From Synechococcus sp. J7-Johnson (GTDB lineage Bacteria; Cyanobacteriota; Cyanobacteriia; PCC-6307; Cyanobiaceae), in contig NZ_JAGQBU010000020.1 in the NCBI RefSeq assembly GCF_024345795.1, positions 1 to 50,506 of the forward strand: DNA of 50,506 bases, written 5' to 3'. Of this stretch, positions 1 to 50,506 are shown piece after piece (within the stretch, counting starts at the first letter, position 1; each line of letters opens with the position of its first letter). The position numbers and the translations under genes are program-made. The notes beneath the pieces were generated by a model. The model was not told the DNA's origin. It worked only from the letters and a program-made list of their open reading frames with translations, and made no database searches.

Positions 1-120
1 GACCCCACGCCGCATGCGGGCATCCGGTATCGCCTGCAGGAAACTGATCAGATCCAGATCAGTTGCGGCAGCGGCGGTTTCGGGCACAGGAAGGAGGCGA
101 TACCACCGAGCGAACCCCAT
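1..120 (-). mobile_element. ISAs1-type transposase, N-terminal part (runs off the window)
   Basis: An ATG at 118-120 opens a 40-codon minus-strand frame that is still open at base 1. The last residues, FLQAIPDARMRRGV, resemble the start of ISAs1/H-repeat transposases, where an 'L..LPDPR...G' segment precedes a hydrophobic helix. That places a DDE transposase gene mostly outside the window. Its start lies about 40 bases from the truncated 3' end of the TauE-like gene, so the element boundary probably falls between 120 and 180. The family call rests on one short motif and is an inference; the open frame itself is seen directly. Confidence 0.5.
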
Positions 121-160
121 GCCGGCAACTCAGGCCAGTGCGCCTGTGACACACTTTGAA

Positions 161-863
161 TCAGCCCTGGGCGAGAATGCGCTTGATGGTGGTGTGAGGA
201 AATCGGTGACTGCCGAAATGGGCTCCAGCAAAACCTGCCGCGACAGCGACAATCGCCAGAGGGATCGCGAAAGTCGGGAAGTTTTTCGTGCTGCTGACAT
301 TGCCCAATAAACCAGCCACAGAATTCAGCAAGATGAACAATGCCGACACGGCTGCAGCAGATTTGACTGTTGACCACCGCATCATCAGCAGCAAAGGGGT
401 GAGGAAAATCCCGCCACCCGTGCCCGTAAGCCCTGATAACAATCCGAGCCCAGCACCGATTGGAATTGCGCAGGCAATTGCCGGTGGCGAGCATGCCGTA
501 TCAGCACTTTGCCCAACAATGAATCTCACAGCCGACAGAACAAGCACGACTCCGACAATGAGCCTGAATGCGGTTACTGGAAGATTGAGGTAGCCACCAA
601 CAAACGCCATGGGCACTGCCAACACAGCAAATGGCCAAAATAGTGACCATGAAAAGTGGCCGCGTCGTGCAAACTGCCATGTGGCAATCGTCGCCACAAG
701 AATATTGAGCATCAGCGCGGTTGGCTTGATGGCACTGGGTGACAACTCGACCAGCGACAAGACGGCGATATAGCCGGAAGCGCCTGCATGACCAACAGAT
801 GAGTACAAAAAACGCCACCCCACCGATGGCGATGCACAACAGCAGGACGTGATCAGCATTCAT
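161..863 (-). pseudogene. TauE/SafE-family exporter, frameshifted and 3'-truncated
   Basis: Two overlapping minus-strand frames together spell a TauE/SafE (sulfite/organic-anion exporter) membrane protein. The N-terminus, MNADHVLLLCIAIGGVAF, is in the frame starting at 861-863. The continuation, FLYSSVGHAGASGY, and all later helices are in the next frame. The switch falls in a run of six A (807-812; T on the coding strand). Five would restore one frame, so one base appears inserted. The C-terminus stops at RILAQG, about one helix short of the usual end, next to the transposase start. The family is clear from the 'LYxSVGHxGASGY' segment and the second-half 'GLLSGLTGTGGGIFL' motif. Sequencing error in the homopolymer, or transcriptional slippage, would be alternatives to decay. 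Confidence 0.7.
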
Positions 864-942
864 GGGCAGAGGACGCTGCAGATAGCAAACATGGTCCACG
901 ACTCACCGCAGGTCACTTTTGCAAGAGGTCAACGCAAACTTG

Positions 943-2193
943 TCAGGCAGCAGATCGCTCTCGCTTAAGCAGCAGGCAAGCGATAACGGCACCAATCATA
1001 GCCAGAACTGCCATCGGATAAAAGACAAGATCATAACTTCCGAACAGATCTCGAATATGACCAGCCAATAGAGTTCCAATCAAGGCACCAACTCCATAGG
1101 CAGTAAAAACAATTCCATAATTCTGGGCATACTTGTCGGGATTGAAAAAGCGGAGAGTAATGGTTGGAGCCATGGCCAACCACCCGCCAAGACAGAACCA
1201 GAACAGGCAAAAGGCAGCCAGATATGTGGCAACCTGGCCAGCTTCAGCATTGATCATCAGCACGCAGGCAATAAGGATCAGCGCATAGGACAATATGGCA
1301 ACATAGTGGGGCTTGAACCGATCGCTTAACCAGCCAAACAGCGGACGACTGACGCCATTAAACAAAGCGAATAAAGACACGCTCCAGGCTGCCACAGTAG
1401 GATTGATATCAATGATTTCCTCCCCGACTGAACTGGAAATACCAATCGCGGTCAAGCCGACCAGGGTTCCGATCGCGTAACAGAGCCATAACCCATAAAA
1501 CGATCGATTATGGAATAGGTTTCGGGTATTGACCAGGGCTGAGCCAGCAACAGCAACAGCATTGTGCCGAGGCTGCCAGCCCTTAGGTGGCAACTTCATC
1601 ACCAGAGAAATAGCCAGGATGATGAACGTAAAAGCAATACCAAGTAAGCGCAAGGCGGGGCGAACTGTATAGGCTTCAATCAATTGATTGGCAAGAGGAG
1701 CCGTAATCAAGGGCGAAAGCCCAAAACCAATAATCGTCAAGCCCACGGCGAGGCCTTTCTTATCAGGAAACCAGCGAGAAACGACCACTATGGGAACACC
1801 ATAGACAATACCCACACCTGTTCCAGCGATCATTCCATAGGTGACAACGAGAGCTCCAACGTGAGTGGCAAAACTTGCAAGTATATAGCCCAAGCCTACC
1901 ACAATACCTCCGATAGCTGTCGTGATACGAGTACCAAAACGAGGAATATAAAAACCTGCAATTGGCATCATGCCAGCATAAAAGACCAAGCCAAATGTAA
2001 ATGGAAGCAGGCTTTGTGTGGCACTGATTCCAAGCTCACCTTCCAAGGGAGTCCTGAAAATACTCCAGGAATACACACTTCCCAAGCAAAGCAGAATAAT
2101 GATTCCAAAAGGAATCAGAAGCCATCGACTTTGCTCCGCAGGTTGCCCCAAAAACTTGAGTTGAGGCTGATGGTGAGTTGTATGAAGAGTCAC
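943..2193 (-). CDS. OFA-family MFS transporter (oxalate/formate antiporter-like)
   Basis: A 416-residue protein with about twelve hydrophobic segments in the inner membrane. The first helix ends in LGSVYSWSIFRTPLE, and the loop after helix 5 carries SRWFPDKKGLAVGL; both are characteristic of the oxalate:formate antiporter (OFA) branch of the major facilitator superfamily. Length is normal for the family. Substrate cannot be read from sequence; OFA proteins carry small organic anions such as oxalate or formate, and many are uncharacterised. The gene is visibly AT-richer than the rest of the window and is flanked by a decayed exporter and IS-like sequence, so horizontal acquisition is likely. 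It appears intact, with no internal stop. The start at 2193 (MTLHTTHHQ) is the first ATG and gives a normal cytoplasmic N-terminus. Confidence 0.85.
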   Translation of the reverse strand: MTLHTTHHQPQLKFLGQPAEQSRWLLIPFGIIILLCLGSVYSWSIFRTPLEGELGISATQSLLPFTFGLVFYAGMMPIAGFYIPRFGTRITTAIGGIVVGLGYILASFATHVGALVVTYGMIAGTGVGIVYGVPIVVVSRWFPDKKGLAVGLTIIGFGLSPLITAPLANQLIEAYTVRPALRLLGIAFTFIILAISLVMKLPPKGWQPRHNAVAVAGSALVNTRNLFHNRSFYGLWLCYAIGTLVGLTAIGISSSVGEEIIDINPTVAAWSVSLFALFNGVSRPLFGWLSDRFKPHYVAILSYALILIACVLMINAEAGQVATYLAAFCLFWFCLGGWLAMAPTITLRFFNPDKYAQNYGIVFTAYGVGALIGTLLAGHIRDLFGSYDLVFYPMAVLAMIGAVIACLLLKRERSAA

Positions 2194-3001
2194 AGGGACC
2201 AGCGTGCCAGGCGCACTAACAAAAGCTACATTCGCAATGGCAGACTATCGACTCCGATCACCTTCCTGCCAGAAGATGGCAGCCGTGTCAGCAAGCCAGA
2301 GCAGGCGGAACAGGCACATCGACTTGGGGAGCCCGTTCTTCTCATCATGACAGCCCTGCATCAACCAAGCAAGCATCAGGCAGAACTCTGGCAAAGAGAC
2401 CTCTGGAAACCTGAAAAAGGCTGGCAAATGTCCTCCGTCCTGCCGAGATCAGCCACAAGATCGGCAATGGCGTTCTGGTAACGGAGACGCAGAAACGGGG
2501 TGAGCTTGCTCTGAACAAGTTCCTGATCCAGAAAGAACTGCTGCTTGCTGATGAACCTGGAGTGGATGCAAATGCGGGCATGCTCTGCTCGGGAAACTGG
2601 GTTGAGGTACGGGCGCAACTCAGCGCCCGGGATGGCGGTTTTAATCTCAGCCGCGATCTAGCCCAGCAGGGCCTGAGTCGCCACGTTGCTGGACTCATCG
2701 GAGCAACGGGACATCGATTCAGATTTTGACGGTTCGGCTGAAAAAAACAGGCTCGAGTTGACCTCAAGATGCAATTTCCAGACCTGATGATGCAATTTCT
2801 GCACCTGGTGGGGTCACAGGACAATGGCCTACGCAGACTGGCTCTCCCACCGAAATAACTCCATGCGGAAGCAGCCGATTAAGAAAGCTCATATCCGAGC
2901 ATGCATCATGTCTACACGAAGACAATATCTGCGAAAAGATCATATCCAGATAATGATCCTTTCCGAGCGATAAATACACCCCAAAACCTGATTTGCCGAG
3001 C
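2194..3001. other. gene-poor AT-richer region with degraded sequence
   Basis: About 0.8 kb without a convincing gene. Short open frames exist on both strands between 2250 and 2720, for example a 60-80 residue minus-strand frame around 2376-2618 and plus-strand pieces that need frame changes. None shows a domain I recognise. Base composition is like the OFA transporter rather than like katG. Two tandem repeats at 2761-2802 suggest a former insertion-sequence end. The best reading is a scar of mobile DNA, but this is inference. Confidence 0.4.
2761..2802. repeat. two tandem 21-bp repeats, IS21-like terminal repeats possible
   Basis: Two adjacent 21-base units share the core GATGCAATTTC and begin with ACCT. 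They occupy 2761-2781 and 2782-2802, and a third ACCT follows. Spaced short direct repeats with such a core are typical of the ends of IS21-family elements, where the transposase binds. No istA/istB gene is recognisable here, so this would be a solo end. Seen directly: the repeat. Inferred: the IS origin. Confidence 0.45.
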
Positions 3002-3116
3002 AGGCAGGCAGCACCCTCATCAGCTCGCGGGGGAAAGTCCTGGATGGCTGTGCCCACGGCAAGGTGCGAGCCCTAAGGGATATGACGCAGTGGTTCCGCA
3101 GGGCGGTCGTCTGCCT
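3002..3116 (+). ncRNA. possible structured RNA leader (cobalamin-riboswitch-like) before katG
   Basis: A GC-rich block closes with AGGCAG (3002-3007, or 3006-3011) pairing with CTGCCT (3111-3116). Inside lie GGGGAAAGTCC followed by GGCTGTGCCC and a GGTGCGAGCCC stretch. The order resembles the cobalamin-riboswitch core (AA.TCC, GCTG.CCC, then a G-rich strand, then the B12 box ending in CTGCC). Several conserved positions differ, and the regulated gene would be katG, 47 bases downstream, which is unusual. GGAAAGTCC also occurs in RNase P RNA, but the block is too short and lacks the rest. Treat as a candidate only. Confidence 0.25.
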
Positions 3117-3133
3117 AGGTTCCGAACAGGTGA

Positions 3134-5353
<2,220 letters not shown>

Positions 5354-5365
5354 AGCTCCCGCGAT

Positions 5366-6253
5366 TCAATCCGGAACCGGCGGCGAGGAGCGAACGATCG
5401 CATCCACCATCCGGGCGGTCTGCGCAATCGGCGCCACATCGTGCACCCGCAGCACATCGGCACCCTGCGTGATCGCCTGGGCGCAGACAGCCGCCGTGCC
5501 CCACAGCCGCGCGCGGGGTCTGGGTTCGTTGAGCACCGCGCCGATGAAGCGTTTGCGCGAAGGCCCCACCAGCAGGGGGAAACCTTCGCGGCGCAGGTCC
5601 GCCAGCCCCCGCAGCAGCGCCAGGTTGTGCTCGGTGGTTTTGGCGAAGCCCAGGCCCGGGTCCCAGATCAGCTGATCAGTCCGGACCCCCGCCGCCAGAG
5701 CCGCCTCGCTGGCGCGCAGCAACTCCTCACGCACCTCGGCCACCACATCGGCGTAGGCGGCCAGCCCATCCATGCTGCGGCTGTCGCCGCGGCTGTGCAT
5801 CAGCACGTAGGGACAGCCGAACTCCGCCACCACCGAGAGGATCTCGGGGTCGCGGCGACCGCCGCTGACATCGTTGATCCAGTGGGCGCCGGCCGCCAGA
5901 GCAGCCGCGGCCACCGGGGCCCGGAAGGTGTCGATCGAGAGCAGAGGACCTCCTGCCTCGGCGCAGGCTGAGCGGATCAGCTCCAGGGCCGGCAGGACCC
6001 GCCCAAGTTCCTGCTCGGCGCTGACCTCCACCGCCCCCGGCCGGGTGCTCTGCCCCCCCAGATCGAGCAGTTCCGCCCCCTGGCGCACCATCACCCGGGC
6101 CTGACGCAGGGCGGCAGCGGGCCGATCGAAGCGGCCACCATCACTGAAGGAATCGGGGGTGAGATTGATCACCCCCATCACGTAGGTGCGCAAACCCCAG
6201 GGGAGAGCGCCCCCCCGCTGACCTGGATCAGACGATGTTCTGCTGGAGGCCAT
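5366..6253 (-). CDS. folP: dihydropteroate synthase FolP
   Basis: Condenses 6-hydroxymethyl-7,8-dihydropterin diphosphate with 4-aminobenzoate to dihydropteroate in folate synthesis. The family motifs appear in order: VMGVINLTPDSFSDGG near the N-terminus (pABA and phosphate loop), LLDLGGQSTRPGA, LSIDTFR, INDVSGG, WDPGLGFAKT and VGPSRKRFIG. At 295 residues from the ATG at 6251-6253 the length is usual. A GTG nine bases further upstream would add MPT and is less likely. Single-gene unit, convergent with katG. Confidence 0.95.
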   Translation of the reverse strand: MASSRTSSDPGQRGGALPWGLRTYVMGVINLTPDSFSDGGRFDRPAAALRQARVMVRQGAELLDLGGQSTRPGAVEVSAEQELGRVLPALELIRSACAEAGGPLLSIDTFRAPVAAAALAAGAHWINDVSGGRRDPEILSVVAEFGCPYVLMHSRGDSRSMDGLAAYADVVAEVREELLRASEAALAAGVRTDQLIWDPGLGFAKTTEHNLALLRGLADLRREGFPLLVGPSRKRFIGAVLNEPRPRARLWGTAAVCAQAITQGADVLRVHDVAPIAQTARMVDAIVRSSPPVPD

Positions 6254-6360
6254 GGTCGGCACTGCCGTCGGCGCGCCCTATCCTGATCCCCCTCCGCCAC
6301 GTCCCGGGTTCCATGGGAAACTGACCGGGTCATCGGTCCATGGACCGATGGCAGCCCCCT

Positions 6361-6445
6361 GGAGGGGTGGTCGAGTGGTTGATGGCTCCGGTCTTGAAAA
6401 CCGGCGAAGGGAAACCTTCCGCGGGTTCGAATCCCGCCCCCTCCG
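6361..6445 (+). tRNA. tRNA-Ser (anticodon UGA)
   Basis: The acceptor stem GGAGGGG (6361-6367) pairs with CCCCTCC (6438-6444), with discriminator G at 6445. The anticodon stem CCGGT/ACCGG holds the loop CTTGAAA, giving anticodon TGA. A long variable arm (class II) and a T-arm GCGGGTTCGAATCCCGC follow, as expected for serine. CCA is not encoded. It lies alone between folP (divergent) and a plus-strand gene. Confidence 0.97.
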
Positions 6446-6532
6446 TTGCCTGCACACGCTCTCCTGCCGCGATCGCTGGAGAGCTGCGGAAACTGCCGCT
6501 AACGTCGGCCGGCTTGTGATCAGAACGGCGCC

Positions 6533-7696
6533 ATGAGACGAACGCGATGGCTGCTGCCGGTGTTGATGCTCTGCGGACTGCTGCTGGCGATGGTGCCGGC
6601 CCTGCCCGCAACCAGTGCCGCCCAGGCCAGCCGCAGCGAGATCCGCGGCGTGTGGATGACCACCAACGACATGAGCACCATGCGCGATCGCACCAAGTTG
6701 CGGGCCGCGATGGACCAGCTGAAGGAGATGCATTTCAACACCGTTTATCCGGTGGTCTGGAACTCCGGCTACGCGATTCACACCAGTGAGGTGACCAGGG
6801 CGCGAAAGATTCAGTCGTTTTCCTACAAGGGCCTTGAAGGGCAGGACATCCTGGCGGATGTGATCAGTGAGGGCCACGCCAAAGGGATGCTCGTGATCCC
6901 CTGGTTCGAATTCGGCTTCATGGCTCCACCATTTTCGGAGCTGGCCCAGCAACACCCCAGCTGGCTCACCCAGCGGCAGGACGGCAGCCGCACATCGATC
7001 AGCGCTGCCGGGGAAGTGGTGTGGCTCAACCCCTTCAGGCCGGAGGTACAGCAGTTCATCACCGAGCTGGTGCTGGAAGTGGTGGGCAACTACGACGGCG
7101 ATGGCATCCAGTTCGATGACCACATGAGCCTGCCCAATGAATTCGGCTACGACAGTTACACCAAAGCGCTCTACACCAAGGAGACCAAGCGTCCGGTACC
7201 CAGCAACCCCATGGATCAGGCCTGGATCAAGTGGCGAGCCGACAAGATCACGGCCTTCATAGTCCAGCTGGACAAGGCCGTGAATGCCAAAAAGCCCAAG
7301 TCGATCGTCTCCGTTTCCCCCAACTACTACGACTTCGCCTACAAGCTGCAACTGCAGGACTGGCTGGGCTGGGTGCGGCGCAATATCGTCGATGAAGTGA
7401 TCGTGCAGCTTTACCGCCCCGACGTCGCCAGCTTTGCGGCCGAGGTGGCGCGCCCCGAGCTCGCGGAAACCCGGAAGAAAATCCCCACCGCGATCGGCGT
7501 GATGACAGGGCTGCGCACCAAGCCCGCTCCGATGCAGCTGATTAAGGATCAGGTGCAGACGGTCCGCCAGAACGGCATGGGGGTGGCTTTCTTCTATTTC
7601 GAATCGCTCTGGACTGCCACCCCCGAAGCGGAAGACCTGCGCCGCGAGGGCTTCCTGTCCCTGTTCCCCAGCCCTGCGCCCCGGACGCCCATCTGA
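6533..7696 (+). CDS. secreted GHL10/DUF187-family glycoside-hydrolase-like protein
   Basis: A 387-residue protein with a clear signal peptide (RRTR, then a hydrophobic stretch ending near ALPATSAAQA), so exported. The mature part starts with SEIRGVWMTTND and continues with FNTVYPVVWNSG, MLVIPWFEFGF, VVWLNPFRPEVQ and DGIQFDDH. This is the (beta/alpha)8 pattern of the DUF187/GHL10 family related to glycoside hydrolases. The acidic residues in IQFDDH lie where the catalytic acids of such barrels are expected. These proteins are common in cyanobacteria, and a role in cell-wall or extracellular glycan processing is assumed, not shown. Start: first ATG after the tRNA. Confidence 0.85.
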   Translation: MRRTRWLLPVLMLCGLLLAMVPALPATSAAQASRSEIRGVWMTTNDMSTMRDRTKLRAAMDQLKEMHFNTVYPVVWNSGYAIHTSEVTRARKIQSFSYKGLEGQDILADVISEGHAKGMLVIPWFEFGFMAPPFSELAQQHPSWLTQRQDGSRTSISAAGEVVWLNPFRPEVQQFITELVLEVVGNYDGDGIQFDDHMSLPNEFGYDSYTKALYTKETKRPVPSNPMDQAWIKWRADKITAFIVQLDKAVNAKKPKSIVSVSPNYYDFAYKLQLQDWLGWVRRNIVDEVIVQLYRPDVASFAAEVARPELAETRKKIPTAIGVMTGLRTKPAPMQLIKDQVQTVRQNGMGVAFFYFESLWTATPEAEDLRREGFLSLFPSPAPRTPI

Positions 7697-7749
7697 GGCC
7701 CCAGGGGAAGCAACGTCTCAGGAGACAAGGCGCCGATCAAAGCCACCGA

Positions 7750-8886
7750 TCAGCTCAGCTGGCTGCGGAAGCGCGAGACACTGATGGCCATCAACAGCGG
7801 CGCCATCACCAGCAGGGCCAGGGCATGGGGCCAGAGTGCCTCAAGACCGACACCCTTGAGCAACAGTCCCCGCAGGATGGCGATGTAATGGCGCAGGGGA
7901 TTTAGCAGGGAGAGGGCCTGAAAGAAGGCCGGCATGCTCTCGATCGGCGCGATCGCGCCGGAGGTCTGCACCATCGGCAAGGTGATGAAGAAGGCCGTGA
8001 GCATCACCTGCTGCTGGGAGCGGCAGACCGTGGCCAGCATGATCCCCACGCCGATCCCCACGAACAGATACAGCCCCGAGAGGGCCAGCAGCAATAACGG
8101 ATCGCCCCGGATGGGCACACCGAACACCAGCCGGCCGAGCAACAGGGCCAGCAGCACATCCCCCATCAGCAACACGACCAGGGGCAGGATCTTGGCCAGC
8201 AGGATCTCCCAGGCGCCAGCTGGGGTCATCAGCAGCTGCTCGAGCGTGCCACTGTCCTTCTCGCGCACCAGCGTCACCGCCGACACCAGGGTGGCGATCA
8301 GGGTGAGCACCAGACCGATCACCCCGGGCACGAAGAACCAGCTGCTGGTCAGCCCGGGGTTGTAGAGAAAGCGCACCTGGGTGCGCACCGGCGGAGTGGG
8401 CGGCAAAACCCCCGCCTCCGGCCGGAACCGGCGCAGGATCTGCTGGATGTAACCGCTGGCGATGCCGGCGCTGTTGGCGTCGACCCCATCGATGAACACC
8501 TGCACCCGGGCGGTGTCACCGGTGGCCAGCCGCTTGCTGAAGTTCGGTGGGATCACCAGGCCGGCCGTCAGCTCTCCGCGCTCCACCTGCCGGGCCAGCT
8601 CCTGTTCGCTGCGGGGATAGGAGGAGGCCAGGAAGATCCGGTTGGCGGTGAGGGCCGACACCAGCTCCCGACTCGCCGCAACCTGGGCGTAATCGACCAC
8701 CCCCAGCTTGAGGTTGTGCACCTCTGGGTTGAGGGCGAAGCCGTAGATCAGCAGCTGCAGGGTGGGGGGAATGATCAGCAACTTGATCAGTTGCCGGTCG
8801 CGCAGGATCTGCTGGACCTCCTTGCGCAGCAGGGCCCAGAGGCGACTGGCCATCAGCACTCGCCAGCCGTGCCGCAGGATCCTCAC
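7750..8886 (-). CDS. ABC-2 type efflux permease (YhhJ-like), second of two
   Basis: A 378-residue membrane protein: one helix near residue 45, a large periplasmic loop to about 190, then five more helices, the usual ABC-2 exporter layout. The segment LVREKDSGTLEQLLMTPAGAWEILLAK is the characteristic cytoplasmic loop of the family. It starts at a GTG (8886) that overlaps the TGA of the upstream permease, so translation is coupled. It is the last gene of the operon beginning with the ArsR regulator at 14097. It probably forms a heterodimeric channel with the upstream permease, powered by the double ATPase. Confidence 0.9.
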   Translation of the reverse strand: MRILRHGWRVLMASRLWALLRKEVQQILRDRQLIKLLIIPPTLQLLIYGFALNPEVHNLKLGVVDYAQVAASRELVSALTANRIFLASSYPRSEQELARQVERGELTAGLVIPPNFSKRLATGDTARVQVFIDGVDANSAGIASGYIQQILRRFRPEAGVLPPTPPVRTQVRFLYNPGLTSSWFFVPGVIGLVLTLIATLVSAVTLVREKDSGTLEQLLMTPAGAWEILLAKILPLVVLLMGDVLLALLLGRLVFGVPIRGDPLLLLALSGLYLFVGIGVGIMLATVCRSQQQVMLTAFFITLPMVQTSGAIAPIESMPAFFQALSLLNPLRHYIAILRGLLLKGVGLEALWPHALALLVMAPLLMAISVSRFRSQLS

Positions 8887-10007
8887 GGCCCGCCACCGCC
8901 GCCATCGGCCAGCTGCAGGGAGCCCAGGGAGCGCAGCGTGAGCAGATAGAGCAGCGCCGCAAGGGCCAGGATCATCAGCACATCCAGCCAGACACCGGCC
9001 CAGCCCGTTCCTCTGACGAAAGCGTCACGGCTGATCACGATGAAGTAACGGGCCGGAATCAGGGCCGACACCAGCGAGAGCGGTGGGGGAATGTTGCTGA
9101 GCGGATAGATGAAGCCCGAGAGCAGCAGGGCGGAAAGGAACCCCACCAGCGACACTCCCTGCACAGCCGCATTCTGGTTGGCGCTGCGCACCCCCAGCAG
9201 CAGCCCGAAGAGCACGGCGGCGGCCAGATAGAGCGTGGTGCCCACCAGCAGGGGCGTCGGGTCGCCGGCGAAGCCGAGCTGGAAGATCAGCCCCCCCAGC
9301 CCCATCACCACAACGGCCATGCTCACCCCCACCAGCAGGTATGCCAGGGCCTTGCCCAGCAGCAGCTCCGGCGCACGGATCCCCGAGGCATAGACCTGCA
9401 GGATCGTGCCCTTGTCCTTTTCCTTCACCATCGCGATCGCGGCCAGCAGGGAGGGAAAGATCCAGAGCACCACGGCATAGACCCCCGGCACGATGTACAG
9501 CGATTCCTTGCGACCGGGGTTGAACCACAACCGCGTCAGCGCCTGCACCGGCGGCGGGTTCTTGAGCAGCTCCTTCTCGGAGAGAAAGAACGCCGTGGTG
9601 CCCTGGATGCTGTTGCGAATCACCCGGGCATTGTTGGTGTCGGTGCCATCCACCAGCACCTGCACCTCCACCGGCTGGCCGGCCTTGAGGCGGCGGCTGA
9701 ACTCCGGCGGGATGATCACCGCCGCCTTGGCCAGGCCCCGATCGATCGCATCGGCCACCGGGTCGTCGCCCCGCCAGCGGGCGGGCCGGAACTGATCGGT
9801 GGCGAAGAGGCGGTCGGTGTAAGCGGCGCTGAGGGGACTGCGGTCGAAGTCCTGCACCACGATCGGAATCACCTTGGTTTCAAGGCGGATGGCGAAACCG
9901 AAGATGAGCAGGGTGAGCAGGGGCAGCAGAAAGGCCAGACCCAGCGTCAGCCGGTCGCGGCGGAACTGCAGCAGCTCCTTGCGGCACTGGGCCAGGATTC
10001 GCCTCAT
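8883..10007 (-). CDS. ABC-2 type efflux permease, first of two
   Basis: A 374-residue ABC-2 permease with the same plan as its neighbour: N-terminal helix (LAFLLPLLTLLIFGFAI), periplasmic domain, then a group of helices. AMVKEKDKGTILQVYASG matches the conserved loop of YhhJ/YadH-type exporters. The gene overlaps the ATPase gene upstream by four bases and the second permease downstream by four. Two half-permeases plus a fused double ATPase and an HlyD adaptor resemble the E. coli yhiI-rbbA-yhhJ arrangement. Substrate unknown; hydrophobic drugs or lipids are typical for such systems. Confidence 0.9.
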   Translation of the reverse strand: MRRILAQCRKELLQFRRDRLTLGLAFLLPLLTLLIFGFAIRLETKVIPIVVQDFDRSPLSAAYTDRLFATDQFRPARWRGDDPVADAIDRGLAKAAVIIPPEFSRRLKAGQPVEVQVLVDGTDTNNARVIRNSIQGTTAFFLSEKELLKNPPPVQALTRLWFNPGRKESLYIVPGVYAVVLWIFPSLLAAIAMVKEKDKGTILQVYASGIRAPELLLGKALAYLLVGVSMAVVVMGLGGLIFQLGFAGDPTPLLVGTTLYLAAAVLFGLLLGVRSANQNAAVQGVSLVGFLSALLLSGFIYPLSNIPPPLSLVSALIPARYFIVISRDAFVRGTGWAGVWLDVLMILALAALLYLLTLRSLGSLQLADGGGGGP

Positions 10008-11968
10008 CTGGGCCCCCCTTCTCGCGCCTGGGCCCGCTGCACGGTGCCGATGAAGGCATCTTCAAGGGAATGGGGCACCCGGCGCAGCCCCTCCAGGCTG
10101 AGCTGGGCCTGGCTCAGCAGCAGCTGCAGACCCTCGACCTCCCGCTCGGGATCATCCAGCACCAGATGGAGGCGGTCGCCGAAGCGACTGACCCGCCAGG
10201 GCTGCCAGTGCCGCCGCAGCAGAAGGGTGGCGCTCTGGAGCTGATCCTGCGGCAGCACCAGTTCAAGCACCTGGCCCGGCTGGGCAGCCTTGATCGCGCC
10301 TGGGCTGCCCTCGATCACTTTTTCGCCGGCCACCATGAAGCAGAGCCGGTTGCACTGCTCCGCTTCCTCCAGGTAGTGGGTGGTCACGAGGATGGCTGTG
10401 CCCCGGCGGGCAAAGGCGTTGATCAGGCTCCAGAACTGCCGCCGCGCCAGGGGATCCACCCCTGAGGTGGGCTCATCCAGGAAGAGCACTTCTGGATCGT
10501 GCAGCACGGCGGCGCCGAAGGCCACCCGCTGCTTCCAGCCCCCGGGCAACTTCGCGGTGAGCAGCTGCTCCTGCCCCTTCAGCCCACAGCTGGCGATCAC
10601 CCAGTCGATGCGGGGCTGACGCAGGGGACCCGGGATGCCGTAGACGCCGGCGTAGAACTCCAGGTTTTCCCGGATCGAGAGGTCGTCGTAGAGGGTGAAC
10701 TTCTGGCTCATGTAGCCGATCCGGCGCAGCAGATCGGGGCCACGCAGCAACTTCGACTCCCCCGCCAGCACGATCTCGCCGGAGCTGGGGGCCAGCAGGC
10801 CGCAGAGCATCTTGATCGTGGTGGTCTTGCCGGCACCGTTGGCCCCCAGCAGACCGAAGATCTCGCCGTAGCGGATCTCCAGCGTCAGCTGGCGCACGGC
10901 CTCGAAAGCCCCGAAGCGGCGGCTGAGGCCCCGTGCGGCGATGGCGGGATCGGCGCGGCGCCGGCTGCTGCCCTGCACCCCCGGGAAAGGCAGCAGTGGC
11001 AGCTCCCCGGAGCGGCGGCGCTGGCTGATCACGACCACGTTCTCCAGGGTGGGGGCGGTGACCAGCAGCTCCTGCAGCGGCAACCCCTGACGGCGGAACA
11101 GCTCCCGCACCTGGGCTTCTCCCGTGGCCGCATCGTTCACGAGCAGATCGAGCCGGTCGCCGAAGGTCTGCACATCGACGATCGCTCCACCACTGAGCAG
11201 CGGTTCGGCCGCAGCCGACGCGGCCCCCCTCAGTTCCAGCCGGCTCAGCCCCAGCCCCTGCTTCACGGCGGCCGGCGTGTCCAGGCTCTCGATCCTCCCC
11301 TGCTGCAGCAGGGCGATGCGGTGGCAGCGCTCGGCTTCCACCAGATCGGGGGTGGCGATCACGATCGTGACCCCCTCCTCCGCCAGGGTGGCGAGCACGT
11401 CCCAGAAATCGCGGCGCGAGATCGGGTCCACCCCGGTGGTGGGTTCGTCGAGCAACAGCAGGCGTGGCCTGTCGATCAGGGCGCAGCAGAGGGCCAGCTT
11501 CTGCTTCATGCCACCGGAGAGCTGGCTGGCCAGGCGATCGGCGAAGGGCTCCAGACCCAGGCGCCTGAGCAGGGGAGTGCGCCGCTCCCGCCAGAGAGCT
11601 GGGGACACCAGCCGCAGGCCGGCCACGTAGCGCAGGTTTTCCTCAACGCTGAGGTCGGGGTACTGGGAGAACTGCTGAGTGAGATAGCCGACCCGCTCGC
11701 GGGCCTCGCGGGGAGGGAGGCCAAGCACACGCACCTGGCCGCCGCTGGGCTCGATCACCCCGGCGAGGATGTGGAAGGTGGTTGTCTTGCCGGCGCCATC
11801 GGGGCCGATCAGGCCGAAGATCTCGCCTTCGCTCACCCTGAAGTCCAGGCCGGCCACGGCCGGGCGGTTGCCGTAGCACTTGTGCAGATCCTCCACGCTC
11901 ACCACAACGCCGGCCGCGCTCCGGCTGGCGTTGTGGTGAGCGGGATCAGGGGGTGAGGATCTCGGCAT
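10004..11968 (-). CDS. double ABC-transporter ATPase (RbbA/YbhF-like)
   Basis: A 654-residue protein with two complete nucleotide-binding domains. The first has Walker A GPDGAGKTTT, signature LSGGMKQKL and Walker B LLLLDEPTTGVDP. The second has Walker A GANGAGKTTT, an altered signature LPGGWKQRV and Walker B VLFLDEPTSGVDP. A linker of about 90 residues separates them. Unlike RbbA it has no C-terminal membrane part; the permeases are separate genes. It overlaps the HlyD gene upstream by 23 bases. The second signature has P for S at its second position, a common variation in this double-ATPase group. It energises the two ABC-2 permeases. Confidence 0.92.
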   Translation of the reverse strand: MPRSSPPDPAHHNASRSAAGVVVSVEDLHKCYGNRPAVAGLDFRVSEGEIFGLIGPDGAGKTTTFHILAGVIEPSGGQVRVLGLPPREARERVGYLTQQFSQYPDLSVEENLRYVAGLRLVSPALWRERRTPLLRRLGLEPFADRLASQLSGGMKQKLALCCALIDRPRLLLLDEPTTGVDPISRRDFWDVLATLAEEGVTIVIATPDLVEAERCHRIALLQQGRIESLDTPAAVKQGLGLSRLELRGAASAAAEPLLSGGAIVDVQTFGDRLDLLVNDAATGEAQVRELFRRQGLPLQELLVTAPTLENVVVISQRRRSGELPLLPFPGVQGSSRRRADPAIAARGLSRRFGAFEAVRQLTLEIRYGEIFGLLGANGAGKTTTIKMLCGLLAPSSGEIVLAGESKLLRGPDLLRRIGYMSQKFTLYDDLSIRENLEFYAGVYGIPGPLRQPRIDWVIASCGLKGQEQLLTAKLPGGWKQRVAFGAAVLHDPEVLFLDEPTSGVDPLARRQFWSLINAFARRGTAILVTTHYLEEAEQCNRLCFMVAGEKVIEGSPGAIKAAQPGQVLELVLPQDQLQSATLLLRRHWQPWRVSRFGDRLHLVLDDPEREVEGLQLLLSQAQLSLEGLRRVPHSLEDAFIGTVQRAQAREGGPR

Positions 11969-13118
11969 CGGCAGGCATTCCTGGTTTGGCGTATCCGGCC
12001 GGATCCTCGATGGCCAGCTTCAGGCCGAACACCTGCCTGACGCGGTCGCGCTGGAAATAGATGGTCTCGGGGGTGAAGGAGGCCTGGGCATCGACTTCCG
12101 CCACCCGCGCCGCCAATGGCCGGCGGGGGTCCGAATCCAGGTAGATCCGGGCCTGCTGTCCCAGGCGCACCCGCCCGATCTCCCCCTGGGGAATGAAGCC
12201 GCGCAGGTACACCGTGGCGGGATCCAACAGGGTGAGCAGGGTGCGGCCGCTGGCCACCACGGCGCCGGGCTCGACACTGCGGGAGATCACAACGGCAGCC
12301 AGGGGCGAGTGAATCCTCAGGTAGGCGGCTTCCGCCTTCACCTGCTGCTCAGCCGCCTGGGCGCTGCGCACATCGCTCTGGGCAGCCCGCACCCCGGCCA
12401 GGGCGCGCTGGCGCTGCTCGCTCAGGGCCCGGAGCTGGGCCGAGCGGATCGATGGATTGAGACCCGTCGAAGCCGCCAGGGCCAAGGCGCCGCGGGTCGC
12501 CTCCACCTGGCGCTGCTGGGCGGTCACCGCGGCCTCGGATGTTTCGAGGGCAGTGCGGTCCTGATCGAGCGACTGGGGTGAAGCGGCGCCCTGCCGCACC
12601 AGCGACTCGGTGCGCCCCAGGGTGACCTTCGCCAGGCGTTGCTGGGCCTGGGTCTGGGCCAGCTGGGCTTCGGCACTCGCCAGGTTGGCCCTGGCCTGAT
12701 CCACACGTCCCAAGTTGTCCTGCTCGGCCTGAGCCACGGTCAGGCGGGATTCGCGGATCTGGCTGTCGACCACATCGATCTGGAAGCGGCTCTGGTTCAG
12801 CTGCTGACGAGCGGAGGCCAGCCTTGCCTGGGCACCACGCAGGCGGGCGAGCACCTCCTCGTCGTCGAGGCGAACCAGCAACTGCCCAGCCTTCACGCGC
12901 TCCCCTTCCCGGACCGTGACCTCAGCCACACGGCCGCCGATCCGGGCGCCGAGATCGGTTTCGTAGCCCTCGATCCGCCCGCTCAGCTTCAGGGGGCCGT
13001 CGCTGGATCGTCCCAGCCACAGCCAGCCCGCCAGGCCGGCGGCCGCAAGGGCGAGGCCGGCGCCGATCAGCAGCTGCTGCCGCCTGGACAAGGCGAGGGG
13101 CTGCAACGTCAGGCGCAC
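11946..13118 (-). CDS. HlyD/EmrA-family periplasmic adaptor
   Basis: A 390-residue membrane-fusion protein. One N-terminal anchor helix (LLIGAGLALAAAGLAGWLWLG) is followed by the beginning of the lipoyl/barrel domain (GRVAEVTVREGERVKAGQLL). A long alpha-helical hairpin from about 85 to 235 is rich in A, Q and R, and the second half of the barrel follows. The GTG at 13118 overlaps the end of the pentapeptide gene by ten bases. It should link the inner-membrane ABC exporter to the periplasm or an outer-membrane channel; no TolC gene is in the window. Confidence 0.92.
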   Translation of the reverse strand: MRLTLQPLALSRRQQLLIGAGLALAAAGLAGWLWLGRSSDGPLKLSGRIEGYETDLGARIGGRVAEVTVREGERVKAGQLLVRLDDEEVLARLRGAQARLASARQQLNQSRFQIDVVDSQIRESRLTVAQAEQDNLGRVDQARANLASAEAQLAQTQAQQRLAKVTLGRTESLVRQGAASPQSLDQDRTALETSEAAVTAQQRQVEATRGALALAASTGLNPSIRSAQLRALSEQRQRALAGVRAAQSDVRSAQAAEQQVKAEAAYLRIHSPLAAVVISRSVEPGAVVASGRTLLTLLDPATVYLRGFIPQGEIGRVRLGQQARIYLDSDPRRPLAARVAEVDAQASFTPETIYFQRDRVRQVFGLKLAIEDPAGYAKPGMPADAEILTP

Positions 13119-13792
13119 CCCGAGTCGCCGGCGGGCAGGCGGCTGCCCTCCAGGCAGGCGCCGCTGAGATCGCTGCCGACCAGCTGGCAGTCGCGCAGAT
13201 CACAGCCGCTGAGATCGGCACCGGTCAGATCGGCCTCGCGCAGGTTGGTGCCGTAGAGGCAGGCCCCGCGCAGGCTGGCGCCGCGCAGCTGGGCACCCTG
13301 GAACTGGGCGTAGCTGAGATCAGCACCCTCGAAGTCGGCGCCGCCCAGATCGGTGTGCTGGTCGAGCCCGGAGCGGAAATCGGCCTCCACCAGCCGAGCC
13401 TCGCGCCAGCGGCTGTTGGCGGCCACCACCCCGCGCAGGCAGCAGCGGTGGAGCAGGGCACGGCTGAAATCGGCCCGCTGCAGGCGGGATCCCGAGAGGT
13501 CGGCCTCCTGCCAGCTGGAACCAGCTGCCTGCAGACCGGAGAGATCGGCGCCCCAGATCAGGGCCTGCTGAAAGCTGGCGCCCTCCACATGGGCCTCGCG
13601 CAGGCAGGCATGGCCGAAGCGCGCCTCGCGGAAGCAGCCCAGGCTCAGATCGCAGCCGGAAAGATCGAGGTGGAGGCCGTCGACATCGGGCAGGCGCAGA
13701 CCGATGAAACTGCGGCGGCCACTGGCAAGGGCCTGGCGCAGCTCCTCGATTGAAGTGGGCAGCGGCGGCGGGGGGGTGGCTGTTGTGGTCAT
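13109..13792 (-). CDS. pentapeptide-repeat protein embedded in the efflux operon
   Basis: A 227-residue protein built almost wholly of pentapeptide repeats of the A(D/N)Lxx kind, from about residue 30 to the end (ADFEGADLSYAQFQGAQLRG and similar). These fold as a right-handed beta-helix. It starts with an ATG overlapping the stop of the ArsR gene and runs into the HlyD gene with a ten-base overlap, so all three are translated as one unit. Some pentapeptide proteins protect DNA gyrase (Qnr type), but most cyanobacterial ones have unknown roles. Being inside an efflux operon makes a role in export or resistance plausible, but that is inference. Cysteines punctuate several repeats. Confidence 0.9.
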   Translation of the reverse strand: MTTTATPPPPLPTSIEELRQALASGRRSFIGLRLPDVDGLHLDLSGCDLSLGCFREARFGHACLREAHVEGASFQQALIWGADLSGLQAAGSSWQEADLSGSRLQRADFSRALLHRCCLRGVVAANSRWREARLVEADFRSGLDQHTDLGGADFEGADLSYAQFQGAQLRGASLRGACLYGTNLREADLTGADLSGCDLRDCQLVGSDLSGACLEGSRLPAGDSGCA

Positions 13793-14097
13793 CAGAAAAT
13801 CGCCGCCAGATCATCGAGTTGCTGGCGGCGGGCCGCCAGCAGCAGCTTTTCGGCCTGGGCCATCAGCCGGAACACCCCCTTGTCGATCACGTCGTAGAAC
13901 ACGAGGCTGCCTTCGGGCCGGCGACGCACCACACCGGCGATCATCAGCAACTTGAGGTGCTTCGAGACCAGCGCCTGACTGAGGCCGGTCTTCTCCACCA
14001 CTGCCGTGACATTGAGGGCTCCGGAGCGCAGAGCCTCCAGAACCGTGAGGCGGTTGGGCTCGGAGAACACCTTGAAGTATTCGGCAAGGGCTTCCAT
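13792..14097 (-). CDS. ArsR-family transcriptional regulator without cysteines
   Basis: A 101-residue winged-helix regulator. FKVFSEPNRLTVLEALRSG starts the fold, TGLSQALVSKHLKLLMIAGVV is the recognition helix-turn-helix, and RRRPEGSLVFYDV is the wing. No cysteine and no clear metal-binding site are visible, so it is not a standard arsenite or zinc sensor. The ATG at 14095-14097 is preferred over a TTG at 14130. It heads the pentapeptide/efflux operon (four-base overlap) and is divergent from acsF, so it could control both directions. The effector is unknown. Confidence 0.88.
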   Translation of the reverse strand: MEALAEYFKVFSEPNRLTVLEALRSGALNVTAVVEKTGLSQALVSKHLKLLMIAGVVRRRPEGSLVFYDVIDKGVFRLMAQAEKLLLAARRQQLDDLAAIF

Positions 14098-14228
14098 GGC
14101 GGCGTCACGCGGGAGCACAGGCTGAAACAAACTTTAGCGCGCTGCCGCAGCAACGCTGGAATGCAAAGACGGCTTTTCGTAGTATCATGCTGTCGTTATG
14201 CATTTCGCGTCAGAGCGCACCCCCGCCG
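14098..14228. promoter_or_regulatory. acsF: divergent promoter region between the ArsR operon and acsF
   Basis: 131 bases. On the acsF side TATCAT at 14183-14188 is a good -10 candidate. It overlaps an upstream in-frame ATG (14187), which argues that acsF begins at 14229 instead. On the ArsR side no clear -10 is visible. An ArsR operator would be expected here, but I see no perfect inverted repeat. Confidence 0.35.
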
Positions 14229-15257
14229 ATGACCACCGCCACTGCAGCCCCGGCCACCACCCCGCACCTGCGCGAGGACCTGCTCACGCCGCGCTTCTAC
14301 ACCACCGAGATCGAGAAGGCGGCCCGCACCGACCTCAATGGCCAGCGGCCGGCCTTCGAGGCGATGCTCAACGAAATGGAGGCCGACTACAACCGCGACC
14401 ACTTCGATCGCAAGGCACCGCTGGACCGTCTCAAGGACCTCAGCCCCGAGGAGAAGGAGGCCTATGAGAGCTACCTGGTCCGCTCCTGCGTGTCGGAGTT
14501 CTCGGGATTCCTGCTGTTCAAGGAACTCTCCAGGCGCCTCTTCCAGGCGGAGCGCCCCGAGCTCGGACGCCTGTTCCAGCTGATGGCGCGGGATGAGGCC
14601 CGCCATGCCGGCTTCCTCAACCGGGCGCTGGTCGCCGAGGGCATCACGCTCGATCTGCCCAAGCTCAGCACCAGGCGGCCGATCACCTGGTTCCCGCTCA
14701 GCTGGGTGCTCTACAGCGTGTTTCTTTCCGAGAAAATAGGCTACTGGCGTTACATCCTGATCGATCGCCATCTCAAGGCGAGTCCAGATAATAATTTTAC
14801 GCCGCTGTTTGATTTCTTCGAACCCTGGTGCCAGGACGAGAACCGCCACGGCGACATCTTCAACATGCTGATCCGTTGCTGGCCCGGCCTGCGCCATGGC
14901 CTGCGCGGACGGCTGCTCAGCCGCTTCTTCCTCTGGAGTGTGTTCCTCACCCACAGCCTGACGGTGTGCGAGCGGGGCGACTTCTACCGTCTGCTGGGCA
15001 TGGATCCCGCCGCCTTCGATGCCGAGGTGATGCGCCAGACCAACCGCACCGCCCGCCGCGCCTTTCCCTGGGTGTTCGACCTGGAGGGCAGCCGCTACCT
15101 GGAACTGCGCGACCGGATGGTGGCCTGCCACCGCGAGCTGCAGGCCGGCAAGGTCGAGGGCGCCGGCCCCCTGAGCCAACTGGGTCGGCGGCTGCGCTTC
15201 GGGCAGCTGCTGCTCCAGCAATTCCTGCAGCCGATGGTTCCGGCTTCAGCGGCATGA
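14229..15257 (+). CDS. acsF: Mg-protoporphyrin IX monomethyl ester (oxidative) cyclase AcsF/ChlA
   Basis: The di-iron oxygenase that makes the isocyclic ring of protochlorophyllide in chlorophyll synthesis, at the membrane. At 342 residues the length is usual. TPRFYTTEIEKAA and EFSGFLLFKELSRRL are typical. Two iron-binding segments are visible, MARDEARHAGF and CQDENRHGDIF, each with the E..H pattern. It starts at ATG 14229 (MTTATAAP); 14187 would add 14 residues over the promoter. Cyanobacteria often carry two copies, one for low oxygen; from sequence alone I cannot say which this is, but the ArsR neighbour and the HO-HemN fusion downstream suggest the regulated copy. Its TGA overlaps the next ATG. 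Confidence 0.95.
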   Translation: MTTATAAPATTPHLREDLLTPRFYTTEIEKAARTDLNGQRPAFEAMLNEMEADYNRDHFDRKAPLDRLKDLSPEEKEAYESYLVRSCVSEFSGFLLFKELSRRLFQAERPELGRLFQLMARDEARHAGFLNRALVAEGITLDLPKLSTRRPITWFPLSWVLYSVFLSEKIGYWRYILIDRHLKASPDNNFTPLFDFFEPWCQDENRHGDIFNMLIRCWPGLRHGLRGRLLSRFFLWSVFLTHSLTVCERGDFYRLLGMDPAAFDAEVMRQTNRTARRAFPWVFDLEGSRYLELRDRMVACHRELQAGKVEGAGPLSQLGRRLRFGQLLLQQFLQPMVPASAA

Positions 15258-16015
15258 CCCACGACCTCGAGCGCGCCCCAGTGGCGCGGGTCTTCATCGG
15301 CTACGACCGCCGCGAAGAGGTGGCCGTGAACGTGCTCACCGCCTCGTTCCAGGCCCACGCCAGCATCCCGATGCAGATCGGCCAGGTGCGGCTCGATCAG
15401 CTCAGGGGCGTGTACACCCGGGAGCGTGACCCGAAGCAGAGCACCGATTTCTCCTTCAGCCGCTTCCTGGTGCCCTGGCTGGCCGGCTACCAGGGCTGGG
15501 CCCTGTTCATCGACGCCGACATGCTCTGCCTGGGCGACATCGCCGAACTCTGGGCGCTGCGCGACGAGAGCATGGCGGTTCAGGTGGTGAAGCACCAGCA
15601 CGAGTGTGAGGAGGGGCTGAAGTTCCAGGGCATGCCGCAGACGCCCTATGGCCGCAAGAACTGGTCGTCGGTGGTGCTGTTCAACTGCGAGCGCTGCAAG
15701 GCGCTGACACCGGAGTTCGTGAACACGGCCACGGGGCTGGAGCTGCACCAGTTCCGCTGGCTGGCGGACGGGGAGATCGGCGAACTGCCGCCGGAGTGGA
15801 ACGTGCTGGTGGGGGTGCAACCGATTCCGGCCGCAGCGAAGGTGCTGCACTACACACTGGGCGGCCCCTGGTTCGATGACTGCCTGGACATGCCCGAATC
15901 CCAGCGCTGGCTTGAGGCCCGCGAGGCCATGAACAGTCCCCTGGCGGCACCCCCTTCACCATTCACGTCTCACGCTTCAGCGCCTGATCCCCTTGTCAGC
16001 AACAGGAACGGGTGA
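15254..16015 (+). CDS. glycosyltransferase-like protein coupled to acsF
   Basis: A 253-residue soluble protein with a nucleotide-sugar-transferase look. VFIGYDRREEVAVNVLTASF starts the fold, and ALFIDADMLCLGDI contains the DxD motif that holds the metal and sugar nucleotide. Residues such as RFLVPWLAGYQGWA and LHYTLGGPWF are common in the GT8-like 'glycosyltransferase' families. The ATG (15254) overlaps the stop of acsF, so translation is coupled. What it glycosylates, and why it travels with a chlorophyll enzyme, is not evident. It converges on the transketolase gene with six bases between. Confidence 0.75.
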   Translation: MTHDLERAPVARVFIGYDRREEVAVNVLTASFQAHASIPMQIGQVRLDQLRGVYTRERDPKQSTDFSFSRFLVPWLAGYQGWALFIDADMLCLGDIAELWALRDESMAVQVVKHQHECEEGLKFQGMPQTPYGRKNWSSVVLFNCERCKALTPEFVNTATGLELHQFRWLADGEIGELPPEWNVLVGVQPIPAAAKVLHYTLGGPWFDDCLDMPESQRWLEAREAMNSPLAAPPSPFTSHASAPDPLVSNRNG

Positions 16016-16021
16016 TCTGCC

Positions 16022-17938
16022 TCAGCCCAGCAGGCCCTTGACGTGGCTGATGATCCCGTCGGGATCGAGGTCCTGGTGGGGGAACTGTTCCCAGAGGCCG
16101 CCGCAACCTTCCTTGTGGGTGCCCAGGTGGCCGTAGCGGGGGGTGAAGCCCCGCTCCAGTAACCAGGTGCCGTAGCGGCTGCCGAGGCCGGTGCGGCGGT
16201 TGAAGGATTCCACCACCAGCACGAAGGGTGAGGCGCCCGCTTTGGCGAGCATCGCTTCATCCACCACATTGAGGGTGGGTTTGTTGATCAGACCCACATC
16301 ATGTCCCTCGGCCCGCAGCCGCTCCACGGCATCAAGGGCGCGGTAGAGGCACTCACCGAAGCTCACCACATAGCCGGCGCTGCCCTCCCGCACCAGCTCA
16401 TCTTTGCCGCTCTCAAAGCTGTAGCCCTCACCGTGCAGTTCGTTGCCGGCGGCATCAAGCAGATTGGGTACCTTTGAGCGGGTGGAGAAGATGAAGCGCA
16501 GGCCGGGATCAGCGAACACGGCCTTCACGCAGGCCTTCATCTGGGCCGCATCAGCCGGGAAATAGAGGCGGGTGCTGTCGTTCTCCTCCAGTCCATTGTC
16601 GGCAAAGCAGTTGTTGAGGCCGAAATGGCAGGTGTTATCGGCCATGTCGTCGATGCCGGCATGGGAGAAGTGACTCAGCACATTGGCGCCGTTCAGCCGC
16701 GCCATGGTGACCTCGGAGATGATCATCTCCAGGAAGGCGCTGAAGGTGGCGAAGATCCCCTGGCGGCCGGCCTCCATACCGAATCCGGCGGCCGCGGAGA
16801 AGTTGGCCCGCTCCATGATGCCGCCACTCACGAAGATCTCCGGATGGGCCTTGCGGATCTGGGTCAGGCCGCAGGAGCCCTCCAGGTCGCTGTCCACCAC
16901 CAGCACGCTGGCTTTGCGGGTTTCAGGCGTCATGGCGCCCAGGATCTCCACCACCGCATCGCCGAACACGTTGCGGTTGGCCTCAAGGCGCTGGCCTGAA
17001 CCGAGGAAGGTGGCGGGATTGGCGGGTTTGACGATGCCCTTGAGATAGGTGGCGGCCCCGTCCTGGCCGCGCTGCTCCAGGTAAGCGATCGCCAGGTCCA
17101 CCGGGATCACGTCGTGGCCGTGGGTTGTGCCCTCTAGACCCTTGATCCCCACCGCCATCGGACGCTTGTTGATCACCGCGACGGGGCCGTTCGTGCCCAC
17201 GGCGCGGCAGAGGCGGCCATGCAGATCGTCAAGGTCCTCGCCGTCGCCGCACAGGGTGGCCAGGCCATGGCCGCCGAGGGTGCGCTCGAGGTCGTAGCCG
17301 GGCTGATACTGGGAGGGGTGGCCGGCGATCGTCACGTCGTTGTCATCGATCACCAGCTTCACGTTGAGCCCATGGGCCACCGCGAAGCGGGCCGCCTCGG
17401 CGTCATCGCCCTCCTGCTGGGCGCCGTCGGAGCCGAGGCAGAACAGGGTTTTGCCGGGGTGGGCCAGGGCGACGCCGTTCACGAACGGCCAGAGGTGCCC
17501 GAGCCGGCCCGAGCTGAACTGCACGCCAGGGGTGAAACCCAGCTCCGGATGGCCCGGCAGCCTGGAGTGGGCGGCGCGGTACTGCAGCAGCGCCTCGGCC
17601 GGCAGCTCGCCCCGCAGCACGCTGATCAGGTACTGGGTGGCCACCCGGTGGCCGGCCTCATCGAAGAACACCGGCAGGAACCGGTCCGGCGCGCCGCGGA
17701 AAAAGGCATCGAGGATCATCACCTCCGGCACCGTGTCGAAGGGACCGCCGCTGTGACCGCCCACGCCCCGGGCCGCACCGGTGGCGGTGAAGAAGATGAT
17801 CGCGTCGCGGCAGAGCTGGATGTTGGCTTTCAGCGCCTCCCGCTGGCTGGCGCTCAGGCTGGGCTGATCCGGATCAAGAGCAAGCGGCTGGAAGGCATCC
17901 AGATCGATCGGGAATGGGGTGGTGATGGTGGCGGTCAT
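16022..17938 (-). CDS. transketolase-family enzyme (divergent from housekeeping Tkt)
   Basis: A 638-residue thiamine-diphosphate enzyme. The N-terminal ThDP-binding domain has the GSDGAQQEGDDAEA metal/cofactor motif followed by LVIDDNDVTIAG, and an early GGHSGGPFD segment matching the GHPG region of transketolases. The middle pyrimidine domain includes HFSHAGIDDMADNTCHFGLNN, and a C-terminal domain follows. Housekeeping cyanobacterial transketolase begins differently (short 'AIRFLAVDA' start and GHPGLPMG), so this is probably a second, divergent member whose donor and acceptor sugars are unknown. The start ATG is at 17936-17938. It is divergent from glgX, suggesting a link to carbohydrate turnover, but that is only neighbourhood. 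Confidence 0.8.
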   Translation of the reverse strand: MTATITTPFPIDLDAFQPLALDPDQPSLSASQREALKANIQLCRDAIIFFTATGAARGVGGHSGGPFDTVPEVMILDAFFRGAPDRFLPVFFDEAGHRVATQYLISVLRGELPAEALLQYRAAHSRLPGHPELGFTPGVQFSSGRLGHLWPFVNGVALAHPGKTLFCLGSDGAQQEGDDAEAARFAVAHGLNVKLVIDDNDVTIAGHPSQYQPGYDLERTLGGHGLATLCGDGEDLDDLHGRLCRAVGTNGPVAVINKRPMAVGIKGLEGTTHGHDVIPVDLAIAYLEQRGQDGAATYLKGIVKPANPATFLGSGQRLEANRNVFGDAVVEILGAMTPETRKASVLVVDSDLEGSCGLTQIRKAHPEIFVSGGIMERANFSAAAGFGMEAGRQGIFATFSAFLEMIISEVTMARLNGANVLSHFSHAGIDDMADNTCHFGLNNCFADNGLEENDSTRLYFPADAAQMKACVKAVFADPGLRFIFSTRSKVPNLLDAAGNELHGEGYSFESGKDELVREGSAGYVVSFGECLYRALDAVERLRAEGHDVGLINKPTLNVVDEAMLAKAGASPFVLVVESFNRRTGLGSRYGTWLLERGFTPRYGHLGTHKEGCGGLWEQFPHQDLDPDGIISHVKGLLG

Positions 17939-17994
17939 GGCAGCGCTCAGGGAGTGGGCGCATTCCAGCACTTCTGAGCGGGCTCGCCGCTGTC

Positions 17995-20181
<2,187 letters not shown>

Positions 20182-20304
20182 TGCGTCGTCATTTGGATGC
20201 TTCACCGAATCAGAACCATGATGGGTTCAGGTGAAATGTTCGGCATGGCACTTTTCTTCTGATTGAAGCGCTGCATCGCCAGGGTCTGAGTGGTGATACG
20301 TTAA

Positions 20305-20321
20305 AGTGATAAAAAATCACT
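20305..20321. repeat. 6-bp inverted repeat with A5 loop upstream of the SHOCT gene
   Basis: AGTGAT and ATCACT flank five A in the 206-base gap between glgX and the next gene, about 65 bases before that gene's ATG. It could be the glgX terminator (no T tract follows on the plus strand) or an operator. The rest of the gap shows no other feature. Confidence 0.35.
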
Positions 20322-20387
20322 GCTTCTTTCACGTTGCATCCAGGAGGGGCGCTTGAGTCCAGCCCTGGAGCAATGTTCTCCGTATAA

Positions 20388-21518
20388 ATGGAACAACTCA
20401 CTGCCGAAGGCCTGAAGGTCGCAAACGACCTGGCCCAGCGTTATGGCTTCAGCCAGGATGCCGTCAGCCACATGATGTACGCCATGCTCAAGGGCAGAGG
20501 CGGCATGGCCCAGTTCAGTCACCCCGAATTCGCCGGGTCAGGGCAATGGATGAAGGGCGGGATGATGATGCTTGGCGATATGTTCAACAACGCGCTCAAG
20601 GCGCGGGTGGATGGGCTCTGCCAGGCCATCTCCGATGTGCTGTCAACCCAGAGCGAGCTGTTTCCACTCGGAAGTTTTCAGTCGCAGTCCCAGAGCGGCA
20701 GCGGCCACCAGCAGCAGATCAACGGCGGCGGTCAGCAGATGAGCTTCAGTGGCCATGCGGGTGGCCCCAGTCTGTTCAGGCCAGATCCCCGGGACACCTG
20801 GTGGCCTCCCGAATTGGGCACCCCCAATGCCACCGGTGCCCAGAACAATGTCCGCTATGCCTATTTCTCCGATTCCGGCCGCGTCGCCGTCGACGTGAAC
20901 GGCAAGGTCGATGTCTATGAAACGGGAGATCACCAGATCGGCGGGTTCTCCCAGCAACAAGGGAGCGGCGGAGTGGTGTTCAGCACACCGTCGGGCAGCG
21001 TCAGCCTGACGTCCCTCTCGACGATGTCCGCTGGATCGCATCAGGCCCAGAGTTCGGGAACGGGAAGCCAGCAGCAGAGCAGCGTGGCGGGCCAGCAGGC
21101 GTTTCAGGCCATGCAGCCGATCCAGCCGACACCATGCTGGTGGCCGGCGGAACTGGGGACACCGAATGCCTCGGGATCCCAGGATGAAGTTCGCTACGCC
21201 TATTTCTCCGAGCCGGGCCGTCTCGCCGTTGACCTGAATGGCACGGTCAACCTCTATGACGTTCAGGACCAACCGATCACCGGGCTGGCCCAGGGCTCAT
21301 CAAAGGGGGATCCTGTGTTCGTCACTCCGGAAGGTCTGCTCAGCCTCTCGAGCCTGCGGCCCGTGGCTGCCACGCCCGAGCGTCCCGGCGGAACTGCAGT
21401 GTCCGGCGAAGCAGATGTGCTGAGCGCCCTTGAGCGCCTCGGTGAACTCAAGCAAAAGGGAATCCTCACCGATGAAGAGTTCACGGCCAAGAAGACCGAA
21501 CTGCTCAGCCGGTTGTAG
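20388..21518 (+). CDS. SHOCT-domain protein with an internal duplication
   Basis: A 376-residue soluble protein of unknown function. After a helical N-terminus (1-85) come a Q/S/G-rich spacer and two copies of a module of about 60 residues. Each copy has WWP.ELGTPNA.G.Q..VRYAYFS..GR.AVD.NG.V..Y (about 137-180 and 245-290), followed by an 'F.TP.G..SL.SL' strand. The C-terminus (ADVLSALERLGELKQKGILTDEEFTAKKTELLSRL region) is a SHOCT domain, a short helical module that often mediates oligomerisation. The spacers are low-complexity. I do not recognise the repeated module. It is close upstream of the HtpX-like protease gene (38 bases), so they may be co-transcribed. Confidence 0.8.
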   Translation: MEQLTAEGLKVANDLAQRYGFSQDAVSHMMYAMLKGRGGMAQFSHPEFAGSGQWMKGGMMMLGDMFNNALKARVDGLCQAISDVLSTQSELFPLGSFQSQSQSGSGHQQQINGGGQQMSFSGHAGGPSLFRPDPRDTWWPPELGTPNATGAQNNVRYAYFSDSGRVAVDVNGKVDVYETGDHQIGGFSQQQGSGGVVFSTPSGSVSLTSLSTMSAGSHQAQSSGTGSQQQSSVAGQQAFQAMQPIQPTPCWWPAELGTPNASGSQDEVRYAYFSEPGRLAVDLNGTVNLYDVQDQPITGLAQGSSKGDPVFVTPEGLLSLSSLRPVAATPERPGGTAVSGEADVLSALERLGELKQKGILTDEEFTAKKTELLSRL

Positions 21519-21556
21519 ATCCAGAGAACTTCAAAGTATTCACCGGCCCGGCAGTC

Positions 21557-22453
21557 ATGGTGCTCCGAACCGTTCTCTTCCTGATCACGAACCTGGCGGT
21601 CGTCGCCACGATCTCGTTGTTGCTCTGGCTGGGGGTGGCCACGGGCTGGCTGCCTCCTGATCTTCCTCTGATACCCCTTCTGATCGGCAGCTTCGGCTGG
21701 GGTGTCGTTGGCTCCTGGATCTCACTTCAGGTCTCAAGGCAATCGGCCATTCAGGCGATGGGGGTGCAACTGGTCGATGGCAGAGAGGGCGCCAGTGCCC
21801 TCTGGCTGGTCGAGACGGTGGCCCGCCTGGCGAACAAGGCCGAGTTGCCCATGCCCGAGGTGGGGGTCTACGCCTCGCCGGAGTGGAATGCTTTCGCCAC
21901 CGGCGCCTCGCCTGAAGGCGCCCTGGTGGCTGTTTCCAGCGGGATTCTCGAAGGCATGCCGCAGGCGGAGCTCGAAGCGGTGCTGGCCCATGAGATGAGC
22001 CACGTCGGCAACGGCGACATGGTGACCATGGCCCTGCTGCAGGGGGTGATCAATGCCTTCGTGATGTTCCTGGCCCGGGCCATCGCCCTGCTGCTGCCCC
22101 GCCGCTCCGACGACCAGGGTCGCCAGCCGCCACCGATCTCCGCGCTGATCTGGCCTCTGGAGCTGTTGCTGGGGATAGCCGGTTCCCTCGTCACCGCCTG
22201 GTTCTCGCGGCACCGGGAGTTCCGCGCCGATGCCGGTGCTGCCCGCCTCACCGCGGCCGGCGCCATGGTGGGAGCTCTCCAGTTGCTGGGCCAGACCCAG
22301 GACCTCCTTGAACCCCGTGACGGGACGGCGCTGGCCTCGTTCAAGATCGCGGGGCCGCCCAGCCTGCTGGGGCTGTTCGCCTCCCATCCGCCGCTGGAGC
22401 AACGCATCGCTGCGTTGCAGGAGCTTCAATCAGCCAATCCATCGACACCCTGA
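21557..22453 (+). CDS. htpX: HtpX-like M48 membrane metalloprotease
   Basis: A 298-residue zinc metallopeptidase of the inner membrane. Two N-terminal helices are followed by EWNAFATG, then the catalytic HEMSH (residues about 145-149, HExxH), further helices, and the third-ligand region REFRADAGAARLT with its Glu. This matches HtpX, which degrades misfolded membrane proteins under stress. The length is slightly above E. coli HtpX. It sits 38 bases after the SHOCT-domain gene, so the two may act together. Confidence 0.92.
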   Translation: MVLRTVLFLITNLAVVATISLLLWLGVATGWLPPDLPLIPLLIGSFGWGVVGSWISLQVSRQSAIQAMGVQLVDGREGASALWLVETVARLANKAELPMPEVGVYASPEWNAFATGASPEGALVAVSSGILEGMPQAELEAVLAHEMSHVGNGDMVTMALLQGVINAFVMFLARAIALLLPRRSDDQGRQPPPISALIWPLELLLGIAGSLVTAWFSRHREFRADAGAARLTAAGAMVGALQLLGQTQDLLEPRDGTALASFKIAGPPSLLGLFASHPPLEQRIAALQELQSANPSTP

Positions 22454-22482
22454 GCTGTCGGGAACCAGACCTGAATCCGCCG

Positions 22483-23184
22483 TCAGGCCGGCGCCTGCAC
22501 CGGTGTCTGCCGCGGCAGGCTGTCTGCAGTGATCTTTCCATCCTGGATCCGGATGATCCGGCCGCTGTTGTGCGCCACCGAGGGGTCGTGCGTTACCAGC
22601 ACGATCGTGAGGCCGCCGGCGTGGAGCTCGGAAATCAGCTCGATCACTTCTTCGCCGGTGCGTGAATCCAGGGCGCCGGTTGGTTCATCGGCCAGCAGCA
22701 ACTCGGGCTGGTTCACCAGGGCGCGGGCAATCGCGACCCGTTGCTGCTGGCCGCCTGATAGCTGGTTAGGACGATTGGCCATCCGATCGGCCAGCCCCAC
22801 CTGCTCCAGCATCGCCATGGCCCGCTCGCGCCGCTCCGCCCGGTCGTAGCCCGCATAGACCATCGGCAACATCACGTTCTGCAGCGCCGTGAGGCGCGGC
22901 AGGAGGTTGAATTGCTGGAAAACGAAGCCGATCTGGAAGTTACGGATATCGGTACGTTCGTTGTCGCTCAGCAAGGTGATGTCGCGGGCATCGAAGTAGT
23001 AATGGCCGCTGCTCGGCTGCTCCAGGCATCCGAGGATGTTCATCAAGGTGGACTTCCCCGATCCAGAAGTTCCAACGATCGCTGTGTATTCGCCCCGCAG
23101 GATCGTCAGATCGATGCCGTGCAGGATCGGAACATCGACCTCGCCCATTCGGTAGGCCTTGGTGATCCGGCGCAGTTGCAGCAT
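22483..23184 (-). CDS. MacB/LolD-type ABC ATPase
   Basis: A 233-residue ATPase. Walker A is GTSGSGKST, the signature is [15 protein letters not shown], Walker B is [13 protein letters not shown], and an H-loop (VTHDPSVA) follows. The start [23 protein letters not shown] is typical of MacB/LolD-group mechanotransmission transporters. It is the third gene of the adaptor-permease-ATPase operon (25877 to 22483), separated from the permease by three bases. It powers the efflux pump in the inner membrane. Confidence 0.93.
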
Positions 23185-23187
23185 GGT

Positions 23188-24471
23188 TCAGTCGCTTCGC
23201 AGGGCTGTCATCGGATCGAGCTGGGCTGCCTTGTTGGCGGGATAGGCGCCGAAGAACACACCGATCACCAGGCAGAAGGCCAGTGACCAGCCCACCGCAT
23301 CGAGGGCGATCCCGGCGCTCCAGCCGAAGGCCGCGTTGATCGCCAGCGACGCCACCACCCCGAGCAGAACTCCCAGCAGCCCGCCCGCCAGGGAGAGCAC
23401 CGTCGATTCGATCAGGAACTGGCGCAGGATGTCGCTGCAGCGGGCGCCGATGGCGCGGCGGATGCCGATTTCCCGCGTCCGCTCTGTGACCGACACCAGC
23501 ATGATGTTCATGATTCCGATTCCTCCCACCAGCAGGGAGATGGCGGCCGATCCGCCCAGCAGCGCGGTGAAAACGTTGGCGACGGCATTGGAGGCGTTGA
23601 CCAGGTCGGCCTGGTTGCGGATCACGAAGTCGTCCTCCCGGGGGGGCACGATCCGGTGGCGCAGGCGCAGCAGATTAGTGATCTGATAATCGGCCGCTTC
23701 CATGCTGGCGGCCGAACGCGCCGACACCGCGATGCTCTCCACCGACACGCCGGCTGTCGTGTTCACCCCAACGATCCTCGAGGCCATCGTCGTGAGTGGG
23801 ATCAGCACCTGATCGTCCTGGTCGCGGAAGCCGGTGCTGCCCTTGAACTCCAGGGTGCCGATCACCGTGAACGTCTCACCGCGGATGCGGATCGTCCGGT
23901 CGAGTGCGCTGCTGGCCGTGAGCCCCAGGCTGTCGACCACGGTCTGCCCCAGCACCGCCACCCGTGCGGACTGATCGAGTTCGGCCTCGTTGAAAAACCG
24001 CCCGCTCAGTGGCAGGAAGTCGCGCACCACCACGTAGGCCGGCGTGCTGCCCACCACGGTGGTGTTGGTGTTGCGATCGGCCAGCACCACCTGCGTGCGC
24101 TGGCTCAGGTTCGGGGCCACATCCGCCACGGCCGGAATGGAGGCGGCGATCGCCTTGGCGTCCTCCCAGATCAAGGTGGTGGCCGAGCCTGCTCCGCGTG
24201 AGGCGGGCCCGCCACCGGCCGCCACGCCGCTCTGCACGAAAATCAGGTTCGAACCCAGTGATTTCAACTGGTTTTCCGTCTGCAGCTGGGCGCCACGGCC
24301 GATCGTCACCATGCTGATCACGGCGCCGATGCCGATGATCACCCCCAGCATCGTCAGGGCGGAGCGCATCCGGTTGGCCAGCAGTGACGACCAGGCCAGA
24401 GCGATCGTCTCAGCAAGGTCAGCTCCGCCGCGCTCACGCCGACGGCGTGTCCCTGACATCGCCTTAGCCAT
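23188..24471 (-). CDS. MacB-type ABC permease (FtsX-like)
   Basis: A 427-residue permease. One N-terminal helix (SALTMLGVIIGIGAVISMV) is followed by a periplasmic MacB_PCD domain to about 280. Three C-terminal helices with the FtsX signature follow (GGIGIMNIMLVSVTERTREIGIRRAIGA). In MacB of E. coli the ATPase is fused to this part; here it is separate, as usual in cyanobacteria. Its ATG overlaps the stop of the adaptor gene by one base. Likely exports a macrolide-like compound or peptide; substrate unknown. Confidence 0.93.
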   Translation of the reverse strand: MAKAMSGTRRRRERGGADLAETIALAWSSLLANRMRSALTMLGVIIGIGAVISMVTIGRGAQLQTENQLKSLGSNLIFVQSGVAAGGGPASRGAGSATTLIWEDAKAIAASIPAVADVAPNLSQRTQVVLADRNTNTTVVGSTPAYVVVRDFLPLSGRFFNEAELDQSARVAVLGQTVVDSLGLTASSALDRTIRIRGETFTVIGTLEFKGSTGFRDQDDQVLIPLTTMASRIVGVNTTAGVSVESIAVSARSAASMEAADYQITNLLRLRHRIVPPREDDFVIRNQADLVNASNAVANVFTALLGGSAAISLLVGGIGIMNIMLVSVTERTREIGIRRAIGARCSDILRQFLIESTVLSLAGGLLGVLLGVVASLAINAAFGWSAGIALDAVGWSLAFCLVIGVFFGAYPANKAAQLDPMTALRSD

Positions 24472-25877
24472 CAGCGCGGCATCCTGCCCTGGCCGCGTGG
24501 TTGCTGGAAGGGCGAGGAGCCGGTCACCGGGCGGCTGTTCGGACGGCGCCCACCGGGCGCGGAAAGGTACACCCGATCGCCTTGCTTCAGGCCGCTCACC
24601 ACTTCGGTGCGGGTGCCGATCGTGGCGCCCACCTGCACCCGGCGGAACATGGGTTTGCCATCGGCGCCGGGCACCAGCACCCCGGTGCCTCCCCGTTCAC
24701 TCACGATGGCGGGTGTGGGGATCAGCAGGGCATCGGGCCGCCGGCCCACCAGCACGTTCGCGGTGAGATTCATGCCGGAGCGCAGCTTGCCTGGCCCGTC
24801 GCCTGGCAGGGCGATCCTCACCTGAAAGCTGGTCACGTTCTGCTCCACCACCGCTTCCGGCGCCACCAGCCGCACCGTTCCACGGAACACCTGGCGAGGG
24901 AAGGCATCCACCTGCAGGTCCACCGGCTGGCCGGGCCGGATCGCCCCCACATCAACTTCCGCCACGTTGGCCACCGCCTCCAGCGTGCTGGCCAGGGCCA
25001 GGATCGACGAGGAGGTGGCCGAACTGGTGGCGCTGGCCGAGGTGGTGGGCGTCACGAAGGCTCCGACATCGGCATATTTCTGGGTGATCACCCCAGCGAA
25101 GGGAGCGCGGATCACCGTGTCCTCCAGCTGGGCCTCGATCGAGGCGAGATCACCCCGCGCCTGCTGCAGCTGGCCGCGGGCAGCGGCGATGTCTTCGGCG
25201 CGGCTGCCGGAACGGGCCAGATCCAGCTGGGCCCGCAAGGCACTCACCCGGGCCTCGCTGGCCAGGAACGCCGATCGGCTGGCGTCGAAGTTCACCCGGG
25301 CGATCGCGCCGGATCCATACAGCTGCTGATTACTGATGAAGACGGAGCGCACGGCGATCTGATCGGCCTCGGCCGCCTGCAGATTGCGCCGGGCCGCCTC
25401 GATCTCCTGGGGCCGGTTGCCGGCCTGCAGCTTGCTGAGGTTCGCTGCCGCCGCCGCCAGCGTTCCCTGGGCTTTAAGCAGGGTGCCACGCAGGTTGCTG
25501 TCATCCATTCGCGCCAGCACCTGGCCGGCGCTGACGCGATCCCCCTGATCGACAAGCAATGCCGTGACACGGCCCTGCTGCTTGGGGCTGATGTTGACAG
25601 GCGTGGTGGGGCGGATCGAGCCGGCAGCCGTCACCTTGAGGATCACGTTGCTGCGCTCCACGGGCGCGGTCTGGGCGGCCAGCGCGGCCTGCCGGGCACG
25701 GGTCTGGCCCTGCTGCCAGAGCAGCCAGCCGCCGCCGGCCAGGCACAGGGTCAGCGCACCGGCGGCGATCAGCCACAGGGGCGGAGCCACCAGTCGCGGG
25801 CGAGGCCGGGCCGGATCAGCACCGGGCTCAGCGGAGGAAGGAGGAACGGGGATCCGGCGCAGGACGGTCTGCAGCAT
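24471..25877 (-). CDS. MacA-type efflux adaptor (HlyD family)
   Basis: A 468-residue membrane-fusion protein. One anchor helix near residue 35-55 (LIAAGALTLCLAGGGWLLW) is followed by a barrel half (NISPKQQGRVTALLVDQGDRVSAGQVLARMDD). A helical hairpin then runs to about 240, and the second barrel half and a membrane-proximal domain follow. The C-terminus is rich in G, R and P. First gene of the MacA-MacB-ATPase operon. It should bridge the permease to an outer-membrane channel. The start at 25877 is the only ATG near the anchor. Confidence 0.92.
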   Translation of the reverse strand: MLQTVLRRIPVPPSSAEPGADPARPRPRLVAPPLWLIAAGALTLCLAGGGWLLWQQGQTRARQAALAAQTAPVERSNVILKVTAAGSIRPTTPVNISPKQQGRVTALLVDQGDRVSAGQVLARMDDSNLRGTLLKAQGTLAAAAANLSKLQAGNRPQEIEAARRNLQAAEADQIAVRSVFISNQQLYGSGAIARVNFDASRSAFLASEARVSALRAQLDLARSGSRAEDIAAARGQLQQARGDLASIEAQLEDTVIRAPFAGVITQKYADVGAFVTPTTSASATSSATSSSILALASTLEAVANVAEVDVGAIRPGQPVDLQVDAFPRQVFRGTVRLVAPEAVVEQNVTSFQVRIALPGDGPGKLRSGMNLTANVLVGRRPDALLIPTPAIVSERGGTGVLVPGADGKPMFRRVQVGATIGTRTEVVSGLKQGDRVYLSAPGGRRPNSRPVTGSSPFQQPRGQGRMPR

Positions 25878-25979
25878 TCAAGGTGGCTTCGCGGCGAGGA
25901 CGACCGGCTGTCCCCACACCATCGCTGCTGCCTGTGTCTGCGGCATGACGCGGCCACGATCAGCTGTGAGCAGGTGTGA

Positions 25980-26420
25980 CTAAGCAACCGCAGCCGAGGC
26001 TCGACGGGGTTCAACAGCCGCCTGTGGCGCCTTCGGCGGCAATCCCCCCGCCCGCTCGTGCAGCAGCGTCGGCGACAGGACAATCGTCCCGGTGCTCCCA
26101 CCGAAGCGCAGCTGCAGCCAGGTGATCACCGCTGAGTCGCCGGCCACGATCGCTTCGATCGGCTGTGCGGTCAGCTCGCCTGGCTGGCCGGTTGGGCGCC
26201 CTTGCTCTGGCGGGTTGCTGAGCGCCTGCCGCAGGTTGAGCTCGTCCACCAGCGCCGGCTCCAGGTACCAGAGCTCAACGTCAGGCCCCTTGCGGTCGCG
26301 GCGCTCCTCGATCAGTTCGCGCAGCTGACCATCGCCGCTGAGTTGGCCCAGCGGTGCCAGCAGGAGCGGCAGGCTTCTGGCCGAAACAGGAGCGGCCGGG
26401 CTGAAGGGGGCGGCAGTCAT
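25980..26420 (-). CDS. conserved-looking protein of unknown function
   Basis: A 146-residue protein starting at ATG 26418-26420. After a P/A/S-rich N-terminus, the central part is LLLAPLGQLSGDGQLRELIEERRDRKGPDVELWYLEPALVDELNLRQAL. It is acidic and looks folded; the C-terminus is A/P-rich. I recognise no domain and see no signal peptide or membrane helix. It is divergent from the heme oxygenase-HemN fusion across a 140-base region that contains palindromes, so the two may share control. Confidence 0.6.
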   Translation of the reverse strand: MTAAPFSPAAPVSARSLPLLLAPLGQLSGDGQLRELIEERRDRKGPDVELWYLEPALVDELNLRQALSNPPEQGRPTGQPGELTAQPIEAIVAGDSAVITWLQLRFGGSTGTIVLSPTLLHERAGGLPPKAPQAAVEPRRASAAVA

Positions 26421-26442
26421 GGCGGGTGAGGGGTGGCGAGCG

Positions 26443-26491
26443 CGTTGCAACGAAAACGCAACGACAGGACAGCATGACAACAGTAACGTTA
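26443..26491. promoter_or_regulatory. palindromes upstream of the HO-HemN fusion gene
   Basis: CGTTGCAACG (26443-26452) is a perfect 10-bp palindrome. GCAACG repeats eleven bases later (26458-26463), and TAACGTTA (26484-26491) is another palindrome beside a TTATAC that could be a -10. They lie 70 to 120 bases before the preferred start of the fusion and just before the divergent gene. A regulator-binding role is inferred from position only. Confidence 0.35.
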
Positions 26492-26560
26492 TACCGTTTG
26501 CCGCAGGGCGCCCTCCCGGGGTGCCGCTCTCATTTCGGCACCTTTTCGGCACCCTTCGTC

Positions 26561-28621
26561 ATGACCAGCACCCTCCCTGAAGCTGTTTCCGGCGCCATTT
26601 CCGACCACGCCAGGCCAGCGGATGTCGCCGCCCGCAAGGGTTTCGGACCCCGGGTGCGGCGTCTGCACGCCCGCATCGGCGCCGCCCACCACAAAGCGGA
26701 GGGCATGGACTTCTCCCGTGCACTCCTGGCGGGTCAGGCCAGCCCGCTGCAGCTGGCGGGCCTGATCCGCGCGCTCGGCCCCGCCTACGCGCTGATCGAG
26801 CAAACCGGCCCCGAACTGGCAGCAGCCCTTGGCGCCCCCGACCTTCCCTGGAGTGCCCTCAGCCGCAGCGAGGCCCTGCGCCACGACGTGGCCCTGCTGG
26901 CCGGCATCGAAGCCAGCGGACCCTCAGCCGCGGCCCAGGCCTGGCTGGGTCACCTCGGCAAACTCGCCCAGCAGGCACCGCACCGCTTCCTTGCCCATGT
27001 GTATGTGCGCTACGGCGGCGATCTCTCCGGCGGGCAGCAGCTGGCCCAGCAGGCCAACGCGATCCTGGCCGCCCATGGTCTGCCCTCCCTGCGCTTCTGG
27101 CAGTTCGAGCGGCCGATCCCAGACCTGAAGCAGGCCCTCCACGACGCCTTCGAGCAGCTCGAGCTCAGCGAAGCCGAGGAAGCGGAGCTCCTGGAGGAAG
27201 CGGTGACCGCCTTCCTCGACACCCAGAGCCTGCTGGCCGAGCTGGGCGAACTCACCACGCCCCGAGCGGATCCGCTCCCCCTGCTGCTCAAGTACGACAA
27301 GCCCGTTCCCCGCTACACCAGCTACCCCACCGCCGCGGCGTTTCACGACGGCGTGGGTCCTGCCGACCTGGTGAACCAGCTGGGGCAGGCGAGCACGGCC
27401 GATCTCTCGCTCTACGTGCACGTGCCCTTCTGCCGCCATGCCTGCTGGTACTGCGGCTGCAACCGAATCACCACCCAGGCCGGCTCGGCCGTGGTGGGGC
27501 CCTATCTCGAGGCTCTGGCCAAAGAGCTGACGCTGGTGTCCCAGGCCTCGGGCCGGCGCAGGCGGCTGGGGCAGTTGCACTGGGGTGGCGGCACGCCCAA
27601 CTACCTCAACTCCCAGGAGCAGGGCCAACTCTGGGATCTGATCGGGGAGCAGCTGGACCTGGCGCCCGACCTGGAGGCCTCGATCGAGGTGAATCCGGAG
27701 TTCCTCAGCCGTGATCAGGTGCTGGAGCTGCGCCGTCTGGGCTTCAACCGGATCAGCTTCGGAATCCAGGATGCCGACCCGAACGTGCAGGCGGCCGTGA
27801 ACCGGATCGTGCCGGTGGAGCAGCTCCGGCGGGCGATGGAGTGGATGCGGGAGGCGGCCTTCGAGAGCGTGAATGTCGATCTGATCTGCGGGCTGCCTCT
27901 GCAGACCCCCGAGCGGTTCGCCCGCACCATCGCCCTGGTGCGGGAGCTGCGGCCCGACCGGGTGTCGCTGTTCAGCTTCGCCTACCTGCCCGAGCAGCTG
28001 CCCATGCAGCGCAAGATCGCCGCCGACGATCTCCCCAGCCAGCGGGAGCGGATCCGGATGTTGCAGCACGCCTTCACCGCCTTCACAGGCGATGGCTACG
28101 ACGCCATCGGCATGGACCACTTCGCCCTTTCAAGCGACAGCCTGGCGGTGGCGGCGCGGCAGGAGCGGCTGCACCGCAATTTCCAGGGGTACACCACCGG
28201 CGGCGAGCGCGACCTGCTCGGCATCGGCGTGACGGCGATCAGCCAGTTCCAGAATCTGTTCAGCCAGAACCAGCGCTCACTCAAGGCCTATGTCCAGGCC
28301 CTCGACGAGGGACATCTGCCCGTGGAGCGGGGCCTGGTGGTGCGGGATCCCGAGGTGCTGCTGCGGCGCTCGATCATTCAGAGCCTGATGTGCCACTTCG
28401 CGGTGGATTTCGACACCATCGCCCTGGGGCAACCCCTTGAGGCGAAGCGCCAGTTCGCCAGCGAGTGGGCCGAGCTGCAGATCCTCGAAGCCGACGGACT
28501 GGTGCGGCTGGGGGCCAACAGCCTGGAGGTGACGGAAGTGGGCCGCTGGTTGATCCGCACGATCGCGGCGGTGTTCGACCCCAGCCAGCGCCGCCAGGCC
28601 AGTGGGTCGCGACTGATCTGA
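26561..28621 (+). CDS. heme oxygenase - HemN fusion protein
   Basis: One uninterrupted 686-residue frame. Residues about 30-215 are a heme oxygenase. LHARIGAAHHKAEGMDFSRAL gives the proximal heme histidine (H43), and AHVYVRYGGDLSGGQ (about 145-159) is the family's distal helix with its conserved Gly and Asp. Residues about 240-686 are HemN, the oxygen-independent coproporphyrinogen III dehydrogenase. PVPRYTSYPTA starts it, the radical-SAM cluster is HVPFCRHACWYC (Cys 291, 295, 298, plus Cys 300), and then come LHWGGGTPNYL, IEVNPEFL, RISFGIQD and NVDLICGLP. The two activities oppose each other, one making heme precursor without O2, the other opening heme to biliverdin. In other cyanobacteria ho2 and hemN are separate genes of a low-oxygen operon. 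Start: ATG 26561 is preferred over 26426 and 26474, which would add unconserved residues. Confidence 0.9.
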   Translation: MTSTLPEAVSGAISDHARPADVAARKGFGPRVRRLHARIGAAHHKAEGMDFSRALLAGQASPLQLAGLIRALGPAYALIEQTGPELAAALGAPDLPWSALSRSEALRHDVALLAGIEASGPSAAAQAWLGHLGKLAQQAPHRFLAHVYVRYGGDLSGGQQLAQQANAILAAHGLPSLRFWQFERPIPDLKQALHDAFEQLELSEAEEAELLEEAVTAFLDTQSLLAELGELTTPRADPLPLLLKYDKPVPRYTSYPTAAAFHDGVGPADLVNQLGQASTADLSLYVHVPFCRHACWYCGCNRITTQAGSAVVGPYLEALAKELTLVSQASGRRRRLGQLHWGGGTPNYLNSQEQGQLWDLIGEQLDLAPDLEASIEVNPEFLSRDQVLELRRLGFNRISFGIQDADPNVQAAVNRIVPVEQLRRAMEWMREAAFESVNVDLICGLPLQTPERFARTIALVRELRPDRVSLFSFAYLPEQLPMQRKIAADDLPSQRERIRMLQHAFTAFTGDGYDAIGMDHFALSSDSLAVAARQERLHRNFQGYTTGGERDLLGIGVTAISQFQNLFSQNQRSLKAYVQALDEGHLPVERGLVVRDPEVLLRRSIIQSLMCHFAVDFDTIALGQPLEAKRQFASEWAELQILEADGLVRLGANSLEVTEVGRWLIRTIAAVFDPSQRRQASGSRLI

Positions 28622-28633
28622 GTCGTGGTCTGG

Positions 28634-29743
28634 TCAGACCACCACCTGCAACCGGGCCCGGTTGTTCTCCTGCTGGGCGAGGGGTTCGAGCACCTGGCGC
28701 TCCGGATCCGCCAGCACCAGGAGTTCATGGGCACCGGGCGCCAGCTCGAGCGTCAGGGCAAAAGGTTCCTCGGCGCCGGCGGCCAGCCAGGGCAGGCGCA
28801 GGTAGTGGTGGCCGGAGTAGCGGTCGTCGATCACCACCGCCACTCCCACATCGCTCACATCGAGCGTGCCCCGGTTGGTGATGGCAAACCGCAGCACGCC
28901 AGCGTCGTAGCTGGCCCGCTCCACCGCCAGGTCGGAGCCCAGGTGGCGCAGCTCCCGAAGCGGATAGAGGGCCAATGACTCCAGTCGCAGCAGCTGGGTG
29001 CCGGGGTGCTCATGGTGCAGATGGCCGCCGTGGCGCAGGTCGCTGCTACAGCCGTGCACATGCAGATGGGCGCCCGCCTGAGGCACCGTGACGCGCCCGC
29101 TCTCGGGCCGGGTGTCCCAGAAGCCGCAGCAGTCCCACTCCAGGCTGCGGCCCAGATAATGGATCGGATCGGCGGGGTTGCCTGGATCCCGCGGGGCCAG
29201 GCGGTAGTGCTGAAGGCTGGCGTAAAGACTTGCCCCCGCGTCTGGATCCACGGAGTCCGTGTTGCGGCGGCGCTGGCCCATGCAGAGCTTGGAGGCCACG
29301 GTGATCACCAGGCTGCTCCAGGTCGCCCGCAGGCGTACCCCCACGATCGGAGCTGGCTTGATCCGGCCCGACGCGATCGAGTCCGCGATCGCCTGCCCCA
29401 CCAGCTCCTGCAGCGGCACCCCGGCGCTGGGGCCCAGCCCGCCGAGATCCACCGGCTGGCGCAGGGCGCTGGCGTCACCGCTGAAGCACACATAGGGGAA
29501 GTGGGAGGACCCGTCGCCGGGGCGCAGCCGCCGGATGCCGCCATCGAGGGCCTGGCATTTGTAGAGGTGGGTGCTGGCAGCACCGGGCTGGTGCAGGAAG
29601 GTGAGCTCGCCGTTATCGAGGCTGGTGGTGGTGCCAAGGCCGAGCACATCGCCCTCGAGCGGAATGCGCTCCAGGGGCAGATGCTCGCTCACGTCCCCCT
29701 GGATCAGATCGCTGACCGTGTTGGCGATCGACAGGATCACCAT
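28634..29743 (-). CDS. acetolactate-decarboxylase-like protein with CARDB-like tail
   Basis: 369 residues from ATG 29741-29743. The first 265 look like AlsD/BudA acetolactate decarboxylase: LGLGTTTSLDNGELTFLHQ, YKCQALDGGIRRLRPGD, then AGAHLHVHGCSSDLRHGGHL. In the last segment H228, H230 and H241 have exactly the spacing of the three zinc ligands of AlsD. The C-terminal 100 residues resemble a CARDB beta-sandwich (VLRFAITNRGTLDVSDVGVAVVIDD, then a final LAQQENNRARLQVVV). No signal peptide. The AlsD part has an insert of about 50 residues before the zinc site, so the substrate may not be acetolactate. Overlaps the YciI-like gene by seven bases. Ends 12 bases from the HO-HemN stop. Confidence 0.6.
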   Translation of the reverse strand: MVILSIANTVSDLIQGDVSEHLPLERIPLEGDVLGLGTTTSLDNGELTFLHQPGAASTHLYKCQALDGGIRRLRPGDGSSHFPYVCFSGDASALRQPVDLGGLGPSAGVPLQELVGQAIADSIASGRIKPAPIVGVRLRATWSSLVITVASKLCMGQRRRNTDSVDPDAGASLYASLQHYRLAPRDPGNPADPIHYLGRSLEWDCCGFWDTRPESGRVTVPQAGAHLHVHGCSSDLRHGGHLHHEHPGTQLLRLESLALYPLRELRHLGSDLAVERASYDAGVLRFAITNRGTLDVSDVGVAVVIDDRYSGHHYLRLPWLAAGAEEPFALTLELAPGAHELLVLADPERQVLEPLAQQENNRARLQVVV

Positions 29744-30066
29744 GGGGCAGGAGCCTGAGGCGAAGCAGCCGCCGGGATCGCACCCGCCACCACCCGCCAC
29801 TCGTGCAGCACCCAGCTGACGCAACCTGAGCGGATCAGGGGATCGCTCAAGACGATGGCCTCGGCCTCCTGCCAGTCGCTGGCGTGGAACAGCAACATGC
29901 CACCGGCACCTTCACCGTTCATGCCCTTGCGCTCGCGCCAGTAGCCACTGCTGGCCTGGTGGCCGCGCCGCTGGAGCTCGGCAACCCAGTCGAGGTGTTC
30001 ACGCAGGTGCTGATCAAAATGGGCACGGTCGACCAGACCCTGCTCCAGCTTCACGAACCAGGGCAA
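29737..30066 (-). CDS. YciI-like protein
   Basis: About 109 residues of the YciI/YCII fold (ferredoxin-like dimer). PWFVKLEQGLVDRAHFDQHLREHLDWV starts it, and GMLLFHASDWQEAEAIVLSDPLIRSG is the characteristic second half with the conserved Asp-Pro. The start is probably TTG at 30064-30066, giving MPWFVKLEQG; a GTG at 30054 is possible. The frame stays open upstream to 30477 but with no conserved content. YciI proteins are small and mostly of unknown role. Translationally coupled to the AlsD-like gene. Confidence 0.7.
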   Translation of the reverse strand: MPWFVKLEQGLVDRAHFDQHLREHLDWVAELQRRGHQASSGYWRERKGMNGEGAGGMLLFHASDWQEAEAIVLSDPLIRSGCVSWVLHEWRVVAGAIPAAASPQAPAPW

Positions 30067-30328
30067 GGCGAGCCCCCGAAGCAACCGCCCCAACCTAGAC
30101 CTGAAGCCCGGTGCCGCAGCCTGAGTGGGGGCGCGCTGCTTGGCAAGGCCAGAAAAGTTGAGTAGAAATCCCCATAGGGAAATCCACGCTGGACCCGCAG
30201 GAGACGTTACATTTTGTAAGACGTTCCTAGGGGCGGGCCTGGCTTGGGTCCACCTCTTTTTTTTTGGGCGGTGGCAGGGCCCGCAGGACCGGAACCAGAT
30301 CGCTCCCCTTGCCCTGACACGACTGCCT
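30067..30328. other. intergenic region with a TTACA/TGTAA inverted repeat
   Basis: 262 bases. TTACATTTTGTAA at 30207-30219 is a perfect 5-bp inverted repeat with a 3-base loop, lying in an AT-rich island that may be the promoter of the minus-strand YciI/AlsD-like pair. GTTACATT resembles one half of the HLR1 element bound by RpaB in cyanobacteria, but the second half is missing. A run of nine T occurs at about 30258-30266. No other gene is visible. Confidence 0.35.
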
Positions 30329-30808
30329 TCAGAGCGGGTCACCGGGCAGGAAACGCCGGATGAACAGGTCAAGGGCCATCGGTCCGCAGCGGTGTTGCCA
30401 GCAGGTGTCACCCGGCAACCGCCGCCAGCACTCCACCTGGTTGTGGGGTTCAGCGCCGCCGACCAGATGCACCCCATAGCGATACTCGGCGTCCGCAGCC
30501 TGCTCCGCTCGGGCCAGGGCCTCCGCCCTGGGCTGGCTGCTCAGGAAGGAGGCCAGAAAGTCGGCGGCGTCACCACCCAGGCGCAGGGCGGACGCGAACC
30601 GCCAGGCGGCGCCGGTTGGGTAGCCGTCGTGGTGGAGGTAGAGATGGCGCACGGCAGCGCCGGGAAAGCCGGTGAAGGAGTAAACGGCGCGGGTGGCCAA
30701 GGGGGAGAGAGCAGCTGCAAAGATCAGTGCCACCGGCGTCTCAGCCGCTGATCCGGCCAGCTGGTCGGCCGATGGCCTTGTCGGGGCGGCTGCGCTGGTT
30801 CTGTGCAA
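30329..30808 (-). CDS. protein of unknown function
   Basis: Up to 159 residues; only TTG (30808) and GTG starts are available. A GTG giving MALIFAAALSPLATRAVYSF or a TTG giving MATRAVYSFTGFPG are the likelier starts. The conserved-looking core is AVYSFTGFPGAAVRHLYLHHDGYPTGAAWRFASAL, resembling proteins annotated 'hypothetical' in phages and bacteria that share the 'Y.HHDGYP.GA' motif. The C-terminus has QVECWRRLPGDTCWQH. Function unknown. Single gene, convergent with nothing nearby. Confidence 0.6.
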   Translation of the reverse strand: MHRTSAAAPTRPSADQLAGSAAETPVALIFAAALSPLATRAVYSFTGFPGAAVRHLYLHHDGYPTGAAWRFASALRLGGDAADFLASFLSSQPRAEALARAEQAADAEYRYGVHLVGGAEPHNQVECWRRLPGDTCWQHRCGPMALDLFIRRFLPGDPL

Positions 30809-30953
30809 CTCTCGTCAGCGCTGTTCTGAACCTGCACCTCCTCTACGGCGATGCCACCTGCTCGGTGTGGTGCCTGTTCAGTGCGCTGGTCTCCGACTGC
30901 CGATACAGGATCCTTAGGGATCCCGAAGCCCTGAGCCCGCCGGCAGGATCCCG

Positions 30954-31619
30954 ATGGATTCCACTGATCCCGCCCAGCTCCGCCGCGACTATCGCCGGGA
31001 GGACCTGCGACGGGCCGATCTGGCGGCCGATCCGGTGGCGCAGTTCCGCCGCTGGTTCGACCAGGCCGTGGCCGCCCAGCTGGATGAGCCCAACGCCATG
31101 GTGCTGGGCACCAGCAACGGCCAGCGCCCCAGCGCCCGCACGGTGCTGCTCAAGGCGTTCGACGCTCGGGGATTCGTGTTCTTCACCCACTACGAGAGCC
31201 GCAAGGCCACCGAGATCGCCGCCCACCAGGAGGTGAGCCTGTTGTTTCCCTGGTACGGGCTGGAGCGCCAGGTGGCGATCCTGGGGCGGGCCGAACGGAT
31301 CAGCGCCGCCGAATCGCTCGCCTATTTCCTCTCGCGCCCGATCGGCAGCCGGCTGGGGGCCTGGGTGTCTCAGCAGAGCGCCGTGATCGGCTCCCGCTCG
31401 ATCCTGGAGATGCAGTGGGAGGCGATGAAGCGCCGCTTCGCCGATGGCGAGGTGCCGCTGCCGCCGTCCTGGGGCGGCCTGCGGGTGGTGCCGTTCGAGT
31501 TCGAATTCTGGCAGGGCCGCACCAACCGCCTCCACGATCGCTTCCGCTACAGGCCCGCTGACCCGCAGGCGGGCGGGAGCAGCGGCGGGGCCTGGAGCAT
31601 CGAGCGACTGGCCCCCTGA
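30954..31619 (+). CDS. pdxH: pyridoxine/pyridoxamine 5'-phosphate oxidase PdxH
   Basis: Oxidises pyridoxamine- or pyridoxine-5'-phosphate to pyridoxal phosphate with FMN and O2. At 221 residues it is typical. [23 protein letters not shown] opens the fold; [21 protein letters not shown] and [18 protein letters not shown] bind [18 protein letters not shown] near the end is the conserved C-terminal segment. ATG 30954 follows a GC-rich gap. Separate from the sulfur module downstream (53 bases to the next ATG). Confidence 0.95.
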
Positions 31620-31639
31620 CCTACGTCCTGCTATGCGGC

Positions 31640-31649
31640 TATGCTCATA
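31640..31649. promoter_or_regulatory. candidate operator TATGctCATA before the persulfide dioxygenase
   Basis: A 4-bp inverted repeat with a 2-base centre, in an AT-rich patch 24 bases before the ATG of the persulfide dioxygenase-rhodanese gene. Another TATG lies seven bases upstream. Position and symmetry suit an ArsR/SmtB-type site, and such a regulator (34780-35124) ends the cluster. No test is possible here. Confidence 0.3.
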
Positions 31650-31672
31650 TCAGTTGTCGATCGAGCCCACCC

Positions 31673-32803
31673 ATGGCCGTCGCTCCCGCCAGTTCCTTTT
31701 CCCTCGCTGCCGCAGCTGGAGGCAACCCCCTGCTGTTCCGCCAGCTCTTCGATGCCGACACCGGCACCTTCACTTACCTGATCGCCGAGGTGGCCAGCGG
31801 CCAGGCCCTGCTGATCGATTCGGTCTTCGAGCAGCACGACCGTGATCTCGCCCTGATCCAGGAGCTGGGCCTGCAGCTGGTGGCCTGCCTCGACACCCAC
31901 GCCCACGCCGACCACGTGACCGGCAGCTGGCTGATGCACGCCGCCACCGGCAGCGCCATTGGCCTGGCCGCCACTGTCGGCGCCGAGAACGTGACCCTGC
32001 CCCTGCGACACGGTGATCGGGTGGCCTTCGGCGGCCGCACGCTGGAGGTACGCGCCACCCCCGGCCACACCGACGGCTGCCTCACCTTCGTGCTCGACGA
32101 CCACAGCCTGGCCTTCACCGGTGATGCCCTGCTGGTGCGGGGCTGCGGCCGCTGCGACTTCCAGCAGGGCAATCCTCACACCCTGTTCCGCTCGATCACC
32201 GAGCAGATCTTCTCGCTGAGCGAGCACTGTCTGCTCTACCCCGGCCATGACTACATCGGCCGCAGCGTCACCTCCGTGACCGAGGAGAAGGCCTACAACG
32301 CCCGCCTCGGCGGAGAGGCCGATGAGCGCGACTTCGTCGGCTACATGGAGAACCTGGAGCTGCCCCATCCGCGCCGGCTTGCGGAAGCCCTGCCCGCCAA
32401 TCTGCGCAGCGGCCGGCCCCTGGCCAGCACTCCCGATGCCGATGACTGGGCTCCGATCCAGCGCAGCTATGCCGGCCTGCCCCAGCTGAGACCCCGATGG
32501 GTGCAGAAGCACCACGACGACCTCTGCCTCGTGGACGTGCGCTCAGCCGAGGAATTCAACGGCCCCGATGGTCGGATCTCAGGAAGTCTGTTGATTCCGT
32601 TGCCGGAGCTGGAGCGGCGGCTGGGCGAGATCCCAGCAGAGCTCCCGGTGGTCGTGCTCTGCCATTCCGGCAGCCGTTCGGCCCTGGCCACCCAGGAGCT
32701 GATCAAGGCTGGCCGACCACAGGTGGCCAACCTGCGCGGTGGCCTGCGTGCCTGGCAGCGGGAAGGTCTTCCCTTGGAGCACAACAGCCCCAACCCTTTC
32801 TGA
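31673..32803 (+). CDS. persulfide dioxygenase-rhodanese fusion (ETHE1/Blh-PRF type)
   Basis: 376 residues. The N-terminal 240 residues are an ETHE1-type metallo-beta-lactamase fold with THAHADHVTGS, ATPGHTDGCLTFVLDD, LAFTGDALLVRGCGR and LYPGHDY, the iron-binding pattern of glutathione persulfide dioxygenase. Residues about 270-376 are a rhodanese domain with active-site Cys in VVLCHSGSRSA. Together they oxidise glutathione persulfide to sulfite and transfer sulfane sulfur. It is the first gene of a rhodanese-TauE set that could pass sulfite or thiosulfate out of the cell. Intact, start ATG 31673. Confidence 0.93.
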   Translation: MAVAPASSFSLAAAAGGNPLLFRQLFDADTGTFTYLIAEVASGQALLIDSVFEQHDRDLALIQELGLQLVACLDTHAHADHVTGSWLMHAATGSAIGLAATVGAENVTLPLRHGDRVAFGGRTLEVRATPGHTDGCLTFVLDDHSLAFTGDALLVRGCGRCDFQQGNPHTLFRSITEQIFSLSEHCLLYPGHDYIGRSVTSVTEEKAYNARLGGEADERDFVGYMENLELPHPRRLAEALPANLRSGRPLASTPDADDWAPIQRSYAGLPQLRPRWVQKHHDDLCLVDVRSAEEFNGPDGRISGSLLIPLPELERRLGEIPAELPVVVLCHSGSRSALATQELIKAGRPQVANLRGGLRAWQREGLPLEHNSPNPF

Positions 32804-32812
32804 GCCAGCACC

Positions 32813-33355
32813 ATGACCTCCCCGACCTCAGCTCAGCTCAGCCCCGTTCGGTTGAGCCCCCTCGACCTCAGCCGCCAGCACGGTGAACACAGGGTCACGG
32901 TGATCGACGTGCGCGAGCCGATGGAATACGTGGGCGGCCATATTCCCGGCAGCCACAACATCCCGCTCTCCCGCCTCGGCAGCGCCACCCTCCCCTCAGG
33001 GCCGCTGGTGCTGGTCTGCCAGAGCGGCACTCGCAGCGAGAAGGGCCTTGCCCAACTGCTGCGCGCGGGCCATCCTTATCCTCTCGCCGACCTCGAAGGC
33101 GGCATGAGTGCCTGGCAGCAGGCAGGCCTGCCGATGAAGCGACGCCAGGGCGCGCCCCTGCCGCTGATGCGCCAGGTGCAGATCGCCGCCGGCAGCCTGG
33201 TGCTGCTTGGAGTGATCCTCAGCCAGACCGTGTCCCCGGGCTGGATCTGGCTGTCGGGCTTCGTTGGGGCTGGCCTCACCTTTGCCGGCATCAGCGGCTT
33301 CTGCGGCATGGCCCGTCTGCTGGCCGCCATGCCCTGGAACCGGGTGCGGGCGTGA
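32813..33355 (+). CDS. rhodanese with C-terminal membrane anchor (YgaP-like)
   Basis: 180 residues. A rhodanese domain (about 15-108) has VTVIDVREPMEYVGGHIPGS and active-site loop VLVCQSGTRSEK. Two C-terminal helices (LVLLGVILSQTVSPGWIWLSGFVG) match the DUF2892 pair of YgaP. Sulfur transferase at the inner membrane. Nine bases after the dioxygenase gene; overlaps the TauE start (GTGA). It may hand persulfide to the dioxygenase or the exporter. Confidence 0.9.
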   Translation: MTSPTSAQLSPVRLSPLDLSRQHGEHRVTVIDVREPMEYVGGHIPGSHNIPLSRLGSATLPSGPLVLVCQSGTRSEKGLAQLLRAGHPYPLADLEGGMSAWQQAGLPMKRRQGAPLPLMRQVQIAAGSLVLLGVILSQTVSPGWIWLSGFVGAGLTFAGISGFCGMARLLAAMPWNRVRA

Positions 33356-34242
33356 TCATCGGCATCGGCATCAGCACGCTGCTGCTGCTGCTCAGCGGCG
33401 GACTCGTGATCGGTGTTCTGCTCGCCGTGCTGGGGGCCGGTGGCTCAATCCTGCTGCTGCCCCTGCTGGTGAGCGGAGCGGGCCTGTCCGCCAAGGAGGC
33501 CGTTCCGCTCTCGCTCCTGGTGGTGACCCTGCTGGCCCTGGGCAATGTGGGGCCCTACATCCGCCGCGGCCAGGTGGCTGTGCGGCCAGCGTTGATCCTG
33601 GGGGTGCCGGCCCTGGCAGGTGCCTGGATCGGCGGCAGCCTGGTGAAGGCCGGGCTGATCCCCGAGGCGGTTCAACTGGGGGTGTTCACCGTGGCGGCCC
33701 TGGTGGCCTCCTGGCTGCTGACGCGGCCGAGCAGGCCCGCCCAGAGCGGATCACCCCAGGCCCTCGCGGCCCAGGGGGTGCTGGTGGGTCTGCTCACCGG
33801 CATCGCCGGCGTGGGCGGCGGCTTCGCGATCGTGCCCGCCCTGGTGCTGCTGGCCGGCCTGCCGATGCATCTGGCCAGCGGCACCAGCCTGCTGCTGATC
33901 AGCACCAACAGCCTGGTGGCCCTGCTGGCGCTGGGCCACTGGCCCGCCGCCAGCCTGGCTCTGATGCTGCCCCTGCTGGCCGGCGGCGCCCTGGGTGCCG
34001 TGCTGGGCCAGCGGCTGGCCCAGCACCTGAGTGAGCGCCGACTGCGGGTCGGCTTCGCCGGCCTGTTGATCGGCTCGGCCCTGCTCACCGGCTTCGAGGC
34101 GCTGCACCGCCAGAACTACGGGCCTGTGGGGCCAAGCACAACCATCCACCGCTCAGCTCAGCCCGTCGCTGGGGCGGTGGGACCTGTGCGCCAGTCGAGC
34201 CAGGGCAGGCGGGGCACGATCGCCGGCGTTGCAGTTCGATAG
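33352..34242 (+). CDS. TauE/SafE-family sulfite exporter
   Basis: A 296-residue membrane protein with about eight helices in two repeats: VLLAVLGAGGSILLLPLLVSGAG and VGLLTGIAGVGGGFAIVPALVLLAG are the paired TauE motifs. It starts with GTG overlapping the rhodanese stop. The last ~40 residues after LLTGFEALHRQN are not part of the fold and overlap the convergent ICMT-like gene by 85 bases. In bigR-type operons such proteins are thought to export sulfite made by the dioxygenase. Intact, unlike the TauE relic at 161. Confidence 0.9.
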   Translation: MIIGIGISTLLLLLSGGLVIGVLLAVLGAGGSILLLPLLVSGAGLSAKEAVPLSLLVVTLLALGNVGPYIRRGQVAVRPALILGVPALAGAWIGGSLVKAGLIPEAVQLGVFTVAALVASWLLTRPSRPAQSGSPQALAAQGVLVGLLTGIAGVGGGFAIVPALVLLAGLPMHLASGTSLLLISTNSLVALLALGHWPAASLALMLPLLAGGALGAVLGQRLAQHLSERRLRVGFAGLLIGSALLTGFEALHRQNYGPVGPSTTIHRSAQPVAGAVGPVRQSSQGRRGTIAGVAVR

Positions 34243-34721
34243 GCGGCGTAATCCGCATGGACGGCACAGAGGCGCAGCTCTTCGCGGCGGGCCTTAAAGC
34301 CCAGCACCAGCGCCAGAGTGAGCAACAGAGCCAGGTGCAGCAGGCTTCCCCTGGCCAGCGTCACCCCAAGGGAGCAGACCAGCAGGGCCTGGTAGAGGGG
34401 ATGGCGGCAGCGGCCGTAGGCCCCGGCCGTCACCAGGGGCGCGCCGGCCATGGGCTCAGGCAGGGGGGTGAGGCTGTCGCCCAGGTTCAGCGCTCCCTGG
34501 CCGGCCAGCAGCAGGCCGGCGGCAAACAGGCTGAGACCCAGCACCCGCAACACGGGCGGCCAGCTCAAGCCGAGGGCGGCGGGGCTGGGTAATGCCGGCA
34601 GCAGGTGGGCCGTGATCAGGGCCATCTGGGCGATCAGCCACCATTCGCCGTGGCGGTTGTCGAGCAGCCCTCCCCAGCTGAAACCCCAGGCCTGGAGTCG
34701 TTGCGGCAGCGACCTGCCCAT
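34158..34721 (-). CDS. isoprenylcysteine-methyltransferase-like (ICMT/PEMT) membrane protein
   Basis: 187 residues from ATG 34719-34721, with about four to five membrane helices. The C-terminal part, LVTAGAYGRCRHPLYQALLVCSLG and ARREELRLCAVHADYAAYR, carries the G.Y..RHP.Y and E..L....YY.Y patterns of the ICMT/phospholipid methyltransferase family, which binds S-adenosylmethionine. The methyl acceptor is unknown. It is downstream of the ArsR-type regulator (58 bases) on the same strand and tail-to-tail with TauE, overlapping it by 85 bases. Confidence 0.75.
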   Translation of the reverse strand: MGRSLPQRLQAWGFSWGGLLDNRHGEWWLIAQMALITAHLLPALPSPAALGLSWPPVLRVLGLSLFAAGLLLAGQGALNLGDSLTPLPEPMAGAPLVTAGAYGRCRHPLYQALLVCSLGVTLARGSLLHLALLLTLALVLGFKARREELRLCAVHADYAAYRTATPAIVPRLPWLDWRTGPTAPATG

Positions 34722-34779
34722 GCGTGCAGTGCGGTGAATGGCTTCAGTCTGGCCACGAACGGCGCAGGAAGCCGCCGGC

Positions 34780-35124
34780 TCAGGCCGCCTGCAGCTGCAG
34801 TAGCTGGGCCTCAAGCCGCTGCCTGAGGCGTCCCTGCACCAGAGTGCAGAGTTCCTCCACCAGCTCGTCATCGGCGGAGTAGATCAGGCGGGAGCCGTCA
34901 CGTTCGCAGCGCACCAGGCCAGCGCGCTGAAGCTGCCCCAGCTGGCGGCTGATGTGCGACTGACTGAACCCGGTGGTCTTGATCAGGCTGGAGACATCCG
35001 TGGGCTCAGAGCGCAGCAGGCAGAGCAGCTGCAGGCGAGCCGGCTCACTCAGCAGCCGGAAAAAGCGGCTGATTTCCTCCATCAGCTCTGGGCTGGGCCT
35101 GGCTACATCCGCGAAAGCGCCCAT
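34780..35124 (-). CDS. ArsR-family regulator, BigR/SqrR-like (sulfane-sulfur sensor candidate)
   Basis: 114 residues. FFRLLSEPARLQLLCLLRSEP starts the winged helix, TGFSQSHISRQLGQLQRAGLV is the recognition helix, and RCERDGSRLIYSA is the wing. Cysteines at 35 and 93 are placed as in BigR and SqrR, where a pair in helices alpha2 and alpha5 forms a tetrasulfide and releases DNA. A third is at 73. It lies beside the persulfide dioxygenase-rhodanese-TauE genes, which are the usual targets. Sensing is therefore a good inference, not proof. The AT-rich stretch just upstream (TAATTAT) may be its own operator. Confidence 0.85.
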   Translation of the reverse strand: MGAFADVARPSPELMEEISRFFRLLSEPARLQLLCLLRSEPTDVSSLIKTTGFSQSHISRQLGQLQRAGLVRCERDGSRLIYSADDELVEELCTLVQGRLRQRLEAQLLQLQAA

Positions 35125-35193
35125 TGTGACTGGGTGACACTCGATTAATTATGCCGGGTCACGCATGACATGGGTACGCCCATGGCGACTCGC

Positions 35194-37329
35194 CTACAGC
35201 AGCGGGCCGCCCCCGCTGCGTCGGATCGCCACGACGGCCGGGCGGGGGCTGCGCCCCGGCACCCCCGAGGGCCAGTTGGAGCCCAGGGGCACCCAGCGCA
35301 GCTGCTCGAACTCCTGGTCATCGCGGTCACGCAGGCGGATGGCCTGCCATTCACCGGCCCCGCTGGAGCGGGTGCCGTTGCTCTCTCCTGGGTGCTGCAC
35401 CGAGAGAAACAAGGTGGCCTCCGACGCATCGAAGCAGGGGCCGGTGAGCTCGCACTCCATCGGCCCGGTGGCGAAGCAGAAAGCCTTTCCCGCCGCGGGC
35501 CCCTTGCTGGGCAGCACCCAGCAGGAGTTGTTGCCGAACAGATCCAGCTCGGCCGTGCCACCACCGCGATCGGTCACCAGCCAAACGGAGCCGGTGCGAT
35601 CGACGGCGAGGTTGTCGGGGCTGGAGAACCCCAGCCCCCCCTGCCAGGGGGCGCCGCCGGTGGCCAGCATGCGCCAGCGGAACCGGCCCGCCTCGGCGAA
35701 GCCTTGATCCTGCAGGCGCATGATCCAGCCATGGGGCCAGCGGTTCTCCCCGCCGGGACCATGAAAAATCGCCGGATCGGCGCTGCCGCCAGCATCGGAG
35801 CCTCCGGCGGTGAAGGCCACCAGCAGATCACCGCTGCTGGGATCAATCACCGTGTCTTCCGGCCTGGCGGCGGCGGTGGCGCCAACCGCATTGGCCGCCA
35901 GGTGAGCATCGATCAGGATGGCGCCGAGGCGCTCCTCGCTGCGGCCGGGATAGAGATCGGCGAGGGTTGCATAGCTCTTGAGGTAGGTCTCCACCGCCAC
36001 GTCGCTGGCCAGGGCCTCTGCCCCTGGCTGGCTGCGGTCGCTGTGGGGCACCAGGGTGGGCTGATTGAGGCCGAAACCCTCATAGTGGCTGGGCCGCTGG
36101 GGGTTGAGCGGGGTGGCGGGATCGAGCGGAATCCAGCGGCCGCTCCCATCGGGCTCAAAGCGAGCCACCTCCAGCCGGCCGGCCTCCAGCAGCGCTGAAT
36201 TGGCCGGAACACTCGGATCCTTGATCCGCCCCTCGCTCACGAAGCGGTAGAGATGGCCGCCGTGGCGGTCGCAGCCGGAGTACACCAGCAGCGGCTCGGT
36301 GGCCCGGGCCTGCACCGCCACGGCCTCATGGCGGTAGCGCCCCAGCCAGCTGTGCTTGACCGCCGGCCGCTGGGGCTGACGCGGATCGATCTCCACCATC
36401 CAGCCGTACTTGTTCCCGGCCAGGCCAAAGGGATTGCCGAGGCCATCGAACTTGCGGCCATCGCAGCGCAGTGGCAACACGGCGGGTGCCGGCGAGGAAC
36501 CATCGGCGTGGACCGCTTCCACAACCTGGCTCTGGAAGTTCTCCTCGGCCGAGAGCACCGTTCCCCAAGGGGTTTCGCCGCCGGCGCAGTTGGCGAAGGT
36601 GCCGATCACCCGGTCCTGGAGGCCATCGTTGTAGCCGAGGCGCTGCGGGCTTCTGAAAACGGCGGCCGCCGGACCACTCACCCGCAGGCGCCTGGCGGGA
36701 TCGTCGAGGCCTTCAAGGCCACTGAGGCGCCGATCGAAACGACCGCTCCGGCGACGCCATTGCCCCGAGGGCTCCCGGCGGATCTCGATCACACCGATGC
36801 CCTGATCGCGCAGGGCGGCGCCCGCAACGGTGCGGGCCAACTGGCGCAGGGGATCGTCGGCCCTCAGAGCCGTGACATCCACCACACCATCGAAAGGTCT
36901 GAGTGCCTCAATCAGCTCAAGCCAAGGCAATGATTCGCCGGTGGCGTCGGCGTAGCCCTCGCTCCATGGCTTCGGGCTGATGTATTCAAAGTTGACCGTG
37001 AGCAGGGCCCGGTCTTCACCCAGATCCGTGAAGGAGAGGTGGTCGTTGTTGAAGCCAAAACGGCCATCCGCCAAGGGCTCCCCCCAGGCGGCGAGCAGAT
37101 CGGCCCGGTAGCCCGCGGGCACCACCAGCCTGTCGACGAGGGAGACCCGGCGCTGTGTGCGCTGCTGCTCAGTGGCGCTCAGCCCATCGCCCGGGAGTGG
37201 CAGCGGCAGCGGCACAGGAGTGAAAGGCCCGCCGGCAGATGGCACTGGCAGGGCCTTCAGGGGCAAGCCAGAGGCGAGGGCCGCTGATCCCCCAAGGCCG
37301 AACAGGGCAAAGAGATCGCGGCGTTGCAT
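35194..37329 (-). CDS. phoX: PhoX-family phosphatase (DUF839), Tat-exported
   Basis: 711 residues. The start, MQRRDLFALFGLGGSAALASG, is a twin-arginine signal (RRDLF plus a hydrophobic stretch), so export folded with cofactor is likely. ANCAGGETPWGTVLSAEENF is the PhoX hallmark, followed by NKYGWMVEIDP and HEAVAVQARATEPLLVYSGCDRHGGHLYRF, then an acidic C-terminal beta-propeller half (PEDTVIDPSSGDLLVAFTAG). PhoX enzymes use Ca2+ and Fe and release phosphate from esters in marine and freshwater cyanobacteria. No Pho box was identified. Downstream of the regulator by about 70 bases but on the same strand and separate. Confidence 0.88.
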   Translation of the reverse strand: MQRRDLFALFGLGGSAALASGLPLKALPVPSAGGPFTPVPLPLPLPGDGLSATEQQRTQRRVSLVDRLVVPAGYRADLLAAWGEPLADGRFGFNNDHLSFTDLGEDRALLTVNFEYISPKPWSEGYADATGESLPWLELIEALRPFDGVVDVTALRADDPLRQLARTVAGAALRDQGIGVIEIRREPSGQWRRRSGRFDRRLSGLEGLDDPARRLRVSGPAAAVFRSPQRLGYNDGLQDRVIGTFANCAGGETPWGTVLSAEENFQSQVVEAVHADGSSPAPAVLPLRCDGRKFDGLGNPFGLAGNKYGWMVEIDPRQPQRPAVKHSWLGRYRHEAVAVQARATEPLLVYSGCDRHGGHLYRFVSEGRIKDPSVPANSALLEAGRLEVARFEPDGSGRWIPLDPATPLNPQRPSHYEGFGLNQPTLVPHSDRSQPGAEALASDVAVETYLKSYATLADLYPGRSEERLGAILIDAHLAANAVGATAAARPEDTVIDPSSGDLLVAFTAGGSDAGGSADPAIFHGPGGENRWPHGWIMRLQDQGFAEAGRFRWRMLATGGAPWQGGLGFSSPDNLAVDRTGSVWLVTDRGGGTAELDLFGNNSCWVLPSKGPAAGKAFCFATGPMECELTGPCFDASEATLFLSVQHPGESNGTRSSGAGEWQAIRLRDRDDQEFEQLRWVPLGSNWPSGVPGRSPRPAVVAIRRSGGGPLL

Positions 37330-37352
37330 CGCTCAGGCCAGGCCCGCGGCAG

Positions 37353-37610
37353 TCAACCACGCCAGGTGGGCAGGCCGTGGCGTCCGCGGTTACGCCAGAG
37401 GGCTTCCGAGCTCACATGCAGGCCATGGCGACGAGCCAGGCTGGCTGCGGCATGGGTGGAGCCGGTCTGCTTCAGCGCCTGGGCAAAGGATGGATCCTGG
37501 CTGGCCAGTTGCTGCAGGGCATGGAGCGCGTCCATCGCTTCGTGCACCGTCCCGGACAAGGCCGCCACGCTGGCGGCCCCGGGAGCAATCATGGGGGTGG
37601 CATTCATCAT
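37353..37610 (-). CDS. Nif11-like small protein (orphan leader-type)
   Basis: 85 residues from ATG 37608-37610, preceded by a GAGGT ribosome-binding site. After an A/P-rich start, EAMDALHALQQLASQDPSFAQALKQTGSTHAAASLARRHGLHVSSEALW is the Nif11 pattern ('DP.....L....T...A...A...G..VS...L'), as in leader peptides of RiPPs and Nif11-like proteins of cyanobacteria. The C-terminal tail RNRGRHGLPTWRG has no Cys, Ser or double-Gly site typical of lanthipeptides. No modifying enzyme is nearby. On the minus strand it precedes PhoX by 23 bases, so co-transcription is possible. AT-rich upstream sequence suggests a promoter (next entry). Confidence 0.65.
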   Translation of the reverse strand: MMNATPMIAPGAASVAALSGTVHEAMDALHALQQLASQDPSFAQALKQTGSTHAAASLARRHGLHVSSEALWRNRGRHGLPTWRG

Positions 37611-37922
37611 TGCGACCTCAACCTGTTGTTGCCTCAAGCTTAACCAGAAAAGAGTGCAGTCAGTCCGGTATTTATACTTAATCACGTGCGAGACGATGGC
37701 CCTCTGGCCACCATCATGGCCAGCCCGGAGCGCCACATCAAGAGATCGCTGGATCGGGTCCCGTTCAACTCAGGACAAATGGACAAGATCCATGATGAAA
37801 GGTTAATCGAAGCCGCCTCGATCACTCCCTAAAAGCACTTGATTCTTGACCTCCAGGGCCTTCAGCCTGGCAGCAGCCCCTGCAATGGAGCAAGCTGGGT
37901 CTCACTGGATCAGCCGCCAGCT
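37611..37922. promoter_or_regulatory. divergent intergenic region with a promoter for the Nif11-like gene
   Basis: 312 bases with an AT-rich island at 37660-37685 (TTTATACTTAA on the plus strand, TATAAA on the minus), a fair -10 for the Nif11-like gene. On the plus side no gene is visible before 37923. CTTGATTCTTGACC at 37849-37862 might be a -35 for the membrane protein gene. Nothing else identified. Confidence 0.35.
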
Positions 37923-38444
37923 ATGACCCGCGAACGCGACCCCTTCCGCATCCCCCGCGCCGGCTGGGAAGCTGCTCCCCTGGCGGGTCTGGCCTCGATC
38001 GATCTGAACCAGAACGGCGGGGCCTTCACGGGCAAGGAATTCTTCTCTGAATCCACCGTGGGCGGGGTCGTCTGTTTTGCCGCCTACCAGGCGCTGCTCA
38101 CGGCCCTGCGCACCGAGGCCCTGCGTAAGCGCGGCGAACTCGATCGGGCCACCCAGGTGCGGCTGGTGCTCAGCACCACTTTCGAATCAGCCAAGGCAGG
38201 CGTGGCTGTCGGGGCCGTGCTCTCGGTGCTGCTGCTGGTGTTCCCCTGGCTCACGCTTCCCCTCTCCCTGATGGGTGTGGTGGGCACCGCCAAAGCATCC
38301 CTTGATCTCTTCCACGCCTTCTGGGATGGCCTCGACGACGAGCAGAAGCTGCAGGTCACCGTGGCGGCCCATGAAGCCGGTGTGAACCTCAGCTCCTTCT
38401 TCCGCAACGACGGCGAGGGCCTGGGCCGCTCCGCGCTGGATTGA
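37923..38444 (+). CDS. membrane-associated protein of unknown function
   Basis: 173 residues from ATG 37923 (MTRERDPFRIPRAGWEAAPLAGL). The central segment AGVAVGAVLSVLLLVFPWLTLPLSLMGVVGTA is one or two membrane helices. The rest is soluble, with NQNGGAFTGKEFFSESTVGG and a C-terminal acidic half. I recognise no domain. It ends 42 bases before the convergent ynfA. Confidence 0.6.
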   Translation: MTRERDPFRIPRAGWEAAPLAGLASIDLNQNGGAFTGKEFFSESTVGGVVCFAAYQALLTALRTEALRKRGELDRATQVRLVLSTTFESAKAGVAVGAVLSVLLLVFPWLTLPLSLMGVVGTAKASLDLFHAFWDGLDDEQKLQVTVAAHEAGVNLSSFFRNDGEGLGRSALD

Positions 38445-38486
38445 GTCGCTGAGCCAGTGGTTTCGGCGATCCGCCTGATCGGCCCC

Positions 38487-38837
38487 TTATTGCGGCGCCC
38501 GGCCCATCAGGATCCCCATGCCGCTGAGAACCACAACGGAGCCCAGCAGGTCGCGGCCGGTGAAGGGTGAGCCATCCACCATGCGCAGCCAGATCAACGC
38601 CACTGCCACATAAACCGCTCCATAAGCGGCATATACCCGTCCAGAAGCCGTGGGGTGAAAGGTGAGCAACCAGGCGAACAGCGCCAGCGACAGAGCGGCA
38701 GGTACCAGCAACCACAGAGGCCTTTGCTGCTTGACCAACACATCCGTGAGGTAGCAGCCCAGAATCTCGGCGACGGCTGTGATCAAAAACAGGCCAGTCG
38801 TTCTGAGCACAGCAATGCGTTGGCGCACGTCCTTCAT
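38487..38837 (-). CDS. ynfA: YnfA-family (UPF0060) small membrane protein
   Basis: 116 residues from ATG 38835-38837, four membrane helices. [43 protein letters not shown] and [19 protein letters not shown] are the conserved segments of YnfA/UPF0060, an SMR-like small efflux family of unsettled function. Divergent from the cupin gene, 54 bases apart. Confidence 0.92.
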
Positions 38838-38891
38838 CCCCCGCCAGATCGACGGCGCCGATGGCACTGCCACGCCGCCGACAATGGGGGA

Positions 38892-39587
38892 ATGGACCTG
38901 CACGCCGACCTCGACCAGCGCGTGGTGCTCGACACCACCGCCCTGCCCTGGACACCCTCACCCATGGCGGGCGTTGAGCGGCGCATGCTCGATCGCCGCG
39001 GCGGGGAATTGGCCCGGGCCACCTCGATCGTGCGCTATGCCCCCGGCAGCCACTTTGATCGCCATACCCATGGCGGCGGCGAAGAGATCCTGGTGCTTGA
39101 GGGCACCTTCTCCGATGAACGGGGCGACTACCCGGCCGGCACCTACCTGCGCAATCCGTTAGGCACCAGCCACGCTCCCTTCAGCGAGCCGGGCTGCACG
39201 ATTCTGGTGAAACTGCACCAGATGCACCCTGCCGACCAGCAGCAGCTGGTGATCGACACCCACAGCGCTGAGTGGCTGCCAGGCCTGGTGGCGGGCCTGG
39301 AGGTGATGCCGCTGCACGCCTTCGGTTCCGAGCATGGGGCCCTGGTGCGCTGGGCACCGGGCACGTTGTTTCAACCCCACAGCCATCCCGGCGGCGAGGA
39401 GATCCTGGTGCTGGAGGGCGTGTTTCAGGACGAACAGGGCACCTATCCCGCCGGCAGCTGGCTGCGCAATCCACCCGGCAGCGTCCACCGGCCCTGGAGC
39501 GAGGAGGGCTGCACGATCTGGGTCAAGACCGGCCACCTGCCTGCCACGCTTGGGCCGGATGGATCAGAGGGCCTGTTGCAGACGTGA
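38892..39587 (+). CDS. double-cupin protein (ChrR-like)
   Basis: 231 residues from ATG 38892. Two similar cupin domains, each with the metal-binding pattern [20 protein letters not shown]...RNP.G..H: first half about 50-100, second about 150-215 ([19 protein letters not shown]). Both halves keep the His/His/Glu/His set, so both may bind Zn or another metal. This cupin type is found in ChrR anti-sigma factors and in free-standing proteins; no sigma factor or anti-sigma N-terminus is present here. Role unknown. Confidence 0.85.
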
Positions 39588-39602
39588 GCTCGCGGTCTGT
39601 GT

Positions 39603-40463
39603 TCAGTTCATCGGCTCAGTTTCTTTGTTTCCGCCAATGACCTGCTCCACCAGCAGCTTCAACAGCAGGGAAACCAGGCCCACACCCCCCAGCACCAGCG
39701 CGGCGCCATAGGCCAGTTCGGTGTCGTACTGCTTGTAGGCGTCCTCCACAAACAGGGGCAGTGTCTGGGTCTGGCCGGCGATGTTGCCACTCACGACGGC
39801 GACAGCTCCGAACTCACCCAGGGCCCGGGCCGTGGTGAGGATCAACCCGTAGAGAACGGCCCAACGCACGGAGGGCAGGGTGACCTTCCAGAAAACCTGC
39901 CAGCTGCTGGCACCAAGCGTGCGGGCCGCCTCCTCCTGGTCCCAACCCTCCTCCTCAAGCAGGGGGATCACTTCCCGGGCCATGAAGGGGAAGGTCACGA
40001 TGATCGTGGCCAGCGTCATCCCGGGCCAGGAGAAGATGATTTTCCAGCCCAGGCTGGTCACGATCCCGCCCAGCAGTCCGTTGGTGGGGCTGTAGAGCAA
40101 GACCAGCATCAGGCCGACTACCACTGGCGAGATCGAGAACGGCAGATCAATCACGCTCAGCAGAAAGGCCTTGCCGGGGAACTGGCGACGGGCGATAGCC
40201 GTGGCTGCTGACAGGCCAAAGATGGTGTTGGCAGGCACGGCGATAGCCGTCATCATCAGCGTCATCCGCACCGCCGAGTGCAGCTCTTCCGATTCAAAGT
40301 TATCCAGAAAGGGCTGCAGGCCCTTGGCAAAGGCACCCGATACCACTTCCAGAGCTGGCAGCAGAATGATCACTGCAACATAGAGGCCAGCAATCAGCGG
40401 GATCAGCACCGAGGCGGATGGGCGGATCTTGCCACTACGCAGGAAACGCAACAGGGAACGCAT
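39603..40463 (-). CDS. cysW: sulfate ABC transporter permease CysW
   Basis: 286-residue membrane permease with six helices; the EAA loop is EEAARTLGASSWQVFWKVTLPSVRWA. With SPVVVGLMLVLLYSP and EFGAVAVVSGNIAGQTQTLPLFVEDAYKQ it is CysW rather than CysT. It forms the channel with CysT, driven by CysA. 30 bases downstream of cysT on the minus strand, so an operon. Its last gene; its stop faces the cupin gene. Confidence 0.95.
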   Translation of the reverse strand: MRSLLRFLRSGKIRPSASVLIPLIAGLYVAVIILLPALEVVSGAFAKGLQPFLDNFESEELHSAVRMTLMMTAIAVPANTIFGLSAATAIARRQFPGKAFLLSVIDLPFSISPVVVGLMLVLLYSPTNGLLGGIVTSLGWKIIFSWPGMTLATIIVTFPFMAREVIPLLEEEGWDQEEAARTLGASSWQVFWKVTLPSVRWAVLYGLILTTARALGEFGAVAVVSGNIAGQTQTLPLFVEDAYKQYDTELAYGAALVLGGVGLVSLLLKLLVEQVIGGNKETEPMN

Positions 40464-40493
40464 GGGAGAAACGGCAGGTGGATTTCAACAGAA

Positions 40494-41366
40494 TTAGACG
40501 GGATTGCCTTCCCAGTGCCGGCCCCACACCTGCAGCCCGTTGATCACCAGCAGGCTCACAAGAGAGAACATCAACATCACCATGCCGATCACCGTTGCCG
40601 AGGAAAAGTCATATTCCTCGAGCTTCTGGATGATCAAGGTGGGAGTGATGAGATCCCTGAAGGGCACATTGGAGGAAATCATCACCACCGAGCCGTACTC
40701 GCCTACAGCGCGGCTGTAGCCCTGGGCCACGCCGGCCAGGATCGCTGGCATCAGCTGGGGCAGCACCACTTTCAGCAGGGTCTGGCGAGGGCTGGCGCCG
40801 AGGCACCAGGCCGCTTCCTCCTGCTCCCGCTCAAGGGCTTCCAGCACCGGCTCCACACTGCGCACCACAAACGGCAGCGAGATGAACATCATCGCGATGC
40901 CCACCCCCAGCCAGGTGAAGGACACTTTCAGTCCGAAGAGGGCATCGAGCGGGGCCCCGAGCCAGCCATTGGAGCTGTAGATCGACGCCAGCGCCAGACC
41001 CGCCACGGCGGTAGGCAGCGCGAAGGGAAGATCGATCAGTGAATCGAGCAACCGCCTGCCGAAGAAGGAGCAGCGCACCAGGGCCCAGGCGATCACCACG
41101 CCGAACACACCATTGACAAGGGCAGCCACCAGCGCCAACCCGAAGCTGATTCGGTAGGTAGCCAGCGCTTCAGCGGTGGTGGCCAGCTGCCAGAACTGGA
41201 CCGGGCCGACTGCAGCGGCCTTCAGGGTCATGGCCCCCAGGGGCAGGAACAGCACCAGGGCCAGATAGAGCCAGGTGATTCGCCAGGACCAACTGAGCTG
41301 CAACCAGCTGGGAAGCGCCGGGCGCCTGAGGCGGGCCGGAGAGGCAGGAGCCATGGACGAGGACAT
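40494..41366 (-). CDS. cysT: sulfate ABC transporter permease CysT (CysU)
   Basis: 290 residues from ATG 41364-41366 (MSSSMAP); the frame opens further upstream at 41396, which is less likely. EEAAWCLGASPRQTLLKVVLPQLMPA is the EAA loop, and SRAVGEYGSVVMISSNVPFRDLITPTLI is typical of CysT. Partner of CysW. Divergent from cysA, sharing the promoter region that holds the AACGGTTAGC element. Confidence 0.95.
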   Translation of the reverse strand: MSSSMAPASPARLRRPALPSWLQLSWSWRITWLYLALVLFLPLGAMTLKAAAVGPVQFWQLATTAEALATYRISFGLALVAALVNGVFGVVIAWALVRCSFFGRRLLDSLIDLPFALPTAVAGLALASIYSSNGWLGAPLDALFGLKVSFTWLGVGIAMMFISLPFVVRSVEPVLEALEREQEEAAWCLGASPRQTLLKVVLPQLMPAILAGVAQGYSRAVGEYGSVVMISSNVPFRDLITPTLIIQKLEEYDFSSATVIGMVMLMFSLVSLLVINGLQVWGRHWEGNPV

Positions 41367-41410
41367 GGGAACAGATCCGCGGAAACGTATCACCATCTGC
41401 CGATTTATAC

Positions 41411-41430
41411 AACGGTTAGCCGGTGGGGAA
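41411..41430 (+). promoter_or_regulatory. conserved 20-bp element in the cysT/cysA promoter region
   Basis: AACGGTTAGCCGGTGGGGAA. The same element, 17 of 20 bases identical, occurs at 43887-43906 between the Rrf2 regulator and the first sulfate-binding gene. Here it lies 49 bases before the cysA ATG and just before a -10 candidate TATAGG (41443-41448). CysR-like, Rrf2 or another sulfur regulator could bind; that is inference. Confidence 0.5.
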
Positions 41431-41479
41431 ATGTATGTTTGCTATAGGATCGTGCCATCGAATCCGTTTTTCCCCTGCC

Positions 41480-42508
41480 ATGGGCATCCGCGTCGCTGGT
41501 GTGAGCAAGGAGTTCGGCTCGTTCCGGGCGGTCGACAACGTCAGCCTTGATGTCGAGACCGGCTCCCTGGTGGCACTGCTCGGCCCCTCCGGTTCTGGTA
41601 AGAGCACTCTTTTACGCCTGATCGCAGGCCTGGAGGAGATCGATACCGGCCGCATCTGGATCACCGGGGAAGAAACCACCAGCCGTTCGGTGCAGGAGCG
41701 CCAGGTGGGATTTGTGTTCCAGCACTTCGCACTCTTCAAGCACCGCACGGTGCGTCAGAACGTGGGCTTCGGTCTTGAGCTGCGTGGCTGGAAGCACGAG
41801 GCGATCCGCCGGCGCGTGGATGAGCTGCTGGAGCTGGTGCAGCTGCAGGGCTTTGGCAACCGCTACCCGTCCCAGCTCTCCGGCGGTCAGCGCCAACGGG
41901 TTGCCCTGGCCCGGGCCATGGCGGTGAAGCCACGGGTCCTGCTGCTCGATGAACCGTTCAGCGCCCTCGATGCCAAGGTGCGCAAGGAGCTGCGCGGCTG
42001 GCTGCGCAACCTCCACGACGAGATGCACGTCACCACGGTGATCGTCACCCACGACCAGGAAGAAGCCATGGAGGTGGCCGATCGGATCGTGGTGATGAAC
42101 CACGGCAAGATCGAGCAGATCGGCAGCCCGGCTGAGATTTACGACCAGCCAGCCAGCCCCTTTGTCATGAGCTTTGTGGGTGCGGTGAACGTGCTTCCTC
42201 CGCACGTGCCCCTTGCCCTTGCCGCTGCTGAACGCTCAGGAGACGAAGGTCAAGGCGGCGATATCTTCATCCGCCCCCACGATCTGGAGCTGCACCGCAG
42301 CCCCCAGAGCGGCAGTGTGCCCGCTGTGTTGTGCCGGCTCACCCACATGGGCCGTGACATCCAGGCAGAACTCACCCTCGCAAGTGGAGAGGTTGTGGTG
42401 GCCCAACTCCCTCGCGAGCGGATCGATTACCGCGAGCTCAAGGCCGGTGATGCCCTGCACATCACCAGCCGTGAAACACGCACCTTTGTGCCGGACTTTG
42501 TGATCTGA
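41480..42508 (+). CDS. cysA: sulfate ABC transporter ATPase CysA
   Basis: 342 residues from ATG 41480. Walker [17 protein letters not shown], signature [15 protein letters not shown], Walker [15 protein letters not shown]-loop [11 protein letters not shown]. The C-terminal regulatory domain (about 235-342, [11 protein letters not shown]) is typical of CysA/MalK. Drives the CysTW permease. First gene in its direction, divergent from cysT; followed by convergent small gene and CysR-like regulator. Confidence 0.95.
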
Positions 42509-42511
42509 GCT

Positions 42512-42703
42512 TCAGGGCCGAGAGCCCATGGGCAGGCCCTGTTCGTTGAAAACGCTTATGAATTCGGGCCCTGAGGGGATTCCTCCTGGCGTCATTCCAT
42601 GCTCACGAACGACAAGCGTGATCAAGAGATCCTGGCGATCGCCTGCCGCCAACTCGCCGTCACGGTCCCAGTGCAGGCACCAGGGAGGAGTGTGGATGGT
42701 CAT
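42512..42703 (-). CDS. small protein of unknown function coupled to the CysR-like gene
   Basis: 63 residues: MTIHTPPWCLHWDRDGELAAGD and so on, acidic, no membrane helix. Its ATG (42701-42703) overlaps the TGA of the CysR-like gene as ATGA, so translation is coupled. It ends three bases after cysA on the opposite strand. No domain recognised. A real small gene is likely from the overlap and the full-length frame, but not proven. Confidence 0.55.
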   Translation of the reverse strand: MTIHTPPWCLHWDRDGELAAGDRQDLLITLVVREHGMTPGGIPSGPEFISVFNEQGLPMGSRP

Positions 42704-43323
42704 GGCTGGAGGGGGATCAACAGGTCGCTGTCGCCCACTGCCAACAACCGGCCCTCAGCGCGAAAGCGGCAGAGCAGTTTGGTCACTGTGACCCGGGTCA
42801 AGCCGCACAGATCGGCCAGGGCCTGGTGGGTGAGGTTGAGCTCACTGAGCGAGAGGCGGCAGCCGTGACGGTTGACCTGGCCATGGGACCCGCCAATCCA
42901 GCTGAGCAGGGTGAGTAGACGGCGCTCCCCGGAGCGGATGCGCTGGATGGTGAGGAGCTCCGCCAGCATCTGGCGCTCGCGCTGCAGGTGTTGGTGCTGA
43001 TCGCGGGGATCGAGCTCGATGTGCTCCACCACCACGGTGGTGAGGCACTGCAACTCCAACGGCTGGACCACAGGATTCTCAGAGGTGATCACGTCACCAG
43101 GGCCCCATAGGCCCAGGGCGATGCACTCGCCTTCGAGATCCCAGCTCGCAGACCGTACATAGCCCTCATGCAGGCGCCAGCCCATCCCTTCAGGGAGGAC
43201 GTCCTTGGGATGGAGCGTGAACTGCAAGGGCTGCTTGAGCAAAGAAGACGTCACCGGTTTGGTGGGCGATGGGGCGGTTGTTCGATCAACGACAGGCGGA
43301 CAAGCAGGGGCATTCGCAGACAA
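42700..43323 (-). CDS. cysR: CRP/FNR-family regulator, CysR-like
   Basis: About 207 residues if started at TTG 43321-43323; the open frame reaches 43569 but without conserved content. The sensor domain has GWRLHEGYVRSASWDLEGECIALGLWGPGDVI, a cyclic-nucleotide-type beta-barrel, and LSLSELNLTHQALADLCGLTRVTVTKLLCRFRAEG is the helix-turn-helix of the CRP family. In Synechococcus elongatus a CRP-type CysR lies inside the sulfate permease cluster and is needed for its induction under sulfur limitation; position and family both match here. The ligand is unknown; the cAMP-binding residues are not obvious. Confidence 0.8.
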   Translation of the reverse strand: MSANAPACPPVVDRTTAPSPTKPVTSSLLKQPLQFTLHPKDVLPEGMGWRLHEGYVRSASWDLEGECIALGLWGPGDVITSENPVVQPLELQCLTTVVVEHIELDPRDQHQHLQRERQMLAELLTIQRIRSGERRLLTLLSWIGGSHGQVNRHGCRLSLSELNLTHQALADLCGLTRVTVTKLLCRFRAEGRLLAVGDSDLLIPLQP

Positions 43324-43333
43324 CAGGCCATGA

Positions 43334-43352
43334 CAGGCAAGCAACTTGCCTG
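43334..43352. repeat. perfect 8-bp inverted repeat just upstream of cysR
   Basis: CAGGCAAG, three bases, CTTGCCTG. It lies 11 bases before the presumed TTG start of the CysR-like gene, inside its leader. It could be a hairpin affecting translation or a protein-binding site. Confidence 0.45.
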
Positions 43353-43417
43353 AAGTATGCCCTAATTCCGATAGGTGTACCGGTATTTCCAGGCACACGA
43401 ACAGGGACGCCTTGGTC

Positions 43418-43849
43418 TCAGATGTAGAACATCGGCGCCGGTTGCTGCAGGCTGTCCCGCTCCAGCAGCAGCTGGGCCAGGGTGGTGGACTGCAGCACGG
43501 CGGCCCGGGCCTGCTCGGCTCGCTTAGCCAGACCCTGGAGTACGCGGAACTCGGCGTCCTGGCGATCACCCTGGCGCTCCGAGCGGGCCTCGCCTTCCAG
43601 GCACTCCTCCACCTCCGCGATGGTGATCTGCTCCGGCGGCCTGCTCAGCTGAAAGCCGCCGCGGGGCCCGCGGATGCTGTTGAGGTACCCTCCCTTGCGC
43701 AGTGCCGTGAGCATCTGCTCGAGATAACGCTCGGGCAGGCCATGGCGGCGGCTGACCTCACCCACCTGGACCAGCTCTCCAGAGGAAAAAGCCGCAGCCA
43801 GATCGATCAAAGCCACTAGTCCGTATTCCGTTTTGGCGCTGAAGGCCAT
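43418..43849 (-). CDS. Rrf2-family transcriptional regulator
   Basis: 143 residues from ATG 43847-43849. MAFSAKTEYGLVALIDLAAAF is the Rrf2 start, RRHGLPERYLEQMLTALRKGGYLNSIRGPRGGFQLSR the winged helix. IscR's three cluster cysteines are absent; one Cys is at the 'EVEECLEG' position. In Bacillus the Rrf2 member CymR controls sulfur genes, so a sulfur role here fits its place between cysR and the sulfate-binding genes. Divergent from sbpA with a 141-base gap. Confidence 0.88.
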   Translation of the reverse strand: MAFSAKTEYGLVALIDLAAAFSSGELVQVGEVSRRHGLPERYLEQMLTALRKGGYLNSIRGPRGGFQLSRPPEQITIAEVEECLEGEARSERQGDRQDAEFRVLQGLAKRAEQARAAVLQSTTLAQLLLERDSLQQPAPMFYI

Positions 43850-43886
43850 GACTGGCTCGAGGTCGCTCGGCAAGCCTAACAGAAAG

Positions 43887-43906
43887 AACGGTTAGCAGAT
43901 AGGGAA
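43887..43906 (+). promoter_or_regulatory. second copy of the sulfate-cluster element, with an inverted partner
   Basis: AACGGTTAGCAGATAGGGAA, matching the element at 41411-41430 at 17 of 20 bases. In addition GATAGGGAA (43898-43906) is repeated as its exact reverse complement TTCCCTATC at 43974-43982, next to the GTG start of the first sulfate-binding protein. The pair brackets the sbpA promoter region. Confidence 0.5.
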
Positions 43907-43990
43907 TACACCTACATGCCTCTGTGCCCCGAGCCACTCAGGCCCAGGCGGCAACGAGCCTACTTTGCACAAGTTCCCTATCGATAAACC

Positions 43991-45052
43991 GTGGATACGA
44001 TTTCTTTCCCCGAGCCCCTGCGTCGCCGGCAGCTGCTGCTGACAGGGCTCGCTGCCCTGCCCCTGGCCGTGGCGGCTGCCACCACCTTTGACGCATCTCA
44101 AGCTGAGGCCCAACAAGCACCAAAGCCGCTGACCCTCACTGTTGTGTCCTACGCCGTCACCAAGAACGCCTACGACAGAATCTTCAAGCTGTTCTCTGAT
44201 GATTGGAAGAAAAAATCAGGGCAGACCGTCACCTTCAGGGGCAGTTACGGCGGCTCCGGCTCCCAGACCCGCGCTGTGATTGATGGACTGGAAGCCGATG
44301 TGGTCAGCCTGGCCATGGCCGCTGACGTGAACAAGATCCAGCAAGCAGGCCTGATCAAACCAGGCTGGGAAAAGGAAAACCCGAACAACTCCACACCCAT
44401 CAACTCCACCGTGGTGGCCTTCGTGCGTCCCGGCAATCCCAAGAAAATCAATAGCTGGCGAGACCTCGACAACAAAAACGTGGACGTGGTCACGGCCAAC
44501 CCGAAGACCTCCGGCGGAGCCCGCTGGAACTTCCTGGCCCTCTGGGGCGCCATCACCCGCTCGGGTGGCTCGGAAGCCCAGGCCCGCAGCTTCATCACCG
44601 GTGTCTACAAGAATGCCGATGTGCTGCCCAAGGACGCCCGCGAAGCCACCGATCTGTTCATCAAGCGCAAGCAGGGCGATGTGCTGCTGAACTGGGAAAC
44701 AGAAGCGATTCTGGCCAAGCAGAAAGGGGAATGGTCAGCCCCGTACAAACTGTTCAGCCCCAACGTATTAACGGAGCAGCCCGTCACCGTGGTTGACAAA
44801 GTGGTGGATAGCCGTGGCAGCCGCAAGGTGGCGGAGGCCTTCGTGAAGTTCCTCTATACGCCCCAGGCCCAGAAGATCTTCGTGGACAACGGCTTCCGCC
44901 CCGTGACACCTCAGGGCAAGGCCTATGCCAAGGGCAAATTCCAGAACGCGAGCTTCTTCAGGGTGAGTGATTTCGGTGGCTGGGCCGGCGTCGACAAAAA
45001 GTTCTTCGGCAAAGGCGGGATCTGGGATCAGATCTTCGCCAGGACCCGCTGA
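43991..45052 (+). CDS. sbpA: sulfate-binding protein, Tat-type signal
   Basis: 353 residues from GTG 43991. RRRQLLLTGLAALPLAVAAAT is a signal with consecutive arginines before the hydrophobic part, so Tat export is possible. The mature protein, LTVVSYAVTKNAYDRIFKLF, GSYGGSGSQTRAVIDGLEADVVSLAMA and ANPKTSGGARWNFLALWG, is the classic sulfate/thiosulfate-binding fold. Delivers sulfate to CysTW in the periplasm. It is followed after 103 bases by a second, related gene. Confidence 0.95.
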   Translation: MDTISFPEPLRRRQLLLTGLAALPLAVAAATTFDASQAEAQQAPKPLTLTVVSYAVTKNAYDRIFKLFSDDWKKKSGQTVTFRGSYGGSGSQTRAVIDGLEADVVSLAMAADVNKIQQAGLIKPGWEKENPNNSTPINSTVVAFVRPGNPKKINSWRDLDNKNVDVVTANPKTSGGARWNFLALWGAITRSGGSEAQARSFITGVYKNADVLPKDAREATDLFIKRKQGDVLLNWETEAILAKQKGEWSAPYKLFSPNVLTEQPVTVVDKVVDSRGSRKVAEAFVKFLYTPQAQKIFVDNGFRPVTPQGKAYAKGKFQNASFFRVSDFGGWAGVDKKFFGKGGIWDQIFARTR

Positions 45053-45105
45053 AACAGGACGTCCACCAGAGCGCCAGATGCAGGACAGGCAGGATTGACG
45101 GATCC

Positions 45106-45150
45106 CCGGTCGGACAACCGTGGTATTCTGTACCTCGAATTTCCGACCGG
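45106..45150. repeat. 9-bp inverted repeat in the leader of the second sulfate-binding gene
   Basis: CCGGTCGGA (45106-45114) and TCCGACCGG (45142-45150) are perfectly complementary, with 27 bases between. The loop contains TATTCT, a possible -10. The right arm ends five bases before the presumed GTG start. It could be a leader hairpin or an operator pair. Confidence 0.45.
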
Positions 45151-45155
45151 AAAAC

Positions 45156-46196
45156 GTGACCAATGCTCCCCAGCACCTCTCCGCCCTGCTTGCGGCTGGC
45201 TCTCTGGTCCTCCTGCCCGCCTGCGGTGGGCCACCGCAAAGCTCCGGCAATGGCGACCCGGACGGCCAGAAACAGCTACTGCTTGTGAGTTACGCCGTCA
45301 CCAAGGGGGCTTACGACCGGATCGTTCCCAAGTTCATCTCGGAATGGAAAGCCAAAACGGGCCAGGAGCTGGAGATCAAAACCAGCTACGGCGGCTCAGG
45401 CACCCAGACCAGGGCGGTGATCGATGGCCTCGATGCCGATGTGGTGACCCTGGCCCTCTCGGCTGACGTACTCAAGCTCGAGGAATCGGGACTGGTGGAT
45501 GCCGGCTGGGAGAAGGAGTTGCCCAACAACAGCATCATCACCAACTCAACGGTGGCTTTCCTGACCCGTCCGGGTAACCCCAAGCAGATCACCTCCTGGG
45601 CCGATCTGATCAAGCCAGGCATCACGGTGGTGACAGCCAATCCCAAAACTTCAGGCGGTGCCCGCTGGAACTTCCTGGGCCTCTGGGGCTCTGTGACCCA
45701 GACGGGAGGCAACCAACAGCAGGCCGAGGCCTATGTGAGCAGCGTGTACAAAAACGTTGACAACCTGCCTAAGGATGCGCGAGAAGCCTCCGACGTGTTC
45801 CTCAAGAAAGATCAGGGTGATGTGCTTCTGAACTACGAAAACGAGGCCATCCTTGCCACCAGGACCGGTGATCTAAAAGATCCGTTCCTGGTGCCAGAAG
45901 TGAACATCCGCATCGAGGGTCCGGTTGCCGTGGTAGACAAGAATGTGGAGCGAAAGGGCACCCGTAAGGCGGCAGAAGCCCTTGCCAAGTATCTGTTCTC
46001 AGAAGAAGCACAGGCCATCTTTGCCGAGGAGGGATTCCGCCCCACCAACCCCACGATCTGGTCACAAGTCAAAGATCGCTTTGCCCCCGTCAAGCAGTAC
46101 TTCACTGTGCAGGACTTCGGAGGCTGGGGCCTGGTGAACAAGGAGTTCTTCGGTAAAGACGGACTCTGGGATCGTCTCTTCGCCAAAACCCGCTGA
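45156..46196 (+). CDS. sulfate-binding lipoprotein, second copy
   Basis: 346 residues from GTG 45156 (an upstream GTG at 45120 is possible). SALLAAGSLVLLPACGG ends in a lipobox (LPAC), so it is anchored by a lipid-modified cysteine, unlike its neighbour. LLVSYAVTKGAYDRIVPKF, TSYGGSGTQTRAVIDGLDADVV and ANPKTSGGARWNFLGLWGS match sulfate-binding proteins. A duplicated, differently exported copy. It is seven bases from the next gene. Confidence 0.95.
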   Translation: MTNAPQHLSALLAAGSLVLLPACGGPPQSSGNGDPDGQKQLLLVSYAVTKGAYDRIVPKFISEWKAKTGQELEIKTSYGGSGTQTRAVIDGLDADVVTLALSADVLKLEESGLVDAGWEKELPNNSIITNSTVAFLTRPGNPKQITSWADLIKPGITVVTANPKTSGGARWNFLGLWGSVTQTGGNQQQAEAYVSSVYKNVDNLPKDAREASDVFLKKDQGDVLLNYENEAILATRTGDLKDPFLVPEVNIRIEGPVAVVDKNVERKGTRKAAEALAKYLFSEEAQAIFAEEGFRPTNPTIWSQVKDRFAPVKQYFTVQDFGGWGLVNKEFFGKDGLWDRLFAKTR

Positions 46197-46203
46197 TCCG
46201 GCC

Positions 46204-47025
46204 ATGTGCGAGCTGCTGGCCCTCAACGCCAACACCCCCACCGACATGGGCTTTTCCTTTCGGGGACTCAGTCGCCGCGGTGGTGTCACCGGCGAGCACG
46301 CCGATGGCTGGGGGCTGGCCAGTTTCAGCCCCACTGGCCATGGCCTCACCCTGCTGCGGGAGGACGCCCCGGCCGCCTTCTCCGCCCTGGCGAATCAACT
46401 GTCTGAAAGCTCTGCCAAGGCTCTGGTGAGCATCGCCCACATCCGTCAGGCGACCCGCGGGGTGGTGGCGCTGGAGAACTGCCATCCCTTCGCGCGCACC
46501 TGGCAGGGCCAGAGCTGGGTGCTGGCCCACAACGGCGACCTGAAGGGCGAGATCCCCCTGGGCGTTCGCTATCGCCCGTTCGGCACAACCGACAGCGAGG
46601 CCGCCTTCTGCTGGATCCTCGAGCAGCTCGATCTAGCCCGGGTTGATCCGGAGGATGCCGGTGCCCTGTTTGCCCTCCTGCATAACTGCGCCTCGCAGCT
46701 GGCCCAGCGAGGCACCTTCAATGCCCTGATCAGCAATGGCCAGTGGCTGTTTGCCACCGCCACCACCCGGTTGCACTGGCTCAGCCGCCGGGCCCCCTTT
46801 CGCACTGCCACCCTGGCCGATGCGCCCCTTCAGGTGGATTTCTCCGCCCTCACCACAGCCCATGATGTGGTGACGATCCTGAGCACGGAGCCCCTCACCA
46901 CCGATGAGTTGTGGCACCCCTTTCAGAAGGGTGAGTCGATGCTGCTGATCAACGGCGAGATCCGTCAGCGCAGCAACGCAGCAGCGCCGCAGCAAGAGCC
47001 CCATCCGGTTGGAGTGGGGTTGTGA
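46204..47025 (+). CDS. class II glutamine amidotransferase-like protein
   Basis: 273 residues starting MCELLALNAN; Cys2 is the N-terminal nucleophile after Met removal. RRGGVTGEHADGWGLASF, IAHIRQATRGVVALENCHPFAR and WVLAHNGDLKG are the class II (YafJ/EgtC-like) glutaminase motifs. No synthetase domain is attached, so the acceptor is unknown. It follows the sulfate-binding lipoprotein by seven bases and precedes chrA by 25, so it is co-transcribed with sulfate uptake; a link to sulfur-containing amides or thiols (as EgtC in ergothioneine) is conceivable but unproven. Confidence 0.88.
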   Translation: MCELLALNANTPTDMGFSFRGLSRRGGVTGEHADGWGLASFSPTGHGLTLLREDAPAAFSALANQLSESSAKALVSIAHIRQATRGVVALENCHPFARTWQGQSWVLAHNGDLKGEIPLGVRYRPFGTTDSEAAFCWILEQLDLARVDPEDAGALFALLHNCASQLAQRGTFNALISNGQWLFATATTRLHWLSRRAPFRTATLADAPLQVDFSALTTAHDVVTILSTEPLTTDELWHPFQKGESMLLINGEIRQRSNAAAPQQEPHPVGVGL

Positions 47026-47050
47026 TCGCCCCGAACCGGATCGGCCTGGC

Positions 47051-48442
47051 ATGACCAGCTCCCCAACACCAGCTCTATCCATGCCGGCGGCTTCTCAGGC
47101 CTCAGCCGTGAGCCTGAGCGAGGCGTCACGTTTCTGGCTGAAGCTCGGGCTGGTGAGCTTCGGTGGGCCGGCAGGGCAGATCGCCCTGTTGCACCGGGAG
47201 CTGGTGGAGCGGCGGCGCTGGTTGAGCGAGCGGCGCTTCCTGCATGCCCTCAACTACTGCATGCTTCTGCCCGGTCCGGAGGCCACCCAGCTGGCCACCT
47301 ATCTGGGCTGGCTGATGCATGGGGTGTCTGGTGGCCTGATCGCCGGTGGGCTGTTTCTGGCCCCCTCGGTGCTGGTGCTCACGGCCCTGGCCACGGTCTA
47401 TGCCCTCTGGGGCCAGCTGCCCCTGCTCGTTTCGGTGTTTGCCGTTCTCAAGCCGACCGTGCTGGCGATCGTGCTGGTGGCGGCCTGGCGGCTGGGCCTG
47501 CGGACCCTGCGCACCCCCGTGCTGCTCGGCATTGCCGTCGCGGCGTTTCTGGCTCTGGCGGTGTTGCAGCTTCCCTATCCACTGGTGGTGGTGGGCGCAG
47601 CCCTCTGCGGCCTGGTGGTGGGCCGCTGGCGATCGGGGCTGTTGCTGGTGCCAGGTCATTCAGCCCCACCGGCTCAGCAGACCAAAAGCACCACAGCATC
47701 AAACGCCGGCATGTCCGAGGTGGAGCCCATCCACGGAGACCAAACGTCGACGCCGGAGCACGCCCGCTTCTGCCGCCGCCGCCTGGCACTCACCCTGCTG
47801 GCCTGGGGATTGGCCCTGCTCATTCCCCTGGCGCTGCTCACCGCTGCCGGCGGCTGGAACGGCAACCTCGCGCTGATGGCCCGCTTTTTCTCCCGGGTGG
47901 CGCTGCTGAGCTTCGGTGGGGCCTATGCCGTGCTGCCCTATGTGGCCCAGGGGGCGGTTGAGCAGTTCGGCTGGCTCTCAGCCGGCCAGATGGTCGATGG
48001 CCTGGCCCTGGGGGAAACCACCCCGGGCCCGCTGATCATGGTGGTGGCCTTCGTGGGGTTCATGGGCGGCTGGAACAGCACCCAGGGCAGCTGGCCCGCC
48101 GCCGCCGCCGCCACCCTGGTCACGGTGTGGTTCACCTTTCTTCCCTCCTTCGGATTCATCCTGGCCGGGGCGCCGCTCGTGGAGGCCAGCCGCGGCGACC
48201 TGCGCCTGGGCGCACCGCTCACAGCGATCACCGCCGCAGTGGTGGGGGTGATCGCCAGCCTGGCGGTGTTCTTCGCCGGACCGGTGCTCTGGCCCAACGG
48301 ACGCCTTAATCCCGCAGCAGCACTGGTGGTGGCCCTCGCCCTGCTGGTCCTGGTGAAACTGCGCTGGAGTGTGCTGCAGGTGATTGGCGCAGCTGCAGCC
48401 ATCGGTGCCGGAACCCAACTGCTGACGCAGCTGGTGGAGTGA
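47051..48442 (+). CDS. chrA: ChrA chromate transporter (two-domain)
   Basis: 463 residues from ATG 47051 (47009 and 47081 also possible). Two chromate-transport domains: FWLKLGLVSFGGPAGQIALLH with PGPEATQLATYLGWL in the first, FFSRVALLSFGGAYAVLPYVA with ALGETTPGPLIMVVAFVGF in the second, separated by a low-complexity linker around 210-250. ChrA proteins extrude chromate or act on sulfate-like oxyanions. Chromate enters through sulfate permeases, so a chrA in a sulfate operon makes sense. Confidence 0.93.
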   Translation: MTSSPTPALSMPAASQASAVSLSEASRFWLKLGLVSFGGPAGQIALLHRELVERRRWLSERRFLHALNYCMLLPGPEATQLATYLGWLMHGVSGGLIAGGLFLAPSVLVLTALATVYALWGQLPLLVSVFAVLKPTVLAIVLVAAWRLGLRTLRTPVLLGIAVAAFLALAVLQLPYPLVVVGAALCGLVVGRWRSGLLLVPGHSAPPAQQTKSTTASNAGMSEVEPIHGDQTSTPEHARFCRRRLALTLLAWGLALLIPLALLTAAGGWNGNLALMARFFSRVALLSFGGAYAVLPYVAQGAVEQFGWLSAGQMVDGLALGETTPGPLIMVVAFVGFMGGWNSTQGSWPAAAAATLVTVWFTFLPSFGFILAGAPLVEASRGDLRLGAPLTAITAAVVGVIASLAVFFAGPVLWPNGRLNPAAALVVALALLVLVKLRWSVLQVIGAAAAIGAGTQLLTQLVE

Positions 48443-48498
48443 GCGCTGTCGCCATTCAGGTGGTCAGTGGCCTGTGAATCGGCCTGGACAGCGCTTTC
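48442..48498 (+). terminator. hairpin after chrA
   Basis: AGCGCTGTC (48442-48450) starts in the chrA stop codon and pairs with GACAGCGCT (48487-48495), followed by TTT. The 36-base loop may fold further. The T tract is short, so a rho-independent terminator is only probable. Confidence 0.4.
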
Positions 48499-48556
48499 CC
48501 GGTAGCTCGGAGGCCATTCATGAAACGCTTTAATTGTATGAACGGCTACAAAACTG

Positions 48557-49075
48557 ATGGCCTGGCGCCGGATTCAGGAGCAGCGGCTGCGCGGCCGGGC
48601 CTTTCAGCCCCGCTTTGAGCTCCATGAGGTCGTGGCGTCATGGCTGGGCGGTCTGCTGGCGATCACAGCTCTGAGTCTGATCAGTTCCTGGAGCCACTAC
48701 CCCCTGGTCGTCGCACCCTTCGGAGCCTCCACCGTGCTGTTGTTCGGCCATCCCAGCAGCCCCCTGGCCCAGCCGCGCAACATCGTGTTGGGCAACACGG
48801 TGGCGGCCGCCGTGAGTGTGGTATGTGTGGCAAGCCTGGGCCGTACTCCCTGGGCGATGGGCCTGGCGGTTGGGGTCACGATCGCCCTGGGACAGCTGCT
48901 GCGCTGCCTGCATCCGCCTGCCGGTGCCGTCGCCCTGCTGGGCGTGCTGCTCAAGGTCCAGCCCGGATTCGTGGTGATGCCGATGCTGACGGGTTCCCTG
49001 CTGCTGACGCTGATGGCGGTGCTGTTCAGCCGTCTGCGGCCCAGGGATGACCCCTATCCCCACCACTGGTTCTGA
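48557..49075 (+). CDS. HPP-family membrane protein
   Basis: 172 residues, four membrane helices. LRCLHPPAGAVALLGVLLK carries the HPP motif of the family, and PFGASTVLLFGHPSSPLAQPRN is its conserved first loop. Plant and cyanobacterial members have been linked to nitrite uptake, but most are untested. Start ATG 48557, AT-rich upstream (TTTAATTGTATG). Convergent with the VOC gene, nine bases apart. Confidence 0.9.
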   Translation: MAWRRIQEQRLRGRAFQPRFELHEVVASWLGGLLAITALSLISSWSHYPLVVAPFGASTVLLFGHPSSPLAQPRNIVLGNTVAAAVSVVCVASLGRTPWAMGLAVGVTIALGQLLRCLHPPAGAVALLGVLLKVQPGFVVMPMLTGSLLLTLMAVLFSRLRPRDDPYPHHWF

Positions 49076-49084
49076 TCAGGCGGC

Positions 49085-49459
49085 TCAGGCCTGAACCAGC
49101 AACAGCAGGCGGTTGCCCTCGGGATCCAGCAGCCAGGCTTCCACCCCGAACGGTTCCTGCCGCGGGGGGGTGAGCAGCGATGCCCCCTGGGCTGTTGCCT
49201 GCCCAATCCAGCTGTGCAGCACCTGGGTGGAAGCGCCGCCATCGGCGTGGCGTTGCAGGCACAGCGCCAGACGGCCCAGTTGCCGGGGCTGGGGCCGGCT
49301 GCTCGACGGGGCATAGATCTCCAGGAACCCGCCGGCAGGCCAGGTCACCCGCCAGTGGGAGGCGCTCAGGCCCTGCTGCGGCTCCACCCCAAGCAGGCAG
49401 CCATAGAAGCAGGCCAGTGCCGCTGGATCGTCGGCGGCCAGCACGATCGAGCCCTTCAT
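49085..49459 (-). CDS. VOC/glyoxalase-family protein
   Basis: 124 residues from ATG 49457-49459. KGSIVLAADDPAALACFYGCLLGVEPQQG starts a vicinal-oxygen-chelate fold and EAWLLDPEGNRLLLLVQA ends it (DPEGN is typical). One VOC module, probably dimeric. Substrate unknown. Its ATG overlaps the end of the CDGSH gene by four bases, so it is translated with it. Confidence 0.82.
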   Translation of the reverse strand: MKGSIVLAADDPAALACFYGCLLGVEPQQGLSASHWRVTWPAGGFLEIYAPSSSRPQPRQLGRLALCLQRHADGGASTQVLHSWIGQATAQGASLLTPPRQEPFGVEAWLLDPEGNRLLLLVQA

Positions 49460-49722
49460 CTCCACCAGCTCCAACACGGCTTTGCGGCCGCTCGACCATG
49501 GCTGCCGTCGCAGAGGGGATAGCGGCGGGAGCGGCCGCAACCGCACATCAGCACGGTGCCCGCCTCCTCCAGCTGAACCTCACGGGCAATCAGCCCACTG
49601 CCCAGATGGGCGCCATCGCAGAACCAGCCCTGGCGGCTGCGGCGGCAGCTGCAGAGGTAGGAGCGGCCGGCGGGCAGATCAAGCGGCTGGGGGCCGTCAA
49701 CTGGGGGAACGGGCCCTGACAT
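49456..49722 (-). CDS. double-CDGSH iron-sulfur protein
   Basis: 88 residues from ATG 49720-49722. Two CDGSH-type 2Fe-2S motifs: CSCRRSRQGWFCDGAH and CGCGRSRRYPLCDGSH, each with three Cys and one His. This tandem form (mitoNEET-like/Miner2 type in bacteria) binds two 2Fe-2S clusters. Probable role in redox or cluster transfer. Middle gene of a three-gene minus-strand operon with one- to four-base overlaps. Confidence 0.9.
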   Translation of the reverse strand: MSGPVPPVDGPQPLDLPAGRSYLCSCRRSRQGWFCDGAHLGSGLIAREVQLEEAGTVLMCGCGRSRRYPLCDGSHGRAAAKPCWSWWR

Positions 49723-49910
49723 CAGCGCACAATCCCCCGAATCAACGCCTGTCCCCAGTCTGAGCTGGCACACAGACGTTCGCGAGGGAAGGGCGCCGCA
49801 ACAGCCTGATCGCGCTGGCTTTTGGACGGCGATCCCCGGATCCGCACCCGGTAGGCGCAGTGGACCGGTCCGAGCTGCTCCTTGAGCATCAGGGTGAGCA
49901 TCGTTGTCAT
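49722..49910 (-). CDS. small protein of unknown function
   Basis: 62 residues from ATG 49908-49910: MTTMLTLMLKEQLGPVHCAYRVRIRG and so on, basic. Its stop overlaps the CDGSH start by one base. No domain recognised. On the other strand lies the cbiX relic, starting close to it, so its 5' end sits at the junction where cbiX lost its N-terminal part. Confidence 0.5.
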   Translation of the reverse strand: MTTMLTLMLKEQLGPVHCAYRVRIRGSPSKSQRDQAVAAPFPRERLCASSDWGQALIRGIVR

Positions 49911-49954
49911 CTCAATGGCGCCCACGACGCCACCAGCAGGCCCGCGAGGGCCAC

Positions 49955-50454
49955 GTGGTGCGCCTGGGCATTCGCAGCATCGTGGTGTTCCCCTGCTTCC
50001 TGTTCTCCGGGGTGCTGGTAAGCCGCATCTATCATCACAGCGACCGGGTGGCGGCCGACCACCCCGAGCTGGAGTTCCTCAAAGCTGCTTATCTCAGCGA
50101 CCATCCCCTGGTGATCGACACCTTCCGCGAGCGCCTGGAGGAGGTTGTGCGCGGGGACACGCAGATGAACTGTTCCCTCTGCAAGCAACGCGCCTAGGTG
50201 CTCGGCTTCGAGACCGAAGTGGGGCGCCCAAGCACAGCCATCACCACCATGTAGAAGGGCTGGGCGAACCCTGCCAGCTCTGTGAGCGGAAATGCACTGG
50301 GGCCTGCCAGCCCACTGGAGTGCATCTGCAGGCGCAGAGCCACGAACATATCCACACCCCCTACCCCCATGCCGACCACCCAGGGCTGCCTAAAAGTGTG
50401 ATCAAGCCGTGCCTGGGGCCAGGCTGCCCTCTCCCAGCGCCAGCATCCGGCTGA
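49955..50454 (+). pseudogene. cbiX: cbiX (sirohydrochlorin cobaltochelatase) remnant
   Basis: Only the C-terminal part remains. LGIRSIVVFPCFLFSGVLVSRIYHHSDRVAADHPELEF, AAYLSDHPLVIDTF and MNCSLCKQRA are the end of a cyanobacterial CbiX. Then an in-frame TAG (50195-50197) is followed by LGFETEVG and a one-base frame change near 50221. After that the tail HSHHHHVEGLGEP, CERKC and HTPYPHADHPGLP continues in the next frame, matching the His-rich CbiX tail. The N-terminal two thirds are absent. The gene inserts cobalt into sirohydrochlorin in vitamin B12 synthesis; this copy cannot be functional. Confidence 0.75.
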
Positions 50455-50506
50455 TGTCATGGGCCACCTCCTGCTGGCCGGCATGGATCGATCGAAAACC
50501 GCTCCC
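50402..50506 (-). CDS. C-terminal end of an unidentified gene (runs off the window)
   Basis: 35 codons open from the window edge to a TGA at 50402-50404: FRSIHAGQQEVAHDISRMLALGEG. The segment looks like the end of a helical domain, but I cannot assign a family. The frame is in phase with the edge, so it may continue beyond 50506. Confidence 0.35.
   Translation of the reverse strand, partial: GSGFRSIHAGQQEVAHDISRMLALGEGSLAPGTA

Follow-up and report, generated by a model that had tools for sequence, protein, structure and literature searches.

Why would a cyanobacterium build one protein from two pigment-synthesis enzymes with opposite relations to oxygen? Coproporphyrinogen III dehydrogenase (HemN) is killed by O2, heme oxygenase (HO) requires it, and cyanobacteria switch on both enzymes when oxygen is low; we know of no mechanistic answer to the question of why ho and hemN sit together. 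The window analysed here, the whole stretch of 50,506 nucleotides from Synechococcus sp. J7-Johnson, carries an HO-HemN fusion gene (26561..28621, forward strand), identified by Pfam, NCBIfam, PDB sequence and fold matches. Our best reading, to which we give a probability of about 0.72, is that the gene encodes a low-oxygen two-enzyme pair, fused from adjacent ho and hemN genes and made in a fixed ratio.

The initial annotation of this DNA, made from the letters alone, knew of no experimental description of such a protein. This is consistent with an open-access full-text search, most subscription journals lying outside its scope, in which no paper describes an HO-HemN fusion by its title or the start of its abstract; the available parts of PMC10151467, PMC5295598 and PMC4500134 contain no mention of one. 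HO has also been joined to a second enzyme in the HO-1/cytochrome P450 reductase entries 6j79, 6j7a and 6j7i, but to judge from their titles these are laboratory constructs with the reductase, whereas HemN is not a redox partner of HO.

The fusion gene and its product

The gene is a single open frame of 686 amino acids with no internal stop, in which an HO domain is followed by a short loop and a complete HemN. The initial annotation had proposed an uninterrupted fusion of these two enzymes, and the profile searches agree: the N-terminal part scores as a heme oxygenase (PF01126, 82.6 bits at residues 35-219, cut-off 23) and the C-terminal part as HemN (TIGR00538, 505 bits, cut-off 324.95). The motifs quoted there are likewise present, with H43 in AAHHKAEG, GGDLSGGQ at residues 152-159 and CRHACWYC at 291-298. 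No stop or frameshift lies between the domains, either in this gene or in relatives from independent assemblies. Because the uninterrupted fusion is also found in related isolates that were assembled separately, the frame is not an assembly or sequencing artefact.

The ATG at 26561 aligns with an ATG in all 11 rows of the upstream and start alignment, the window being one of them; an earlier in-frame GTG lies upstream, at 26426. The AlphaFold2 model of the protein has a mean pLDDT of 89.5, with high confidence inside the domains, and a pTM of 0.68, which leaves open how the two halves are placed relative to each other. In the model the interdomain loop (residues 231-238; 27251..27274, forward strand) runs between helices 204-230 and 239-244, and its residues 233-235 have a pLDDT below 50. 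The linker of the window holds no in-frame ATG, GTG or TTG, the closest in-frame starts being GTG codons at residues 215 and 265; initiation at residue 215, which has a purine-rich stretch ahead of it, may yield a HemN with a short extra helix. Among relatives, in-frame starts lie near the junction in L035 (GTG at 236), L039 (TTG) and L111 (ATG at 242), where a separate HemN start may exist inside the fused gene.

The HemN domain

The HemN domain covers residues 239-680 (27275..28600, forward strand), as delimited by TIGR00538, by alignment to residues 10-448 of E. coli HemN (1olt) and by fold. The structural alignment (VIA-align) to 1olt has a Z score of 50.0 over fusion residues 234-676, with 44% identity over 432 aligned residues. 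Pfam Radical_SAM matches residues 285-459 with 80.6 bits (cut-off 29.5), and HemN_C reaches 20.2 bits, just under its cut-off of 24. The HutW, HemW and HemZ models all stay below their own cut-offs on the fusion protein; anaerobic heme degradation of the HutW/ChuW type by the radical-SAM half was considered and rejected (153 bits, cut-off 400).

Alignment places the CxxxCxxC radical-SAM motif at C291, C295 and C298 (27431..27454, forward strand). All 12 positions checked, which we chose as presumed cluster and SAM-site residues, are equal to those of E. coli HemN (Y285, C291, C295, C298, C300, E376, Q403, R415, D440, F541, Q542 and I560), so that this half is predicted to have coproporphyrinogen III dehydrogenase activity. 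The E. coli enzyme differs at its N-terminus, where a short stretch precedes residue 10 and the fusion has the HO domain instead.

The heme oxygenase domain

The HO domain covers residues 29-230 (26645..27250, forward strand), on the basis of the PF01126 match and the structural alignment to HO-1. Its fold is confirmed by VIA-align to rat HO-1 (1dvg; Z 25.4, rmsd 2.5, 206 residues, over fusion residues 28-234), and the top HO among PDB sequences is HmuO of Corynebacterium diphtheriae, over fusion residues 38-230. HmuO and mammalian HO-1 are the best HO matches, with about 30% identity and Z scores of about 24-25; in contrast to both, the fusion has a histidine, H194, in place of an arginine, a conserved N-terminal GPRVRxLH stretch and an attached HemN.

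These features were followed across 34 HOs of the fusion type, aligned with 21 further HO1-like sequences from cyanobacteria and 12 hemN-adjacent HOs of other cyanobacteria (HO2). H43 (26687..26689, forward strand), the proximal heme ligand by alignment, falls at residue 20 of HmuO, and its position is His in 34/34 HOs of the fusion type and in 33/33 HO1 and HO2 sequences. E47, R150, G153, D154, G157 and G158 are also invariant in the 34, and K190 is kept in 33; the aligned distal-helix motif GGDLSGGQ lies at 27014..27037 (forward strand). The GPRVRxLH stretch is conserved in the fusion-type HOs and lacking in HO1 and HO2. H194 (27140..27142, forward strand) replaces by alignment an arginine found in all 12 HO2 and all 21 HO1 sequences, and is His throughout the 34; the corresponding residue of the genome's own HO1 is R173. 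We take the replaced residue to correspond to R183 of HO-1, the arginine holding a heme propionate. The title of a PDB entry connects mutation of R183 with where the heme is cleaved. The histidine at this position may bear on which biliverdin isomer the fusion HO would form.

In the HO tree, the HOs of Cyanobiaceae ho-hemN loci form one group on a very long branch, outside HO1 and HO2 together. A second HO tree, whose bootstrap did not settle, included the only 3 of 26 non-cyanobacterial HO loci that passed the profile filter. The initial annotation had compared the fusion with the neighbouring ho2 and hemN genes of known cyanobacteria. Derivation of the fusion from an adjacent low-oxygen ho-hemN pair is supported; an ordinary HO2 the oxygenase is not, given its place in the tree and H194 where HO2 has Arg. 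Synteny points to a changed HO2 and the tree points elsewhere, and with such long branches we are unsure between them: the HO half appears to be a divergent, uncharacterised type with an altered heme pocket, and an accelerated HO2 is also conceivable. The domain would open heme to a biliverdin, the product being uncertain because the arginine of all compared HO1 and HO2 sequences is absent and the branch is so long.

A single further HO is present in the source genome (2.99 Mb, 68 contigs, 99.96% complete), a typical HO1 of 270 bits, together with one HemF, each in a separate gene. A second HemN was not found in it, two further matches being HemW (234.8 bits, above cut-off) and a MiaB/RimO-type stretch. 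The fusion is thus the sole HemN found in this genome and an accessory HO.

Genomic setting and putative low-oxygen control

A second Mg-protoporphyrin ester cyclase gene, acsF2/chlAII (14187..15257, forward strand; TIGR02029, 355 bits, cut-off 192.5), sits 11 kb upstream of the fusion gene, the main acsF being on another contig. Divergent from acsF2 is a gene for an ArsR-family regulator (13792..14130, reverse strand; HTH_5, 35.4 bits; HTH_metalloreg, 72 bits). Neighbours were counted among 73 loci in stored flanks of at most 6 kb, often cut, and all neighbour counts are to be read within this limit: an acsF2 homologue lies upstream of ho-hemN in 44/73 loci, the ArsR gene is in the flank of 31/73, and the next gene (13109-13792) has a homologue there in 28/73.

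This setting recalls the chlAII-ho2-hemN cluster of Synechocystis 6803 and Synechococcus 7002, where a second AcsF, a second HO and HemN are likewise close together. According to the available part of PMC4500134, the cluster is switched on by ChlR in low O2 in both organisms; HemN and HO2 help in low O2, whereas HemF and HO1 serve in air. In these organisms, as in the genome studied here, the aerobic set is present as well. The differences are that ho and hemN are here one gene, that the HO is not a close relative of HO2, that acsF2 is 11 kb away, and that the regulator next to acsF2 is of the ArsR type and not, like ChlR, of the MarR type. We infer that the locus is the picocyanobacterial counterpart of the low-oxygen set, and it is possible that the ArsR-type protein is the low-oxygen regulator in place of ChlR. 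In a table of PMC4500134, hemN and ho2 are absent from all marine Synechococcus and Prochlorococcus strains shown.

The promoter region contains, in the upstream alignment, an inverted repeat, GTTGCAACGAAAACGCAAC (26444..26462, forward strand), and a dyad, ACAGTA-N6-TACCGT (26480..26497, forward strand), which is conserved in the upstream regions of relatives and is a candidate operator of the fusion gene. The pattern ACRGTA-N6-TACCGT occurs within two mismatches ahead of ho-hemN in 42 of 65 relatives, a count that leaves out L052 and L104 (shuffled sequences: mean 0.28, at most 2), and in four of the nine fused rows. A second repeat, GTTGCAACGAAANCGCAAC, is found near the dyad in the window and in the relatives' upstream regions. 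Across the source genome the dyad has one forward site, and so has a reversed control pattern. In 36 acsF2 upstream regions the dyad was found in none within two mismatches, so that shared control of the fusion gene and acsF2 is unsupported.

Further along the window (31673-33355 and 34780-35124) are genes for a metallo-beta-lactamase/rhodanese protein, for a rhodanese that has a membrane part and for another regulator of the ArsR type. Genes of each of these kinds lie near ho-hemN in 7/73 loci and possibly serve sulfur detoxification.

Distribution among relatives

Proteins with both domains were recovered from relatives within the Cyanobiaceae. Of the 73 GTDB loci, 62 named loci have both halves, which are fused in seven and encoded by adjacent separate genes in 55; among these 55 split pairs, 13 are already in frame. 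The other 11 are cut-off contigs, HemN of other phyla or products of decay, and have no HO part in the stored DNA. The fused copies include those of Synechococcus sp. 1G10, Cruz-7E5 and CS-1329, titled as isolates, and of the MAG CZS48M. The split pairs of the Cyanobium/Synechococcus relatives BSA11S and L045 encode the same proteins in the same order and on the same strand, with up to 90% identity, and differ in having a stop and a spacer between the two genes.

In a sample of 400 genomes of the family, the locus is present in at least 87, with at least nine fused among the matches listed (G000, which is the source genome, G001, G002, G006, G007, G063, G258, G273 and G280). In a sample of 386 genomes of the phylum, 116 match at E <= 1e-60 and only the source genome has a fusion, a count that leaves out matches starting before residue 232, such as those of G531 (202), G439 (214) and G630 (215). 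In the phylum of G740, HO was detected in 37 of 299 genomes, mostly in frames of about 200-280 amino acids, this survey of frames leaving out G957 (680 aa) and G762 (623 aa); a longer frame of 508 amino acids in that phylum, L174, has the HO domain alone. Among plasmid records, none covers 80% of the query. Within the genomes searched, the fusion is restricted to the Cyanobiaceae.

Comparisons of fused with fused copies gave dN/dS values of 0.14-0.39 in both halves, and both are under purifying selection; the fused/split pair L045-L036 has a value of 0.48 in the HO half.

Repeated origin of the fusion

The HemN tree has 88 rows, of which nine are fused, 70 split and nine undecided. The fused rows fall into four regions (the window group, L039, L041, and L052 with L111), all of which have split rows next to them. 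A tree of both halves, built from 40 loci, agrees with the HemN tree, and on each of them the fewest changes number five by parsimony, which does not distinguish gain from loss. A single fused clade for all nine rows was rejected (AU test, p 3.1e-5), as was a clade of L039 with L041 (p 0.004). When L001, L034, L035, L036 and L037 were held together without the split L045, the p value was 0.116; since a single clade for the window group is thus not rejected, we count at least four origins and not five. That group may go back to two fusions, or to a single one if L045 was split again or is misplaced in the trees. The fusion appears, from these trees, to have arisen in at least four lineages of the Cyanobiaceae, and with independent fusions in one family, physical linkage of the two enzymes is evidently tolerated, perhaps even favoured.

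In junction alignments the stop codon of ho, the intervening spacer and the hemN ATG are all missing from fused copies, which differ from split copies by deletions, not by single-base changes. In the other families sampled the spacer is longer and no fusion was seen. The conserved TQ/NQ in the last HO helix is separated from the PVPR of HemN by 31 residues in the window clade, L039 and L052/L111, compared with 33 in L041, 39 in L036 and 41 in L037. The recurrence of one length in three lineages may point to a preferred geometry, though other lengths occur.

Why the two enzymes were joined

HemN makes protoporphyrinogen IX, on which protoporphyrinogen oxidase and ferrochelatase act before heme reaches HO. 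Substrate channelling, the first benefit offered by the initial annotation, is weak on this ground: with two enzymes in between, no direct hand-over from HemN to HO is expected, and the pathway rules it out. The other two benefits offered there, a fixed ratio and co-regulation of the halves, are plausible. Under our favoured reading, four or more lineages of the Cyanobiaceae would each have lost, in frame, the ho stop codon, the spacer and the hemN start codon. The HO half would convert heme to a biliverdin, consuming O2 and presumably reduced ferredoxin, and both halves would act at low O2, alongside the HO1 and HemF that serve in air. The benefit of fusing would most likely be a single translation unit, with the two activities in a fixed 1:1 amount and as one regulated product.

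A chance deletion can fuse neighbouring genes that are in frame, and the repetition may therefore reflect opportunity. A serious rival, though one we would bet against, is that such in-frame deletions between co-transcribed neighbours confer no new property and were tolerated owing to a loose HO C-terminus and HemN N-terminus. It suits the prevalence of separate adjacent genes (55/62 named loci, some already in frame) and the scattered, young fusions, with the split L045 inside or beside the window group; but it has to accommodate at least four independent fixations in one family and none in the other families sampled, and also a purifying selection that persists on both halves. Natural matched pairs, such as the fused 1G10 or Cruz-7E5 and the split BSA11S, could be used to measure the effect of linkage.

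Another idea, which we consider unlikely, is local protection: the HO half would remove O2 close to the HemN cluster, sharing ferredoxin with the HemN half, and let HemN survive more O2. A short loop does tie the O2-consuming domain to the O2-sensitive one, and the repeated fusion with equal spacing in three lineages would fit. According to the available part of PMC4500134, an O2-scavenging role has been put forward for HO in strict anaerobes. However, heme limits HO turnover, O2 diffuses freely and a single domain is therefore a weak sink; moreover, three of the five linkers are equal in length but the others are 2 to 10 residues longer. The more ambitious form of this idea, a repeatedly evolved, self-protecting radical-SAM enzyme with a new HO type, a linker length under selection and HemN activity extended to microoxic conditions, seems doubtful.

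It is more improbable still that the fusion serves heme feedback, the HO half acting chiefly as a heme binder whose signal to HemN would slow coproporphyrinogen use once heme has been made downstream. Retention of the heme ligand while one Arg became His in 34/34 sequences could be read in this way; against it, D154 and GGDLSGGQ, which we take to be needed for turnover in known HOs, are kept. A sequencing or assembly error that deleted a stop codon has a negligible probability, as the same junction recurs in the separate assemblies of 1G10 and Cruz-7E5 and fused copies differ from split ones by deletions rather than by single-base changes.

Irregular loci

A few loci depart from the fused and split types. 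In L106 and L027 (Synechococcus sp. RedBA-s, G005) there are short HemN remnants, the HO half was not found and the neighbours are kept; the ho-hemN locus appears to be decaying there. The MAG WB8_1B_136 (also G273) contains the fused L052 and the split L064, which belong to different lineages, and thus has either two copies or a mixed bin. Finally, L083 and L087 are titled Bifidobacterium breve and Prochlorococcus marinus MIT 9215, yet their ho-hemN DNA is Cyanobium-like, and they are probably misnamed MAGs.
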